This document shows, in pieces, positions 1 through 64,000 of a stretch of DNA of 64,000 nt (positions are counted from its first letter, which is position 1; every line of letters starts with the position of its first letter). The position numbers were made by a program, and so were the translations under genes. The notes below the pieces were generated by a model. It had not been told where the DNA came from, did not search any database, and saw only the letters and a list, made by a program, of their open reading frames with translations. Origin of the DNA: Caldilineaceae bacterium SB0664_bin_27 (GTDB taxonomy: Bacteria; Chloroflexota; Anaerolineae; Caldilineales; Caldilineaceae); contig VXRG01000137.1 in assembly GCA_009838625.1 (NCBI GenBank), positions 1 to 64,000 on the forward strand. Reading direction: 5' to 3'.

Positions 1-140
1 CTTTCATATATCTCAACCAACGACAACACCGCGGCCGGCCCGCAACCCGATCTCCTGCAGAGGCGCCTGCAGTTCCCGTTCCTCGCTCCTTACCCTTGTA
101 CCCACCCCAAGTCTGTACTGCACCCTCGGCAGATGACCGG

Positions 141-169
141 TTGACAATCAAAACACGGTTAACTATACT
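141..169 (+). promoter_or_regulatory. sigma70-type promoter, TTGACA-17 bp-TATACT, upstream of ABC binding protein
   Basis: ttgaca at 141-146, 17-nt spacer, tatact at 164-169; gene starts at 302 with gggagg RBS. Confidence 0.75.
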
Positions 170-301
170 TTCTCTCCAACACTTGCCATCACCTATATCC
201 GGGCTGTGTCCCCCGGAAACGCACTGGGCCCGACGTTTTTCACTTTTTCGCGCCAGGGTGCTGTTTCATCAGCGCCCCACAAAGACCACGGGAGGTTGAA
301 C

Positions 302-1633
302 GTGAACGAAACGAGATTGAGTCGTCGGAATTTCCTTCAGATGGCTGGCCTTTCCGCCGCAGGCGTTGCACTCGCCGCCTGCGCGGCACCCGTTGCGCCC
401 CAAGAAGGCGCCGGCGATATGGAAGGCGGGGCCGAGCCTCAGACGGTGCAGTTCTACACACTTGTGTGGCAACCGGGCGCGGTAGAGGCCGCACAGGCCG
501 CGATCGACAATTGGAACGCCGAGCATGGCAGCCGCATTACCGCCGAATATATCCAGGGGGGATGGGGTCAGGCGCGTGACTACCTGACTACGTCGATTGC
601 CGGCGGGGTGACGCCTGATATCGTCCACGGCATCACGGCTTGGGCAAACGAGTACGGAACGCAGGGCGGTTACCTGGATCTGACCGAACTGATGAATAAC
701 TCCGGGCTGGTTGAATCGACCCATCCCAAGGCGCTTGACGCGGCCGTCTCCCCCTTGGACGGCAAGATTTTCAGTGTGCCCTGGTGCTGGGAAGTCGGGA
801 CGATGTATGTAAATGCGGACCGGTTCCACGAGGCAGGATTTGAACTTCCACTCGATGGCTGGACCTGGGACGATTTCATTCCGGCTGCCAAGGAGCTCAC
901 CAGTCCGCCGGAGTATTACGGACTGGCCGCCAACCTTACGGCGACACAGACGACCGAGGACATCATCGCCTGGATGTGGCAGACCGGCGCCGAGGTTATG
1001 GGCGGTTCAGGACAGAACTGGGAGATCGACGTGCAGCCGGCGCGCGAAGCCCTGCAGTTGTGGCATGACATGCTCTGGGTGGATGATATCCTGTCTCAGG
1101 AGAGTTTTGGCGGCTCCAACACTTTGGAGGCGTTCGGACTGGGCATCTATACGATGCGCCAAACGGGCTGTTGGGCCAGGCGAATCGTGATGGAGGCCGA
1201 ACCGGAGTTCGAGTGGCACATGGTCCCGCTTCCCCATTACAAGCGCCACGCAAACAGCAGCGAGCCGCAGACCTGGTCTGTTGCCACGGACTCGACTGCC
1301 AGAGGTACGGTCGATGCCGCATGGGAAGTCACTCTGTGGCTATCCAACGACGAGAATTCTTCGGCCATCGCCTACGGTGACTGGCTCTTCCCAACGAGCA
1401 TAAAGGCGATGGAGGATCCCCGCTTTACGACTACGGAACACGCCTGGGACGTGGCTCTGCGCGAGGTGGAGCACGGCGTCGGTTATCCCAAGCACCCTGC
1501 CTGGGCCGAGTTCGATGACCGTCTGCTGGGACCGAATATCCAGAAGTATCTGCAGAATGAAATGACTCTCGACGAACTGATCGATCTTCTGGAGGTCGAA
1601 GGAACCAAGATACTGCAGGAGTATCAGGCCTAG
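302..1633 (+). CDS. ABC transporter substrate-binding protein, family 1 (sugar), Tat/lipoprotein signal
   Basis: In-frame GTG at 302 with RBS gggagg; N-term SRRNFLQMAGLSAAGVALAAC (twin-Arg plus lipobox); followed by two MalF/MalG-like permeases. Confidence 0.88.
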   Translation: MNETRLSRRNFLQMAGLSAAGVALAACAAPVAPQEGAGDMEGGAEPQTVQFYTLVWQPGAVEAAQAAIDNWNAEHGSRITAEYIQGGWGQARDYLTTSIAGGVTPDIVHGITAWANEYGTQGGYLDLTELMNNSGLVESTHPKALDAAVSPLDGKIFSVPWCWEVGTMYVNADRFHEAGFELPLDGWTWDDFIPAAKELTSPPEYYGLAANLTATQTTEDIIAWMWQTGAEVMGGSGQNWEIDVQPAREALQLWHDMLWVDDILSQESFGGSNTLEAFGLGIYTMRQTGCWARRIVMEAEPEFEWHMVPLPHYKRHANSSEPQTWSVATDSTARGTVDAAWEVTLWLSNDENSSAIAYGDWLFPTSIKAMEDPRFTTTEHAWDVALREVEHGVGYPKHPAWAEFDDRLLGPNIQKYLQNEMTLDELIDLLEVEGTKILQEYQA

Positions 1634-1720
1634 CGAGCTCGTCTTCTCTCGCCCCGGTCGTCAGTGCGTTCTTCCTATTCGTGCGTTGATCGGTCAGGAT
1701 ACGATTCAAGTCGTCCGAAG

Positions 1721-1744
1721 CCCTGCCCTCCGCTGAGGGCAGGG
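1721..1744 (+). other. RNA hairpin (10-bp stem) between binding-protein and permease genes
   Basis: CCCTGCCCTC-CGCT-GAGGGCAGGG perfect inverted repeat. Confidence 0.75.
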
Positions 1745-1754
1745 TGCCGGATGC

Positions 1755-1787
1755 ACAGTAGACAGGGGATCCCCTGTCTACTGTTTT
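1755..1787 (+). terminator. 30-nt perfect palindrome followed by T4; attenuating terminator or mRNA-stabilising hairpin
   Basis: acagtagacaggggatcccctgtctactgt equals its own reverse complement, then ttt. Confidence 0.65.
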
Positions 1788-1936
1788 GAACTGAAGGGGT
1801 TCGCAGTTTCCTTGGTGCAGGCAACACAATGGGCCTGTGCCCGTACTTTCTTCCCGTAATTCCCGGTTCGCCCTCTTCGACAGTGACCGCCCTCGCCCCT
1901 TAAACGGAGGTCACTGAAGTCTGGTTGGAGGCACAC

Positions 1937-2869
1937 GTGTCTACGAAAACGTTGTCCGTTCCCTTGCCCGAAGGACTTGAACGCCTTTCGCGCCGCCTGA
2001 GCAACCGCCACATTACGCCCTACTATTACCTGCTGCCAACCGTCATTCCACTCTTGCTGTTGACGGTGTATCCGCTCTTGCGCGGGATTTACCTCGCCTT
2101 CACCCAGTACAATCTCTACAATAAAGATACGACCCTGGTCGGCGCATTTAATTTCATCGAATTGACGACCAACGACACGCTATTCTGGGGGGCGCTGGCC
2201 AACAATATCCTCTGGACTGTTGGCATCGTAGTCATTACTTATGCGTTGGGACTGTTTACGGCGATCGCTCTAAATGAGAATATGCCATTGCAAGGTCTGT
2301 TCAGGGGACTTGCCCTGATTCCCTGGGTGTGCCCCGCCGTTGTTGCCGCTCTGACATGGCGCTGGATCTTCGATCCGCATTTCGGGATGTTGAACTACGC
2401 GCTAATGGAAGTCGGCCTTATCGACCGCCAGATAGGCTGGCTGGGCGACAAGAATACGGCCCTGGCCGCGACGATGGTCGTGGCTATCTGGAAACTGTTT
2501 CCTTTTTCGGTGGTGATGCTGCTTGCCGGCCTGCAAACGGTGCCGGAGGAGCTCTACGAAGCGGGGGCGATTGATGGCGCCGGCGTTCTGGGGCGCTTTC
2601 GTTACATCACCGTTCCGCTCCTCAATCGCGTTGGCAAAATCGCAATCCTGCTGACCACGATTTGGGCCTTCAACCATTTCGATAGCGTCTATGTCCTCAC
2701 TGGGGGCGGCCCGGGCGATACGACGATGTTACTCTCAATAATGTCCTACCTGAACGCCTTCCGCTTCTTTAAGATAGGCTATGCCTCGGCTGTTGGTGTG
2801 GTCATGCTGATTTTGCTGCTGCTGCCGATCACGCTCTATACGCGGCAAGTGCTGGAAGACGTCGAATAG
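1937..2869 (+). CDS. ABC transporter permease, sugar (MalF/UgpA-like)
   Basis: GTG at 1937 with ggagg RBS; six-TM-like profile; EAGAIDGAG motif (EAA loop). Confidence 0.88.
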   Translation: MSTKTLSVPLPEGLERLSRRLSNRHITPYYYLLPTVIPLLLLTVYPLLRGIYLAFTQYNLYNKDTTLVGAFNFIELTTNDTLFWGALANNILWTVGIVVITYALGLFTAIALNENMPLQGLFRGLALIPWVCPAVVAALTWRWIFDPHFGMLNYALMEVGLIDRQIGWLGDKNTALAATMVVAIWKLFPFSVVMLLAGLQTVPEELYEAGAIDGAGVLGRFRYITVPLLNRVGKIAILLTTIWAFNHFDSVYVLTGGGPGDTTMLLSIMSYLNAFRFFKIGYASAVGVVMLILLLLPITLYTRQVLEDVE

Positions 2870-2880
2870 GAGAGGCCCTC

Positions 2881-3726
2881 ATGGAAAAGTTTGTCCGCCG
2901 CCGGCTCGTCCGCTATGTGTTTGCGTATGCCTGGTTGCTCATCATCAGCACTTTTACTGCGTTTCCCTTTTTCTGGATGTTGACCAGTTCATTCAAGGCG
3001 CGTCCCGAGATTTTTACGCGGATTCCTGTATTTTTTCCCAAGGAACCGACCCTGGCCAACTATAACTATGTACTCACCGAGACTCCGGCCGGCCGCTATT
3101 TTCTCAACAGCCTCTATATCGCCACCGTAACGACTTTGCTGGCACTGGTGCTGACTACGCTGGGCGCGTACGCTCTGTCCCGCTTTCAGTTCCGCATGCG
3201 CCGTTCGCTGGGCGTGTGGCTGATCGCCGGCCAGATGTTTCCGGGCGTACTGATGCTGATCCCGCTCTTCGTCACGTTGACGCGCCTTAATCTGGTCAAC
3301 ACCTATGCGGGTCTGATCATCGTCTATACAATGGGGGCACTGCCATTTTCGACCTGGATGCTCAAGGGCTATTTCGATACGGTCCCGCGCGAGCTGGAAG
3401 ACTCGGCGATGATCGACGGCTGTAGTCGCGTGGGGGCGATTCGGCGCGTCTTTCTGCCGGTGGCCGCGCCCGGAATCGCGGCAGTGGCGCTGTTCGCGTT
3501 TACGATCGCGTGGCAGGAGTTCATGTTCGCGCTGACGATGATGAAGGACCAGGAGAAGTATCCGCTCTCGGTCGGTATCAACTTCTTTGTCGGTATCGCC
3601 GGCTCGGTCGTTTGGGGCAACATCATGGCGATGGCCGTGCTGATCATCGTACCGGGTCTCATCTTCTTCCTGTTCCTGCAGCGTTACATGATCAGCGGTC
3701 TGACAGCCGGTGCGGTCAAAGGGTAG
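2881..3726 (+). CDS. ABC transporter permease, sugar (MalG/UgpE-like)
   Basis: ELEDSAMIDGCSRVGAIRRVFLP EAA motif; adjacent to MalF-like gene. Confidence 0.9.
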   Translation: MEKFVRRRLVRYVFAYAWLLIISTFTAFPFFWMLTSSFKARPEIFTRIPVFFPKEPTLANYNYVLTETPAGRYFLNSLYIATVTTLLALVLTTLGAYALSRFQFRMRRSLGVWLIAGQMFPGVLMLIPLFVTLTRLNLVNTYAGLIIVYTMGALPFSTWMLKGYFDTVPRELEDSAMIDGCSRVGAIRRVFLPVAAPGIAAVALFAFTIAWQEFMFALTMMKDQEKYPLSVGINFFVGIAGSVVWGNIMAMAVLIIVPGLIFFLFLQRYMISGLTAGAVKG

Positions 3727-3781
3727 GTGCAGAGTCCGGTAGTATTTGCCCCGCACTAAAATGACAATCGAGAGTGGAACC

Positions 3782-5131
3782 ATGACAGACAACAATAATC
3801 GCTATCTGCCTGGGGAGCATTCCCGCGCGCGTTTTCTGCGTCTGGACGCGGCGACCATTCTCAAGCGATTCTACTTGTGCGAGCGGGCACTGATCATTAG
3901 CCAGTCGGGCTGGTTGGCCGGCATTGCCGCGCTGGAAGTGAAGATGACGCTGCCGCGTTTCACCTGGCAGGATACGCTGACTGCGCACGCGCTGCGGGAG
4001 CGGGTCTTCGAGCTGCGGTATCCGAGGCGGATGCTGGAAATCGGTGAAGATGCGCCTTTGATCGAGGTCTTCGATGAATCTATAAGTGCACCCAGCGCGC
4101 AGGCTTTCATTCTCGCGCTTGCCCAGGTTTTCAAGCCCGCATTGTTGACAGCCTATCGCAGCTACGTCAGTTGCGCCGATGACCTCAGCGACGGACCGAT
4201 TCTGCGTGCTCTCAAACTGGCGATAGCGGAAAAAGAAGCGCAGATCGCCTGGCTGGAGGGCCAACTGGAAGCCATGGCCGGTTCTGAACCGGAACAACGG
4301 CAGGAAGCGGAGAGCTGGGCCTCGGCCTTGGCAGAACGGTTGGAACAGGTGGGAGGATTGAAGCTGGAGGCGCCTCACGCGGCCCCGACGCCGAACGATT
4401 TACCTGGACGCCGGCCCTTCAAGCTGGCCGAAGTTCCGGCGCGGGACCCCCGCTTTCATCTCTGTCACTTCTACTGGCCCGATATTGTCGACCCCGATTT
4501 TGCTTACGGTGAGGGGATCAATCTGCAGCTACGCAGCGGCGTCAGTCATCTGAATGAAGTATGGGCGGTGGAAACGGGCGGCGCCATCTTGCACGCTTTC
4601 GCCGACGACCTCGATTGGGAATACATTTACGACGCCGCGCGCTGGACCTACGACGAAAGTCGCCACGTGCTGATGGGCTACGAGCGGCTGCGGGCATGGG
4701 GTTTTGCACTGCACGAAATGCCGCTGGGCAGCTATATCTATGACAGTGCGGCCGGGCATGAGCCGATCGTTCGACTGGGTATGCTTCACTATTTTGAAAC
4801 AAAGAATATCGGCAACAAGGTCAAGCGGGCAGAAGCCTTCGAACAGTACCAGGACAGGATGAGCCAGCACGACATGGAGTTCGACTGGGCAGACGAGACA
4901 ATTCACGCCGCCTACGGGAAGCGCTGGCATACGGCACTTCACAAGAAGTTTCCCGACCGCATCCCCGATATGGATGGCCTGCACCGGCGCTGCGATGAGC
5001 TGGTTGCGGAGGAGATCGCCGCAGCCACGGACGCCGAACGGGCCGATATTCGTCAGGTCGCAGACGCTATGATCGCCAAGGCTAGTGAGGTCGGCCTGAA
5101 AGAGCCGGCCCAGGCAGCCCAGCCCAACTGA
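3782..5131 (+). CDS. ferritin-like-fold protein of uncertain function (DUF455-like)
   Basis: Internal ATG at 3782; helical, Glu/His motifs such as YDESRHVLMGYERL and CERALIISQSGWLAGIAALE. Confidence 0.55.
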   Translation: MTDNNNRYLPGEHSRARFLRLDAATILKRFYLCERALIISQSGWLAGIAALEVKMTLPRFTWQDTLTAHALRERVFELRYPRRMLEIGEDAPLIEVFDESISAPSAQAFILALAQVFKPALLTAYRSYVSCADDLSDGPILRALKLAIAEKEAQIAWLEGQLEAMAGSEPEQRQEAESWASALAERLEQVGGLKLEAPHAAPTPNDLPGRRPFKLAEVPARDPRFHLCHFYWPDIVDPDFAYGEGINLQLRSGVSHLNEVWAVETGGAILHAFADDLDWEYIYDAARWTYDESRHVLMGYERLRAWGFALHEMPLGSYIYDSAAGHEPIVRLGMLHYFETKNIGNKVKRAEAFEQYQDRMSQHDMEFDWADETIHAAYGKRWHTALHKKFPDRIPDMDGLHRRCDELVAEEIAAATDAERADIRQVADAMIAKASEVGLKEPAQAAQPN

Positions 5132-5184
5132 GCCGCAGAGACTCCTCGACATACGATCCCTGACACCGAAAGAGAGACCCACCG

Positions 5185-6087
5185 ATGACCAAGCCCGTAA
5201 TCACCGTTGTCGGCAGCTTCGCCGTGGGCATGACTCTGCGGACGCAGCGCATGCCTGTCTTTGGCGAGACGCTTGTCGGCTCTGACTTTGACATGGGGCC
5301 GGGCGGCAAGGGCTCGAATCAGGCGGTCGGCGTTGCGCGGCTGGGCGCGCAGGCGTACTTCGCCGGCATCATCGGCGACGACAAGCTGGGGGAGATAGCT
5401 GTCGACCTTTACGCCCAGGAGGGTGTGGACACGACCTACCTGCAACGGACGGAGGAGATGGCCACGGGCGTCGGCTTTATCATCCTGAATGCCGAGGGCG
5501 AGAACGGCATCATTCTCGACATGGGCGCGAACGAACTGATGGACAGCGCATTTGTCGACCAGGTCGAAGAGCAGATTGCCCGCAGCGACGTGGTGATGTC
5601 GGTGCTGGAGATTCCGGTGGCGGCGGCGGCGCGGGCGATGGCACTGGGTAAGAAGCACGGCGTGCGCACCATCCTTAATCCGGCGCCGGCCGCGTCGCTT
5701 GACGAGAGCGTATTGCAGAACGTGGACTACCTGTCACCCAACGAGACCGAATTGCGCATTCTCCTCGGCCTGCCACCGGACGATCCTTCAGACACCGTAG
5801 TTCTGGCTGGGCAGTTGCGGGCTCGCGGCGTTGGCAATCTGATTGTAACGATGGGAGAGAAGGGCGCCCTCATTCTGACCGAGGACGGGCAGGAGGAAGT
5901 GCCTGGCGTTGCGATTGACGTTGTCGATACGACCGGCGCAGGGGATGCCTTCAACGCGGGCCTGGCGGTGGCGCTGGCTGAAGGGAAGAGTCTTACTGAG
6001 GCGGTTGCGTTTGCGAATCGCTGCGGCGCGCTAGCGTGCCAGGCGCTTGGCGTGATACCCGGCCTGGCGACGCGGGCAATGGTTTGA
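5185..6087 (+). CDS. rbsK: ribokinase / PfkB-family carbohydrate kinase
   Basis: GPGGKGSNQAVGVARLG and DTTGAGDAFNAGLAVAL PfkB signatures. Confidence 0.88.
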   Translation: MTKPVITVVGSFAVGMTLRTQRMPVFGETLVGSDFDMGPGGKGSNQAVGVARLGAQAYFAGIIGDDKLGEIAVDLYAQEGVDTTYLQRTEEMATGVGFIILNAEGENGIILDMGANELMDSAFVDQVEEQIARSDVVMSVLEIPVAAAARAMALGKKHGVRTILNPAPAASLDESVLQNVDYLSPNETELRILLGLPPDDPSDTVVLAGQLRARGVGNLIVTMGEKGALILTEDGQEEVPGVAIDVVDTTGAGDAFNAGLAVALAEGKSLTEAVAFANRCGALACQALGVIPGLATRAMV

Positions 6088-6181
6088 GGGCAGTTCTTGG
6101 TGGTCAGTTCTTAGTTTTCAGTTCACCCCAAAGTCCGCGACAAGAGCCAGATATTGGGAATGAATTGGGCTGGGACAGTTG

Positions 6182-7336
6182 TCAGGTTACCGTTACCGTG
6201 CGCACCACGATACTCTTGCGCTTCTGACCTTGGGCGTCGGGGTAGTTGAAATCGGAGTAGGCCAGCAGCGCCGTGTTCCCGTCCAGTGCCAGCAGGGCGG
6301 AGTAGGAGCAGGTGTCCTGGCGCCTTTCGGCTGGCTCGACCACCACCTTTTTCTCATCCCATTCAAGACCAGCAGGATCCTCTGTCGCGCGGACGTACAG
6401 ACCTGGCCGTCCATACGACGCCAGCGTTATCCCGTTTCCGAGCGTCAACATGCGCGGCCACACGCCGCGGTCGTCAAATACACGCGGGTCGCTCCAGCTC
6501 TGGCCGTTGTCCAGCGAGCGGGACCAGTAGGATGGGCCGACGCCCAGCAGGTCGTGGGTGCGCAATAGACACAACACGCCACCATCCGGCATGAAGTTGA
6601 ACTCCGGCTCGGTGAAGCCGTCCCGCTGGTCCGCGTGCGGATCGGCCTCCCTGTCCGGCTGGTAGAGAATCTCGCTCAGAACATCCCAGGAATATCCCGC
6701 ATCGACCGACCGCAGATAGACAATATTGTTCGCCGGCTGTACCTTGCCTTCGACGATCCGCTTCGTATGAATCGCTTCCCAGATGGAGCCATCGGGCGCC
6801 AGTTGCGAGCGGCCGTGATGAAAGGAGGGCCAGAAGGCGTACATCTCCTCGCGGACGATACGGATTTCGCCGGGCATGCGCACGGTGGCCGTCTCCTCCA
6901 CCCAGTCCTCTTCTCCGCTGCGCTGGCGCAGGAAGCGCCAGCCCGAGAGCTCTGCGGGAAAGTCGGCAGCACGGTATATGTGGGTTATCCGGCTGGGCGC
7001 ATCCTCCTGGACCAGCACCGGCTCGGGCAACGTCACCTCGTCACGGTGGCGGGACTGCAGCTGCACAGGAAGCAGCCGGTCTCCGTTCGGCAGCAGTAGA
7101 CCGCCGCGTGCCTCGCGGCTTTCAACCGCCTGCCAGGTTCCGCCGTCGTCGGCGGAGAGCGCATGCCTGGTGGGCAGCCCGTAGGCGGTGACCGAATCGG
7201 CTTCGACATGGAATTCGAGGTGGATGCGGCCGTCGGCCAGCCGTTCAAGGTGGGGGAATTGCCAAGGGCCCCAATCTTTCAGGCCTATCGGTGCCTGGTC
7301 AATCAGGACCGGCTCACCAAGGGTAATTAGCGGCAT
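6182..7336 (-). CDS. sialidase-like (BNR/Asp-box beta-propeller) protein
   Basis: Asp boxes SADDGGTW, SVDAGYSW, SLDNGQSW. Confidence 0.72.
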   Translation of the reverse strand: MPLITLGEPVLIDQAPIGLKDWGPWQFPHLERLADGRIHLEFHVEADSVTAYGLPTRHALSADDGGTWQAVESREARGGLLLPNGDRLLPVQLQSRHRDEVTLPEPVLVQEDAPSRITHIYRAADFPAELSGWRFLRQRSGEEDWVEETATVRMPGEIRIVREEMYAFWPSFHHGRSQLAPDGSIWEAIHTKRIVEGKVQPANNIVYLRSVDAGYSWDVLSEILYQPDREADPHADQRDGFTEPEFNFMPDGGVLCLLRTHDLLGVGPSYWSRSLDNGQSWSDPRVFDDRGVWPRMLTLGNGITLASYGRPGLYVRATEDPAGLEWDEKKVVVEPAERRQDTCSYSALLALDGNTALLAYSDFNYPDAQGQKRKSIVVRTVTVT

Positions 7337-7393
7337 TACAACCTCCCTCCTGTCGTGGCTTGCTGCAAGGCGCTGTACGGGATACTGCCATGC

Positions 7394-9148
7394 TCAGGTC
7401 AAGCCCAATTCCTCGGCGCGCTCGCGCACCGCTTCGGTCAGACCGGGCAGGAAACGCAGGCGGCCGTCCGCTCCGGTGTGGTGCCTGTCGTAAAGGGCTG
7501 CGGACTCATACATGGTGTAGCCGTCCAGCCGGCCGGAGTGGAAGGAATACTCGATCTGATCGGCCAGGCGGCCGCCATCGCCCTTTGAAATCCCCACCGG
7601 CAGGCTCAGGTGCGCGGGAACAGCGTTCGTTTCTACCTCGTCCAGTACATTTTGGACAAAGCCATCGCTGAGAAGGCGTTCAGGCGACCAGGCGCGGCCA
7701 AAGAGGGTCGTCTCGTCGGCCAGACCGGTGCGCAGCCAGCGGCGCCAATGGAATGTGATGTTGCCGGGGCGGGAACGCGTGCGCGACGGCGAGGCATCGG
7801 GGCGGAATGATTCGATTTCAATGTGGTGGTGCAGCGGCAATCCGGCCGCGGCGAGGCGCGCCCTGGCCGCATGCAGAAATTGATCATACAAGTCGCCGCG
7901 TACGTCGCCCAGTAGGTCCGCATCGTATGGCTCGACATCGGGGTTGACGCCGTAGCGCCGTTCGTACTCGGCCGCGACCGGCGGGTTGAAGCCGTAGATC
8001 TCGGGCCAATCGGTCCATGAACTGTGGCAGGAGATGCGCACGTCCAAGCCGTCGACGCCGGCGGCAATGCAGTCGCTGACCCACTCCATCCAGTGCGCCT
8101 GCACCTCGGGATAGCCTTCGCAAAGCGAACCGGAGACATAGGTGTTTCGGCCTTTGGCAAAGGCAATGACCCCGTCGGGTGCGTCGTCGGCGTGGGAGAG
8201 GACATTGTCGAAAACTGAGGCGGAGTTGGACACGTCCAGCCGGACCACGGCCCCGCCTAATCCGGTGTCGTACTCCAAGTCTCCGCTGCGCAGGTCGCGC
8301 TGCGGGCGCCATATGGCTTTGTGGCTGGCGACCACGATGGGCAGGGGCTGGTCGTCGGGGCCAAAAGCGCGCACCATCTCCACCGCCGTGTTCGTGAACG
8401 TGCCCTCGCCGTCATCGAAATTGGTCGTGACGGCGATGAAGGGATCGAGAAGATTGAGGCCGATGACATTGAGGACGCGCACCTCTTCGCCCTTGCGGGT
8501 GACCGGATTGCCGTCGATATCGACGACATCGCGGGGGCATGTCTCGGCCCCCTCAGTGACTTCGAACGCCAGGTCGCGCTTGCGGTATCCGTTGTTGTCG
8601 TCGCTGGTCCAGATCTCCAAATTTTCAGGTTGGATGCGAAGCGGCGTCGCGTCTCTCTGGCGCAGCTGGATGCGCGTGACCGGCGAACTGTCCAGGCCGC
8701 GCGGCAGGTCGGCCTGACGGGCTTTTACACGCAGTTCCGGCCGCGCCAGCACCCAGGGGTCGACGTGGTAGTAGCCGCCGATACCGGGCAACCCGATGAT
8801 GCCGTCTTTCGCCAGTACCGCCTTGGGATGCGCGTGGCTAACGCCGTTCTCATAGGGCTTGATGACGGCGTAGAACTCCATGCCGCGCTCATGGGCCAGA
8901 CGTCGTCCCACACGCATCGGATCGCCCAGGTTTTCGAGCGTTTTGGCCACGCCGCCGAGCGGGCCGTAGGCCAGGAACCACTCCCAATGACCGGCATGAT
9001 AGTAGTTCCAGTAGACACGGCGCACACCCATCCAGTGCAGACGGTCAATCAGCTGCGCGACCAGATCTTCGGTGAATTCGATTCGCTGGCAGTCGTCGGG
9101 GAAGTCCACCAGGGTAGAGAGGTGAAAGGGACGGTCTTTCATTGTCAT
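7394..9148 (-). CDS. putative TIM-barrel glycoside hydrolase-like protein
   Basis: In-frame ATG at 9148 (MTMKDRPFHLSTLVDFPDD); WMGVRRVYWNYYHAG and GVDGLDVRISCHSSW segments look like barrel strands; sits between sialidase and Opp-type permeases. Confidence 0.5.
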   Translation of the reverse strand: MTMKDRPFHLSTLVDFPDDCQRIEFTEDLVAQLIDRLHWMGVRRVYWNYYHAGHWEWFLAYGPLGGVAKTLENLGDPMRVGRRLAHERGMEFYAVIKPYENGVSHAHPKAVLAKDGIIGLPGIGGYYHVDPWVLARPELRVKARQADLPRGLDSSPVTRIQLRQRDATPLRIQPENLEIWTSDDNNGYRKRDLAFEVTEGAETCPRDVVDIDGNPVTRKGEEVRVLNVIGLNLLDPFIAVTTNFDDGEGTFTNTAVEMVRAFGPDDQPLPIVVASHKAIWRPQRDLRSGDLEYDTGLGGAVVRLDVSNSASVFDNVLSHADDAPDGVIAFAKGRNTYVSGSLCEGYPEVQAHWMEWVSDCIAAGVDGLDVRISCHSSWTDWPEIYGFNPPVAAEYERRYGVNPDVEPYDADLLGDVRGDLYDQFLHAARARLAAAGLPLHHHIEIESFRPDASPSRTRSRPGNITFHWRRWLRTGLADETTLFGRAWSPERLLSDGFVQNVLDEVETNAVPAHLSLPVGISKGDGGRLADQIEYSFHSGRLDGYTMYESAALYDRHHTGADGRLRFLPGLTEAVRERAEELGLT

Positions 9149-9216
9149 CTGCTCCAGGTGGTGTGCGGCCAGAGGCAGGTCTAGCTGAAGCCCGTGCGTT
9201 GGCCAGGAGATGGCGG

Positions 9217-10131
9217 TCAGTCGAGACTCATGCGTGGATCGAAGGCGTCGCGCAGGCCGTCGCCCACGAAGTTGATCGCCAGCACGGTGAGCAGAATGGC
9301 CAATCCGGGGGGTACCCAGATCCACCAGTGGCGTTCGAGGATGAAGATGGATTGGGCGCCATTGAGCATATTGCCCCAGGAGGGGGTCGGAGGCAGTACG
9401 CCCAGGCCCAGAAAGGACAGACCGGCCTCGCTCAGTATTGCAGAGGCGACGCCAAATGTTGCCGCCACCAGCAAAGGCGCAAGTACGTGCGGCAGGATGT
9501 GCTTGAACATGATGCTTCGGTCCAGCACCCCCAGGCAGCGCGCCGCCATCACGAAGTCCCACTCCCGCACCGAAAGGATCTGGCCGCGCACCAGGCGCGC
9601 TGAGCTTGGCCATCCAAAAAGACCTATTACCGCCATGACGTTGAAGATGTTAGGTCCCAAAATGGAAACCACGGTCATGATCATAATCAGAACGGGGAAG
9701 AGCATCACGATGTCGGTTATACGCATGATGATCATGTCGACCGAACCGCCATAATAACCCGCAACTGTCCCCAGGAGTACAGAGATCAGGATCGAGATTG
9801 AAACAGCTACGAGACCAACCGAGAGGGAGACGCGTCCACCGTAGACGACACGGGACCAGACATCGCGCCCTGCTATGTCTCCCCCGAGAATGTGTTCGGC
9901 GCTGGGGGCGGCGCGGCTCAGGCCGGATTGGATATCGGTCGGAGGGTGCTGGGTTACCCAGGGCGCGGCGATCGCGAGCAAGACAATAACGACCAAGAAG
10001 ACCAGGCTTGCCATCGCCATTCTGTGGCGTCGAAAACGGCTCCAGAAGCGGGCGCGGAGCCTGGCCCTGGAGGAACTCCGCGGCACATCAAAGATTTCCT
10101 CGGACGCAATCGCCGCTTGTTGCTCCGTCAT
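9217..10131 (-). CDS. ABC transporter permease (DppC/OppC-like)
   Basis: N-term cytoplasmic Arg-rich plus TM; AARCLGVLDRSIMFKHILPHVLAPLLV binding-protein-dependent permease motif. Confidence 0.9.
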   Translation of the reverse strand: MTEQQAAIASEEIFDVPRSSSRARLRARFWSRFRRHRMAMASLVFLVVIVLLAIAAPWVTQHPPTDIQSGLSRAAPSAEHILGGDIAGRDVWSRVVYGGRVSLSVGLVAVSISILISVLLGTVAGYYGGSVDMIIMRITDIVMLFPVLIMIMTVVSILGPNIFNVMAVIGLFGWPSSARLVRGQILSVREWDFVMAARCLGVLDRSIMFKHILPHVLAPLLVAATFGVASAILSEAGLSFLGLGVLPPTPSWGNMLNGAQSIFILERHWWIWVPPGLAILLTVLAINFVGDGLRDAFDPRMSLD

Positions 10132-10136
10132 AGTTC

Positions 10137-11105
10137 TCAGCCTTCTTCATAGCGGATGCGCGGGTCGGCCACAGTGTAGAGCAGGTCCGCCAGCAGGTTG
10201 GTCAGCAGGACCAGGATCGCAGCTATCAGGACGCCCCCCATCATCAGGGGATAATCTCGATTGTTGACAGCCTGCACTAAGGTCCAGCCGACACCAGGAT
10301 AATTGAACACGGTCTCGATAAGCACTGCCCCGCCAAATATGCTTGGAAGACGCAGTCCGAGAATGGTTATTATCGGCAGCAGAGCGTTGCGCAGTCCATG
10401 CCGCAGGATTACGACGCGTTCAACTAGGCCCTTTGCCCGCGCTGTTGTCATGTAGTCCAGGCTGAGAACCTCCAGCAGGCTCGACCTTGTATAGCGCAGC
10501 AGGCTGCCGGTCGTCTCATAGGCCAAGGCAAACCCTGGCAGGATGATATGTGAGAAGCGGTTCCCAAAAGAGGGATCTGCGCCCGGTGTCGTGACGCCTC
10601 CGGTCGGCAGGATGTCCATTTTGATTGCCACCGCATATATCAGGAGCAAGGCGAAGAAAAACCCAGGCACGGCCACACCCGCAAAGGCGAAAGTGGTCAA
10701 TATGCTGTCGAGCAATGAATATGGCTTCAGGGCGGATATGATGCCCAATATGATCCCCGCGATGGTAGACGCCAGGAGGGCGAAGATCATCACCGGCATA
10801 CTGTTGCCCAGAGCGCGCAACATCACCTCGAACACAGGCGTGTTGTACCAGATCGAGTAGCCCAGATTGCCCTGAACTGCCTGACCGAGCCAGAGCAAAT
10901 AGCGGACCGGAATCGGCTTATTCAGGCCCAGAGCCTCGCGCGCTTCCTGCAGGTCTTCTGCAGTCATGTTGCTCAGCTCAAAGGGGTCGATCATGGCGGA
11001 AACCGGGTCCCCTGGAGACAACGCGAATATCGTGTAGTTGATAATTGTAGCGCCGAGCAGGAGCGGGAAGACAAGCAGAATACGGCGCAGAACGTAGGCT
11101 GACAT
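10137..11105 (-). CDS. ABC transporter permease (DppB/OppB-like)
   Basis: MSAYVLRRILLVFPLLLGATIINYTIFALSPGDP typical DppB start; TTARAKGLVERVVILRHGLRNALLP. Confidence 0.92.
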   Translation of the reverse strand: MSAYVLRRILLVFPLLLGATIINYTIFALSPGDPVSAMIDPFELSNMTAEDLQEAREALGLNKPIPVRYLLWLGQAVQGNLGYSIWYNTPVFEVMLRALGNSMPVMIFALLASTIAGIILGIISALKPYSLLDSILTTFAFAGVAVPGFFFALLLIYAVAIKMDILPTGGVTTPGADPSFGNRFSHIILPGFALAYETTGSLLRYTRSSLLEVLSLDYMTTARAKGLVERVVILRHGLRNALLPIITILGLRLPSIFGGAVLIETVFNYPGVGWTLVQAVNNRDYPLMMGGVLIAAILVLLTNLLADLLYTVADPRIRYEEG

Positions 11106-11244
11106 ATCGATCGTGTGAAGTTCGGCCCTCCGAGGCCGTTACGACCCCGGAGGACCAGCGATTGTTGGAAACCTTGTGCTCAGAGTTCAGTGGCCATCCA
11201 CATTCTAGTCCACGGAGCTGACCACCGACTACAATACACTGACC

Positions 11245-12948
11245 CTAGGCCGACATATGGACGTTGACCCAGTCGATCCAGTCGGTGCGCGGACCGTAGA
11301 CCGGCACGACCCCGCCGTTCTGCACACGTTTATTTACCACGTGAATGCCCGGAACTTGGGCGATCACACAGTGGCGCTGGAGGTCGGCTGCATACTCTTG
11401 CAACTTCAGCGCGCCGGCGCGCAGTTCTTCGGGGTCTTCCACCAGAATCAGTTCATCGACCATGGCGATGCCCTGTTCATCGGGGTCTCCCCAGCGGGGG
11501 TCGGTGAAGTTGTGGATGAAGCCGCCAGGCGTCAGGCCCCAACCATAGCCGCTGAAAAGCGTATCGAAGTCGTGCGGAGGATTGTTGAGAATGTTGGTGT
11601 ACTCGGCCGCCATGACGTGGAACTCGGTCTTGACGCCGACGGCATCCCACATCTCTCGCAACATGGCGTAGAGCGGCTCGTAGGTCGGCGAAAGCGACGA
11701 CATCCCCAGGCGGAACGTGTAGTCAAAGTCCCAACCGCCTTCCTCCAGGAGCTGGCGGGCCTTCTCCGGGTTGTACTCATACCATTTGGCCGAATCGGGG
11801 CTGATGCCGTAGTCGCCGTACCAGAGCGGCGCCTTGGCGCCCTCGACTGCGCCGTAGAAGAAGTCCTGGGCGATCTGGTCGCGATTCAGGGCAAGACTCA
11901 GGCCTTGGCGGACGCGCTTGTCGTTGAGGACGTAACGCAGGTTGTGGTACCAGGCAAATGCGCTGGGGCCGTGGTTGAGCACAATGTCGACGTGGTCCAT
12001 GGCCTGGAAGCGTTCGTACTCCGACTGCGGCGTGCGGATGGCTATGTGGCACTCGCCCTTCTCCACTGCCGCGGCCATCGCCAGCTGGTCGGTGTAGGGG
12101 ACAAAGGCCAGCTTGTCCAGCTGCGGCTTCCCGCCCCAGTAGTCGTCGAACGGTTCGTATTCGACGATCTGATCGGGGATGTAGTTGCTGACTTTGAAGG
12201 GACCTGTGCCGATGCCCTGCTCCTTGGCATAGGGTGTGTTCTTCAGCCCCTGCTGCCCCTGCTCGTCGATGCCCCAGGTGTCCTCCGGATACTGGCTAAT
12301 GAGGTGTTTGGGCATGATGGGGAAGTTGAGCAGCTTCTCCAGGAAGGCGGCCCGATACGGGTTGGTCATGTGGAAGACGATTGTATGGTCGTCAGGCGCC
12401 GAGATACCGGTCACCGCGTCAGCCTCACCTTCGGAGAACTCGGTCATGCCTTCGATGATGCCCTTAAAGTGACGGACGCCGTTCCACTGGTTGACGTTGG
12501 GATGGCCAACAAGGCGTCCGATCGTAAATTCCACGTCGGCTGACGTGAACGGCTCGCCGTCGTGCCATTTGACGCCCTGGCGCAGATTGAAGGTCGCGTC
12601 ATTGCCGTCAAACTCCCAGTTCACGGCCAGTTCGGGCAACCACGTCGTGTAGTCAGCACTGATGTTGACCAGGCAGTTGTGCGTGAGACCGACCAGGTAG
12701 TATCTCCTGTTGCCGGCATTGTGCTCCATCGCCAGCAGGTCCTGATAGCTGGTCTTCTGCGGATAGCCGAAGACGAGGGTGCCGCCCATGCGGTCCGATG
12801 CCATGGCGGCATCGTCGTCTGCGGCAGGCGCCTCTCCTGCAGGCGCAGCCGCCGGCGCGCAGGCTGCCAGAAGGCCGCCGGCTGCGGCGATGACCGACCC
12901 CTTGAGGAAGTTGCGGCGAGAGAAATCGCGGGATTCAGAGTGTTGCAT
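11245..12948 (-). CDS. ABC transporter substrate-binding protein, family 5 (peptide/oligosaccharide)
   Basis: Tat/lipobox SRRNFLKGSVIAAAGGLLAAC; NLRQGVKWHDGEPFTSADVEFT signature. Confidence 0.92.
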   Translation of the reverse strand: MQHSESRDFSRRNFLKGSVIAAAGGLLAACAPAAAPAGEAPAADDDAAMASDRMGGTLVFGYPQKTSYQDLLAMEHNAGNRRYYLVGLTHNCLVNISADYTTWLPELAVNWEFDGNDATFNLRQGVKWHDGEPFTSADVEFTIGRLVGHPNVNQWNGVRHFKGIIEGMTEFSEGEADAVTGISAPDDHTIVFHMTNPYRAAFLEKLLNFPIMPKHLISQYPEDTWGIDEQGQQGLKNTPYAKEQGIGTGPFKVSNYIPDQIVEYEPFDDYWGGKPQLDKLAFVPYTDQLAMAAAVEKGECHIAIRTPQSEYERFQAMDHVDIVLNHGPSAFAWYHNLRYVLNDKRVRQGLSLALNRDQIAQDFFYGAVEGAKAPLWYGDYGISPDSAKWYEYNPEKARQLLEEGGWDFDYTFRLGMSSLSPTYEPLYAMLREMWDAVGVKTEFHVMAAEYTNILNNPPHDFDTLFSGYGWGLTPGGFIHNFTDPRWGDPDEQGIAMVDELILVEDPEELRAGALKLQEYAADLQRHCVIAQVPGIHVVNKRVQNGGVVPVYGPRTDWIDWVNVHMSA

Positions 12949-13155
12949 GTTTTCCTCCTGAGTTCTACTTTAACTTGAGCGAAAGCCGTGGTAGTCCCAG
13001 TAAGTCCTTCCAATCACAAGAATCAGATGAATCAGCTTCCATCGAGTGCATTGGCTCCTCCTGAAGGGAGACAACCTCCGAACCAAAATTGCAAACTGAG
13101 GGCGGCCGGCGGCGAACGGCTTCACCAGCCGCGGGACCCCAGGTTGTCAATGCCG

Positions 13156-14398
13156 TTACATTTCCAACTCCAGCAAGTAGATGCGTTCCCGTTCGTCCGG
13201 CGTCATGCTGTCCGGCGCCAGATTGGAGACGGCGTAGCGCGCGAGGATGCGGCTGCGCACCTCCGCGTCGGTTGGGACCGGCATCCACCCATAGGGCATG
13301 CGGTCGTAAACGATCAGCAGCCGGCCCGGCTCCACCTCGAGCATCGAAGTGTAGGATGTGGTCTGGTCCGGCTGGTCGAAATTGTGATGGACGGTGTAGT
13401 ACTGCTCGCGGGTGACAAGCTCCAGCCCGTACTTGCCGGGGCTGATCTGATGGGCCTCGCCCATCTCGGAATTGTGGTGGGCCATGAGGTCGAAGGGCTC
13501 CCATCGCTCGCCGCGCGGGTCGGTCGAGAACCAGATGAAGAGGCCCGGGCGGCCGCATGAAATCACCAGCGCGCCATTACTCAGCCGCTTCACTTGGGGC
13601 AGCACGCCCCAGGCCGGCAGGCGGTCGATAGGGGACCAACTCTTGCCTTCATCGCTGGAGTAGGAACGCGCCAGCAGCTGATCACGGCCGCCGCCCATGC
13701 GGCCAACGCACATCAGGTCGCCGTCTTCCAGGCGTACCAGTGAGGACTCACAGAAGCCCTCCCAGGAGTCGGCGCCGTCGTCGGCGGTGGCCACGGTGGA
13801 GAGGTAGTGCCAGGTGCGGCCTTCATCCTCGGAGGTCATGACCACGGTGGAGTAGCGGTCGTCCCCTGCGAAGGTCAAATAGGTGGTGGACAGATGACGG
13901 CCCGGCTCCAGTTCGATGATGTCGGTAAAGGGGGAGATCTCAGCCCAGCGCGTGGGGCTCTGCACGGTGCGGGCCTTCGCGTCACGCGGCAGTCCTTCGA
14001 GACGTGAGCCCCACAGATCGACCGAGTACTGCTGGCCGCCCTTTCCGATGCTCCCGTAGTTGCCCACGAAGGTGCGCCACTGGCCGAGAGGCTCCGGCTT
14101 ATAGGGCTGGTTGGGACCGGCCAGTGAACCGTCAGGCAGGCTGATGTTCAAGCGCCCGCTGAGGCCTGAAACATCGGCATGCTGCGTCCAGGTAGCACCT
14201 TCGTCCTTCGAGAGCGAAATGCCGTTTACGTTTGTCAGGTTTTCGGCCGAATCGGGGTTCTTGCTGTAGGAGACCAACAACTCGCCAGTGGGGAACCGGC
14301 GTATGCTGGGATACCAGCAGAATCCGAGGCCTTCGGCTACAATGAGCGGCGTCCCTGCGGTGAATCGCAGCCCTCCCAGTTCTACTTCCTGTGCCATG
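13156..14398 (-). CDS. sialidase-like (Asp-box) protein
   Basis: Start ATG at 14398 (MAQEVELGG); Asp boxes SKDEGATW, SEDEGRTW, SSDEGKSW; RRFPTGELLVSYS. Confidence 0.75.
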
Positions 14399-14469
14399 TC
14401 GAGTTTCCCCCTTGGACCTGTTGGAAAGCCAACTACATGTGCAGCGGCAGGCAATTGACAACCTGAATA

Positions 14470-15759
14470 TTACAACTCCCCCCTTACGTGCCCTTCAATC
14501 CTGGAAAGTGTCGGATTCTCGCTCGTCGGGTCTTCGCCTCCGTAGAACCAGGACAAGGGAAGAACCTTGAGATGGTGGCCGCGGTGTCGGTGGCCCGCCA
14601 TGTCGAACGGGAAGTGGTTGTACTGGATCAGGACCCGGTCTTCAGCAATATGCACTGCCGGGTAGGACCACATGCCATATCCCTCTGGCAACGGTTTCAC
14701 GGAGTCGACGTCGCATTCGACGCCGCCCCCAGGCGCCCCGTAGGCCCCCTCGGGACGGACCGTGTAGAGAGGACCGGGCTCGACATGGGTCTCCTCGTGC
14801 AGCGATTCCAGGTTCTGGAAATGTTCCCAGATACGACCCTGGTTGCGGCTGATTGCGGTCGACAGTCGCGTGCGGATCAGGCCCTGCTTAATCTCCTCCT
14901 CGCTCTGCTGCGTCCAGACGACGAGCAGGTGCCCTGTACCGGGGAACTGGCGGATCTGGGCCGGGGCCTGCGTGCCCGCCAGCTGCGTCGGTTCGGGGCG
15001 GGTCCAGGTGTCGCCGTCGTCCTCCGACCAGGCCTGGTACATTCGTCCCAGCCGCGTGCGCAGGATCATGAGCAGTTTGCCGGGCTCGTACTCCACGAGG
15101 GTCGGCTCGTTGGTCAGTTCCCAGCGCCCGCCGTACTCCATGATGATTAGCAGCTCGCCGTCGCTGTTCTTCTGCCAGGTCTCACCTTCGTCATCGCTGA
15201 AGATGACATAGCTGGCGGTGAAGTGGGGATCGTAGAAATGGGCGCTTGTCGAAACGAAGACGCCATCAACGTATCCGCCCGGAAACGGCGCCCCTTCCTG
15301 GTGAAAGCCCCCCTGCCCGATGCCGAAATAGACGGGCAGGAGGATACGGCCGGACTTTGTGCGGATCATGGTGTCATTAAGGGCGTGCGCGGCCAGCATC
15401 CAGTGGTTCATCAGGGTGAGGGCGGACCATGTCCTGCCTTCATCCTCGGAGCGCCTGAAGACCATCTGCGACTCGTACAGGCGGGTGGTGCCTGGTCGAG
15501 TACGTTTCGTTGCCATGCCGATGGCGCCGCCGGAGAGGTTTACCATTGAACAGTTCCTGAGCATGAGCGGCTCGCCGTTTTCGTCCAGCCCGTGGTAAGG
15601 CTCGCTCCAGCTTACACCGCCGTCGGCACTGACGGAGAAGTGTGTGCCATTGCTGAAGAGGACTCGCCCGCCTTCAAGGCCCAAGAACGCGTTACCTGGG
15701 AATTGACCGTCGTGGAAGGCCAGCATCTCCTCGGGCCGTGTCATCGGTACGTTGCTCAC
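14470..15759 (-). CDS. sialidase-like (Asp-box) protein
   Basis: Asp boxes SADGGVSW, SEDEGRTW, SDDEGETW, SEDDGDTW, SRNQGRIW. Confidence 0.78.
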   Translation of the reverse strand: MSNVPMTRPEEMLAFHDGQFPGNAFLGLEGGRVLFSNGTHFSVSADGGVSWSEPYHGLDENGEPLMLRNCSMVNLSGGAIGMATKRTRPGTTRLYESQMVFRRSEDEGRTWSALTLMNHWMLAAHALNDTMIRTKSGRILLPVYFGIGQGGFHQEGAPFPGGYVDGVFVSTSAHFYDPHFTASYVIFSDDEGETWQKNSDGELLIIMEYGGRWELTNEPTLVEYEPGKLLMILRTRLGRMYQAWSEDDGDTWTRPEPTQLAGTQAPAQIRQFPGTGHLLVVWTQQSEEEIKQGLIRTRLSTAISRNQGRIWEHFQNLESLHEETHVEPGPLYTVRPEGAYGAPGGGVECDVDSVKPLPEGYGMWSYPAVHIAEDRVLIQYNHFPFDMAGHRHRGHHLKVLPLSWFYGGEDPTSENPTLSRIEGHVRGEL

Positions 15760-16080
15760 GTCTGTGTCCCCTTCTGTTCATGGCTTTTTGGAACGACTCT
15801 GACGCTTCCAAGCTCTACCTGGCAACGCAGCCTACCGTTTGTGCCAATCGAACCTGTAGGCGCCAGATTTGCCGAATAAGTCTTGCCGCTGCTCTCGTGT
15901 TGGAGGTAGCAGGCGTGGCGAGTTTTTGCTCTGTTGTCGTACGGCGTAGATCAAGAATGGGGCGAGGTCTGGAGTCAGCAAGTGGTCGTTTCCAAGAATG
16001 CTGCTCGGCGGTTCGTCATGCAACTCACCCCGATCATTGGGTCGCACCCTGTTACCAACACTGCCTGCTTCTGAAGGAGT

Positions 16081-16109
16081 TTTATAGCATATCTCTGAAT
16101 CTAGGTCAA
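16081..16109 (-). promoter_or_regulatory. sigma70-type promoter (minus), TTGACC-17-TATAAA, for the sialidase/Opp cluster
   Basis: Reverse complement reads ttgacc tagattcagagatatgc tataaa; next minus-strand gene starts at 15759. Confidence 0.6.
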
Positions 16110-16160
16110 AGAGCAAAAATCTCACCCCGGGCTTGGTATCTGCGTCCATTTGAATCTTGG

Positions 16161-16189
16161 TTGACGAGGGTCGACTGACCTCCTATACT
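16161..16189 (+). promoter_or_regulatory. sigma70-type promoter (plus), TTGACG-17-TATACT
   Basis: ttgacg 16161-16166, 17-nt spacer, tatact 16184-16189; gene starts at 16333. Confidence 0.65.
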
Positions 16190-16332
16190 GGAAGTCCATC
16201 ACCTCATCCGAGGGACTTGAGGGGTGCAGGTTAAGTTTGAGTTGGCTCAGACTGCGATAATCAACGAGGCTTGCTCAATAATTGACCGTCCCCATTCCTT
16301 TCACTCTTTTCAAAAGGCAGGAAAGACGAGCG

Positions 16333-17298
16333 ATGAAAGTTCTTTACCTACGCGCGCCAACCGGACTTGATGGAGCCTACCCCGACTTCGTCAAGGCGAA
16401 TGACGGACGCTTCCCTTTCGAGGTTTACGGCCCCGACGAGCCAATGGCTGAACAGTTCGAGAGTGTAGAGGTTGTCATCGACCCCGGCGGGGCGGTGGGT
16501 ACGCGCGCGCTGATCGACGCGGCCCTGGCCGCGAATGTGAAGCTGTGGCAGGTCACGACCAATGGCACGGATCATGTCGATGTGGCCTACTTTCTGGAGC
16601 AGGGGCTGCCGCTGGCAAATTCGCCCGGTCGGTTGAGCGCAGTGCCCCTGGCCGAACACGTCATCATGCTGATCCTCTGTTTTGCCAAAGACCTCAACCA
16701 CAACCGCGCGGCTGGCTGGCAGAAGGCGATGGGGGAAGAGCTGGCTGGCAAGAAGCTGGGGTTAATCGGATTTGGCGCCAGCGCGCGCGAGGTGGCGCGG
16801 CGGGCGTGGCCGCTGGGTATGCGGATCATGGCCATCGATGTGGTGGCGTTCCCGCAGGCAGAGTTGGACGAGTTTCGCGTCGAGTTTCTGGGCGGGCCGG
16901 AGCAAATGGATCATGTCTTGGGAAAGGCTGACTATCTTTCGCTGCACGTCCACCTTAACGAGACGACGCGCCACATGATCGACCGGCGCGCCCTGGACCT
17001 GATGAAGTCGAACGCGGTCCTTCTCAACGTGGCGCGCGGGGAGCTGGTGGATGAGGAGGCCCTGGTGGAGGCGCTTCAGCAGGGCGGAGTCAGGGGTGCC
17101 GGGCTGGACGTCTTCGAGCAGGAGCCGCTGCCGGCCGACCACCCGCTGCTGCGGCTGGACAACGTCATTCTCACTCCGCACTCATCGGGTTACACGCCGG
17201 ATACGCCGCGTAGGCGTATGGAGGCCGCGGTTGAAAATGTGGAGCGCATCGCCAAAGGGCTGCCGCCGGGCGATCTGGTGACGACGCTGGTGCGGTGA
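16333..17298 (+). CDS. D-2-hydroxyacid dehydrogenase (NAD)
   Basis: LGLIGFGASAREVARRA Rossmann; NVARGELVDEEALVEALQQG; GLDVFEQEPLP. Confidence 0.88.
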   Translation: MKVLYLRAPTGLDGAYPDFVKANDGRFPFEVYGPDEPMAEQFESVEVVIDPGGAVGTRALIDAALAANVKLWQVTTNGTDHVDVAYFLEQGLPLANSPGRLSAVPLAEHVIMLILCFAKDLNHNRAAGWQKAMGEELAGKKLGLIGFGASAREVARRAWPLGMRIMAIDVVAFPQAELDEFRVEFLGGPEQMDHVLGKADYLSLHVHLNETTRHMIDRRALDLMKSNAVLLNVARGELVDEEALVEALQQGGVRGAGLDVFEQEPLPADHPLLRLDNVILTPHSSGYTPDTPRRRMEAAVENVERIAKGLPPGDLVTTLVR

Positions 17299-17391
17299 CC
17301 CTGGAAAGCGGTCTGTGCAAGAGCAGTGCCCTATTTCGTCTGGAGCCGTGCTCGGCAAGGCGTGACTGGGGCCAAAATCAAAGGAGAGAAA

Positions 17392-18393
17392 ATGACGCGA
17401 TTCAAAGTGGCCATGGTACATATGGATCCGGAAGTGCTGCCCGATTGGGTTCCGGAAAAGATGGCGAGCCATGACATAGAGTTCGTTTTCCAGGAATGCG
17501 AGACGCGGGCGCAGCTGGCGGCCTGTGCTGGGGACGCCGATGTGGTGTGGATCTTCGGCGGCAGTCACATCGTGACCGCCGAGAACGTGGCCGATCTACG
17601 ACGCTGCGGCGCGCTGATCCGGACGGGCAGCGGCACCGATAACATACCGATTGAAGCCGCGACCGCGCACGGCATTATCGTCGCCAACACGCCCGAAGCC
17701 TTCAACGACGGCGTGTCAGATCATACGATCGCGCTGCTGCTGGCCGTCGTTCGTCAGATTGCCCTACAGGACCGGAACGTGCGCGCCGGCATCTGGGACC
17801 GCTACGCGGGCTTTCCAGGCTGGCATCTGCGGGGGCAGACGCTGGGTCTGGTCGGTTTCGGGCATATCGCCCGCCTGGTGACGCGCAAGCTGAGCGGATT
17901 CGAGATGAAGGTGCTGGCGCATGACCCCTTCGTGAGCGCCGAAATGATGGCTGACCACGGCGTGCAAGCGTCGTCAATGGAGGAAGTGCTGTCCGGTTCC
18001 GACTTTGTTTCGCTGCACTGCCCGCTGTTGGACGAGACCCACAAACTGATCGGCGAGCGCGAGCTGCGGCTGATGAAGCCCCGGGGTATTCTAATCAATA
18101 CCTCACGCGGCCCGGTCGTTGACGAGGTGGCGCTGTTCAGGGCGCTGACCGAAGGCTGGATCGCGGCCGCAGGTCTTGACGTGCTGGAGCAGGAGCCCCC
18201 GGAATCGGACAATCCCCTGTTCAGCCTGGACAATGTCGTCTTCACGCCGCACATCGCCGGTTATTCTGATGAGTCGCTGGATAACAGCTGGCGGTTTTCG
18301 GTCGAGACCGTCTTGGATCTGGCGCAAGGGCTCTGGCCCCGTTCTTACGTCAACCCCGGTGTGAAGCCGCGCTGGCAGCTGCAAAGGAGATGA
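17392..18393 (+). CDS. D-2-hydroxyacid dehydrogenase (NAD), second copy
   Basis: LGLVGFGHIARLVTRKL; NTSRGPVVDEVALFRAL; GLDVLEQEPPE. Confidence 0.9.
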   Translation: MTRFKVAMVHMDPEVLPDWVPEKMASHDIEFVFQECETRAQLAACAGDADVVWIFGGSHIVTAENVADLRRCGALIRTGSGTDNIPIEAATAHGIIVANTPEAFNDGVSDHTIALLLAVVRQIALQDRNVRAGIWDRYAGFPGWHLRGQTLGLVGFGHIARLVTRKLSGFEMKVLAHDPFVSAEMMADHGVQASSMEEVLSGSDFVSLHCPLLDETHKLIGERELRLMKPRGILINTSRGPVVDEVALFRALTEGWIAAAGLDVLEQEPPESDNPLFSLDNVVFTPHIAGYSDESLDNSWRFSVETVLDLAQGLWPRSYVNPGVKPRWQLQRR

Positions 18394-18397
18394 AGAC

Positions 18398-19174
18398 ATG
18401 AAGGGATCAGAGTTGAAGAAGCGCCTGCATGGAGGCGAGCAAGTCTACGGAACATGGTCGGCTTCGACCGATCCGCTGGTGGCAGCGACGGTGGCGCAAG
18501 CCGGCTTCGACTGGATGAGCATCGACATGGAGCATTCGCCGCGCAATGTGGAATCGTTGCGCTACATCCTGTGGATGGTTCGCGAGACCCCAACCGTGGC
18601 GATGGTCAGGGTGAAGGACAACAGGCCCGATGAGATAAAACAGGCGCTCGACAACGGCGCCGACGGCGTCGTCGTCCCGCTGATCGAGTCGGTAGAGGAC
18701 GCCCGCCGCGCGGTTGCCGGTTGCAAGTATCCGCCGGCCGGCGTGCGCGGCTACGGGCCCTTCATGCCATCGTTCGGGGGCGATGACCGCGCCTACCAGA
18801 GCACCGCCAATGAAGAGACCCTGGTCTTCATCCAGGTCGAACACTACCGCGCCGTCGATGTAATCGAAGAGATCGCGGCGCTCGAAGGCGTTGACGGTTT
18901 TATCATCGGGCCGAACGACCTTACGCTTTCGATGGATATCTTCGGCGCCTGGGAGAGTGAGGAGTTCATCAGCACGATTCAGCGGATCGTCCAGGCGGGT
19001 GACGCCAACGGTGTTCCCGCCGGCTTCCCGGTGGATGTGCTGGGCGGGGCCGAGGCCGGTATCGCCTGGGTGAAGGAGTATGCGCCAACACTGCGGCTGT
19101 CGACGATTGGCGGGGATCTGGGCTTCGTCTCCGCAGGCGCCGAGGCCGCACTGCAGCAGATCAGGGACAGGTGA
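18398..19174 (+). CDS. HpcH/HpaI-family aldolase (2-keto-3-deoxy sugar acid aldolase-like)
   Basis: AGFDWMSIDMEHSP; VKDNRPDEIKQALDNGADGVVVPLIES; FIIGPNDLTLSM. Confidence 0.9.
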   Translation: MKGSELKKRLHGGEQVYGTWSASTDPLVAATVAQAGFDWMSIDMEHSPRNVESLRYILWMVRETPTVAMVRVKDNRPDEIKQALDNGADGVVVPLIESVEDARRAVAGCKYPPAGVRGYGPFMPSFGGDDRAYQSTANEETLVFIQVEHYRAVDVIEEIAALEGVDGFIIGPNDLTLSMDIFGAWESEEFISTIQRIVQAGDANGVPAGFPVDVLGGAEAGIAWVKEYAPTLRLSTIGGDLGFVSAGAEAALQQIRDR

Positions 19175-19199
19175 CAATGGGGGGTCAACGACTCGGCTG

Positions 19200-20354
19200 C
19201 TAATCTTCGATACCAAACATCCGCGCCGCGTTGCCGCCCAGAATGAGGTTCTTCTCTGCTGTCGTAAGGAAGTCGCAGTGCAGGCGGATGTAGTCCACTG
19301 ACTGCTTGTACGTGCACCAGAAGCCGCCGCTGTAGGGCATGTCAGAGCCCCACATCAGTTTTTCCACGCCGACCTGGTCGATCAGCCACTTGAGCATCTC
19401 TTGCCCATCGCCGTAGGGGTACTCGGGCCACTTTGCCTGCATCAGGATTTCGGCGTTCATGTGGGGCCGCTTCAGCAATGTTATCACCTCGTCGGGTATG
19501 CCGATTTCGTGGATGATGGCGGCCGGCACCAATCCGTGTGTGATCACCGACGGGATGTCTTCGTGGGCGTCCGCCCAGCGGCTCAGCTCGCCGACGCGTT
19601 CCATAAACCCTGCCACACGGTCCTGCTTGCGGGCGTCGATATACCAGAATATGGGAATCTCCAGGCGGCGCACCAGCTGCCACAACGGTTCGAACTTGGC
19701 GTCGTCGATCCGGTCCACGTAGCCCCGCAACGCGAATAGCTCGACACTGAAGTACAGCCCCGTGCATCCCAGCTCCGTCACGGCGCGTTCAAGTCGCGCC
19801 AGTTCCTCCGCCTGGTGTGCCTCCGTTTCCCGTATCTGCGCCAGTGCGATGAAGCGGTCCGGGTAGCGGCGCATCGCCTCGGCGTAGTACTCGTTGATGT
19901 TGGCGCCGTAGACGTGGTCGCTCTGGAGTATCCCCCGGTCCACGCCTGCGACCTCCATTTCGGCGATCATTCTTTCCGGGGTCGCCTCCAGGTTCTCCAG
20001 GGCGGGTGGATAGAACTGCATGACGTAGTCGACGCCGTCCACGGTGAGCTCGGCCTGGCCGTACCTGCCGAAACGGAAGTTGAGGTCGGGCATGGCGTTG
20101 ATGTCGTCGGAGGGGAAGTCGAGCAGCGGCTCCTTGACGCGTGCCCCGTCCTTCTTGCGCCAGAAGTCGGTGAAGTCGCGCAGGTGGTACTGCCACAGTT
20201 TGAGGGTTAGCGCGGCGCTCGCCGCGCCTGAGCCGGTGGCGAAGCGGCGGAAGATGTGGGAGTGGGCGTCGATGACGAGGGAATTCTCCTCTTCCCCCGA
20301 GTCGACCTGCCGCCAGCCTCCGCCGAAGAACTCCATCTTTCTTTCTGTGGTCAT
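19200..20354 (-). CDS. amidohydrolase-family (TIM-barrel) hydrolase/decarboxylase-like
   Basis: VIDAHSHIFRRF metal motif; KLMWGSDMPYSGGFW; NLILGGNAARMFGI. Confidence 0.82.
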   Translation of the reverse strand: MTTERKMEFFGGGWRQVDSGEEENSLVIDAHSHIFRRFATGSGAASAALTLKLWQYHLRDFTDFWRKKDGARVKEPLLDFPSDDINAMPDLNFRFGRYGQAELTVDGVDYVMQFYPPALENLEATPERMIAEMEVAGVDRGILQSDHVYGANINEYYAEAMRRYPDRFIALAQIRETEAHQAEELARLERAVTELGCTGLYFSVELFALRGYVDRIDDAKFEPLWQLVRRLEIPIFWYIDARKQDRVAGFMERVGELSRWADAHEDIPSVITHGLVPAAIIHEIGIPDEVITLLKRPHMNAEILMQAKWPEYPYGDGQEMLKWLIDQVGVEKLMWGSDMPYSGGFWCTYKQSVDYIRLHCDFLTTAEKNLILGGNAARMFGIED

Positions 20355-21337
20355 CTTTTCTCCATCCAGGACTGAAAGTCGCTATGCCGCCAGGAGTATT
20401 TCGGGCGATAGTCCAACAGGCGGGTCGCCTTTGCGTGCGACCAAAGGGAGGCATGGCCTTCGAGCGGCTCCTTGAGGGGTATACCGGCGTCGGCTGCGTT
20501 CGCTTTTCCTGCACCTGACAACTTCCGTAAACGGTCGTAAAGCTGAGGCGTCGGCTCTCTGGAGCAAGTGTCGGCACCGTTGACGAGAAACACTTCATGC
20601 TTGATCGTGTCATTCTCCACGGCCAGGCGGAAGGCCTGCGCGGCGTCTCGGGCGTCAGTAAAGGCCCACAGTATCTTGTGCGGCGCCGGCGGACCCGGCG
20701 ACGGCCACTCGCCCTCGGCGTCCTCAATTGTCTTGCGATAGCGCTTGGTCCACAGCTCATCGACCGTGAACTGCTGCGCCCATCCGGAACGCACGGCCAC
20801 CTCGGCGGTTCTGCGTTCCAGATACCAGTTGTTGTTTATGCGCAGGCAGATGGTCTGTATGCCGAAGGCGTCGGTATAGCGCTTGCAGGTCAGCTCGCCG
20901 AGTAGCTTGCTCAACCCGTATTCGTCCTGCGGTTCGCAGGGATGTTCTTCGTCAATCGGAAGATATAGCGGCAGGATCTCCCGCTTCTGGAAGGAGAAGC
21001 CGGTTGCCGCGCCGGAGGAGGCAAACACGACTTTGCCAATCCCGGCATGGACGGCGGCTTCAAGGACATTGACGGTGCCGATCACGTTGACGTTGAGCAG
21101 TTGCGCCGGAGTCGCCCTACCCGGTCCCGGTACGGCCGCAAGATGGACCACGGCGTCATGGTTACGACAGGCATCGGCAAGCTGGGTGGGCTCCATGATG
21201 TCGCCCTGGACGAAACCTGCTCCTTCCACGCGCGGCGCAGTGCGGCTGAAGCTGGACACGGAGTGGCCGGCCTGGAGCAGCTCTCTCAGGACATATCCGC
21301 CGATTGTGCCGCTGCCGCCGGTTACGAGGATTTTCAA
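20351..21337 (-). CDS. NAD-dependent epimerase/dehydratase
   Basis: LKILVTGGSGTIGGYVLRELLQAGH from TTG at 21337; YGLSKLLGE (YxxxK); 4-nt ATGA overlap with the next gene. Confidence 0.85.
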   Translation of the reverse strand: MKILVTGGSGTIGGYVLRELLQAGHSVSSFSRTAPRVEGAGFVQGDIMEPTQLADACRNHDAVVHLAAVPGPGRATPAQLLNVNVIGTVNVLEAAVHAGIGKVVFASSGAATGFSFQKREILPLYLPIDEEHPCEPQDEYGLSKLLGELTCKRYTDAFGIQTICLRINNNWYLERRTAEVAVRSGWAQQFTVDELWTKRYRKTIEDAEGEWPSPGPPAPHKILWAFTDARDAAQAFRLAVENDTIKHEVFLVNGADTCSREPTPQLYDRLRKLSGAGKANAADAGIPLKEPLEGHASLWSHAKATRLLDYRPKYSWRHSDFQSWMEKR

Positions 21338-21557
21338 ATTCCTATGTCTCCCAAGCGTTTCATGTAAATTGAGCACCAGCAGCCCGCGCGCTGGTGTCAA
21401 TTGAATCTGAGTTTTCTCTGGCCCAGCTTCTATTTCGGTCCTTGAGGCCTCTAGGTTGGTTTCATACGCTGGGTCGCGAGACGGGAAAGGCGAGGTGCCT
21501 TCAAACGGCTGCGTTCGGTACTGAACAGAGCGCGAAGCCGTCAAGTCGGTCAGCTCT

Positions 21558-22568
21558 TCACTCTCCCTCTTCCTTCTTCTCCTCCCAAAGCTCATGCACC
21601 TCGGCGACCTCCCACCAGGCCGGCCCCACCGGCTTTTCCAGCAACATCGGTCTGATGAAGGCGGCCGCCTTTTCCAGTCCCTCCTGGATCTCGATATACT
21701 CGCTCTCCATTTCCAGGGTCAGGATGCCGGTGTAGCCGATAAAGCGCAGGGTCGAAATAACCTCGCGCCAGGTGCGTTCGTCGTGTCCCCAGCCCGGTAT
21801 CGTGAACGTCCAAGAACGATTCTGGTACTGTTTGAGGTCGGTCGAGTCGAAGTAGCCGCGCAGCCTCAGATTCGGTTCGTGGATCAGCGTATCTTTGAGA
21901 TGAACCGCCTGGATGAGATCACTCAACTCGTGGATTGCTGCCAGTGGGTCTATCCCTTGCACCCACATATGCGAGATGTCATAGTTGCAAGCGACTACCG
22001 GGCCCAGTTCGTCGTGCAGGCGACGCAGCTTGACCGGGCTGTGAATCATGTCGTTTATCTGCATTTCGAAGCACAGCGTTACCCCGTGGTCGGCCGCAAT
22101 CCGGCCATGCTCCTTCCAGTAGGGGAGCAAGCGCCGCTCCCACTGCCATTCGAGGGCGTCTCGCAGAAAAGGCAGATCTGTGTTGATGATCCATGCCGGC
22201 AAGCTATCGCCCTCGGCTCCTTCCGGCAGGCCGGCCACGAGGGCCAGTCGACTACATCCGATCTTCTCCATGAGGGCGCACGTATTGCGAAACTGTCGTG
22301 AATATTCCTCTGCAATGCGACTGTCGGGCACCAGGGGCGTCCCGTGTCCGGCGAACGAGTAAATCTCGAGGCCGTAGGAGGCGTAGATGTCCAGCCAGCG
22401 CTCCAGTTCGCCCTGATCTGCGAGCAGTCTGTCGACGTCACAGTATTTTCTGGCCCCAGGACCGGCCGCTGCCACCTCGACGGCCTGGACGCCCTGCTCC
22501 TGGCAAAACTGCAGACCCTCTTCGAAATCGAACATATTGATAAAGAAAGTGTTCATGCCGAGTTTCAT
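21558..22568 (-). CDS. sugar phosphate isomerase/epimerase (xylose isomerase-like TIM barrel)
   Basis: MKLGMNTFFINMFDFEEGLQFCQEQGVQAVEVAA; VVACNYDISHMWVQG; VHLKDT. Confidence 0.85.
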   Translation of the reverse strand: MKLGMNTFFINMFDFEEGLQFCQEQGVQAVEVAAAGPGARKYCDVDRLLADQGELERWLDIYASYGLEIYSFAGHGTPLVPDSRIAEEYSRQFRNTCALMEKIGCSRLALVAGLPEGAEGDSLPAWIINTDLPFLRDALEWQWERRLLPYWKEHGRIAADHGVTLCFEMQINDMIHSPVKLRRLHDELGPVVACNYDISHMWVQGIDPLAAIHELSDLIQAVHLKDTLIHEPNLRLRGYFDSTDLKQYQNRSWTFTIPGWGHDERTWREVISTLRFIGYTGILTLEMESEYIEIQEGLEKAAAFIRPMLLEKPVGPAWWEVAEVHELWEEKKEEGE

Positions 22569-22822
22569 ATCAACTGCCTTTCTCGTGGAGACCTGATGCG
22601 CCCCGGGAACTGTCGGCACGGCTCGCCAGTTCGCTGGTGCCTATGAGGCAACTATCTCACCTTAGCACGGCCATCATAGTAAGGTCCGCGCAGTTCGTCA
22701 ATCAGCCGAATTCAATGTACGGCAACGGTTAGCGCAAATTCACAGGTCGTGTATACTATGCCCAATCCACTCGCCCCAGTCCACAAAGATCATCCGCCTG
22801 ACACGCACCAGGAGCACAAGAG

Positions 22823-23653
22823 ATGACCCAAACGCGGAAAATGGAAGGCAAGCGCGTACTCGTGACCGGCTCCGGTACCGGCATCGGCCGCGGTGTTGCC
22901 CTGGAATTCGCCCGTGAAGGGGCGGCTGTCGTTCTGCACTACGCCCACAGCGAGGCCGGCGCGGTAACCGCTGTTGACGAGATCCGGGGCGCTGGAGGCC
23001 AGGCCGAGGTCTTCCAGGCAGATCTGGCAGATATCGAGCAGGTGAAAGGGTTGGCCGGGAAAGCGATCGATTTTCTCGGCGGGCTTGACGTTCTCGTGAA
23101 TAATGCCGGCATCACCATGAACAGGCCCTTTCTCGACGTGACGCCCGATCAGTTCGACACTCTCTACAATGTGAATATCCGCGGAATGTACTTTCTGACC
23201 CAGGCGGCAGTTCCCACCATGATCGACCAGGGCGGAGGCGCTGTCATCAATTTGACTTCGGTCCATGCCTTTGCCGGGATGACCGAGCACACAATCTACG
23301 CAGGCACCAAGGCCGCGATCGTGGGATTCACGCGCGTCCTGGCCCTGGAGCTGGCTACCAGAGGCGTGCGCGTCAATGCCATTGCGCCCGGCTGGATTCT
23401 GGTCGAAAACCACCTCAAGGTGCTGGGTGAATTCGACCAGCAGGAAGCCGGCTCCACCATTCCAGCCGGTGTGATTGGCGCGCCGCAAGATATCGGCAGG
23501 CTCGCCCTCTTTCTCGCGTCTGACGAGAGCCGTTACATCGTCGGCCAGACGCTGGTAATCGATGGCGGCATGCTGGCGATCATGCCTCTTTCCGGCGACT
23601 TCCGCGACCCACGCCAGGAACAGTGGGGGCAGGGTTACGTGGCCGGTCTTTGA
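22823..23653 (+). CDS. SDR family oxidoreductase (3-oxoacyl-ACP reductase-like)
   Basis: GSGTGIGRGVALEFA; NNAG; YAGTKAAIVGFTRVLALEL; VRVNAIAPGWI. Confidence 0.92.
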   Translation: MTQTRKMEGKRVLVTGSGTGIGRGVALEFAREGAAVVLHYAHSEAGAVTAVDEIRGAGGQAEVFQADLADIEQVKGLAGKAIDFLGGLDVLVNNAGITMNRPFLDVTPDQFDTLYNVNIRGMYFLTQAAVPTMIDQGGGAVINLTSVHAFAGMTEHTIYAGTKAAIVGFTRVLALELATRGVRVNAIAPGWILVENHLKVLGEFDQQEAGSTIPAGVIGAPQDIGRLALFLASDESRYIVGQTLVIDGGMLAIMPLSGDFRDPRQEQWGQGYVAGL

Positions 23654-23690
23654 CATACATACCCCGCGCAACACTGAAGGAGAGCGAGCC

Positions 23691-24938
23691 ATGCTTTTCA
23701 ATCGCGGCCGCGCAGTCGACTATATGCGGGAGTATGGGCTGGATGTCCTGGTTGCGACGACTCCGGTCAACATAACCTATTTCACCGACTACTACTGCTG
23801 GCTCGACCCACTCTTCAAAGAGTACATGATGGTGCCTGGGGCATCTTCCAACCTGTCTCAAGCATACGCAGTCTTTCCGTTGGAGAGCGAGCCCGCGCTG
23901 GTGGTCAACCCGCTGTTCGCCGCCAACGCCGAGGATCTGTGGGTGAAGGACCTGCACATTTTCGGTAGCGCCGGCCTCGATGACTCGCTTCCCGCCGGCG
24001 AGTTGCCCGAGTCCCTGCTCCGTTTTCAGGAGCTCCTCCTTTCCCCGCACGACAATGCCACGTCTACCGACGCGCTTTTGAGCATTCTGAAACAGCGGGG
24101 CCTGACGGGCGCGCGCATCGGGCTGGAGACGGAAGGACTGCCTCCGGAGACGAAAGATGTCATAGAGCAGGCCCTGCCTGACGCTTCCCTCAAAGGCTGT
24201 TCCGATCTGATTCGCATGGTCCGGATGGTGAAGACCGCAGAAGAGATTCAACGACTGACCCGTTCTGCAGAAATCAACGAGCAGGCGGCGATGGAGTCCC
24301 TGGCCACGGCACGGCCAGGGCTGGCCGTGTCCGAGATGGCGGACCACTACCGGGCGCTGGCGGCGCAGATGGGCGCAGATTTCGATCACTTCGCGTTCGG
24401 CGTGCGCGGCCTGGGTATGACGACCGAAACCGGCTACCGACTGGCGGAAGATGACGTTCTCTACGTCGATTACGGCTGCATCTACCGGTACTGCTTCTCC
24501 GACAGCGGCACGACGCTGGCGATGCGAGAACTGACGGCCGAACTGAACAGTCGCTTTGCAGCATTGCGCGCCTGCATGGATGCTGGCGAAGAGGCGTTGC
24601 GGCCCGGCGCTAAGTCGTCAAGTGTGGCCGGCGCAATGGTCGCAGCACTGCACGATCGCGGCATCACCGCATCCTTCCCACACGGGCACGGCGTGGGCCT
24701 GGAGGTGCGCGACTACCCGGTTCTCGTCCCCGACAACGGGCTTCGCATCAAAGATGACTGCGTGGACCTTCCGTCTGACCTGTCGCTGGAAGCGGACATG
24801 GTCCTCAATCTGGAGGCCCCTCTCTTCATGCCGGGCGTCGGTTCTCTGCACATCGAGCAGTCATACGTCGTGACCCAGCAAGGGAGTCGGCCCCTCGTTG
24901 AACAGCACAGGCGGCGGCCTGTGGTCATTGGACAGTGA
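23691..24938 (+). CDS. M24 family aminopeptidase/creatinase-like (Xaa-Pro peptidase)
   Basis: ATG 23691 after ggagag RBS; MVKTAEEIQRLTRSAEINEQA; FPHGHGVGLEVRDYP. Confidence 0.88.
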   Translation: MLFNRGRAVDYMREYGLDVLVATTPVNITYFTDYYCWLDPLFKEYMMVPGASSNLSQAYAVFPLESEPALVVNPLFAANAEDLWVKDLHIFGSAGLDDSLPAGELPESLLRFQELLLSPHDNATSTDALLSILKQRGLTGARIGLETEGLPPETKDVIEQALPDASLKGCSDLIRMVRMVKTAEEIQRLTRSAEINEQAAMESLATARPGLAVSEMADHYRALAAQMGADFDHFAFGVRGLGMTTETGYRLAEDDVLYVDYGCIYRYCFSDSGTTLAMRELTAELNSRFAALRACMDAGEEALRPGAKSSSVAGAMVAALHDRGITASFPHGHGVGLEVRDYPVLVPDNGLRIKDDCVDLPSDLSLEADMVLNLEAPLFMPGVGSLHIEQSYVVTQQGSRPLVEQHRRRPVVIGQ

Positions 24939-24990
24939 ACCGAGGCCGCCAACCACGCAAGCCGCGACTGCGCTTAACCGGTGACTCGCC

Positions 24991-27771
24991 ATGATGGAAC
25001 TGGCGCTGCGGCGCAATTTGAGCAAATGGCAGCCAATGTCATTTGTTGTAGTCGGCCTGGTTATCACCGTTGCGTTGATCGCGGCGATTCCCCTGTTCAC
25101 AGCAGCCTCGCTGGACCGCTTTCTCCGTAGCGAACTGCATGCGCAGGACTCCGAGCTCCCTCTTTCCAGCCTGCTCCTTGTACACCGTGTGCCCCTTCTG
25201 AGCTCGACACCGCTCGAACGGTACAGGCGGGCCGATGACTTCATTCGTCAGCGCGCAACGCAGCTTCCGGGCCTGCCGCTTACTCGCATGACCCGTTACG
25301 GCTCGACGCGCGTCCTCAAGTTCCTGGCCGCTGCCGACAAGGATCTGCCGGAAGACCTGCGCCAGTATCAGTCCGCCGGTCTGGCCTTTCTGACCGGTCT
25401 GGAAGAGCATGTGGAAATCGTGTTGGGGGAATCCCTGGAACAGGTGGACCCGGCCGCAGCCGGAGGCGTCATCTCGGCCTGGGTCAGCGAACGGTTCTAC
25501 TACGACCACGATGTTCAGGTCGGCGACCGGCTACTCTTCGGCATCGACGATCCTGATAACGTTGCTCCCGTCGAAGTGCTGGTCAAGGGCGTGTGGCGTC
25601 CGGCCGACGCGGATCGCGGCTTCTGGTTCGAAGAGCCGGACGCTTTCGCCTTCTACTTCATCGTTTCCGAAGCGGACTTCATGGCCCGAGTAGCTCCGAT
25701 TCTGGGCGACCAGGTCCGCAAATACGCCTGGTTCCTGCTCTTTGACGACAGTGAATTCAAGGTCGACAAAGTGGCGCCCATGCTGGCGGCCATAACACGC
25801 ATTCAGGCCAGAACTACCGGTATCCTGTCCCACGTCGACCTCACCGCGCCGGCTTACGAGCTGCTGCGAAAATACGCCGAACGGGCTGCCGCGCTGCGAA
25901 CCTTTTTGCTGCTATTGAGTCTTCCTGTGCTGCTTGCCCTTTTGCTATACACATTTATCTCATCTGACATCATGGTGGCTTCGGAAGAGGGCGAGATCGT
26001 TACGCTGAAGAGCCGGGGCGCGTCCAGTCTGCAGATCGCAGGACTCTATCTGCTGGAAATGCTCGCGATTGGCGCGTTGTGCCTGATCGCAGGGTTGCTG
26101 GCGGCCGGCGGAGTCACACAGGGGATGGGGCAGGTCTACCGTTTTCTGACCTTCGCGGCCAGACCGCTCCTGGACCTCTCTTTATCCACTCAGGTCGCCG
26201 TGTACGCCGGGGCTGCAGTTGTTCTGGGCATCGGCGCGACGCTGTTTTCTGCCGCCGGTGCGGCCAGGCGCACAGTGGTAACGCACCAGCGCAAAACAGC
26301 GCGCGAGGAGTTCCTCAATCGCGCCCGGCGCAGCGCATGGCTTCCCTTTGAACTGCTGTTCCTTGCCGGCGTCATCTACGCTTACTGGCGCCTGCAGCAA
26401 CAAGAGCAGGCACTTCAGGTCACGGCAGGCACTTTTGTAGATCCTCTCCTCCTGCTGGCGCCTACAGTGTTTGTCGCCGCGGTGTCGCTGGTCTCCTTGC
26501 GCGGGCTTCCCGCAATCACCGGCTTGTTGGGCCGGGCGGCGAGCCGCTTCATCAGTGTGCCGCTGTGGCTGGCCATAGCGCAGATCTCGCGGCGCTCAGG
26601 CAACAATCGCGCTCTTCTCTTTCTACTGATCTTTACGATAGCGCTCGGCCTCTTCAGCGCGACATTTGCCGGCACGCTTGATACGCACTATACCGACGTG
26701 GTCCGTTACGCCGTCGGCTCCGATCTGGTCATCCAGGTGCAGTGGGAGCAGGTGGGCGGAACTTCCGAGCAGCGCTGGCGCCATCCTCCTTTCGCCGTAG
26801 TCCAGTCGATTCCAGGCGTGGAGGCCGCGACGCGTGTGCTGCGACAGCCTGTTTTTGTCGATGGACTTGAGGGGAATGTAAATGCTACCGTGCTGGGGAT
26901 CGACCGCGCCGAGTTCAGCCAGGCCGGCTGGTGGCGAGATGACTTTTCTCAGGAATCTCTGGGCGCCCTGACCAACAGGCTGGCACTCAACTCAATGGGC
27001 GTTCTCGTCAGTAGCAGCTTCATCGAAGAGACCGGCTTGCAGGTGGGAGACAACCTCTTTGTTTTCGTCGAGGGCATCAGTCGACCCATCAGCTTTGCAG
27101 TTGCCGGCGTACTCAGCTATTTCCCAACACTGTACCCGGAGGACGGGCATTTCTTTGTTGGCAATCTGGAACACATTTATCGCACCATAGGAAACCGGCC
27201 CTACGATATCTGGATGAGACTGGACAGCAGTGCCGACCCGGCGGCCATCCTCGAAACTCTGCGCACTCGCGGGTTCATCATTACCGCCGCGACCGACAGC
27301 CGCCGGGAGACCGCCGTCTGGCGCACCGATCCGCAGCGCACAGCCCTGTTCGGCATCCTGTCCCTGGGTTTCGTCGTCGCGACGGTTATCTCCGGGCTGG
27401 CGTTCCTGTTGCACTCGCTGTTTGCGCTGCGGCAGCGCATTCTGCAGTTCGGTTTGTTGCGTGCCATTGGGCTGTCGACGGCTCAGATTACCGCGGTCGT
27501 TGTCTTCGAAAAGCTGTTCCTTGTGCTCCTGGCCGCCATGGGCGGCACTCTGATCGGCGCATTGACCGCGGCGCTGTTTGTTCCTCTACTCCAAATCGGA
27601 ACGGCCGTGCACGGCTCGACGCCGCCTTTTGTCGTTGCCCCGGCCTGGGGGCAGGCCGTGAAGATCTATCTTGCTTTTGCCGCAATGGTGATCGTGACGC
27701 TGGCAATCGTAGTTGGGCAGTTGCGCCAGCTGCGCATTTACGAAGCCATCAAGTTAGGCGGGCTGGAATAG
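24991..27771 (+). CDS. FtsX-like ABC transporter permease (MacB/LolC-type, duplicated)
   Basis: 926 aa; N-terminal TM and periplasmic region; two multi-TM FtsX blocks including FGLLRAIGLSTAQITAVVVFEKLFL. Confidence 0.85.
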   Translation: MMELALRRNLSKWQPMSFVVVGLVITVALIAAIPLFTAASLDRFLRSELHAQDSELPLSSLLLVHRVPLLSSTPLERYRRADDFIRQRATQLPGLPLTRMTRYGSTRVLKFLAAADKDLPEDLRQYQSAGLAFLTGLEEHVEIVLGESLEQVDPAAAGGVISAWVSERFYYDHDVQVGDRLLFGIDDPDNVAPVEVLVKGVWRPADADRGFWFEEPDAFAFYFIVSEADFMARVAPILGDQVRKYAWFLLFDDSEFKVDKVAPMLAAITRIQARTTGILSHVDLTAPAYELLRKYAERAAALRTFLLLLSLPVLLALLLYTFISSDIMVASEEGEIVTLKSRGASSLQIAGLYLLEMLAIGALCLIAGLLAAGGVTQGMGQVYRFLTFAARPLLDLSLSTQVAVYAGAAVVLGIGATLFSAAGAARRTVVTHQRKTAREEFLNRARRSAWLPFELLFLAGVIYAYWRLQQQEQALQVTAGTFVDPLLLLAPTVFVAAVSLVSLRGLPAITGLLGRAASRFISVPLWLAIAQISRRSGNNRALLFLLIFTIALGLFSATFAGTLDTHYTDVVRYAVGSDLVIQVQWEQVGGTSEQRWRHPPFAVVQSIPGVEAATRVLRQPVFVDGLEGNVNATVLGIDRAEFSQAGWWRDDFSQESLGALTNRLALNSMGVLVSSSFIEETGLQVGDNLFVFVEGISRPISFAVAGVLSYFPTLYPEDGHFFVGNLEHIYRTIGNRPYDIWMRLDSSADPAAILETLRTRGFIITAATDSRRETAVWRTDPQRTALFGILSLGFVVATVISGLAFLLHSLFALRQRILQFGLLRAIGLSTAQITAVVVFEKLFLVLLAAMGGTLIGALTAALFVPLLQIGTAVHGSTPPFVVAPAWGQAVKIYLAFAAMVIVTLAIVVGQLRQLRIYEAIKLGGLE

Positions 27772-27906
27772 GGCCGGTGTTTACGGCGATTTGCCCATCG
27801 CAACTTCCTGGGAGAAGACGCGTGTCGCGGTTTCACAGGGTCACTGCGTCCAACTGCTTGACGGCACAGGTCCAATTTGGCAACGAGTGTAACGGGAGTC
27901 GCGTTT

Positions 27907-27935
27907 TTGACACAGGCAATAGAATAGAGGATACT
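27907..27935 (+). promoter_or_regulatory. sigma70-type promoter TTGACA-17-GATACT
   Basis: ttgaca 27907-27912, 17-nt spacer, gatact 27930-27935, upstream of binding-protein gene at 28241. Confidence 0.55.
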
Positions 27936-28240
27936 TCCTGCGGTGGACTGGAAACGGCCCGCATCCCCCAATGGCATGCTCTCGGCATCGCAACCAGCGG
28001 GAAGTTCTGTTTTCTCCATATCAACTTCATGCGCCTAAAGCGCTCCACAGAAGACACCGATGTCCTGAAGAAGGGGGTGGTAACCCGCGCAACAAACAGA
28101 ACAGCTACGCTCGACCAGAATGGTGCAAATCGACCTGTTTCGTTTTTGCGGCGAAGTCCCCGTTTTCCGAAGCGAAACAGCCCGATCGGCTCAAAATCCT
28201 TCTCGTTACCTTTCCTCATCACAAGGAGAACTGAACAACC

Positions 28241-29641
28241 ATGATGTCGAAAAAGTATTCGCGACGCGATATGCTCAAGTTGACCGGCGCGGCCGCCGGC
28301 GCAACGCTTATGGCTGCCTGTGTGGCGCCTCCGGCTGCTGCGCCTGCTGGCGGCGACGCCGAACCGGCCATGGGCGCCATGCGCAAGACGATCCGTTGGT
28401 GGGATAACTACAACGCCGAGCATCCACTTGGGGCCACACTGATCAAAGAGGTTTTCTCCGTCTTTGAGCAGGAGAATCCCGGCTGGGACGTCGAGTTCAC
28501 TTTTGTCACCAACACTGAGTTGGTGCCCAAGATGATCACTTCCCGTATGGCCGGCGAGCCTGCCGACCTGTTTGCGAACTTTGCCGGCCGCGGCAGCTTG
28601 GCCCATGCCGGTTACACGCTTCCGCTCCAGGACTATGTCAAGGAGTGGGGCCAGTATGACGACATGATCGACGGCTTCCGCAATCTCTGCACGGTCGGCG
28701 GCGATCTGATCGGTTACCCTGCCCTGTGCGGCACCAAGATGTACATCTACCGCAAGGACTTCTTTGACGAAGCCGGTCTCGATGCGGACAACTTCCCGGA
28801 CAACTGGGATGACCTTCTCGACGCCCAGCTCAAGCTGACGCAGCGCGACGGCGACGGCAACATCACGCGCGCCGGCATGCGGATGGGCAAGACGTGGGAC
28901 TGGGAGCAGATGACGGTCAACGCCTACCAGAACGGCGGCGGCGAGTTCGACCAGAGCGATCCGCTGACCGGCAAGTGCACGGTGAACGCGCCTGAGTTCG
29001 CCGAAGCCTTTACCTGGAACCTGGATCTGAAGCGCGTCCACGGGATCAACCCGCTGGAGGGCCTGACCCTGCCGCCCGGCACGTGGGCAACGGTCGAAGG
29101 CTTCACCGCGATGGAGATACAAGGACCGTGGTGGGTGCCGAACATGCGGCTGCGCAAACCCGAAAACGCCGACCTGATGGGGATCGGCGCGCCGATCGCA
29201 CGCAATGCCGGCGGCGAGCGCATCGGGCTGGCAAATGCCAATCACATCATTTCCGTCTACTCAGAGAGCGAAGTGCAGGAAGCCGCGCTGGGGCTGCTGG
29301 AAGTCTACTCCCGCCCCTCCAGCCAGGAAGCCCTGCACAACGCCATCGACGATGAAGGCAAGTTCCCGCAGTTCTTCCTCACGGCCTTCAAGTCGATGAA
29401 CGAAAACCTGGCCTGGCTCCAGGACGAGCCGTTGATTCGCGACACGGCTTTCCTCGAATTTGCCGGCTCGGGTCGCGACGTCGGCTACGACCACGTCGGC
29501 TATCGCGAGATGGCGATTAACATCTGGAGCCCCTTCACGGAAATGGCGCTCTTCGGCCTGCGTGAGGATCAGGACGCCCTGGACAGCATGGCGAGCAAGG
29601 CAGACGGGATCACGAACCGGATCCTGAGTACAGGCGCGTAA
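28241..29641 (+). CDS. ABC transporter substrate-binding protein, family 1 (sugar)
   Basis: SRRDMLKLTGAAAGATLMAAC Tat/lipobox; ITSRMAGEPADLFANFAGRG; followed by two permeases. Confidence 0.9.
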   Translation: MMSKKYSRRDMLKLTGAAAGATLMAACVAPPAAAPAGGDAEPAMGAMRKTIRWWDNYNAEHPLGATLIKEVFSVFEQENPGWDVEFTFVTNTELVPKMITSRMAGEPADLFANFAGRGSLAHAGYTLPLQDYVKEWGQYDDMIDGFRNLCTVGGDLIGYPALCGTKMYIYRKDFFDEAGLDADNFPDNWDDLLDAQLKLTQRDGDGNITRAGMRMGKTWDWEQMTVNAYQNGGGEFDQSDPLTGKCTVNAPEFAEAFTWNLDLKRVHGINPLEGLTLPPGTWATVEGFTAMEIQGPWWVPNMRLRKPENADLMGIGAPIARNAGGERIGLANANHIISVYSESEVQEAALGLLEVYSRPSSQEALHNAIDDEGKFPQFFLTAFKSMNENLAWLQDEPLIRDTAFLEFAGSGRDVGYDHVGYREMAINIWSPFTEMALFGLREDQDALDSMASKADGITNRILSTGA

Positions 29642-29658
29642 GACCAATATGTAACCAA

Positions 29659-29728
29659 CAGTGGAATGTGGCAGGTGAATAGTGGGTGGATCAGTATCTG
29701 TCCACTATTCGCAAGCCACTCTCCACTG
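29659..29728 (+). other. extended imperfect RNA hairpin between binding-protein and permease genes
   Basis: CAGTGGA-at-GTGGC-aggt-GAATAGTGG-loop-CCACTATTC-gcaa-GCCAC-tc-TCCACTG: three nested helices of 7, 5 and 9 bp. Confidence 0.75.
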
Positions 29729-29745
29729 CAGTCAGGAGGCCGCCC

Positions 29746-30660
29746 GTGGCTGTTGGTCCGGCAAATCGATTTCAGGAGTTTCGCGCTGAACTGCGTCGCA
29801 GCGAGGTGAAGTGGGCCTATACTCTGATCTTGCCGGCCGTCCTGCCGCTGCTGATCTTTACTGTTCTGCCTGTCTTGGGAGCAATTGGTCTCAGTTTCAC
29901 CCACTTTGACGCCTTCAGCGCCACGATGAGTTGGATCGGGACTGGCAACTATAGGGAGGCGTTTGACAATGAACTGTTCCGTATCACAATTCGGAATACC
30001 TTGCAGTTTACAGTCGGATTTGTCCCACTTTCCCTGGCGGTCGGCTTCTCCGCTGCCATGCTGCTGAATCGTAGAATTCGTGGTATCTCCTTTCTGCGGG
30101 GCGCTTACTATCTGCCAGTTTTGACATCGACGATCGCCATGGGCATCGCCTGGATGTGGCTCTTCCAGCCTCAGGTGGGGCTTGTCAGTCTGGCGCTGAA
30201 GCTCTTTGGCGTCACTCCCAAAGACTGGCTCAACAGCCCGTTTACCGCGATGCCGGCCGTGATCGGGGTGGCCGTCTGGAAGGCGTTTGGCGGGACGATG
30301 CTCATCTACCTGGCTGGGCTGCAGGGCATTCCGGAGACCTACTACGATGCGGCGAAAGTTGATGGCGCCGGGCGCTGGCAACTGCTCCGCTTTATCACGT
30401 GGCCGCTACTCAGGCCCGTCACCTTCTATCTGTTCATCATCGGCATGATAGATTCACTACAGGTGTTCGACCTTGTGATGATTATGACCGAGGGCGGTCC
30501 GGCCTTCCGAACCACTACCATCGTTCACCAGATCTATCTGAACGCATTCAAGTTCAACCAGATGGGTTACGCTTCAGCCATGGCAGTCGTGCTGTTCGTT
30601 GCCATTGCCGTACTTACGTTTTTCAACTGGAAGTTCTTTTCTTCATCGCTCGAATACTGA
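29746..30660 (+). CDS. ABC transporter permease, sugar (MalF-like)
   Basis: GTG 29746 preceded by aggagg; DAAKVDGAGRWQLLRFITWP motif. The ORF-track start (29686) lies inside the hairpin. Confidence 0.9.
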   Translation: MAVGPANRFQEFRAELRRSEVKWAYTLILPAVLPLLIFTVLPVLGAIGLSFTHFDAFSATMSWIGTGNYREAFDNELFRITIRNTLQFTVGFVPLSLAVGFSAAMLLNRRIRGISFLRGAYYLPVLTSTIAMGIAWMWLFQPQVGLVSLALKLFGVTPKDWLNSPFTAMPAVIGVAVWKAFGGTMLIYLAGLQGIPETYYDAAKVDGAGRWQLLRFITWPLLRPVTFYLFIIGMIDSLQVFDLVMIMTEGGPAFRTTTIVHQIYLNAFKFNQMGYASAMAVVLFVAIAVLTFFNWKFFSSSLEY

Positions 30661-30689
30661 ACACCTGGAGCCGGTCGCTCGCCTGATCA

Positions 30690-31637
30690 GTGGCCGCGAG
30701 GTTTGTATATCACATGGCACAGACTAGCAGATTGCGTCTTCCGCCGCGGGAGGAGTTGCTCTATAGAGTTCTACTCATCCTCGGCATCATACTAGGGCTT
30801 GTCATCGCGGCGTTGCCTTTTCTGTGGATGGCCGTCAGCTCGCTGGGCACTGCGGGAATGGTCATACGGATAGGCTTCACTTGGGACATGTTCAACCCCT
30901 TGAACTGGAGCCTGGAACCCTATGTCGTTGCCTGGAAGATGGCCAGCATCAGCAAATACATCCGCACAACGACCATTTACGCGGTCGCGGTTACAGTGCT
31001 GGCGACAACAACGTCCTCGCTGGCAGGTTACGTCTTTGGCCGTCTGCGTTTCCCTGCGCGTGACTTTCTTTTCGGACTCGTTCTGGCCACGATGATGATA
31101 CCCGGATCAGTCACTTTTCTGCCGCTCTTTATTCTCATGCTGCGGCTGCCGCTGTTGGGCGGCAACGACATTTTTGGCGCAGGCGGGCACGGCCTTTACA
31201 ACAGCTACGCCGGCCTGATCCTGCCCAACGTGGTCAGCGCCAGCTCCATCTTTCTTTTCCGCCAGTTTTTCCGCACGCTGCCGAAAGATTTGGAGGATGC
31301 GGCACGCATCGACGGCTGCAGCGAGCCTATGATCTGGCTGCGGGTGATTATGCCCCTTTCCGGCCCCGTCGTCACCGTCGTGGCCCTCTTCCAATTCCAG
31401 GGAAGCTGGAACGCTTTCGTCTGGCCGCTGGTGATGTCCAGCTCCGAACGGCTCTACACGATTTCGGTCGGAATGTATTCCCTCGCCTACGGCTCCGGTT
31501 CGCTGACTTCAATGGCAGAACTGTTCCAGTCTGTTTTGTTGGCGGGATCGGTGATGGCCGTGCTTCCCATTCTCTTCCTCTTCATCGCATTTCAGCGCCA
31601 GTTTGTGCAGGGCATCGCTCTCACCGGACTGAAGTAA
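30690..31637 (+). CDS. ABC transporter permease, sugar (MalG-like)
   Basis: DLEDAARIDGCSEPMIWLRVIMPLSGP motif; alternative start ATG at 30714. Confidence 0.9.
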   Translation: MAARFVYHMAQTSRLRLPPREELLYRVLLILGIILGLVIAALPFLWMAVSSLGTAGMVIRIGFTWDMFNPLNWSLEPYVVAWKMASISKYIRTTTIYAVAVTVLATTTSSLAGYVFGRLRFPARDFLFGLVLATMMIPGSVTFLPLFILMLRLPLLGGNDIFGAGGHGLYNSYAGLILPNVVSASSIFLFRQFFRTLPKDLEDAARIDGCSEPMIWLRVIMPLSGPVVTVVALFQFQGSWNAFVWPLVMSSSERLYTISVGMYSLAYGSGSLTSMAELFQSVLLAGSVMAVLPILFLFIAFQRQFVQGIALTGLK

Positions 31638-31666
31638 ACTGGCAAGTCGGCGTTCTGTGCCGCCGC

Positions 31667-32869
31667 GTGGCGAATCCCATGACACTACAAAACATACCGG
31701 CACCTGCACTGGCTGAAGTCGAACACTCGCTGGTCGACTATGCGCGTGACCGCTACGCCGGCCACCCCCGCCAGGGCGGCATCTTCAACTTCGGCGGCGG
31801 CGAGATCGCCATCATCTACAACCGCGCGCCGTGCGCCTACCGTCACCGCAGCGATGTCCAGCACGGTCCGACAGGCTACCATGGCCGCTCGCAGTTCATC
31901 CTGGCGCGCAGTTTCGACAGCGGTTTAAGCTGGGACCGGGCCAACGACGTTGTCATCTTCGACGAAAGTGCACCGGTTGAAGAGCGGCGCGCATTTCTGC
32001 AGCAGGTGGAAACGGACCCCAGTGTCGCGCGACAATGGATTGATCTGACTGCGCCCGATACGGCCATCCTATTCGGCCGTACCAATGCCGGCGAGGGACA
32101 ACTTCCCGCTCTGCTCTGCTTCGCCGTGCGTTCGCCGGATCGCGGCCTGACCTGGGAGTCTGTTCCGACGCTGGTGCAGCCGCCTCTCGGCCACGACATG
32201 GTGCACAAGGACGGGCACCCGCTCATACAGATGCCGGACGGGACGCAGTTGGCCGCGATGACGGCCGGCCTGCCCACCGGCGGCGTGGTCCTGTATGGCA
32301 CAGATGACAACGGGCTCAGCTGGGAACCGCTCGCCCGCATCTGTGATGATCCTACCGGAGACGGGCGCCCCACCTACGCAGGCCTGCTCCTTCTGCCCTC
32401 GGGGCGCCTGCAATGCTACACGCTCAACATAGACGGGCTGCGTGACGCCATCCAGCTGAACTATTCAGATGATGGCGGCTACTCCTGGTCCCTGCCGAAA
32501 CCGATTGTGCGCTGGGGACGCTCTCCGTGGGCGATGCAGTCTCGGGAGCGGAGGAGCATCTTGTCTGGTTTCGGCAAACACTATCGTTCGCCTTGGCCGA
32601 TGCAGCTGGCGGACGGCCGGATTGTTGTCCTATTCGGGCGCCGCAAGGTCCCCCGCGGGATCGGCATGATCATAAGCGAAGATGAAGGCGAGACCTGGAG
32701 CGACGAGCAGATTCTCCGCGACGACTGCCCTACCACAGATTTGGGATATCCGGTTGCAACGGAAGTGGAACCCGGCCTCATTTTCACCGCCTACTACTTC
32801 ACGATGGACGACGGCAATGGCATGGGCGGCACCCGCTACATTGCCGGTTCAACTTTCCTTCTCAAGTGA
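31667..32869 (+). CDS. sialidase-like (Asp-box) protein
   Basis: Asp boxes SFDSGLSW, SPDRGLTW, TDDNGLSW, YSDDGGYSW, SEDEGETW; alternative ATG start at 31679. Confidence 0.8.
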   Translation: MANPMTLQNIPAPALAEVEHSLVDYARDRYAGHPRQGGIFNFGGGEIAIIYNRAPCAYRHRSDVQHGPTGYHGRSQFILARSFDSGLSWDRANDVVIFDESAPVEERRAFLQQVETDPSVARQWIDLTAPDTAILFGRTNAGEGQLPALLCFAVRSPDRGLTWESVPTLVQPPLGHDMVHKDGHPLIQMPDGTQLAAMTAGLPTGGVVLYGTDDNGLSWEPLARICDDPTGDGRPTYAGLLLLPSGRLQCYTLNIDGLRDAIQLNYSDDGGYSWSLPKPIVRWGRSPWAMQSRERRSILSGFGKHYRSPWPMQLADGRIVVLFGRRKVPRGIGMIISEDEGETWSDEQILRDDCPTTDLGYPVATEVEPGLIFTAYYFTMDDGNGMGGTRYIAGSTFLLK

Positions 32870-32955
32870 GGCAGTCGCGTCCTTGGAGGATCGCTCAGAA
32901 AAGCCGACGAGATGGATGCCTTCTTTCCGGCCACTGAAACTAGAGGGAGACCTCA

Positions 32956-33948
32956 ATGACTGATATGATCAATATGGCGCTGATCGGTTGCGGAGGCATG
33001 GGGCGCAGCCATATGGGCAGAGCCCGCGACCTGCCGGAGTTGAACTTCACGGCCTATGTCGATGCCATCGAAGAGGCTGCCGCCGGCGCCTGCCAGGAGT
33101 TCGGGGGCCGCTACCACACGACTGACGTCGAAACCGTGTGGGACGACGACGAGATTGACGCAGTCCTTATCGCCACCCACCATGATTCGCACACACCGTT
33201 CGCGACCCAGGCGGCCGCGGCTGGCAAGCATATCTTTCTCGAAAAACCGATGGCGCTCACGATCGAGGAGTGCTATGAGATCGAAGAGGCGGTAGCCAAG
33301 GCCGGTGTCAAACTTATGATGGGCTTCAAATTTCGCTTTGCCCCGCTGGTCGCCAAGGTGAAAGAGGTCATCCCGAAGCCTTTGGTTACCGTGGGCCAGA
33401 GTCTGCATGCCAACATGAAGGGCTGGGCGATCACGCCCGAGCGCGGCGGCGGACCCGTTCTCTCAAACGGCTGTCACGCCTTTGACCTGGTCTACTGGCT
33501 AAACGAGTCGGAGCCGGTGCGTATCAGCGCGGCCGGCGGTTCCCTTACCCATCCGGAGTACGGGCTGATCGACAATGCCGCAGTTTCGGTCGAGTTCGAG
33601 AACGGTAGCATTGCCTCCATCATCGCCGGCGACAGTGGGGACGCCCGTTACACGTCCAAGTTTTTCTTCGAGGTTCTCGACGGGCAGCGCACGGCCACGC
33701 TTCACGACCGCTGCCACAAGGTCACATTTGGCGGCTGCGAACTTGATTCGCTGTCGGTTGAAGAACTGCCACCCCCTGCTCCCTCTGATCCGGAGGGTAC
33801 GCGAGGCGAGCTGGAAGCCTGGGCCCGGTGTCTGCTCGATGATAGCGAGCCGCCAATCGGTCCTCGCGACGGCACACGGGCGACCGCGATGGTGCTCAAA
33901 GCATTTGAGGCGATTCGCAGCGGCAAGACGCAGGAGTTGCGGTTGTGA
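32956..33948 (+). CDS. Gfo/Idh/MocA family oxidoreductase
   Basis: ALIGCGGMGRSHM; GKHIFLEKPMALTIEE. Confidence 0.93.
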   Translation: MTDMINMALIGCGGMGRSHMGRARDLPELNFTAYVDAIEEAAAGACQEFGGRYHTTDVETVWDDDEIDAVLIATHHDSHTPFATQAAAAGKHIFLEKPMALTIEECYEIEEAVAKAGVKLMMGFKFRFAPLVAKVKEVIPKPLVTVGQSLHANMKGWAITPERGGGPVLSNGCHAFDLVYWLNESEPVRISAAGGSLTHPEYGLIDNAAVSVEFENGSIASIIAGDSGDARYTSKFFFEVLDGQRTATLHDRCHKVTFGGCELDSLSVEELPPPAPSDPEGTRGELEAWARCLLDDSEPPIGPRDGTRATAMVLKAFEAIRSGKTQELRL

Positions 33949-34145
33949 GGCTTATCTGAGGCCCTGTCCCTTCTTCGGCAAGGAACTGTCGAAGATCGAT
34001 ATGGGGCCCTTGCCGACGGCAAGCTATCCCTTTCCAAGTCCGAGGAACGCGAGGTGGCACGTAGAGCGAGGGCCACCCGATATGCGGGCATTTCTCAGAG
34101 CCATCTTGCCTGAAACGTGCCAGTTCCCCGAATCGCAAGTCCCGC

Positions 34146-34460
34146 TTAAGTAAACAGAATCGTCACCAACACAGCGCACTCTTCTTCCGCCTCCAGTGCG
34201 TGCATCGTGCCTCCCTCCAAGAAGAGCCAGGAACCTGGAGCCAGCGACCGCGGCTCGTCCTCAACGAAGAAGGTGCAACTGCCGCTCAGGCAATGGACAG
34301 TAATTGGCCCGTCAACCTTGTGCGGTGGAATCTTCTTGCCAGGGCCGAGGTAGACCCGAATCGCTTCGAACTCTTTCTCTTTAACGACTGCGGTTGAGGC
34401 CGTTCCCCCAAAGGTGTTGAGGTCAACAACCTTCCCATGTTCTGCGTGCTCTATAGCCAT
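34146..34460 (-). CDS. small cupin-domain protein
   Basis: ATG at 34460 with gaggaaac RBS; KKIPPHKVDGPITVHCLSGSCTFFVEDEPRSLAPGSWLFLEGGTMHALEAEEECAVLVT. Confidence 0.82.
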   Translation of the reverse strand: MAIEHAEHGKVVDLNTFGGTASTAVVKEKEFEAIRVYLGPGKKIPPHKVDGPITVHCLSGSCTFFVEDEPRSLAPGSWLFLEGGTMHALEAEEECAVLVTILFT

Positions 34461-34581
34461 TCGTTGTTTCCTCCTCAGTCCTGCATTTGCGCCTGCCTGC
34501 GTCATTTCAAGTATATCTGAAGGACATTACGGTCAGCCACGCTATAGGTAATAGGCAGTTTTTCGACGGAGCGCCAAGTTG

Positions 34582-34971
34582 TCACCCTCCTACTTGGGCC
34601 GTCTGTCGCACCATCCACTCCAGGTAGTTCTTGCGAGACATGCCGCGTCGCTTGGATTCCGAATCGATAAACTCTGCTACTCCAGCACCCAGCGTGATAT
34701 TCAGCCTCACACTTGGCTTGTCGGGCGCGGAGCGGACCAATACGATGGACGTAAGGGCGCAGCCTTCTGGAACCTCTACTTCTTCCAAAGTGCTGGGCGG
34801 AACCAGCTCCTGTCCATCTCGCTCCATTTCTATGGCATAGTCCTGAAGTACCGCGGCCCCGTTCAGGATCACTTCATCCAAAGTCTCACCCATAGCCGCA
34901 ATGCCCTCAATATCGGGGAACACGATACCGTACGCGCCGCGTTCACCGTCTATTAGCGCTGTATATCTCAT
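34582..34971 (-). CDS. HicB-family protein (antitoxin-like), no adjacent HicA
   Basis: YTALIDGERGAYGIVFPDIEGIAAMGETLDEVILNGAAVLQDYA HicB-like N-term; Arc/MetJ-like C-term SVRLNITLGAGVAEFID. Confidence 0.75.
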   Translation of the reverse strand: MRYTALIDGERGAYGIVFPDIEGIAAMGETLDEVILNGAAVLQDYAIEMERDGQELVPPSTLEEVEVPEGCALTSIVLVRSAPDKPSVRLNITLGAGVAEFIDSESKRRGMSRKNYLEWMVRQTAQVGG

Positions 34972-35012
34972 CTAGTCCTCTTATGTCTCTTTGCGCTCAA
35001 GCTCCCCTTGAG

Positions 35013-36104
35013 CTAACTACGTGCCCTGTAAAAGGGTCGCTTGCAAATACGTGCCCGGCGCGGCCTGCCGTGGATCAGTACGTGGATCTCCGAACCGATG
35101 CGGGTCATACCTCGCGGCAGATATCCCAACCCGAAAAATCTGTCCAGAGTTGGGCTCTTCATGCCGGTTGTGACGTGCCCGACCACCTGCCCCTCAAGAC
35201 CGATGATCCCATACTCCTCCCTGGGAACGGCCTTTTCGATCATCTCGAAGCCCACCAGATAACGCTCGGTTCCCTCCAGCTTCACTTTCAGCAATGCGTT
35301 GCGCCCCAGGAAGGCCGGTTTCTGCAGGGCGACGACCCAACCGAGCCGCGCTTCGTAGGGGTTGGTCCTGGCGTCGATTTCGTGGCCGTATAGCGACATG
35401 CAGGCTTCGAATCGCAAACTGTCGCGGGCCGCTAGGCCGCAAGGCAGAAGACCATCGCCCGTCCCCTCGGCCAGAAGGGCATCCCAGAACGGGACCGCCT
35501 TGTCCGGAGGCAGGTAGAGCTCAAAGCCGTCCTCACCCGTGTAGCCGGTGCGGCCCAGGAGCATCTCGATCCCCCCAACCTCAGCCTGCAGAGCCGTGCG
35601 GGGCGGCGCGGCTGCAATATCCGAGGCGCTCATCCTGTCCAGGATAGCGGCTGCTTTCGGGCCTTGCACGGCCAGCATATACGTCTCGTCCGAAATGTCG
35701 GTCAGCTCCACGCGGTACCCATGGGTGAAGCTTTGCAACCATGTAAAATCCTTCTCCCTGTTGGCGGCGTTGACGACGATAAGCCACTTGTCTGGCAGGC
35801 GGTAGATGAATATGTCATCAACGATCGTGCCGTCATCATAACAGAGCAGGCTGTAACGGGCTTCCCACTCCTTTACACCAGAGACATCCGCTACCTGCAC
35901 ATATTGCAGAAACGACAGCGCGTCCTCGCCCCTGAGCGCAAACTGGCCCATGTGGTCGATGTCGAACACACCGGCGGCGGTACGCACGCTTCGATGTTCT
36001 GCGTTGGGCCCGGCCGTATACTGTACAGGCAGTTCGTAATCGGCAAAGGGAACCATGCGTCCGCCCAGTCCTACATGTCGGTCGTAAAGTCGGGTCTGTT
36101 TCAT
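35013..36104 (-). CDS. gcvT: glycine cleavage T-family aminomethyltransferase
   Basis: MKQTRLYDRHVGLGGRMVPFADYELPVQY; GRTGYTGEDGFELYLP; GLAARDSLRFEACMSLYGHEID. Confidence 0.9.
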   Translation of the reverse strand: MKQTRLYDRHVGLGGRMVPFADYELPVQYTAGPNAEHRSVRTAAGVFDIDHMGQFALRGEDALSFLQYVQVADVSGVKEWEARYSLLCYDDGTIVDDIFIYRLPDKWLIVVNAANREKDFTWLQSFTHGYRVELTDISDETYMLAVQGPKAAAILDRMSASDIAAAPPRTALQAEVGGIEMLLGRTGYTGEDGFELYLPPDKAVPFWDALLAEGTGDGLLPCGLAARDSLRFEACMSLYGHEIDARTNPYEARLGWVVALQKPAFLGRNALLKVKLEGTERYLVGFEMIEKAVPREEYGIIGLEGQVVGHVTTGMKSPTLDRFFGLGYLPRGMTRIGSEIHVLIHGRPRRARICKRPFYRARS

Positions 36105-36292
36105 TAATTCCTTGTCTCCAAAACCCCGCCGGGTCTCCCCGGAATCACTCAGATCAAACAGCACTGATCATACAACAAAATGGCTGGGAATTGGCAAATA
36201 TATGAAGGATTCGTTGTCGCTCAGGAACGGATTCGAAATCCGGGACAGTCTGTCGTCTATTCCCACTTCCAAGAGGCCGACGAGCGTGCGCG

Positions 36293-36320
36293 TTGACAGG
36301 GAATGTCCATTCGTTATATT
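36293..36320 (+). promoter_or_regulatory. sigma70-type promoter TTGACA-16-TATATT
   Basis: ttgaca 36293-36298, 16-nt spacer, tatatt 36315-36320; next in-frame ATG with signal peptide at 36422. Confidence 0.65.
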
Positions 36321-36421
36321 CTGAAAGTTCAGTGACCAGTGATGAGTCGTCAGAATACCCTCGCAACGACTGGTATGGCCGGCCACTGGTCACCACCCGC
36401 TGGCATGGCGCGCGAAAATTA

Positions 36422-39400
36422 ATGTTCAAACGTTCATCAGCATCAGACAGTCTTCACAGGCGCACCCTGCTTCTGCCGGTCGCCGCGGCCTTCGTCCTGC
36501 TTTTCTGGCCTGCTCAGATCTTCGCCCACGGAACCCTGATTCCCCCCTGGTCCGACTATACACAGGAAGACGGCCTGGCCTCCAACAACGTTCTGGCCGT
36601 CACGGTGGGCGAGGGGGAAGTCTGGTTCGGGACCGACCACGGCATCAGCCGCTACAACGGCGCCTGGAGTTCGTGGACGGATGGCGCCGATCTGCAAGGC
36701 GGTGTGTATAGCTTGACTCTCGGAGAAACCAGCTCAGATCTCTGGGCTGGCACGGCAACCGGCGCTGTCCTCGCCTGGGAAGGAAGCTCCTGGGATATTC
36801 TCACGCGGCTGGATTCTCCGGTGAGGGCACTCCACTACACGGGTGGCCAACTCTGGATCGGAACGGCTTCCGGCCTCTACCTTTGGAATGTTGACGCGCC
36901 GTCACGCGTTTCCGGGCTGGACGAAGCATATATCAACGTGATCGGCAGCTCGAACGGCGGAGACAGTATCTGGGTCGGAACGTCCGACGGGCTCTGGCTC
37001 AGGCAGGACGGCCGCTGGAGCGCTATTGGCGAAGCGGAAGGGCTGCCCGCAAGGGAGGTTACCGCCCTGTGGGCTGATGCCGACGGATCGGTGTGGGTGG
37101 CCGCAGACGGCAACATCGTCTGGCGGGATCCCTCCACAGGAGACTGGACACAGGTAGAGACCGACCCTCTGCATGCCCGTGAACGCGTGCGCATTACTTC
37201 GCTGGCCGGCGATGGGTCCGGCAATGTCTGGGTCGGTACGGAAGGCGGCGGATTCTTTCGCCTCGTGGAACGTGAGGTCGAACCCTCGACAACGCCGCAA
37301 TACACTTTGATCCCACAGTCGATAAACAGCGGGGAAACTTCCTTCATCCATGCTGTCGCGGTCGACCAGGCCGGCTCTCTCTGGCTGGGTACCGTTTCCG
37401 GCGTCTTCCGTTCGGACAGGGAGATTTGGGGGCGGGAGATTCATCCCCCGGCTTCAAGCCCTGCCAACGAGATTCAGGCGATGCTTGCCGATGAAGAGGG
37501 CCGCCTCTGGATCGGCACACGAGGTGAAGGGATCCGCCGTAAAGCCGCCGGCAACGGCCTCGCCGATGAGGCGTTTTTCGACGTGGAAAGCGGTCTCCCC
37601 AGTCTCTTTGTCACAGATCTCGCCATCGACGCGTCGGGCCGTATCTGGGCCGGTACATGGTGGGGCCTTGCTTCATTGGAACCCGGCGCGGAACTGTGGA
37701 CACAGCCCATTCCTCCGGAAACGCTCCCTTCAGCTCTGGTGACTAAAGTTTTGGCCCGGGAGCGTCAGCTTTGGATAGGCACCGACAACGGCTTGGCGCG
37801 TTACGATCTTGACACCGGCGTTCTGTCAGTTGAGGAGGCCCTGACCCAACAGGTCGTCCAGGATCTGGCGCTTGACGCCTCAGGCCGACTGTGGGCAGCT
37901 ACCGAGAGCGGGGGGATATTCGTCGGCGAACCCGATGGCGGATGGACCAGGTATCAGGCCAGCTCGGAGGCGGGTAAGTCGATCTTCGGTGACAATGTCG
38001 CCGCACTGGTCTCCGACCCGAAGGTACCCGGCGCCATGTGGGCAGCGGTCAACCGTCACGGCCTGATCTATTTTGACGGCCAGGTCTGGCGCGATCGCAC
38101 GGCCGCCGCTCGTCTTCCGAGCAAGCTTTTCTACGACCTGTACGTCGACCCGGTCGACGCCTCTCTGTGGATCGGCAGTGAGGGCGGCGTCACCCGTTAT
38201 GACGGCCGCACATGGGAAACGCTCATTGTCGAATCGGTCCTGCCTGCCGCGTCCATCTCTTCAATCGTTCGCTCACCCAGCGGGATCTACTGGTTCGGCA
38301 GCAGAGAAGGGCTGACATTCCATCGCCCGGATTCTGTGCCCCCTTGGATCAGGATCGGGGACGTCTCTGGCCAGGCCGTACTGACTTCTGCAAATGAATG
38401 GAAGGTGGAATCCGAAGGCAATATCATCATTGGTTATGAAGCTGGCGATCTCTATACGCCTCAATCTGAACTCGTCGTCCTCTACCGGCTGAGTCCTCCC
38501 GGAGAACTCGGCCAGTGGCAGCTCCTGGACCGGCCCTTTCTGGAGTTGTCCGACTTTACCGAAAAGGGCCAGTACACGCTCGAGTTTCAGGTGCGGGATT
38601 TCGCCTTCACCTATTCCGCAATTAGCAGCGTTTCCTTTGAAGCAGAACCGCTGCCCGCGCAGATGCGGCTCCCTCTGCTGGGGTCGATCCGCACAGACTA
38701 TCTCATTACACTCATCGTCACCGGCCTGCTGGCGCTTATCGGCTTCGGCTACATGGGTATAGAGGTCATTCAGACCCGCCGCCGGGCACTGGACGCCGTA
38801 GTCCGCTCCTTCAATCCATTCATCAGCGGCGAGCCTGTGCGGCGAGAGGACATGTTCTTCGGCAGAAGGGAGATGCTGCAGAAGATCGTGGATACATTGC
38901 ACAACAACAGCATCATGATTCACGGCGAACGCCGGATCGGCAAGACGACCCTGCTCTATCAGCTGAACAACCATCTTTGGGGCCTGGAGGATGAGGAGTA
39001 CTGGTTTGTGCCGCTATACGTCGACCTCGAGGGCACTGAGGAGGATACATTCTTCCATTTCCTGATGGAGGAGATCCTGCACACGTCTTCTACGCTGTCC
39101 GGGCTTACGCCTGAGACGAAAGATGCCCTCCAGGACCTTCTTTACTACCGCCCTGGACACGAACAGTACACCGACAGAGAGTTCATCAGAGATCTGCGTG
39201 ACGTGATCAAGGCACTGCAGCATTTCGGTGAAGAGAGTCATCCTGGCAAGCACCTGCGCTTGATCCTTCTGATGGACGAAATGGACGTCTTCAACGCCTA
39301 CGATCACCTGATGCAGCAACGGCTGCGGCGAATCTTCATGCGTGACTTTGCGGCTACGCTCGGAGCGGTTATTGCCGGCATCCGAATCAGCAAGGAGTGG

Positions 39401-39718
39401 GGTCGAATCGAGAGCCCCTGGTACAATCTGTTTAATGAGATCGAACTGGAGCCATTTACCCGCGAGCAGGCAATGCAGCTGCTCACCGAGCCGGTACGAG
39501 GCTTTTACCGCTATGAACCGGGGGTCGTGGACTTCATTATCGAGAACTGTGCCGGGCGCCCCTTTCGCATTCAACAGTACGGCCTTGAGGCGGTCGGGCG
39601 CATGCTCGCTGACGGGCGGCGCACGATTACGATGGCAGACGCCGTTTTCGCCCATGGGCACATTCAGCAGATGGGTGATACCATCAATATTGGACTGAGT
39701 GAAGACAAAGACTCTTAG
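36422..39718 (+). CDS. HTCS-like sensor fused to P-loop ATPase: Reg_prop beta-propeller, Y_Y_Y-like domain, TM helix, STAND/AAA ATPase
   Basis: Signal peptide LHRRTLLLPVAAAFVLLFWPAQIFA; many LxxDxxGxxWIGTxxG repeats; TM TDYLITLIVTGLLALIGFGYMGIEV; Walker A GERRIGKTT; Walker B LRLILLMDEMD. Confidence 0.85.
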   Translation: MFKRSSASDSLHRRTLLLPVAAAFVLLFWPAQIFAHGTLIPPWSDYTQEDGLASNNVLAVTVGEGEVWFGTDHGISRYNGAWSSWTDGADLQGGVYSLTLGETSSDLWAGTATGAVLAWEGSSWDILTRLDSPVRALHYTGGQLWIGTASGLYLWNVDAPSRVSGLDEAYINVIGSSNGGDSIWVGTSDGLWLRQDGRWSAIGEAEGLPAREVTALWADADGSVWVAADGNIVWRDPSTGDWTQVETDPLHARERVRITSLAGDGSGNVWVGTEGGGFFRLVEREVEPSTTPQYTLIPQSINSGETSFIHAVAVDQAGSLWLGTVSGVFRSDREIWGREIHPPASSPANEIQAMLADEEGRLWIGTRGEGIRRKAAGNGLADEAFFDVESGLPSLFVTDLAIDASGRIWAGTWWGLASLEPGAELWTQPIPPETLPSALVTKVLARERQLWIGTDNGLARYDLDTGVLSVEEALTQQVVQDLALDASGRLWAATESGGIFVGEPDGGWTRYQASSEAGKSIFGDNVAALVSDPKVPGAMWAAVNRHGLIYFDGQVWRDRTAAARLPSKLFYDLYVDPVDASLWIGSEGGVTRYDGRTWETLIVESVLPAASISSIVRSPSGIYWFGSREGLTFHRPDSVPPWIRIGDVSGQAVLTSANEWKVESEGNIIIGYEAGDLYTPQSELVVLYRLSPPGELGQWQLLDRPFLELSDFTEKGQYTLEFQVRDFAFTYSAISSVSFEAEPLPAQMRLPLLGSIRTDYLITLIVTGLLALIGFGYMGIEVIQTRRRALDAVVRSFNPFISGEPVRREDMFFGRREMLQKIVDTLHNNSIMIHGERRIGKTTLLYQLNNHLWGLEDEEYWFVPLYVDLEGTEEDTFFHFLMEEILHTSSTLSGLTPETKDALQDLLYYRPGHEQYTDREFIRDLRDVIKALQHFGEESHPGKHLRLILLMDEMDVFNAYDHLMQQRLRRIFMRDFAATLGAVIAGIRISKEWGRIESPWYNLFNEIELEPFTREQAMQLLTEPVRGFYRYEPGVVDFIIENCAGRPFRIQQYGLEAVGRMLADGRRTITMADAVFAHGHIQQMGDTINIGLSEDKDS

Positions 39719-39803
39719 TCCTTCTGTCCGGTGAGCCAGATGAGAGCTTTCTCCCGGCACAAGACTGGCTGTCGAATTCAAAAAGGGGAATGCCCGCAGC
39801 GTT

Positions 39804-41141
39804 ATGCGTAATCCTTACACAGTTGGCCGCTGGCTGCGCGGGCCCGACCACTATGGCCGGGAGCAGCTGCTCGAATACCTGATTAACGCCGAGGACCCAG
39901 CCATCTGGGTGGTTGGCACGCGTCGGATGGGCAAGACTTCGATGCTGCGACAGCTTGAATGGCTGCTGACCAGACAGGAAGGCGCCAGCGCAGTTCCTCT
40001 GTTTTGGGATCTGCAAGGAAGTGAAACCAAGGACGATTTCGACTACGAGCTGTTTCTTGCAGTCGAAGACGAGATGCCTAGGTTTCAGGCCTACGGAGTC
40101 GATGTAAGCGCTCTTTACAATCAGGATGCGATTCAAATCCTGCGTGCTTTGCAACGTGCTCTTAGAGCCCATGGCAAGCATCTGCTCCTTCTCATCGACG
40201 AGGCTGAAGCCTGGATCAGTCTGGCCAAAAATGACTACCAAGCCTTGGCGCGGCTACGCAAAGCCTTCCAGAATGGTGGCATGCGCACAATAATGACGTC
40301 GACAAAGTTGCTGATGCAACTGAACGACCTGACCCGAAACTGGCTCACAAGCCCTTTTCTCTTTGGTTTCACACTTGTGAACTTGTGGAACCTCGAACCC
40401 GAGGCAAGCGTTAGCCTGGTGTTGCAGGAACAGAGTAACACGCCAGTCAACGTCGAGAGGGAACGCATCGACGATATTCTGCGGCACTCGCACCGCCATC
40501 CCTACCTGGTGCAGACGCTCTGTTACCGCCTGTTTGAAGAAAAGCAAGGAAGAGGTTCTTTGCGGGATATTGGCGAGGAGGACTTGAGGGCCGACCATCT
40601 GCTCGCCGGGTTTTTCGAGGTTGACTTCAAGTGTCTCGCCCCAACCGAAAGGCAGATACTGTTGACCGTTGCCCGCCAGGGCGTCATCAGCGAAGAGGAG
40701 CTGGTGGCCAAGACCGACAACGAATCAATCGATCAGATCTCCATGTATGTGCATGGCATGAACAATCTCGGTTACCTGCAGAGGGTCTACAGCCGGGCGG
40801 AAGGTAATGCAGCCGCCTCCTCCCACGATGGATTCCCGCGCTGGACAATCGGCAACGAGTTTCTGCGCCGCTGGATGCTGGAAAACTACCAGGAGCTGGC
40901 CCAGACCCTCTACTCCGACGTGAGCGATTACGGGGTCGAAGCTCTGCTCGAAATGGGGCGCAAGGTTGAACTGGACTACCTGCAACACGAGATCCCGGAA
41001 CTGCAAGGGCGCCTGGAGTCGTTACTGACAGCATACAGCGGACATTCGGATCAAACGCCGCCGGAAGTTCTGCAGGAGATTCAGGAACTGCGCAGGGAGT
41101 TGGAGAAAGCAAGCTCTCAGCTACGTAATGTGGCTGAATAG
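39804..41141 (+). CDS. soluble STAND/AAA-like P-loop ATPase with winged-helix-like and coiled-coil C-terminus
   Basis: Walker A GTRRMGKTS; Walker B HLLLLIDEAEAW; APTERQILLTVARQGVISEEELV; C-term LQEIQELRRELEKASSQL. Confidence 0.8.
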   Translation: MRNPYTVGRWLRGPDHYGREQLLEYLINAEDPAIWVVGTRRMGKTSMLRQLEWLLTRQEGASAVPLFWDLQGSETKDDFDYELFLAVEDEMPRFQAYGVDVSALYNQDAIQILRALQRALRAHGKHLLLLIDEAEAWISLAKNDYQALARLRKAFQNGGMRTIMTSTKLLMQLNDLTRNWLTSPFLFGFTLVNLWNLEPEASVSLVLQEQSNTPVNVERERIDDILRHSHRHPYLVQTLCYRLFEEKQGRGSLRDIGEEDLRADHLLAGFFEVDFKCLAPTERQILLTVARQGVISEEELVAKTDNESIDQISMYVHGMNNLGYLQRVYSRAEGNAAASSHDGFPRWTIGNEFLRRWMLENYQELAQTLYSDVSDYGVEALLEMGRKVELDYLQHEIPELQGRLESLLTAYSGHSDQTPPEVLQEIQELRRELEKASSQLRNVAE

Positions 41142-41150
41142 CCGGGAAGA

Positions 41151-41927
41151 ATGAACTCGTCCTCGCCGCCCCCCACAGCCGAAAAGGCCGCGTACGTCAA
41201 CCAGATGTTCGCTGGAATCGCGCATCGCTACGACCTGCTGAACCGGCTCATGACCGGCGGGCAGGATGTGAGCTGGCGTCGCGAAGTCGTGGCGCTGTGC
41301 CGGCTGCCGGCCTCCGGCCGTCTTCTCGACGTCGGTACCGGCACAGGCGATATCGCCTACGAAGCCAAACGCACACGTCGCGACGCCGAAGTTATTGGCT
41401 GTGACTTCACTTTCGAAATGATGGATGTGGGACGCCGTAAGAGATCTATTTGCTCTTCCCGTTCCCTTGGCGGTGGAAGGACGGCTCGCGTCGAATTCGT
41501 TCAGGGTGACGGCCTTCATCTGCCCTTTGCCGACGGTTACTTCGATGCAGTTGCGAGCGGCTTCCTGTTGCGCAATGTGACCGATGTCGACACCTGTCTG
41601 GCCGAACAGCGGCGTGTGACCAGACCGGGGGGCCGCATCGTCTGCCTGGAGACATCACCGCCGCCGCCCACGATGCTGGAACCGCTGCTGAGTTTCTATA
41701 TGCTCAGAGTCATCCCTGTAATAGGCCAGCTGTTTTCGACCGGGATCGGGACGGAAGGAGAGGCTTTCCGCCCGCGAGACTCGGCGTACAGGTATCTGCC
41801 GCAGAGCACAGTAGCCTTCCTGCAGCCGGAAGAGATGGCACGGAAAATTGAGCGGGCAGGGTTTCGGCGGGTCTCCTACGTGCGAAAGATGATGGGAACG
41901 ATCGCCATTCACGTAGGCACGGCATGA
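41151..41927 (+). CDS. ubiquinone/menaquinone biosynthesis C-methyltransferase (UbiE/MenG family)
   Basis: VNQMFAGIAHRYDLLNRLMTGGQDVSWRR; LLDVGTGTGDIAYEAKR; SGFLLRNVTDVDTCLAEQRRVTRPGGRIVCLE. Confidence 0.9.
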   Translation: MNSSSPPPTAEKAAYVNQMFAGIAHRYDLLNRLMTGGQDVSWRREVVALCRLPASGRLLDVGTGTGDIAYEAKRTRRDAEVIGCDFTFEMMDVGRRKRSICSSRSLGGGRTARVEFVQGDGLHLPFADGYFDAVASGFLLRNVTDVDTCLAEQRRVTRPGGRIVCLETSPPPPTMLEPLLSFYMLRVIPVIGQLFSTGIGTEGEAFRPRDSAYRYLPQSTVAFLQPEEMARKIERAGFRRVSYVRKMMGTIAIHVGTA

Positions 41928-41973
41928 GTGCCCAGTGCCCTCCAGTCGTTGCCGCCTCCGGAAGGACAAAGTC

Positions 41974-42711
41974 GTGACCGACCAGCCTGACCGCGCAGCT
42001 CTGCGCGGCAATCCTTCATTCGTCTGGCGAGCGGGCCAGGCACGGCGCCTGCAGATGATCCTTGACGCGGCGCCGCAGCCGCTGCAACGCGCGCTGGTTG
42101 ACGGATGCGGCGTGGGCGTCTATTTGCGGGCCCTGCAGCAGTCTGTACCAGAAGTGCATGGGATCGACATCGAGGGTGAGCATCTGCAGGCGGCCGCAGG
42201 AATCGTGCCTGGCGCACCTCTGAACCTGAGCCAGTGTGAGAATCTACCCTATCCCGAAGAGACTTTCGATCTGGTCCTGTCTCACGAAGTCCTGGAGCAT
42301 GTACAGGATGACCGTCTGGCCGCGGCCGAAATCGTTCGCGTCTTGCGGGTCGGAGGCCGCGCAGCCATTTTCGTCCCCAACCGCCTCTTTCCTTTTGAGA
42401 CCCACGGCCACTACTGGCAGGGCGTCTACCACTTCGGCAATACGCCCCTGATAAACTATCTGCCGGACTCATTGCGTAGCCAACTTGCCCCTCACGTGCG
42501 AGCCTATTCGCACCGCGACCTCCTGAACCTGTTCATAGGGCAGCCTGTTCTCGTCCGGAGGCACACGCAGATCTTTCCCGGCTACGACGGCATCAACGCC
42601 CGGCGCCCAGCCATCGGGCGACTCCTGCGAACCTTCACTTACGCTCTGGAGCAAACCCCTCTCACCACCTTTGGCATCAGTCACTTTCTTGTGGTCGAGA
42701 AGGTCGAATAG
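41974..42711 (+). CDS. class I SAM-dependent methyltransferase
   Basis: ALVDGCGVGVYLRALQQ; LSHEVLEHVQDDRLAAAEIVRVLRVGGRAAIFVPN. Confidence 0.85.
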   Translation: MTDQPDRAALRGNPSFVWRAGQARRLQMILDAAPQPLQRALVDGCGVGVYLRALQQSVPEVHGIDIEGEHLQAAAGIVPGAPLNLSQCENLPYPEETFDLVLSHEVLEHVQDDRLAAAEIVRVLRVGGRAAIFVPNRLFPFETHGHYWQGVYHFGNTPLINYLPDSLRSQLAPHVRAYSHRDLLNLFIGQPVLVRRHTQIFPGYDGINARRPAIGRLLRTFTYALEQTPLTTFGISHFLVVEKVE

Positions 42712-42846
42712 CAGGTCCCGTGCCGCTATGACGCCACGGTACGAGCAAGGGGAACTGTTGATTTACTCCAGCAATGTCGCGACTCCTGCCGAATCCAGAT
42801 GAGTTCAACAGCCTCTTCTCTCCAGACCCTTGCATCTCAGGGGGAT

Positions 42847-42875
42847 TTGGGTCGGTATTGGGCAGGTGCTAGAAT
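42847..42875 (+). promoter_or_regulatory. possible promoter TTGGGT-17-TAGAAT with upstream TG
   Basis: ggtgcTAGAAT extended -10-like sequence upstream of the PBP gene. Confidence 0.35.
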
Positions 42876-43008
42876 GCTGGCAAAAGCAGACAACACAATT
42901 GCAGTCTGCGACATGGTTGGAAAGGATCTGGACGAAGAAAATGCAGGACAGGGATGTTTACAAAGAAGATATGCGCAGTGACTCGGTAGATGAGAAAGGT
43001 CGACTGTT

Positions 43009-46000
43009 GTGGCGGAGATAAGTCGCGGCTCTAGCCCACAATCTGGCTCAGGAAGGCCCAGCAGATCTGCACGTATCCTGGCACACCGACGGCGGCGTTA
43101 CCGGGCCAAGACCTACCGCGCCCGCCCATGGCTTTGGTTGTTCCAGGGGACGGCAGCTCTGCTTCTCGCGATTCTCCTTACCGTAGGGGGCGCAGTCGGT
43201 GTGGCAGTTGCCAGTGTCTTCGGAATCTACACCTTTTACGCCGCGCAACTGCCTGACGCCGGCATCATCGAGCGCCAGCAGGAAAAGTTCGAGACCATCC
43301 GCTTCTACGACCGCACTGGCAAGCACCTCCTCTATGAAAGCGTAGATCCTCGCCCCTTCCGCGGAGACCGCACCTACATGGCCCTGCGGGAGATGTCGCC
43401 AGCGGTCATCCAGGCCGCCGTCGCGCTTGAAGACCACAACTACTGGGACAATCCAGGCATTAACGTGCGCGGCTTGATGCGTGCCTTTGTCTCCAACCTG
43501 CAAGGCGGCAGCGTGCAGGGCGGTTCGTCGATCACTCAGCAGTTGATCAAGAATGTGGTGATTCCGTTAGAGGAACGGACGCAGCAATCCTACGCCCGCA
43601 AGCTCAAGGAAGTCATTCTGGCGATGGAGGTAACGCGCCGCTATGACAAGGGCAAGATCCTGGAGTGGTATCTCAACTATAATTTCTACGGCAACCTCGC
43701 CTATGGAATAGAGGCGGCCAGTCAGGTCTACTTTGGCAAGAGCGTCTCTGATCTCAGCGTAGCCGAAGCAGCCATGCTGGCGCCGATTCCCCAGTTTCCG
43801 GCGCTCAATCCCATCGACAATCCGGACGATGCCAAGACCCGGCAGGGAGTGACGCTCCAGGTCATGGTCGATGCCGGGTATCTCACCCAGACCGAGGCCG
43901 ATGCTGCTTTTGCCCAGGAACTGGACCTGCGCGGCTCTGTCGCAGAGCGTTTCGATATCATCACGGCCCCCCATTTCGCTCTGTATGCGCTCGAACGAAT
44001 CAAAGACGAATTCAACACGGCCGACGACCCCTATCGCATCTGGAAAGAGGGGCTGACCGTCTATACGACACTGGACGTTGACCTGCAGAAGTATGCCGAA
44101 CAGGTGGCCCGAGACCATATCGACAGGCTGAATGAACAGGGCAGGAATGTCAACAACGCCTCCGTCGTCGTCATCAAGCCGGAATCCGGTGAGATCCTGG
44201 CGATGGTCGGTTCGCTGGACTACAACAACGAGGAGATCGACGGACAGGTTAACGTCGCGATTTCGGAACGGCAGCCCGGATCCAGTTTCAAGCCCTACGT
44301 CTATCTGACCGGTCTGCTGCAGGGTATGAATGCAGCCTCGATGATCCTGGACGTTCGTACCGCATTTCAGCAGAACGACGGCTCCGTGTACGTCCCCGAG
44401 AACTATGACCGTCTCTACCACGGACCCGTCGGCCTGCGCGATGCCCTCGCTCAGTCGCTCAACATCCCCGCAATTCGCGTCATGGACCAGGTCGGCGTCG
44501 CAAACGCACTGCGCACGGCCCATAAAATGGGCATCAACGGCCTTGACCGCGGTCTCAACTACTACGGACTGAATCTGGTGCTGGGAGGCGGCGAGGTCAC
44601 ACTTCTGGACCACACATACGCTTACAGCGTGCTGGCTAATGGTGGTGTCATGGCAGGCAAGCCGGTCCCCCCGGAATCCAGACGCAGTGGATTTCGCAAC
44701 CTGGACCCCGTTGCGATTTTGCAGGTCCACAATTCGCAAGCGGATATTCTGAGCAGATATGACAGTCCCGACCAGGAGCGCATTATCAGCGCCGATTCCC
44801 AATTTATCCTCGCCGACATTATGAGCGACAATGTGGCTCGCTCGCCAATGTTTGGCATCAATAACAATCTCGTACTGGCGGACCGCAGGGTCAGTGCCAA
44901 GACCGGCACGACCAACGGTTGGAAGGACGCCTGGACTGTCGGGTTTACCCCTCAGTTGACCGTCGGCGTCTGGATCGGCAACACCGACAACGAGTCGATG
45001 AACAACGTTACCGGTGCATCGGGTGCAGCGCCGATCTGGAAGAGCGTTATGGAGCGTTACCATGAAGGCCTTTCCTCCCGCTGGTATGAGCGCCCCCCTA
45101 ATGTTGTCGCCGAGACGGTCTGTCAGCCGAGCGGTCTGCAGCCTTCGCCGGACTGCCAGCGCCAAAGGGTAGAGTTGTTCATCGCGGGCACCGAGCCGAA
45201 GGTCGTCGATAACCTGTGGCAGCCCTTCGATATCGACCGCCGTAATGGGCTTCTCGCCAGAACATCCACGCCGGAGGAGGAACGGGAGACCAAGGTCTTT
45301 CTCATCCTGCCGCCTGAAGCCGAGGATTGGGTGGGCGGCAGCGGAATCGAACAGCCTCCCCAGGGCCAGAGTGCGGAGGATTTCATCGACTTTGATCCAG
45401 ACGTCGCCATCACTTTTCCTCCGCCCGGCGGCTATATCGGCGGCCAGGTCGAAATCCGCGGCAATGCCCGCGGGGGTAATTTCGCCAACTATCGCCTCGA
45501 ATTTGGAAACGGCCATGAACCAACGCAGTGGACGCAGATCGGCCCGGACCATGGCCAGCAGCACGCCAACGGCCTGCTGGAAGTGTTTAACACCGAGGGG
45601 CTTGAAGAAGGACAGTACACGCTTCGGTTGACGGTCCGGTATCATGACGGCAACGTGCGTATCTGGGATGCCCCAATCACAATCGACAATACGCCGCCGA
45701 CCGTAGAGATCAGCGATCCGGAGCCGGACGCACTCTACGTGTTGAACGAAGACGAACAGATCAACATCAACGCGCTCGTCAACGATGAATGGGCAATGGA
45801 CCGAGTGGAATTTGCAATCGACGGAACCTGGTTCATTACCCGAACCGTTGCCCCATACAACGAGCGCTGGCCTCTTGAGCTTCGCTATGAGACCGTCGAG
45901 TCGCCCGAAACCGGGAACTGGCCCGCTTTTGAGTCGGATGATGAAGACATTCGCCCCGGTCGCATCCGGGAATTTGAGGATGGATTCGCGGCGATCTACG

Positions 46001-46122
46001 CGGGCAGCGGCATCTATCTGGAGCGTCATCTAATCAAAGTACGCGCCTTTGACCGCGCCGGCAATGAAACGGAAAGCGAAGAAGTGCAGGTATACGTCCG
46101 GCAGCCGCTGCCCGACCAGTGA
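43009..46122 (+). CDS. class A penicillin-binding protein (transglycosylase/transpeptidase) with C-terminal Ig-like modules
   Basis: ALEDHNYWDNPGINVRGLMRA; GGSSITQQLIKN; RQPGSSFKPYVYL; SAKTGTTNGWKDAW. Confidence 0.93.
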   Translation: MAEISRGSSPQSGSGRPSRSARILAHRRRRYRAKTYRARPWLWLFQGTAALLLAILLTVGGAVGVAVASVFGIYTFYAAQLPDAGIIERQQEKFETIRFYDRTGKHLLYESVDPRPFRGDRTYMALREMSPAVIQAAVALEDHNYWDNPGINVRGLMRAFVSNLQGGSVQGGSSITQQLIKNVVIPLEERTQQSYARKLKEVILAMEVTRRYDKGKILEWYLNYNFYGNLAYGIEAASQVYFGKSVSDLSVAEAAMLAPIPQFPALNPIDNPDDAKTRQGVTLQVMVDAGYLTQTEADAAFAQELDLRGSVAERFDIITAPHFALYALERIKDEFNTADDPYRIWKEGLTVYTTLDVDLQKYAEQVARDHIDRLNEQGRNVNNASVVVIKPESGEILAMVGSLDYNNEEIDGQVNVAISERQPGSSFKPYVYLTGLLQGMNAASMILDVRTAFQQNDGSVYVPENYDRLYHGPVGLRDALAQSLNIPAIRVMDQVGVANALRTAHKMGINGLDRGLNYYGLNLVLGGGEVTLLDHTYAYSVLANGGVMAGKPVPPESRRSGFRNLDPVAILQVHNSQADILSRYDSPDQERIISADSQFILADIMSDNVARSPMFGINNNLVLADRRVSAKTGTTNGWKDAWTVGFTPQLTVGVWIGNTDNESMNNVTGASGAAPIWKSVMERYHEGLSSRWYERPPNVVAETVCQPSGLQPSPDCQRQRVELFIAGTEPKVVDNLWQPFDIDRRNGLLARTSTPEEERETKVFLILPPEAEDWVGGSGIEQPPQGQSAEDFIDFDPDVAITFPPPGGYIGGQVEIRGNARGGNFANYRLEFGNGHEPTQWTQIGPDHGQQHANGLLEVFNTEGLEEGQYTLRLTVRYHDGNVRIWDAPITIDNTPPTVEISDPEPDALYVLNEDEQININALVNDEWAMDRVEFAIDGTWFITRTVAPYNERWPLELRYETVESPETGNWPAFESDDEDIRPGRIREFEDGFAAIYAGSGIYLERHLIKVRAFDRAGNETESEEVQVYVRQPLPDQ

Positions 46123-46173
46123 CCGGCGCGTCAGACGGTAATCCGCATTCGAAGTTTGCAATCCTGATTTGCT

Positions 46174-47004
46174 ATGCCGAACATTCTAGTTACAAATGAC
46201 GATGGCGTTCACGCAGACAGCATACGTGTGCTGGCCGCAGCCCTAGATGACTTGGGCCGTGTCACCGTCATTGCCCCGGAGAGAAATTGGAGCGCCTCCG
46301 GGCACCCTAAAACGCTGCATAAGCCACTGCGTTTGGAGCCGATCAGTTGGCCCGACGGGCGCCGCGTCTACGCTTGCAGCGGCGCACCTTCCGACTGCGT
46401 AGCTCTGGCCATTCTTGGGGCCCCGTACACGCCTAACAATTCATCTTCGCATCTGGCCGCAGGGGAACCAAGAGACGCTTACGACCTGGTGGTCAGTGGT
46501 GTAAACGACAACTTCAATCTCGGTTGCGATGTTCTCTATAGCGGCACCGTGGCGGCGGCGATGGAGTCCCTGGTTATGGGTGTACCGTCTCTGGCGCTAA
46601 GCACCGGCTCGGTAGAAGGTTTCGACATTGCCGATTCCGAAGCCTGGCAGAACGCCGCCAAGTATGCCCGTACGCTGGCCGCCGCCGCGCTCAACCGGCC
46701 GCTACCTCCGCAGACCATGCTTAACGTCAACGTGCCGCGGCGGCCGGCAGACCGAATCCACGGCTTGCGCTACACATTCCTGGGCCGGCGCATCTACGGG
46801 GATGTGCTGGTCGCCCGCGACGATCCGTGGGGCAAGCCCTACTACTGGATTGGCGGCGAAGTCCCAACCGGAATTGCCGACGCCGGCAGTGACTTTGGCG
46901 CAATCGAAAGCGGATACGTCAGCGTTTCACCACTTGGCATCGACCTGACAAGACATGAAGTCCTCGCCGATCTGGCTGAAGACGCCGGGGCCCCTCCCAG
47001 CTGA
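46174..47004 (+). CDS. surE: 5'/3'-nucleotidase SurE
   Basis: ILVTNDDGVHADSIRVLAAAL; VIAPERNWSASGH; SGVNDNFNLGCDVLYSGTVAAAMES. Confidence 0.93.
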   Translation: MPNILVTNDDGVHADSIRVLAAALDDLGRVTVIAPERNWSASGHPKTLHKPLRLEPISWPDGRRVYACSGAPSDCVALAILGAPYTPNNSSSHLAAGEPRDAYDLVVSGVNDNFNLGCDVLYSGTVAAAMESLVMGVPSLALSTGSVEGFDIADSEAWQNAAKYARTLAAAALNRPLPPQTMLNVNVPRRPADRIHGLRYTFLGRRIYGDVLVARDDPWGKPYYWIGGEVPTGIADAGSDFGAIESGYVSVSPLGIDLTRHEVLADLAEDAGAPPS

Positions 47005-47214
47005 ACGCGGCCAGGACCCGGCAGGGGCCCCCTTTCACAGTTTCAGGTGAACGCTTAAGCAACGGGAAACGTCTCCTGGAAGCGGGGTATGGGGTGCTTC
47101 CAGGGTTTGCAGTATCGTCATTTGAACCAGTTCTGCTACCGGGTACGGAGATCCGGAAACGCAGAGACTGCTGTCAGTCATGAGTGCGGCGCAGGGGTTA
47201 TCGATTTGTCTCGG

Positions 47215-48105
47215 ATGGTGTACACGCCTCCTTCAGATGGGTCTCGGTGGCAGGGCCTGGCTGCGCTTTGCTGGCTGCTTCTGACCGATGCAATCATCAT
47301 CGCCTGGGTGGCACTGAAACCGGTTGGATGGAGCAGCTTCCTGCTCCTTCTGGTTCTTTCCGCCACACTGCCCGTTCTCGTCCATCTGACTGTTCGCACA
47401 TGGGGGGCGTTCAATCTTGAGTACTGGCTCGACCGCAATGCCTTGCGAGTTCGCTGGGCCGGTATTCGCCAGGTGATCCCGCTTCACAGCATTCGCCGTA
47501 TCGTCGAAGGCGTTGACGAGATCTCCTCGAGACCCTCATTGCTGGACTGGCCTTCACCCTTTGTTCGAATTGTAGAAGGAGGTCAGGGGCGGCGTCTGGT
47601 GCGCTTGGCCAGCGTTCCTCTCGACCAATGTCTGCTCATCGAAACCGACAGCGGCATTTTCGCCATATCCCCCGAAGACCCGGTCGGCTTTCTTGAAGAG
47701 CTGCAAGCTCTCAATCGTCTCGGCCTGGCGCGCACATTGCCCCTGGTGCGGGAGCAGCCCACCAACTACTATGCCCTGGCGGTCGAATCCCCGGCGGGCC
47801 GCTGGTTGCTTCTGGCTGGACTGATCGGCTGCCTCGTCCTCTTCGGCTATCTCATGATCCTCTTCCCGGATTTGCCGGAAGCGCTCGTTTTTCATTACAA
47901 TCGACAAGGTGTGCCTGACAGCATCAGGCCCAAGAACGCTCTCTTTCTGCTTCCTGTCATCGGTCTCCTGACGTACTTGACCAATACGATGGCCGGCCTG
48001 TGGATGAGACTGCAAGGTCAACTTTCCGGCGCTTATCTGTTCTGGACCGGTTCGCTTCTTGTGCAAGCCCTGTCGCTTCTGGCGCTCTTAAGCCTGACCA
48101 TTTAA
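47215..48105 (+). CDS. PH-like / DUF1648-like membrane protein
   Basis: ATG 47215; TM segments; LEYWLDRNALRVRWAGIRQVIPLHSI; VFHYNRQGVPDSI. Confidence 0.6.
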   Translation: MVYTPPSDGSRWQGLAALCWLLLTDAIIIAWVALKPVGWSSFLLLLVLSATLPVLVHLTVRTWGAFNLEYWLDRNALRVRWAGIRQVIPLHSIRRIVEGVDEISSRPSLLDWPSPFVRIVEGGQGRRLVRLASVPLDQCLLIETDSGIFAISPEDPVGFLEELQALNRLGLARTLPLVREQPTNYYALAVESPAGRWLLLAGLIGCLVLFGYLMILFPDLPEALVFHYNRQGVPDSIRPKNALFLLPVIGLLTYLTNTMAGLWMRLQGQLSGAYLFWTGSLLVQALSLLALLSLTI

Positions 48106-48250
48106 ACCGAGTTGGGATCCTGTGCTCGGAGAAGATACGGTAGTCCATTTGCAAACAGGATTTCCTGAATCGCTCGACGCGTCAATCGAAAACTTCGCTG
48201 ACCACAGCCCAACGGTTTTCGCTGCGACCCAGTCGGCCGAGGAGTTCTTT

Positions 48251-49012
48251 GTGTCGCGCCCTTTTTTGACCATTATTATTCCCGCCTATAACGAAGCAAA
48301 GCGTCTCCCCGATTCACTGACACGAATTGCTACATATCTGCGGAGTCAAAACTTTACAACCGAGATACTGGTCGTTGAAAATCGGTCGACCGACGAAACC
48401 AGCGCCGTTGTACGCGACTTTGCCAGAACTGTTGCAGCCTCAGATCCATTTACCCTGGAACTGCTTCACAGTGCGCCGGGCAAGGGCGCAGCCGTGAAGA
48501 CGGGGATGCTGGTCGGTAAGGGCGATTACCTGTTTATCTGCGATGCCGATCTTTCGATGCCTATCGAAGAGGTCGAGAAATTTCTGCCGCCGCAGCAGGA
48601 GAAAAATGGATTTGACGTCGCTATCGCCAGCCGCGAGATTGCCGGCGCAGTGCGTTACAACGAGCCCTTCTATCGTCATCTGATGGGGCGGGTTTTCAAC
48701 CACGTAGTGCAGAAGCTGATCATGCCGGGGATCGAGGACACACAGTGCGGATTCAAAATGTTTACACGGGAAGCGGCCGCCCAAGTCTTTCCCCACCAGA
48801 CGATCGACGGCTGGGGGTTCGACCCTGAAATTCTGTACATCAGCCGAATTCGCGGATTGCACCTGGTCGAAGTGCCAATCAACTGGTATTACATGGCGGA
48901 GAGTCGGGTCAATCCCATCCTCGATACGATCAATATGGTGCGAGAAGTCTTACGCATTCGTGTAAATGGGCTGCGTGGGATATACGAGCAGGTCCCCAAG
49001 ACGAAGGAGTAG
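48251..49012 (+). CDS. family 2 glycosyltransferase (dolichyl-phosphate glucosyltransferase-like)
   Basis: LTIIIPAYNEAKRLPDSL; LVVENRSTDETS; FICDADLSMPIEEVEKFL; DTQCGFKMFTREAA; GTG 48251 preferred. Confidence 0.88.
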   Translation: MSRPFLTIIIPAYNEAKRLPDSLTRIATYLRSQNFTTEILVVENRSTDETSAVVRDFARTVAASDPFTLELLHSAPGKGAAVKTGMLVGKGDYLFICDADLSMPIEEVEKFLPPQQEKNGFDVAIASREIAGAVRYNEPFYRHLMGRVFNHVVQKLIMPGIEDTQCGFKMFTREAAAQVFPHQTIDGWGFDPEILYISRIRGLHLVEVPINWYYMAESRVNPILDTINMVREVLRIRVNGLRGIYEQVPKTKE

Positions 49013-49102
49013 TATCTGTACACCCCCTCCCGCATCTTCAAGTCCCACCCGGCCGCCACACCAAGAATCACCCACGACCACTCCAACTGTTTGGATAACC
49101 TG

Positions 49103-49792
49103 TCAGGCTTCTGAAGACGGATCAAACTCCAGGCTTGCCAGCCAAATCTGCACACCGTTCGCCACGAAGTGTGCGACCAGCGGTGTGAGCAGGCTCTGGT
49201 GCCACACGAACATGAGTCCAAATATTGCGCCGGCCGTACCTGCCCCGACGATGCCCCACGTTCCTTGCGGGCTGTGCAGCAGGCCGAAGATTGCGCTGAA
49301 GCCAATTATCAGCCAGGCGGTCGGGAGCAAGGGCGAAAGCCCGCCGATGAGCAGGCTGCGAAACAGGACCTCCTCGAACAGTACGCTCAGCAGCAATGCA
49401 AATGGCAGCAGCCCCGCCTCCCTCCGATTGCGTGGCACGACCAGCTCCAAAATCGAACGGTAAAACCTGGTATCACTGTAGCGTGTGACTATTCGTCCCA
49501 TGCCCGCGAAAGTCAACGCTATTGCCAAGCCGGCCAGGGCTCCGGTCACAATCTGGGACCCGGCATTGGGAAACTGCCATCCCAGCGTCTCCGGAGGCAG
49601 TCCGCTGCCTCTGCCCAGAAGCAGGCATATGACCAGGACAACAGCCCGGAGAGCATTTTCGGCTGGAAGAAGCAGTAGATTCTCTTGCGGCTGCCAGAAG
49701 CGCAATAGGCGGGCGGTCTTATACGCGCCGTATCCGACAACCGCGGTGATGAGCAGAGTCAATATGGCAAAGAGAGCATAGCGCCAGTCCAT
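49103..49792 (-). CDS. CPBP family intramembrane metalloprotease
   Basis: VLFEEVLFRSLLIGG; FGLLHSPQGTWGIVGAGTAGAIFGLMF; SLLTPLVAHFVANG. Confidence 0.85.
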   Translation of the reverse strand: MDWRYALFAILTLLITAVVGYGAYKTARLLRFWQPQENLLLLPAENALRAVVLVICLLLGRGSGLPPETLGWQFPNAGSQIVTGALAGLAIALTFAGMGRIVTRYSDTRFYRSILELVVPRNRREAGLLPFALLLSVLFEEVLFRSLLIGGLSPLLPTAWLIIGFSAIFGLLHSPQGTWGIVGAGTAGAIFGLMFVWHQSLLTPLVAHFVANGVQIWLASLEFDPSSEA

Positions 49793-49996
49793 GACTTAAG
49801 TGTAGGGTACAGTTGGCGATGCTCTCAAATATTTGTATATCCTCTTCTGCGAGGCACAGTTGCCAACGCCTCCGGGCCCGTCTACCCAATACTTTTGTCA
49901 GACCGACAGAGACTTTAGGTCTGACGGCAGAGCTGCCCTGAAACGCCGCCGCCCGCGCAATCGTCACGTCACAGGCTCACTCTGCGCCTGCTATTT

Positions 49997-50024
49997 TTGA
50001 AGATTTTTAATCAGTTGCTATACT
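49997..50024 (+). promoter_or_regulatory. sigma70-type promoter TTGAAG-16-TATACT
   Basis: ttgaag 49997-50002, 16-nt spacer, tatact 50019-50024. Confidence 0.55.
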
Positions 50025-50047
50025 GAAACCATCATTACTCTTAATCT

Positions 50048-50090
50048 GGCGCGCCGCTGTTGGGCGTGCCGAAGAGGGGCGTTCCTCTTC
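50048..50090 (+). promoter_or_regulatory. structured leader: two consecutive hairpins upstream of an intrinsic terminator
   Basis: GGCGCGCC-gctgttg-GGCGTGCC (50048-50070) then GAAGAGG-ggcgtt-CCTCTTC (50071-50090). Confidence 0.6.
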
Positions 50091-50093
50091 TTC

Positions 50094-50123
50094 GGCGGAG
50101 ACAAAGGCGTCTCCGCCTTTTTT
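50094..50123 (+). terminator. intrinsic terminator ahead of acyl-CoA dehydrogenase
   Basis: GGCGGAGAC-aaaggc-GTCTCCGCC followed by TTTTTT. Confidence 0.85.
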
Positions 50124-50199
50124 CTTCGCTCGTCATCGTAGACTGTCACCGCGGCTTGTCGTATACACGCCTGCTGGCAGTCGGGAAAGGACCAATCCG

Positions 50200-51411
50200 A
50201 TGGCTACCTCAACCGAGTTGCTCTACTCGGAAGAGCACAATCTAGTACGCAAAATGGCATATGACTTTACCCGAAATGAGGTCATGCCAATCATTGCCGA
50301 ACACGACCGAAAACACACATTTCCTTTTGAGCTGCTGCCCAAAATGGCACAGCTTGGCTTTCTTGGCATCTGTCTGCCCGCCTGCTACGGCGGCGCCGGG
50401 ATGGACTTCCTGTCATTGGGCATCGTTTCCGAAGCGCTGGAATACGGAGATTCGTCCGTACGCGAGACGGTCGCGGTTCACCTCGCGCTGCACGCTCTAC
50501 CAATATTTCAATGGGGAACTGCGGAGCAGAAGGAGACGTTCTTGCCGGGCCTTGCCTCCGGAGACCATATCGCCTGCTTTGGCCTGACCGAGCCGGGCGC
50601 CGGGTCGGACGTTGCGGCTATTCAGACTCGCGCCGTAAGTGAGGGCGGGGACTACATCCTCACCGGCGAAAAAATGTGGATAACCCTGGCCGACGTGGCC
50701 GACCGGTTCCTCGTTTTCGCCAAGACGCAGCCGGATCAAGGTGGGCGCGGTATCTCCGCCTTCATCCTGGAACGCGGCTGGGAGGGCCTCACCACCGGCA
50801 CGCTTGAAGGCAAAATGGGCGTCCGAGCCAGCAATACCGGCTGGATCAACATGCAGGACGTGCGTGTGCCGGCCAGTCACCGCCTGGGGGAGGAAGGTGA
50901 GGGCTTCAAGATCGCAATGAGTTGCCTCGACAACGCCCGCTTCGGTGTCGCGGCTGGTTCGGTGGGCATCATTCGCGCCTGCATCGACGAGTCGGTCAAA
51001 TATGCCTTGCAACGCAGGACGTTCGGCAAATTGATCGCTGAACACCAGCTTGTCCAGCAGATGATCGCCCAGATGCAGCAGGACCTGGATATCGGCGAAC
51101 TGCTGGTGTGGAAGGCCGGGACCCTCAAGAATCAAGGTGTACGCAATACGCGAGAGACCAGCATGGCCAAGTGGTTCTGCACCGAAGCCGCACGCCGGGC
51201 CGCGGACAACGCCGTCCAGGTCCACGGAGCCTACGGATATTCAGATGAGTACAACGTGGAACGCCATCTCCGCAATACAAAGAGCGCGGTTATCTACGAA
51301 GGCACCAGCCAGATTCATACGCTGATGCAAGCCTCGTACACTCTGGGTATTCGCAAGGACCGCCCGTTGCGCTGTCCCATGCCGGCATACGATCCAGACA
51401 CCTGGCAATAG
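50200..51411 (+). CDS. acyl-CoA dehydrogenase
   Basis: [69 protein letters not shown]. Confidence 0.95.
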
Positions 51412-51495
51412 AGGGCGAACTGCCGCCCACGACCGGAGGCTGCGTCTTCCGGAACTGGTCTGGTGGAGTACAGTCTCTCACGAAAGGAGCGCTTC

Positions 51496-52281
<786 letters not shown>

Positions 52282-52354
52282 AGCGATACGAGTGGCTGGC
52301 GAGGGATTACTGCCGCCTTGCCTATCGAAAGCTCTCTCGGAATGAGGGAAAACG

Positions 52355-53335
52355 ATGGCGATTCTCGTCTGGATTGAAATGAGTGACGGGCAGGCCGTGT
52401 CCAACTGTTGGGAACTCCTGGCAAGAGCGAAAGAACTGGGCGGAGAACTTGGCGCCGACGCGGCGGCCCTTCTGATCGGGAGCGGAACTGGTGAGGCGGC
52501 AAAGCAGGCTTTTGCCTACGGAGCCGACCGAGTCCTTGTCGCGGATGCCCCCACACTGGAACATTTCCGGTTGCAGCCCTTTGCAGCTGTCGCCGAACAG
52601 GCGGTGGAGCGCACCGCCGCAATCGCATTCCTTGCCAATGCCTCAATTCGCGGCGGAGTACTGGCCGCGACGGTCGCCTGCCGCCGGAGTGCGGGTATCG
52701 CCGCCAACGCTACGGACCTGAAGGTGGAAGAAGGCAGACTGGTCGCCTCCCGCACGATCTATTCGGGCAATATCCACGCCGAGATTCAGTTCGAAAGTCC
52801 ACTGGCCGTCGCCAGCGTGCGGCCGCGCTCCTTTCCCATGCCTGCGCCGGGAGACGCGACGGGTACGGTGGAAGACCTGAATGCAAATCCGAATGAAAAT
52901 GAAGTCCGCCAGAAGATCACCGAATTCCGGGCAGCCGATGCGGGCGAAGTCAGCCTGACCGACGCCCACATCATCGTTTCAGGCGGGCGCGGCGTGGCAG
53001 AGGACCCGCCGAAGGGCTTCGAGCTTGTCGGCGAACTGGCCAGTACCCTGGGCGCAGCCCTTGGCGCCAGCCGGGCCGCGGTCGACGCCGGTTACATCCC
53101 CTATAAGCATCAGGTGGGACAGACCGGCAAGACGGTCAGGCCGGATCTCTACATCGCCTGCGGCATTTCCGGCGCCATCCAGCACCTGGCCGGCATGGGG
53201 AACAGCAAAATCATCGTCGCCATCAACAGGGACCCGGATGCTCCCATCTTTCAGCGCGCCAAGTACGGCATCGTCGATGATCTGTTCAAGACAGTGCCCG
53301 CGCTGACGGCAGAGTTCAGCAAAAGGCTGAAGTGA
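52355..53335 (+). CDS. etfA: electron transfer flavoprotein subunit alpha
   Basis: [74 protein letters not shown]. Confidence 0.95.
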
Positions 53336-53341
53336 ATAGAA

Positions 53342-54685
53342 ATGACCGAGTACAATTCCCGTTTTCGCTGCTTTCGGGGCTGCGTCGGTACATACTCGAT
53401 ATATGAAGTGATCTATACCTGTCCGAAATGCGGTGGCCTGCTGGAGGTGGAGCACGACATCAGCGCCCTTCGAAAACGGTCCGCTGAAGAGTGGAAACGG
53501 CTCTTCGACAACCGCGTCGGCACCACCGAGTGGCCCTACGGCAGCGGCGTTTGGGGCAAAAAAGAGTGGATCATGCCGACCATCACTGATGACAACGTTG
53601 TCAGCATGTACGAAGGCAACTCCAATCTCTTTTGGGCCGAGCGGCTGGGCCGGCAGATTGGTCTCTCCGATCTCTGGGTGAAGCTGTGCGGGAACAGCCA
53701 CACCGGCAGCTTCAAAGACCTGGGTATGACGGTGCTGATCAGCGTGGTCAAGCAGATGCGGGATCAGGGCGTCCCGGTCCGGGCAGTTGCCTGTGCCAGC
53801 ACTGGTGATACCAGCGCCGCCTTGGCTGCATATGCCGCGGCGGCCGGCATCCCCGCCGTCATCTTCCTGCCTGAGGGTAAGGTCAGCCCCGCGCAGTTGA
53901 TTCAACCCATCGCCAACGGCGCCAATGTGCTGGCCCTCGACACCGATTTTGACGGCTGCATGCGCGTTATCCGTGAAATCACCCACGACGGCGACATGCC
54001 CGACTCTTCAATTTACCTGGCGAATTCGATGAATTCCCTGCGCATCGAGGGCCAGAAAACGGTCGGCATAGAAATCGTGCAGCAGTTCGACTGGGAAGTA
54101 CCGGACTGGATTATCATCCCCGTCGGCAATTTGGGCAATATCAGCGCCATCTACAAGGGACTGAAGCTGATGCTGGATCTGGGTGTAATTGACCAGCTGC
54201 CCCGTCTGGCTGCGGCCCAGGCCGCCAAGGCGAACCCTTTCTATCTCAGCTACCAGAACGGTTTCAGCCGGAAAGAAACCGTTGAGGCCCAATCGACCCT
54301 GGCGTCCGCCATTCAGATAGGGGATCCCGTCAGCTACGAAAAGGCCGTCCAGGCGATTCAGGAGACCGACGGCATCGTCGAGCACGTAGAAGAACATGAG
54401 ATGGCCGCGGCCGCTGCCATGGCGGACGCCACCGGCATGTATACCTGTCCACACACAGGTACCGCACTGGCTGCTCTGTTCAAGCTTCAGCAGCGGGAAG
54501 TTATACAGAGTCATCAGCGGGTTATCGTCGTCAGCACCGCCCACGGGTTGAAATTCACCCCCTTCAAAATCGGCTACCACGAGGGCACGCTGGCGGAGGT
54601 GGAGAGCGATCTGGCCAACCCGCCCGTCTACCTGCCTGCCGACGCCGACATCGTCCGGGAAACAATTCAGCGAAAGCTTGCATGA
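53342..54685 (+). CDS. thrC: threonine synthase
   Basis: N-term zinc ribbon [65 protein letters not shown]. Confidence 0.92.
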
Positions 54686-54766
54686 CTCTCACGGACCGCA
54701 AAAGCCTCTGTCCCAGCACGCGACTCCAGGCGGACTAGACTGCCCGGAATTGCCCTTCCACATTTT

Positions 54767-55585
54767 TTGAACCAGGTGACCGAAGAAAATAGTACGCCCC
54801 TAGACTACAGTCCGACCTCCTTTTCGCAGGGACGGATGGACTTTGCCTGGGAGGAGCTGACGCCCGCGCAAAGGGCACGGCACTACGCGGACTGGCATGC
54901 CGGCAAAGGCCTTATCGGCGGCGACCCGCGTCAGCGTCCCAATTCCGACCTTCTTCCTTCCTGGGCAATGGGCCGGCCCTTTGTGCGCGCCCTGGCCCTC
55001 GACGACTGCCGCGCGGCCAACGGCAAGCGCTTTCGCGACCAAACTGCCGGCCCGTGTCCGCTTGAGATCGAAATCGGTTTCGGCCGCGGCGACTTTCTGC
55101 TGGACCGGGCTGCCCGTTGGCCCGAGCGCTGGTTTGTCGGCTTTGAAGTGAAAACTAGGGCCGTCCGCCTGGCGCTCCGCCGCCTGGAGAATCAGCAATT
55201 GGAGAACCTGTGGCTGAGCGACGACGATGCCAGGGTGGGTCTGCAGCAGGCGATCCCCGATCGACGCGTCGATGCAGTTCACGTTCTCTTCCCCGACCCC
55301 TGGTGGAAGGCGCAGCACAAAGTCAAGCGCCTCTTCTCTCCCCCATTCGTCGACCTGCTGGCGGCCAAAATTCGGCCGGGCGGCTATCTGCACCTGAAGA
55401 CTGACGTAGAACAGTACGGGGGCCTTGTGCGCCATCTGCTGTCCCATCACCCGGCATTTCGGGACCACAGATCGGAACTGGCTGACCGGGTCGGGCCCTA
55501 TCGCCCCACGCACCGAGAGAACTGGTGCCGGGAAAACGGCATGCCCGTGTGGACTTACCATTTTCTCAGGCGGCATGAGGCGTAG
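54767..55585 (+). CDS. trmB: tRNA (guanosine(46)-N7)-methyltransferase
   Basis: [59 protein letters not shown]; start uncertain (TTG 54767 or GTG 54776). Confidence 0.9.
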
Positions 55586-55788
55586 CGGCTTGGTAGACTG
55601 ACGATCTCTTCGGGTCGTGTCAGTTGCGCCCAGCAATAAAGTCTGTTCGGGGAATCCAGGCCGCTACTGTCAGGTCTCACCTGCGCAATCCAATTCTTGG
55701 GACAGGCAGTCACCTTAGTTTCGGATCGGAAGTGTGAGCAATTGCAGGTTGTATTGGCAGTGTACGTCAGTTGTAGGAAGGAGTAGTC

Positions 55789-56313
55789 TCAGCGGCGGTG
55801 GGCAAGGTGAATCTGCTGGCGCAGTTCACGACGGGCGGTGTTCAGGTTCTCCTTTATCTTGAAGAATACTGCCTCAGTGACCTCCATCTCCTGCGAGATC
55901 AACAGTTCCTCCAGCGCTTCCACGACGCGCAGCACCTTGGCCTCCAGCAGTTCTACCGTCGTTGCATAGAGGGATTCCGGCAAGAAGTAAAGAAGCACAA
56001 CCAGTCCCCAAATACCGAATGCCAGTATCCTGTTCCCGCCCATACTAAGCTGTTCGCGCAGCAGGAACATCGACACAAGCCACAGCACAACCGCCGCCGC
56101 CATCAGATCATAACGGGTAATTGGGCGAGCCGCGCTGATGTCCTGCACGCCCGCAGCCAACTGATCGTAGGTCTTCAGTCGTGCCAGCCACATGTTGAAC
56201 CGCCGGCATTGGTGGCGGTTGACCCTGTTCTGATCAAAGTGGGCCAACTCCAGCGCTCGCTCCCGGCACTGGTCGGCTAATTCATAGAACTCTTTGCGGG
56301 TTAGTTCTGCCAT
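55789..56313 (-). CDS. hypothetical membrane protein
   Basis: ATG 56313; soluble helical N-term, two predicted TM stretches, coiled C-term. Confidence 0.55.
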   Translation of the reverse strand: MAELTRKEFYELADQCRERALELAHFDQNRVNRHQCRRFNMWLARLKTYDQLAAGVQDISAARPITRYDLMAAAVVLWLVSMFLLREQLSMGGNRILAFGIWGLVVLLYFLPESLYATTVELLEAKVLRVVEALEELLISQEMEVTEAVFFKIKENLNTARRELRQQIHLAHRR

Positions 56314-56518
56314 GGGTCGAGTCCGAAAGATACTCGGACGGGGTCTGTTGTGCTGCCTGAAGGGGCGCAACAACACCTCTGTTTTCCGACACGCGCTCCT
56401 CGCAGCCGATTGCCCGTCGGACGGCTTCGGCACTGGCGCCGCGCGGTTTGCCTCCCCCTTTCGTCCAGTTCTGCGCTGGCAGGATCACGGACTTCCGCCT
56501 GGCTTAGCCGAACGACAA

Positions 56519-57550
56519 TCAGATTAGCCACATAGGCACAAGCCACAACAACCCAGCCAGTATCACCGCGTTGATTGCGTTTTCGACGGTCCCAATGCCG
56601 GCCTGCCGGGAGAAGGGCCATACGCGTGCCCTGGCAAGTGCTCTTAAGAACAGAGGGAATGCTCCAAGTACGAGAATTGTCCACACCGGGACCGCGCCCG
56701 TTGCCATCAACAGAATCAGGGCGATAAACCCGGCAATGGCGATGATCGCGGCAACGTCCAGGCCTCGTTCGGGCCCGAACACCACCGCCAGAGTGCGTCT
56801 GCGAAGACGCCAGTCTCGGTGCCAGCTATAGAAACTGTAAGACTGATACGCCAGCCAGGCGAATGTCGCAGGAGCGAAGGCGATCAACAGGACGACGCGC
56901 GTGATCGTACCGGTCAGAACAAAGTAGGTTCCCAGCAAAGGGATAACGCCTAAACCCAACCAGTAGGCAAGGTCGCCGAGCCACCAGAATCTACGGGCGA
57001 AGCGGACGACCGGCCACAGTGGAATACTGCACATCAGCCCGCTGATCAGCGCGAAAAACCAGACCGGCCACCCAACGAAGATTCCGAGCCACAACGCCGC
57101 CAGTACGTAGATCGTCACCGAAATCAGCCCAAGACTGAGGAATGTCTCGGGACGCAGTAGGCCCTGTTGCATCCAGTCAAAGCCGTCGAAGGCCCCAAGC
57201 GGCGACGGTCGCCGAACACTCCGCGTGTTAGTCGCCGTCGGGTACTGACCTTCGGCGCGAATATGGCGCAAGTAGTCCACATAGGCGCCGAAATAGTTGA
57301 AGCCCAACGCCAGTGCGCCATAGATCAACACCAACACGGCTGCCCACCAGATGCTCACTGTTTCAGATTGCCAGCGAGCCGTGGACGCTCCCCATAGGAC
57401 CGGCGTAAGCAGTGCAGGAATCGCCCGCAACCGTCCCATCTGGGCGATCACGCGTAAATATCCGACACTTTTCGGTCGGATTCGGGCCTGTTGAGTCGGG
57501 GCGGTGTCGGCGTTACTCTGACTTACTTCGGTCGGAACTCGGCTGTACAT
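56519..57550 (-). CDS. UbiA-like prenyltransferase-family membrane protein with degenerate Asp motifs
   Basis: Multi-TM; ALGFNYFGAYVDYLRHIRAEG and SWHRDWRLRRRTLAVVFGPERG align by position with UbiA/MenA motifs. Confidence 0.65.
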   Translation of the reverse strand: MYSRVPTEVSQSNADTAPTQQARIRPKSVGYLRVIAQMGRLRAIPALLTPVLWGASTARWQSETVSIWWAAVLVLIYGALALGFNYFGAYVDYLRHIRAEGQYPTATNTRSVRRPSPLGAFDGFDWMQQGLLRPETFLSLGLISVTIYVLAALWLGIFVGWPVWFFALISGLMCSIPLWPVVRFARRFWWLGDLAYWLGLGVIPLLGTYFVLTGTITRVVLLIAFAPATFAWLAYQSYSFYSWHRDWRLRRRTLAVVFGPERGLDVAAIIAIAGFIALILLMATGAVPVWTILVLGAFPLFLRALARARVWPFSRQAGIGTVENAINAVILAGLLWLVPMWLI

Positions 57551-57587
57551 TTTTCGTCTTTGAACGACTACTCCTTGACGTGCCCAC

Positions 57588-57616
57588 ATTCTATCAGCTA
57601 TATCCGATATGCTCAA
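57588..57616 (-). promoter_or_regulatory. sigma70-type promoter (minus) TTGAGC-17-TAGAAT
   Basis: Reverse complement ttgagc atatcggatatagctga tagaat; overlaps the ORF-track start, supporting ATG at 57550. Confidence 0.5.
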
Positions 57617-57737
57617 CCGAGCCGGTGGAGCCTAGCGATTCGTCCAAAGTGACTGTCTACTACCGCCTATCTGGTGACAACGGAAGGAGAAACATCTCAG
57701 CAGGTTCGCAAGTGAAGTTGAATCGCACCGACAGGCG

Positions 57738-59588
57738 TCAGTATCTGACTCGCCAGAGCTCGTATAAGGGTGTACCGTCCTGTTGGGTATAGACCTGTGC
57801 ACGCTCCAGCTGGCCGTCCCTCTCATTGACCAAGCGCTCGAAGACTTCACGCCTCCCTTGGAAGAGTTCGTTTCCCGGTGCCCGCAAGAGGTAGACGTTA
57901 TCGACATTCCCCAGAAACAGCTCGATTCGCTGGACGAAGGCATCGTCCGGTTCCGACAGCGAACTGTAGCCAAATACCTCAATCGGCCTGACGCTACCCT
58001 CGCTCAGAAAACGCACTGGCGCTTCCATTCCCCAGTCCAGAACAACCGGGGCGCCCATGCCTCCGTAGCGCAGGTCATAGGCCAGATGGTAGGACGCGTC
58101 TGAGTGGTCCACCAACCCCCCGCTGCGCGTCAGCGCCCTATGGTAAGCGGCCGTGGCCCACAAGTCGAGCAGCACACTGGCGCACACGAGAATCACAAGA
58201 ATGACCTGGAGTACAGACGCTCGTCCGAAAGGCAAATCCAGAAAGTGGCGTGAAGTCAGGCCCTGTAACCGTTCCCACGCCCTAATGCCGGGTTCGCGGA
58301 ACGGCATGCGGCTCTCGGCGCCAGTATGTAGTGTCTTCTTCCTGGTTACCGGGCCGTCTCTCGCCCCACGCGATCGCCAAAGTACGTGCAGACCTGCGCC
58401 CGTTACAGCAACTGCCAGGGGATGAAGCAGCGCATAATGTGTGATGAACAGATCGCTGACCGTGTACAGACTGGCCGCGACTGCGGCCGCCAACAACAGA
58501 ATCGGCGGCCCTACAACACGGCGGCCATCTGGTCGGGACAAAGCTGCCGCGGGCAGCGCCAGCGCCAGCCACGGCGCAAGCGCGTTCTGCTCGACCGCGC
58601 CCAGGTACCAGAGATGGTCGCCGCGCAAAGTCTGCAGCAACTGCTGCCAGCGTACCGTCGCATTCGACCAGATGGCGGCATTGTCCACGCCGTAGTAGCT
58701 GCTGACGAGATTCTCAGTTACTGTCGTCAACGTTCCACCTGTTTTGAAGTTGAACAGAAGGAGGGGGATCATGGGTAACGCGAAAGCGAGTGCGGCTGCA
58801 AGGGGCAAGGCAAGAGGACGAACGTGACGCAGTATCTTATGGCTGTTTGGCGGCGACATCTCCAGCGAAGTCCGTCCGCTTCCCTCTTCACTTGCGCGAA
58901 GGGCAGACCTTCTCCACTGCCAGAGCCGCCAGCCCGCACAAATCAGGCCGAAAGGCAGGATTATCCACGCCGCCAGCAGCTTTGCATAGACGGCCAGACC
59001 CCCGCACAGTGCCGAAAGGATCAGAGCGCGGCCCTGCCCGAGACGCAACCAGCGGAGCGCTTGCCAGATGCAGGCGAAAGTGAAGGGAATCGTGGCATTC
59101 GTTACGAAGATTCCCTGCCGTTGCCAGAATACAAAACTGGGTGCGGCGGCCAGCAGGGTCAGGCACGCGAGAGCGGCGGGGGCAATGGGCGCAGCGGGAA
59201 CGGCGCTGCGGCTGCTGAGGGCCAGCCATTCCGATACGGATCGTTCCAGCGCAAGCAGCCCGAGAACTGCCAGAGTCAGCGGCAGGAGTCGCAGATTGGG
59301 CACGCCGATGCCGGTTACCGCCAGAAACGGCACGGCCAAATAGACGTTCAACGCGCCAATGTAGTCCTGCACCATCAAAGGAAGATTCAGACCAAATAGA
59401 GTTACAGTCGCACCGCGGAACGCGGTTACCGGCGCTTGCTGCAGCAACTCGATCGCGTTGACGCCAGCTTCCTTGGCTTCGTCGTAGTGGAGACCGGGCA
59501 AACCCAACTGATATGCGGCCAGAAAAAGAAAAAGGCTGACTGAAGCTACCAGCCAGCCAAGCCGTACCTTGCTCTGCCGGCGGGTCAT
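57738..59588 (-). CDS. ArnT/PMT-like (GT39/GT83) membrane glycosyltransferase
   Basis: GLPGLHYDEAKEAGVNAIELL (luminal acidic motif), many TM helices. Confidence 0.75.
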   Translation of the reverse strand: MTRRQSKVRLGWLVASVSLFLFLAAYQLGLPGLHYDEAKEAGVNAIELLQQAPVTAFRGATVTLFGLNLPLMVQDYIGALNVYLAVPFLAVTGIGVPNLRLLPLTLAVLGLLALERSVSEWLALSSRSAVPAAPIAPAALACLTLLAAAPSFVFWQRQGIFVTNATIPFTFACIWQALRWLRLGQGRALILSALCGGLAVYAKLLAAWIILPFGLICAGWRLWQWRRSALRASEEGSGRTSLEMSPPNSHKILRHVRPLALPLAAALAFALPMIPLLLFNFKTGGTLTTVTENLVSSYYGVDNAAIWSNATVRWQQLLQTLRGDHLWYLGAVEQNALAPWLALALPAAALSRPDGRRVVGPPILLLAAAVAASLYTVSDLFITHYALLHPLAVAVTGAGLHVLWRSRGARDGPVTRKKTLHTGAESRMPFREPGIRAWERLQGLTSRHFLDLPFGRASVLQVILVILVCASVLLDLWATAAYHRALTRSGGLVDHSDASYHLAYDLRYGGMGAPVVLDWGMEAPVRFLSEGSVRPIEVFGYSSLSEPDDAFVQRIELFLGNVDNVYLLRAPGNELFQGRREVFERLVNERDGQLERAQVYTQQDGTPLYELWRVRY

Positions 59589-60874
59589 TCGACGATCAGT
59601 TCCAGGTCGCTGACGAACGACAAATAGTTCCAGCCGCTGGCATAGAGCCTGATACTCTCGATACGGGCCGGCGGCGTCGCGTCCAGCAGTTCCATCAGGT
59701 TTTCCGACTCAAAGCTATGCCAGATGAATTGGTCGACCTGTTCGCCGCCAATTAAAGGATATTCCGGTCTCGGGTCCATGTTATAGAAGCCATGGCCCCA
59801 CTTTCTTTCCTCGCCAAAATCGTCCGTATAGGTGATTTCGACGCGTATTGGGAATTCAGAACTCTGTTCGCCCGCGCCTGCCAGTGTCTGCCAGTCCAGA
59901 TTGACGTCCAGCTTGACGACCATGGAGTCGTAGTTATGCACGTCCTGTTTTACAACCTGGCGAATCCCAATCTCGGTATGGACCTGGTTAGGGCCCTTGT
60001 AGTAAAAGCGGGCCGCTTTGCGACCGTCCTTCTCGATGAATTCAACCGTGCCCGCGGTTACGTAAGGAGGCGTGTAGCTTTCCCACACCTCGCCCAAAGG
60101 TCTGGCAAAAGCGCTGTCCTGAAGCAGGTTATGCAAGGCCGCTTCAGCTGGCTCTATTGTCCCGTCAGCCCGAATCCATGAGCGCAGACCGGGTTCAATC
60201 TCGACCGGCTCTTGTCCGGGCTGAATGATCCTGGCAACACCCTGCTTCACCACGATCTCGCTGCTCTCGGCGTTCACAAAGAATGCGTAGTTGCCTTCCT
60301 CCAGCTGGGCCTCGCCCTGAGGGGTCTCGATCTGGACTTCGACCGGCCTGTCAAATCCGCTCTTCGTAAACAGCCGTACCTGCCCCTCATGTACTCGAAT
60401 GCGCAGCCGGTAGGGTTCACTGCTGCCGGCAAAGTAGGGGCGCCGGCTTCTCACGATTTCAAGAGCTGTTTTTGGGAAGAGGAAGATTGTTCCCATCAGT
60501 TCATCGCTCTGTCCACCTGCGGGAAGGCCCAACACGCCTTGTGTTGCTGCGTCCGTCTCCAACCGGCTGCCTTCGCTAATGCCTTCGCGTCTGTCCGTGA
60601 GGGCAATCGGTTGATCGGAATTTGGCGGGTAGAGAAGTACTGTTCCTATCGTGGTCTCGAATTGGAGAGATTGTCTCGCGGCGGCCGAATGGTAAAGCCC
60701 GCGTATTGCTATGGGGATGCCCGCCACCAGGACTAGAAAAAGGGAGAATGAGAGCAGAATGACGATCCAGGCTGCGCGTTCCGGGCGTTCACGCCAGCGG
60801 GGCATCGGCTGTGAATGAACGGTCGTGGTCTCGTCAATAGTGGCGCATGGCGATACCGATGGTTCCGCCGTCAT
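59585..60874 (-). CDS. membrane-anchored FecR-like domain protein
   Basis: Single N-terminal TM; GISEGSRLETDAATQGVLGL and VHEGQVRLFTKSG..VEVQIETPQGEAQLEEGNYAFFV FecR-like pattern; ATGA overlap with downstream gene. Confidence 0.6.
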   Translation of the reverse strand: MTAEPSVSPCATIDETTTVHSQPMPRWRERPERAAWIVILLSFSLFLVLVAGIPIAIRGLYHSAAARQSLQFETTIGTVLLYPPNSDQPIALTDRREGISEGSRLETDAATQGVLGLPAGGQSDELMGTIFLFPKTALEIVRSRRPYFAGSSEPYRLRIRVHEGQVRLFTKSGFDRPVEVQIETPQGEAQLEEGNYAFFVNAESSEIVVKQGVARIIQPGQEPVEIEPGLRSWIRADGTIEPAEAALHNLLQDSAFARPLGEVWESYTPPYVTAGTVEFIEKDGRKAARFYYKGPNQVHTEIGIRQVVKQDVHNYDSMVVKLDVNLDWQTLAGAGEQSSEFPIRVEITYTDDFGEERKWGHGFYNMDPRPEYPLIGGEQVDQFIWHSFESENLMELLDATPPARIESIRLYASGWNYLSFVSDLELIVE

Positions 60875-60876
60875 GG

Positions 60877-61509
60877 TCAGGATTCCTCTCCACCCCTGTC
60901 AGGCGGGCGCCCATTTTCGCCGCGTCTTCCGTTCCCGCGCCCGTGCCGCGTGCGACTTTGCTTCTTCTCGCGCTCTATTTCCACCATCTGGTCACTTAGT
61001 TTTTCCATCCAGTAGCGGGCGTCACGGTCATTGGGATTGATTTCAAGGGCCCGCTGGAACATTGCGGAGGAACGGCTCAGGTTCCCCTGCTGTTTGTAAA
61101 TGAGCCCCAAGTGATAGTGGACGTTCGGTGTGGAGGGATCGATCCAGAGCGCCTTTTCATACGCAGCGATGGCCCTCGCCTGGTGCTTCGGACCGGAGGT
61201 TTCGAGCCGGCCCAGATAAGCGGCAGCCAGGTTTGTCCACAGAAGGACATTTTCAGGGGAAGCATCGACGGCCTTTTTCAGTATCTCGACTGCCTTCCCC
61301 CACTTACGCTGCAGGATCAATGCGCCGCCCATATTGATTGCGATATCGGGATCGTCAGGCATGTCTGCCTGCAGCGGCGCAAGCACGGCAATTGCCTCGC
61401 CGGGCCGGTTCGCGCGCAACAGGCGGGCGCTCTCATTAAGTATCCGGCGGTAGTCGGAGGAGGTGCCCCCATTATCAGAAGTGGAACTATTCCAATCAGT
61501 TTCAGTCAT
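60877..61509 (-). CDS. tetratricopeptide repeat protein
   Basis: TPR-like AIAAYEKALWIDPSTPNVHYHLGLIYKQQGNLSRSSAMFQRALEINPND; ATG 61509. Confidence 0.82.
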   Translation of the reverse strand: MTETDWNSSTSDNGGTSSDYRRILNESARLLRANRPGEAIAVLAPLQADMPDDPDIAINMGGALILQRKWGKAVEILKKAVDASPENVLLWTNLAAAYLGRLETSGPKHQARAIAAYEKALWIDPSTPNVHYHLGLIYKQQGNLSRSSAMFQRALEINPNDRDARYWMEKLSDQMVEIEREKKQSRTRHGRGNGRRGENGRPPDRGGEES

Positions 61510-61579
61510 CGCTGTTTGCGTACTTTCGCTCGGAAGGGTAGGCCAGGCACAGCGTTGTGCAATCACAGTTCAATCGAAA

Positions 61580-61939
61580 TCAGTCTGCCCGCTCTAACGC
61601 TTCGGCAGAGTTATCCGTTCCCTCGTCTAAGTTGTGGAACACTTCATATTCGTCCAAAGTGGGTGCGAAGAATTCGACGACGAATTCGTTGGGAAGGCCC
61701 ATTGGCAGCACCAGCTCACTGAGCAGGGCCTGCACGAACATGCGTCTGCGTTCAACCTCTATCTGCTGTGATTCCATTTCCCACAACAGAAGCGTGCCAT
61801 AGGTACCCTCACCCGTGTAATGAAGATCGAGTTTGCCGATCGTCAGGGGTTGATTCTGTTCATCGGTCTGGGCCAGGTCGAAGAGCGCGTACTGTTCGGA
61901 ACTGTGCGTGCGCACCAGACGCTTGAGCTTCAGATTCAC
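61580..61939 (-). CDS. hypothetical protein
   Basis: Conserved-looking ORF; GTG start overlaps the upstream stop (GTGA), embedded in operon. Confidence 0.55.
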   Translation of the reverse strand: MNLKLKRLVRTHSSEQYALFDLAQTDEQNQPLTIGKLDLHYTGEGTYGTLLLWEMESQQIEVERRRMFVQALLSELVLPMGLPNEFVVEFFAPTLDEYEVFHNLDEGTDNSAEALERAD

Positions 61940-63045
61940 CACGCCTCCCAGTCATCAGCGTCATCTTCCCAGTTTTCGAGAGATTCATCAAACAGCGGAA
62001 TTCCCTGGCCATCTCCGTAAAAGAGGGCCTCTTCCAGGGCCTGCTCAGCCGTTTTGGCTTCATCGGAGTCTTCGCTGGCGCTCATGGCATTCAGCATCTC
62101 TTTTGCCCGCCTTCCGCCCAGCCTGCCTAATGCGAAAATCGAGGCCAGCCGCACTGCTTTGCTCTCGTCTGACAGCAGTTCGACAAGGTCTTCAAGCGCG
62201 TCTCGGGCCTCCAGCTCGCCGCAGGCTCGCGCCGCGGCCGCCCGCATTTCCGTGTCAGGGCTGCCGAGCTCGGCCTGTGCGGTAGAACGCCAGCGCACGT
62301 CTGCGCTGCGCCCCATCGCCCGCAGTGCGGCGATTCGCATCTCATCATCGTGGGAATAGTAACAGTCTTCGATCAGCTCTCGAATGCCCATTTCCCCTGA
62401 AAAAGCGATGCTCTCCAGCGCGTGGGCCTGTACTGTGAGCGGTTCCATTTCGGCATGCAGAATCGCCAACAGCGCGTCCTCGGCGCGCATGGCCAGAGCC
62501 GGTGAGAGCTCGTCCAACTCACCGGCCAGCACGAACGCGCCCAGTGCTTCGGCCGCGGCCGCGCGGACGGCGTCGTGGGGATCGTTATTGAGAATGTGGA
62601 CCAGGGGACCGACAAGATCTGCTTCTCTGTCTTCCCACAACCCGCGGATGGCGAGAATCCGCACGTCGGGTAGAGGGTCCTTCAGTGCCAGCCGCAGCAG
62701 CCTGCCCAGTTGCAAGTGTAAATTGACGGCGCTCTCCTCCACGAGCGAATGCACAATATGCAGCCTGCAGGTGTCACTGAGGGTTCCCCAGGCCACCTGC
62801 ACGCGGCTCATGTCGGCCAGGCTCAAGTCGGAGAGAACGATCAGTTCCTGCTTACCCGGTAGAACGTCGTCTTCCCGCAGTTGGGCCAACAATACCTCGA
62901 CTGACTTGGCCGGCTTTGGTTGCGTCTGCGCGTCGCCGTCGGCTGCGACAGTTTCCGTCACTTGCTGCCTCACATACGATGAGTGCATTTTGCCTGAATT
63001 TGGATGTTCACTGCCTGCACTGGTTGGTTGCATTATAAACGACAT
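61936..63045 (-). CDS. HEAT-repeat protein
   Basis: Repeats such as DPLPDVRILAIRGLWEDREADLVGPLVHILNNDPHDAVRAAAAEALGAF and DESKAVRLASIFALGRLGG; start approximate. Confidence 0.78.
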   Translation of the reverse strand: MSFIMQPTSAGSEHPNSGKMHSSYVRQQVTETVAADGDAQTQPKPAKSVEVLLAQLREDDVLPGKQELIVLSDLSLADMSRVQVAWGTLSDTCRLHIVHSLVEESAVNLHLQLGRLLRLALKDPLPDVRILAIRGLWEDREADLVGPLVHILNNDPHDAVRAAAAEALGAFVLAGELDELSPALAMRAEDALLAILHAEMEPLTVQAHALESIAFSGEMGIRELIEDCYYSHDDEMRIAALRAMGRSADVRWRSTAQAELGSPDTEMRAAAARACGELEARDALEDLVELLSDESKAVRLASIFALGRLGGRRAKEMLNAMSASEDSDEAKTAEQALEEALFYGDGQGIPLFDESLENWEDDADDWEAW

Positions 63046-63095
63046 TCCCACTGTCGCCAGATGAAAACCGCGTTTCGGCTTACAGCCGCGCAAGG

Positions 63096-64000
63096 CTACC
63101 CGGCAGGTGTTGCCGTTGGCGTCGGGGTGGCTTGCAGTATTCCCGGTAACACGATTTTGTCTCCTATCTGCAGGTTCGTAGAATCCCCGAGGGTGAGATT
63201 GTTTGCCCTGAGCAGCTCATCTTGCGGTATGTCAAATCGATTTGCGATTCCGACGATAGTATCGCCCGCTCTGATTGTGTAGGTCAGCCACGCAGGGGTG
63301 GGGTTGAGAGTCGGAGTTGGTGTTACCGTCGCCGTTTCAGTCAGGGCCGGCAACGGTGGAAATGGAGGAGACGGCGTTTCTGTTTCTTCGACCGCCGCCG
63401 CGGTCGCAGTCGGCGCTTCTTCGATGGGTGTCGGTGTTTCAACTGGGGCCTCAGTTGGCGGGACTGCCGTGTCAGCTGGTACGGATTCGGCCTGGGCCCC
63501 GTCAGTCGTTGTATCGGTTCCCTCCGGCGTCGGGGTCGGCGTCAAGTCCGCAACAGCTGCCGGCGCTGCTTCGGAGCCGGACGACTCATCCGGCTGTCCG
63601 GGTCCGCTCTGAACGACCGCGGGCGCCAGGCTCTCGCGCGCGAGCCGAACTGTCGGTTCGCTGTCTGAAGAGGCCGGAGTGATCACAAAGTTCGGGAGCA
63701 AGGATAAGTTCCCATTTTCCTGAAGGAAAGAAGGCATTCCGCGGGCTATGAGAACAATGGCCAGCACACCGACGAGCAGCGCCGGTACGCCAATTGTGAG
63801 CAGTCGTGATGGCGCAGCCTGTAGATTGCGTCCACAACTGGGGCAGATTACATGGTCTGTTGTGGCGTGCTTTCCGCAGCGGAGGCACCGTACCCTGGTG
63901 ACACGCGGGGCCAGGCGAGTTCCACACTCTGCGCAAACGGTCTGATTATGCAAGACGACGGTATAGCAGGCGGGGCAGCGCTTTGCACCCCAGGAAGGGA
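63096..64000 (-). CDS. zinc-ribbon / TM / LysM-domain protein, N-terminus beyond right window edge
   Basis: LysM YTIRAGDTIVGIANRFDIPQDELLRANNL; frame stays open to 64000 and adds WGAKRCPACYTVV, pairing with CAECG and CLRCG..CPSCG. Confidence 0.8.
   Translation of the reverse strand, partial: PSWGAKRCPACYTVVLHNQTVCAECGTRLAPRVTRVRCLRCGKHATTDHVICPSCGRNLQAAPSRLLTIGVPALLVGVLAIVLIARGMPSFLQENGNLSLLPNFVITPASSDSEPTVRLARESLAPAVVQSGPGQPDESSGSEAAPAAVADLTPTPTPEGTDTTTDGAQAESVPADTAVPPTEAPVETPTPIEEAPTATAAAVEETETPSPPFPPLPALTETATVTPTPTLNPTPAWLTYTIRAGDTIVGIANRFDIPQDELLRANNLTLGDSTNLQIGDKIVLPGILQATPTPTATPAG

Follow-up and report, generated by a model that had tools for sequence, protein, structure and literature searches.

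A propeller-bearing membrane STAND ATPase and its adjacent partner ATPase in a Caldilineaceae bacterium: a probable two-protein relay

Results

The P0001 reading frame and its extracellular half

The window analysed is a stretch of 64,000 nucleotides (positions 1 to 64,000 of contig VXRG01000137.1, assembly GCA_009838625.1) from Caldilineaceae bacterium SB0664_bin_27; all features described below lie on its forward strand. Gene P0001 (positions 36,422–39,718), a member of what we refer to as ATP1, codes for a 1098-amino acid protein in which an ectodomain like that of hybrid two-component systems (HTCS), a transmembrane helix, and a STAND ATPase were recognized using the open reading frame, Pfam, hydropathy, conservation, and a structural model. 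The list of open reading frames offers an alternative start, an upstream TTG at position 36,293. Since this TTG forms the first three bases of a σ70-like promoter match (TTGACA-16-TATATT, positions 36,293–36,320), the ATG at 36,422 is favoured. The promoter is a consensus match only, with 11 of 12 positions agreeing, while ca. 1.6 matches of at least 9/12 are expected by chance in the region.

Hydropathy analysis reveals two hydrophobic segments in P0001 and no others. Residues 15–35 (positions 36,464–36,526), with a model helix at 18–28, correspond to the core of a signal peptide, and residues 758–780 (positions 38,693–38,761), with a model helix at 758–775, to a single transmembrane helix, as a sequence-only reading of the locus had anticipated. 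Between them lie Reg_prop repeats (109 bits, E 5.9e-33 with Pfam; seven passing stretches under a relaxed cut-off). The earlier reading put their number at roughly a dozen; the repeats are real, but counting by eye gives 14, the same as in BT4663-type HTCS. Based on Pfam, the model, and the fold match, the repeats are predicted to form two seven-bladed propellers (residues 40–640, positions 36,539–38,341). NCBIfam matches to PorZ and glycosylhydrolase models arise from the same repeats, lie far under cut-off, and were discarded. The propellers are followed by a Y_Y_Y-like Ig domain (residues 641–757, positions 38,342–38,692). The Pfam Y_Y_Y model is silent on P0001 itself, but matches 5 of 42 wider homologues, and the domain is supported by the model strands and by alignment to 4a2m. 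As modelled by AlphaFold, the ectodomain aligns with the HTCS BT4663 (4a2m) at an E-value of 6e-40 over 785 columns, the Y_Y_Y-like region included. Thus, the extracellular side has the Reg_prop double propeller, Y_Y_Y-like domain, and transmembrane helix of an HTCS. The proposed absence of a kinase also held up, since no HisKA, HATPase, receiver, or AraC output domain was found in P0001 at E ≤ 1, nor at E ≤ 10 in a relaxed Pfam search.

The architecture is real. An assembly error joining two genes was considered and ruled out: the full-length propeller–ATPase fusion is present in all 17 genomes of the genus searched, in three of them on a single-contig assembly, and it is found in other families too; in 16 further genomes it is full length or almost so. 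Conservation also speaks against a chance resemblance: in 18 homologues from other genera and families, the mean identity to P0001 is 65% in the ATPase region versus 40% in the propellers.

The ATPase domain of P0001

The predicted cytoplasmic part (residues 798–1082, positions 38,813–39,667), delimited by conservation and profile comparison, contains a Walker A motif, GERRIGKT (residues 835–842, positions 38,924–38,947), and a Walker B motif, LILLMDE (residues 947–953, positions 39,260–39,280). Across 19 diverged full-length homologues, no substitution occurs at R838, G840, K841, T842, D952, or E953. Single-sequence Pfam matches to AAA_16, ATPase_2, and nSTAND families fall under the curated cut-offs, as do those of NCBIfam, and phmmer comparison of the ATPase half with the PDB returned chance-level matches only, so that a family profile was needed to assign the domain. 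Such a profile matches the P0002-type domain described below with 99.95% probability, and 2qen at 1.5e-4. A motif of the hhGRE type precedes Walker A (MFFGRRE), and a G-x-P motif occurs late in the domain (GRPFRIQQ); both are features by which STAND ATPases were reportedly defined by Leipe in 2004. On this profile and fold evidence, and with the ATPase part of the model at low to moderate confidence, the domain is predicted to belong to the STAND/Orc clade, in agreement with the P-loop, STAND-type ATPase first proposed from the sequence. After the ATPase, P0001 has no room for a winged helix and no effector domain.

A partner ATPase encoded downstream

Gene P0002 (ATP2; positions 39,804–41,141, 445 amino acids) starts 85 bp 3′ of P0001. 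The open reading frame, Pfam, model, and profile data indicate an ATPase domain (positions 39,804–40,538; AAA_22 1.2e-9, and model; Walker A GTRRMGKT, Walker B LLLLIDE), a winged helix (residues 265–355, positions 40,596–40,868), and a C-terminal helical hairpin (positions 40,956–41,138). The P0002 model has a pLDDT of 86.9; its best folds are 2qen, the G10 NLR, Cdc6/Orc, 2fna, and CED-4, and MalT was also matched. The model thus has the STAND/Orc-clade fold with a winged helix after the ATPase. The ATP2 family profile matches 2fna (4.7e-12, spanning residues 13–338 of that protein and including the winged helix), 2qen (1.5e-7), and 6mfv (6e-5). The hhGRE-type motif reads HYGREQ, and the late motif, HRHPYLVQ, has lost the G of GxP. 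The ATPases of P0001 and P0002 are homologous (26% identity, E 3e-12), and both have intact Walker A and Walker B motifs, which are conserved in A1, A2, A4, and A5. No recognizable enzymatic effector domain was found in P0002. Other Anaerolineae have hairpins of the P0002 type in fusions with CHAT, SIR2, and NB-ARC; in the window genome, a search at E ≤ 0.01 found no second copy that could act as a homotypic partner.

Conservation of the pair

The neighbourhood survey of homologues called for by the sequence-only reading revealed ATP2, which that reading had missed, as a partner. In a species-wide scan, ATP2 lies directly downstream of ATP1 on the same strand in 65 of 77 assessable loci, and in five more it is divergent, ca. 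2 kb away. Among the first-sampled loci with a clustered ATP1, the window included, ATP2 adjoins in 19 of 20, and at the sole exception (L041, on the same contig as L083) it was recovered by a six-frame scan. Seven Anaerolineae loci (L105, L107, L109, L111, L112, L113, and L115) have a propeller-ATP1 with no adjacent ATP2, two of them on contigs that end within 1 kb; ATP1 there may act alone or with a distant partner. Pair-bearing homologues occur in Chloroflexota, Acidobacteriota, Pseudomonadota, Calditrichota, SAR324, and Bacteroidota, the family being rare in the last (1 of 297 genomes at E ≤ 1e-25). A tandem arrangement is not the norm for STAND genes, since among soluble proteins from the same search, of ca. 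1080 amino acids with a related ATPase (L063–L066 and L068–L070) only one of seven has a neighbouring ATPase of this kind.

In a phylogenetic tree, ATP1 and ATP2 split across phyla with support of 99/91, a separation that is partly built in, because the labels were assigned by the higher-scoring HMM; gene order, domain content, and a natural fusion (see below) are independent of these labels. The divergences of the two proteins are correlated (Mantel r 0.90, against a permutation maximum of 0.34), although species relatedness by itself would also raise this value. Walker A is intact in 33 of 34 ATP1s and in all 33 ATP2s, and the G, K, D, and E residues are invariant in ATP2.

Sensor and output domains vary between loci. 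In wider homologues, ATP1 carries Reg_prop propeller, Y_Y_Y, TPR, GAF, REC, Peripla_BP, or LRR domains. Among 40 ATP2s, the outputs include Pkinase (11), Trans_reg_C (5), ECF sigma (2), and TIR (2), as well as CHAT, GerE, SIR2, and HEPN (one HEPN_Swt1); GT4 was not listed. In the wider family, the outputs are thus most often Ser/Thr kinases and transcription regulators, OmpR-type HTH domains among them. Pairs with a kinase include L118 (Acidobacteriota), L125, and L255. A Saprospiraceae protein (L253) is a natural LRR–ATP1–ATP2–TIR fusion, whose two ATPases sort into the ATP1 and ATP2 groups, respectively. At the level of sequence, then, sensing is assigned to ATP1 and effector function to ATP2.

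Genes found near the pair across loci include DegT, GT2, an ILEI-domain membrane protein, UbiE, a methyltransferase, and PBP1A. The context varies by genus: GcvT, UbiE, methyltransferase, and PBP1A are the neighbours in the window genus, where GT2 and DegT are not beside the pair, while DegT, GT2, and Gfo/Idh-like genes are found elsewhere. Across the genus the pair holds the same locus amid metabolic and envelope genes, and the genes around it in the window lineage are of the envelope/glycan kind. No matches to the pair were found in plasmid and phage sequences, so it is not obviously mobile.

Discussion

A probable STAND relay and its alternatives

STAND proteins such as NLRs, Apaf-1, and MalT normally keep sensor, switch, and effector in one cytosolic chain, and HTCS-type ectodomains are the build of sugar-sensing receptors in gut bacteria. 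The sequences show the architecture, a conserved pairing, a split between sensor and effector, the fusion, and intact Walker motifs on both sides, and from these we propose that P0001 and P0002 probably form a two-protein STAND relay running from a sensor ATPase to an effector ATPase. P0001 would be a single-pass membrane receptor that uses its double propeller and Y_Y_Y-like domain to capture a ligand outside the cytoplasm, with a glycan or a piece of the envelope as the likeliest candidate. The ligand-induced change would pass through the transmembrane helix to the cytoplasmic ATPase, which would change its nucleotide state and/or oligomerise in an ATP-driven switch, and then form a hetero-complex with its homologue in P0002. 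P0002 would be the output half; given its terminal winged helix and adaptor-like hairpin, it likely either binds DNA or recruits a further protein, and the linked envelope/glycan genes are the target we find most plausible. The earlier reading took the P0001 ATPase for the output domain. It does stand in place of the kinase, but is probably not the final output, since homologues of the adjacent P0002 carry effector domains; it would rather be the sensor half of a conserved pair.

TIR, CHAT, SIR2, and HEPN effectors on ATP2s of relatives, and the fusion partners of the P0002-type hairpin, would also suit an immunity or cell-death device. Here, an invader would be sensed at the cell surface by the propeller, and the STAND pair would use the hairpin to bring a killing effector into action in trans, much as in the conflict systems predicted for other STAND pairs (PMC8195603). 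We consider this unlikely, given that the genus keeps the pair at one locus among metabolic and envelope genes, that plasmid or phage copies were not found, that kinases and transcription regulators are the most frequent outputs of the wider family, that no hairpin–effector protein is present in the window genome (E ≤ 0.01), and that PADLOC matches are weak. It is more doubtful still that P0001 works alone. Its ATPase would then provide the output directly, for instance as a ligand-gated chaperone or assembly factor for the glycan enzymes nearby, and P0002 would be a tandem duplicate that serves some other purpose. The homology of the two ATPases and the Anaerolineae group with an unaccompanied ATP1 are consistent with this, while the pair order kept across phyla, the natural ATP1–ATP2 fusion, the complementarity of sensors and effectors, and the scarcity of such neighbours among the soluble relatives argue against it. 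Given its ectodomain, P0001 could also be viewed as a degenerate or unusual HTCS, where an ATPase replaced the kinase and the end point of the signal is some other kinase or regulator, encoded elsewhere. This appears very improbable: HATPase, HisKA, REC, and AraC are absent from the neighbours examined as well as from the protein, and the ATP1 ATPase domain is found behind many unrelated sensors.

If the relay operates as proposed, it would split sensing and output between two co-inherited ATPases, with a sensor half that can be an HTCS-type membrane receptor, and would let external signals reach kinases, sigma factors, DNA-binding domains, or death effectors without histidine phosphotransfer. 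The pair points to a little-known way of relaying outside signals into cells. With other bacteria combining the same pair with different sensors on ATP1 and different effectors on ATP2, we tentatively raise the idea, to which we give somewhat less than even weight, of a general signal-transduction class parallel to two-component systems, in which a STAND ATPase with an exchangeable sensor, often a membrane receptor, and a second, co-inherited STAND ATPase with an exchangeable effector assemble with each other in place of phosphotransfer. The natural sensor/effector combinations are material to test how STAND switches communicate.

Comparison with known systems

No earlier description of a propeller–STAND pair was found in the literature searched. 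P0001 shares the extracellular double propeller, Y_Y_Y-like domain, and transmembrane helix with Bacteroides HTCS (BT4663, BT3049, BT4673), but has a STAND ATPase and a partner gene instead of histidine kinase, receiver, and AraC domains. P0002 resembles the archaeal STAND ATPases (SSO1545/2fna, PABY2304/2qen, PH0952/6mfv) and MalT, CED-4, and NLRs in its ATPase and winged-helix fold; those are single proteins, whereas here sensing and output are split over two ATPases, one of them membrane-anchored with an extracellular sensor. The MoxR-vWA-iSTAND/VMAP ternary conflict systems (Kaur 2020, PMC7159879) are likewise multi-gene and mix AAA+/STAND modules with variable effectors, but our pair has only two core genes, and MoxR-like and vWA genes are absent among the neighbours examined. 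With Avs/AVAST models, P0001 gave an Avs5 match (0.018, 11 bits) over one short P-loop stretch, too little for assignment, and P0002 gave no Avs match.

The closest precedent is the nSTAND2 operon (Kaur, Iyer, Burroughs, Aravind 2021, eLife, PMC8195603, Fig. 6C), which also consists of two adjacent STAND NTPase genes, with a predicted hetero-multimeric product. There, the effector-bearing partner (effectors variable, mostly GT4 or HEPN) has eroded NTP-binding motifs, whereas Walker A is intact in both ATP1 and the effector-bearing ATP2. The P0001 sensor half is a membrane receptor, kinases and transcription factors make up most outputs of the family, P0002 of the window has no GT4 or HEPN, and neither P0001 nor P0002 matches nSTAND2 (PF20702) at E ≤ 1. 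Matches to nSTAND2 are confined to distant pairs, such as L221, L222, and L228, whose ATP2s match it strongly (down to 5.8e-71).

An HTCS-like sensor joined to an ATPase

The P0001 gene (36422-39718, + strand; 1098 aa) is preceded by a promoter-like sequence, TTGACA-16-TATATT, at 36293-36320, upstream of its ATG at 36422. The sequence-only reading took its product for an HTCS-like propeller sensor, and this was borne out: the Pfam Reg_prop model matches P0001 with 109 bits (E 5.9e-33), and the AlphaFold model (pLDDT 79.6 on average, with most of the ectodomain >85) aligns over 785 columns with 4a2m (E 6.1e-40), the periplasmic domain of BT4663, a hybrid two-component sensor. This alignment takes in the propellers and the Y_Y_Y-like domain N-terminal to the membrane, the latter also as previously read. 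The repeats, earlier put at roughly a dozen, are present and number 14 when counted by eye, as in the BT4663-type double propeller. The proposed signal peptide and single TM helix correspond to hydrophobic segments at residues 15-35 and 758-780, respectively, the second being the only further hydrophobic helix. C-terminal to it lies the ATPase, whose Walker motifs are GERRIGKT (A) and LILLMDE (B); matches to the ATPase models of Pfam were all under their cut-offs. No kinase, receiver, or HATPase domain was detected in P0001, even at E<=10, in agreement with the earlier statement that no HisKA/HATPase is visible.

The fusion is not an assembly artefact. Going by the closest named relatives, the host is a Caldilineaceae (Chloroflexota) MAG. 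P0001 is present in 17/17 searched genomes of the genus (identity 68-100%), three of which (G004, G012, and G016) are single-contig assemblies, and (nearly) full-length versions were found in 16 further genomes outside the genus, belonging to the same family or to other families within the class. The best-conserved region among 18 homologues compared is the ATPase domain (mean identity to the window protein of 65%; the propeller averages 40% and the Y_Y_Y-like domain 39%).

A partner ATPase

The sequence-only reading stopped at P0001 and was incomplete, having overlooked the adjoining partner gene. P0002 (39804-41141, + strand; 445 aa) begins 85 bp downstream, closely spaced on the same strand; in relatives, the two genes often touch or overlap. 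It codes for a second P-loop ATPase (AAA_22, 1.2e-9), modeled (pLDDT 86.9) as an ATPase, a winged helix (residues 265-355), and a C-terminal helical hairpin. By fold, P0002 is nearest to 2qen and 2fna, both archaeal STAND ATPases, and to a plant NLR resistosome, Cdc6/Orc, and CED-4; MalT ranks lower. The P0002 family profile matches 2fna (4.7e-12), 2qen (1.5e-7), and STAND PH0952 (6e-5). The P0001 and P0002 ATPases are homologous (26% identity, E 3e-12; profile-profile probability 99.95%). The hairpin recurs in Anaerolineae proteins with CHAT (L287, L291, L294, and L267), SIR2 (L285), or NB-ARC (L289) domains, which suggests that it is an adaptor; no second copy was found in the window genome at E<=0.01.

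Below, ATP1 and ATP2 denote the sensor-side and effector-side ATPase types of homologous pairs. In a first sample, ATP2 lay beside clustered ATP1 at 19/20 loci (window counted), and at the sole miss, L041 (same contig as L083), a six-frame scan revealed it. A wider search for the P0001 ATPase in 84,980 species genomes yielded 78 loci, adding Acidobacteriota, Gammaproteobacteria, Calditrichota, SAR324, Bacteroidota, and Desulfosarcina to the groups that have it. ATP2 is downstream on the same strand at 65 of the 78, nearly always <=130 bp away; at five Gammaproteobacteria loci it is on the opposite strand, ~2 kb upstream, and at one locus the contig stops at ATP1. The remaining seven, all Anaerolineae and members of one group, have no adjacent ATP2 (two of the contigs end <1 kb away). 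STAND neighbors are not a general rule, since of seven soluble proteins of ~1080 aa that the same search turned up and that have a related ATPase, some with short flanks, only one has such a neighbor.

An Anaerolineae clade (L105, L107, L109, L111, and L113) has propeller-TM-ATP1 without adjacent ATP2. In its place is a protein of ~225-240 aa and about 4-5 TM segments, read directly in L107, L111, and L113 and by size only in L105 and L109.

Sensors and outputs across pairs

Pfam domains were tallied in 42 ATP1 and 40 ATP2 proteins, all outside the window family, the fused L253 protein entering both tallies. The domains part cleanly, with inputs on ATP1 and outputs on ATP2. ATP1 inputs are TPR, mostly with TM (TPR_2 in 17), Reg_prop (7), Y_Y_Y (5), periplasmic-binding domains (2), LRR, GAF arrays, one of which has nine stretches, and a receiver of the response-regulator type joined to GAFs. 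ATP2 outputs are Ser/Thr kinase (11), OmpR-type Trans_reg_C (5), ECF sigma (2), TIR (2), CHAT, LuxR-type HTH, SIR2, and HEPN. In one Saprospiraceae protein, both sides are found in a single chain, LRR-ATP1-ATP2-TIR (L253:2856-7289, - strand; 1478 aa).

A maximum-likelihood tree built from 85 ATPase domains separates ATP1 from ATP2, each covering the phyla, by a branch with 99/91 support, a split that is partly built in, because labels came from the higher-scoring profile. The fused L253 protein places one ATPase in each group, beside those of the neighboring unfused pair. The pairwise divergences among ATP1s track those among ATP2s (r 0.90; permutation maximum 0.34), a correlation also raised by shared species history. 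Walker A is intact in 33/34 ATP1 and 33/33 ATP2 domains examined; a Walker B regex missed many ATP2s, yet D and E are invariant columns of their alignment.

Several individual loci are of note. The L253 protein has an NLR-like composition with two ATPases, and the unfused pair next to it is REC-GAF-ATP1/ATP2-TIR. In an Acidobacteriota protein (L110:10540-13395, + strand; 952 aa), a Ser/Thr kinase and an ECF sigma factor are linked to a STAND ATPase and a winged helix in one chain; the L120 ATP2 is of similar size (946 aa). In an Anaerolineales pair (L143:5438-13269, + strand), a GAF array with nine passing stretches precedes ATP1 and a CHAT protease domain follows ATP2. Gammaproteobacterial ATP2s (L119, L122, L123, and L127), oriented divergently from ATP1, carry an OmpR-type DNA-binding domain at the N-terminus (checked in L123; tallied in 5/40) and TM helices at the C-terminus; the layout resembles that of CadC, with a STAND ATPase in between. 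A 20-kb stretch of an Anaerolineales contig (L239) holds a run of about eight STAND genes, of which some are TM-anchored and others soluble.

Known systems and possible function

The closest precedent for a STAND pair is nSTAND2 (Kaur et al. 2021, PMC8195603), a two-gene STAND NTPase operon in which one of the partners is inactive and carries a GT4 or HEPN effector. Our distant pairs at L221, L222, L228, L241, and L252 match it, whereas the window pair does not. The latter is set apart from known systems because, besides the missing nSTAND2 match, both its ATPases are intact, its sensor is transmembrane and of HTCS type, its outputs differ, and it has no kinase, which rules out an HTCS. Identity with a MoxR-vWA system was also rejected. 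A wider class may lie behind this pair. The comparison covered open-access papers, so an earlier account may exist.

We infer complex formation and switching of the pair, as well as a ligand and a target. Most probably, extracellular ligand binding would change a P0001 dimer or oligomer, the P0001 ATPase would shift its nucleotide state and engage P0002, and P0002 would act on a putative target via the winged helix or the hairpin.

Genes that often flank the propeller-type pair outside the genus are, on the upstream side, one for a multi-TM protein of ~950 aa bearing an ILEI domain and, on the downstream side, those for a DegT/DnrJ/EryC1/StrS aminotransferase and a GT2 glycosyltransferase. Downstream of the pair in the window genus are genes for UbiE, a methyltransferase, and a class A penicillin-binding protein (the last named PBP1A by sequence inspection). 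By association, this neighborhood points to envelope or glycan biology. The main rival is a role in immunity, consistent with the death effectors used by relatives; however, the window lineage holds the pair at one locus amid envelope genes, and searches of plasmids and phages found no copies.

In Chloroflexota, the ILEI-domain protein recurs upstream of the pair, as in L038:1784-4633 (+ strand) and its relatives. The window also codes for a HicB-like antitoxin at 34582-34971 (- strand; PF15919, 7.6e-14).
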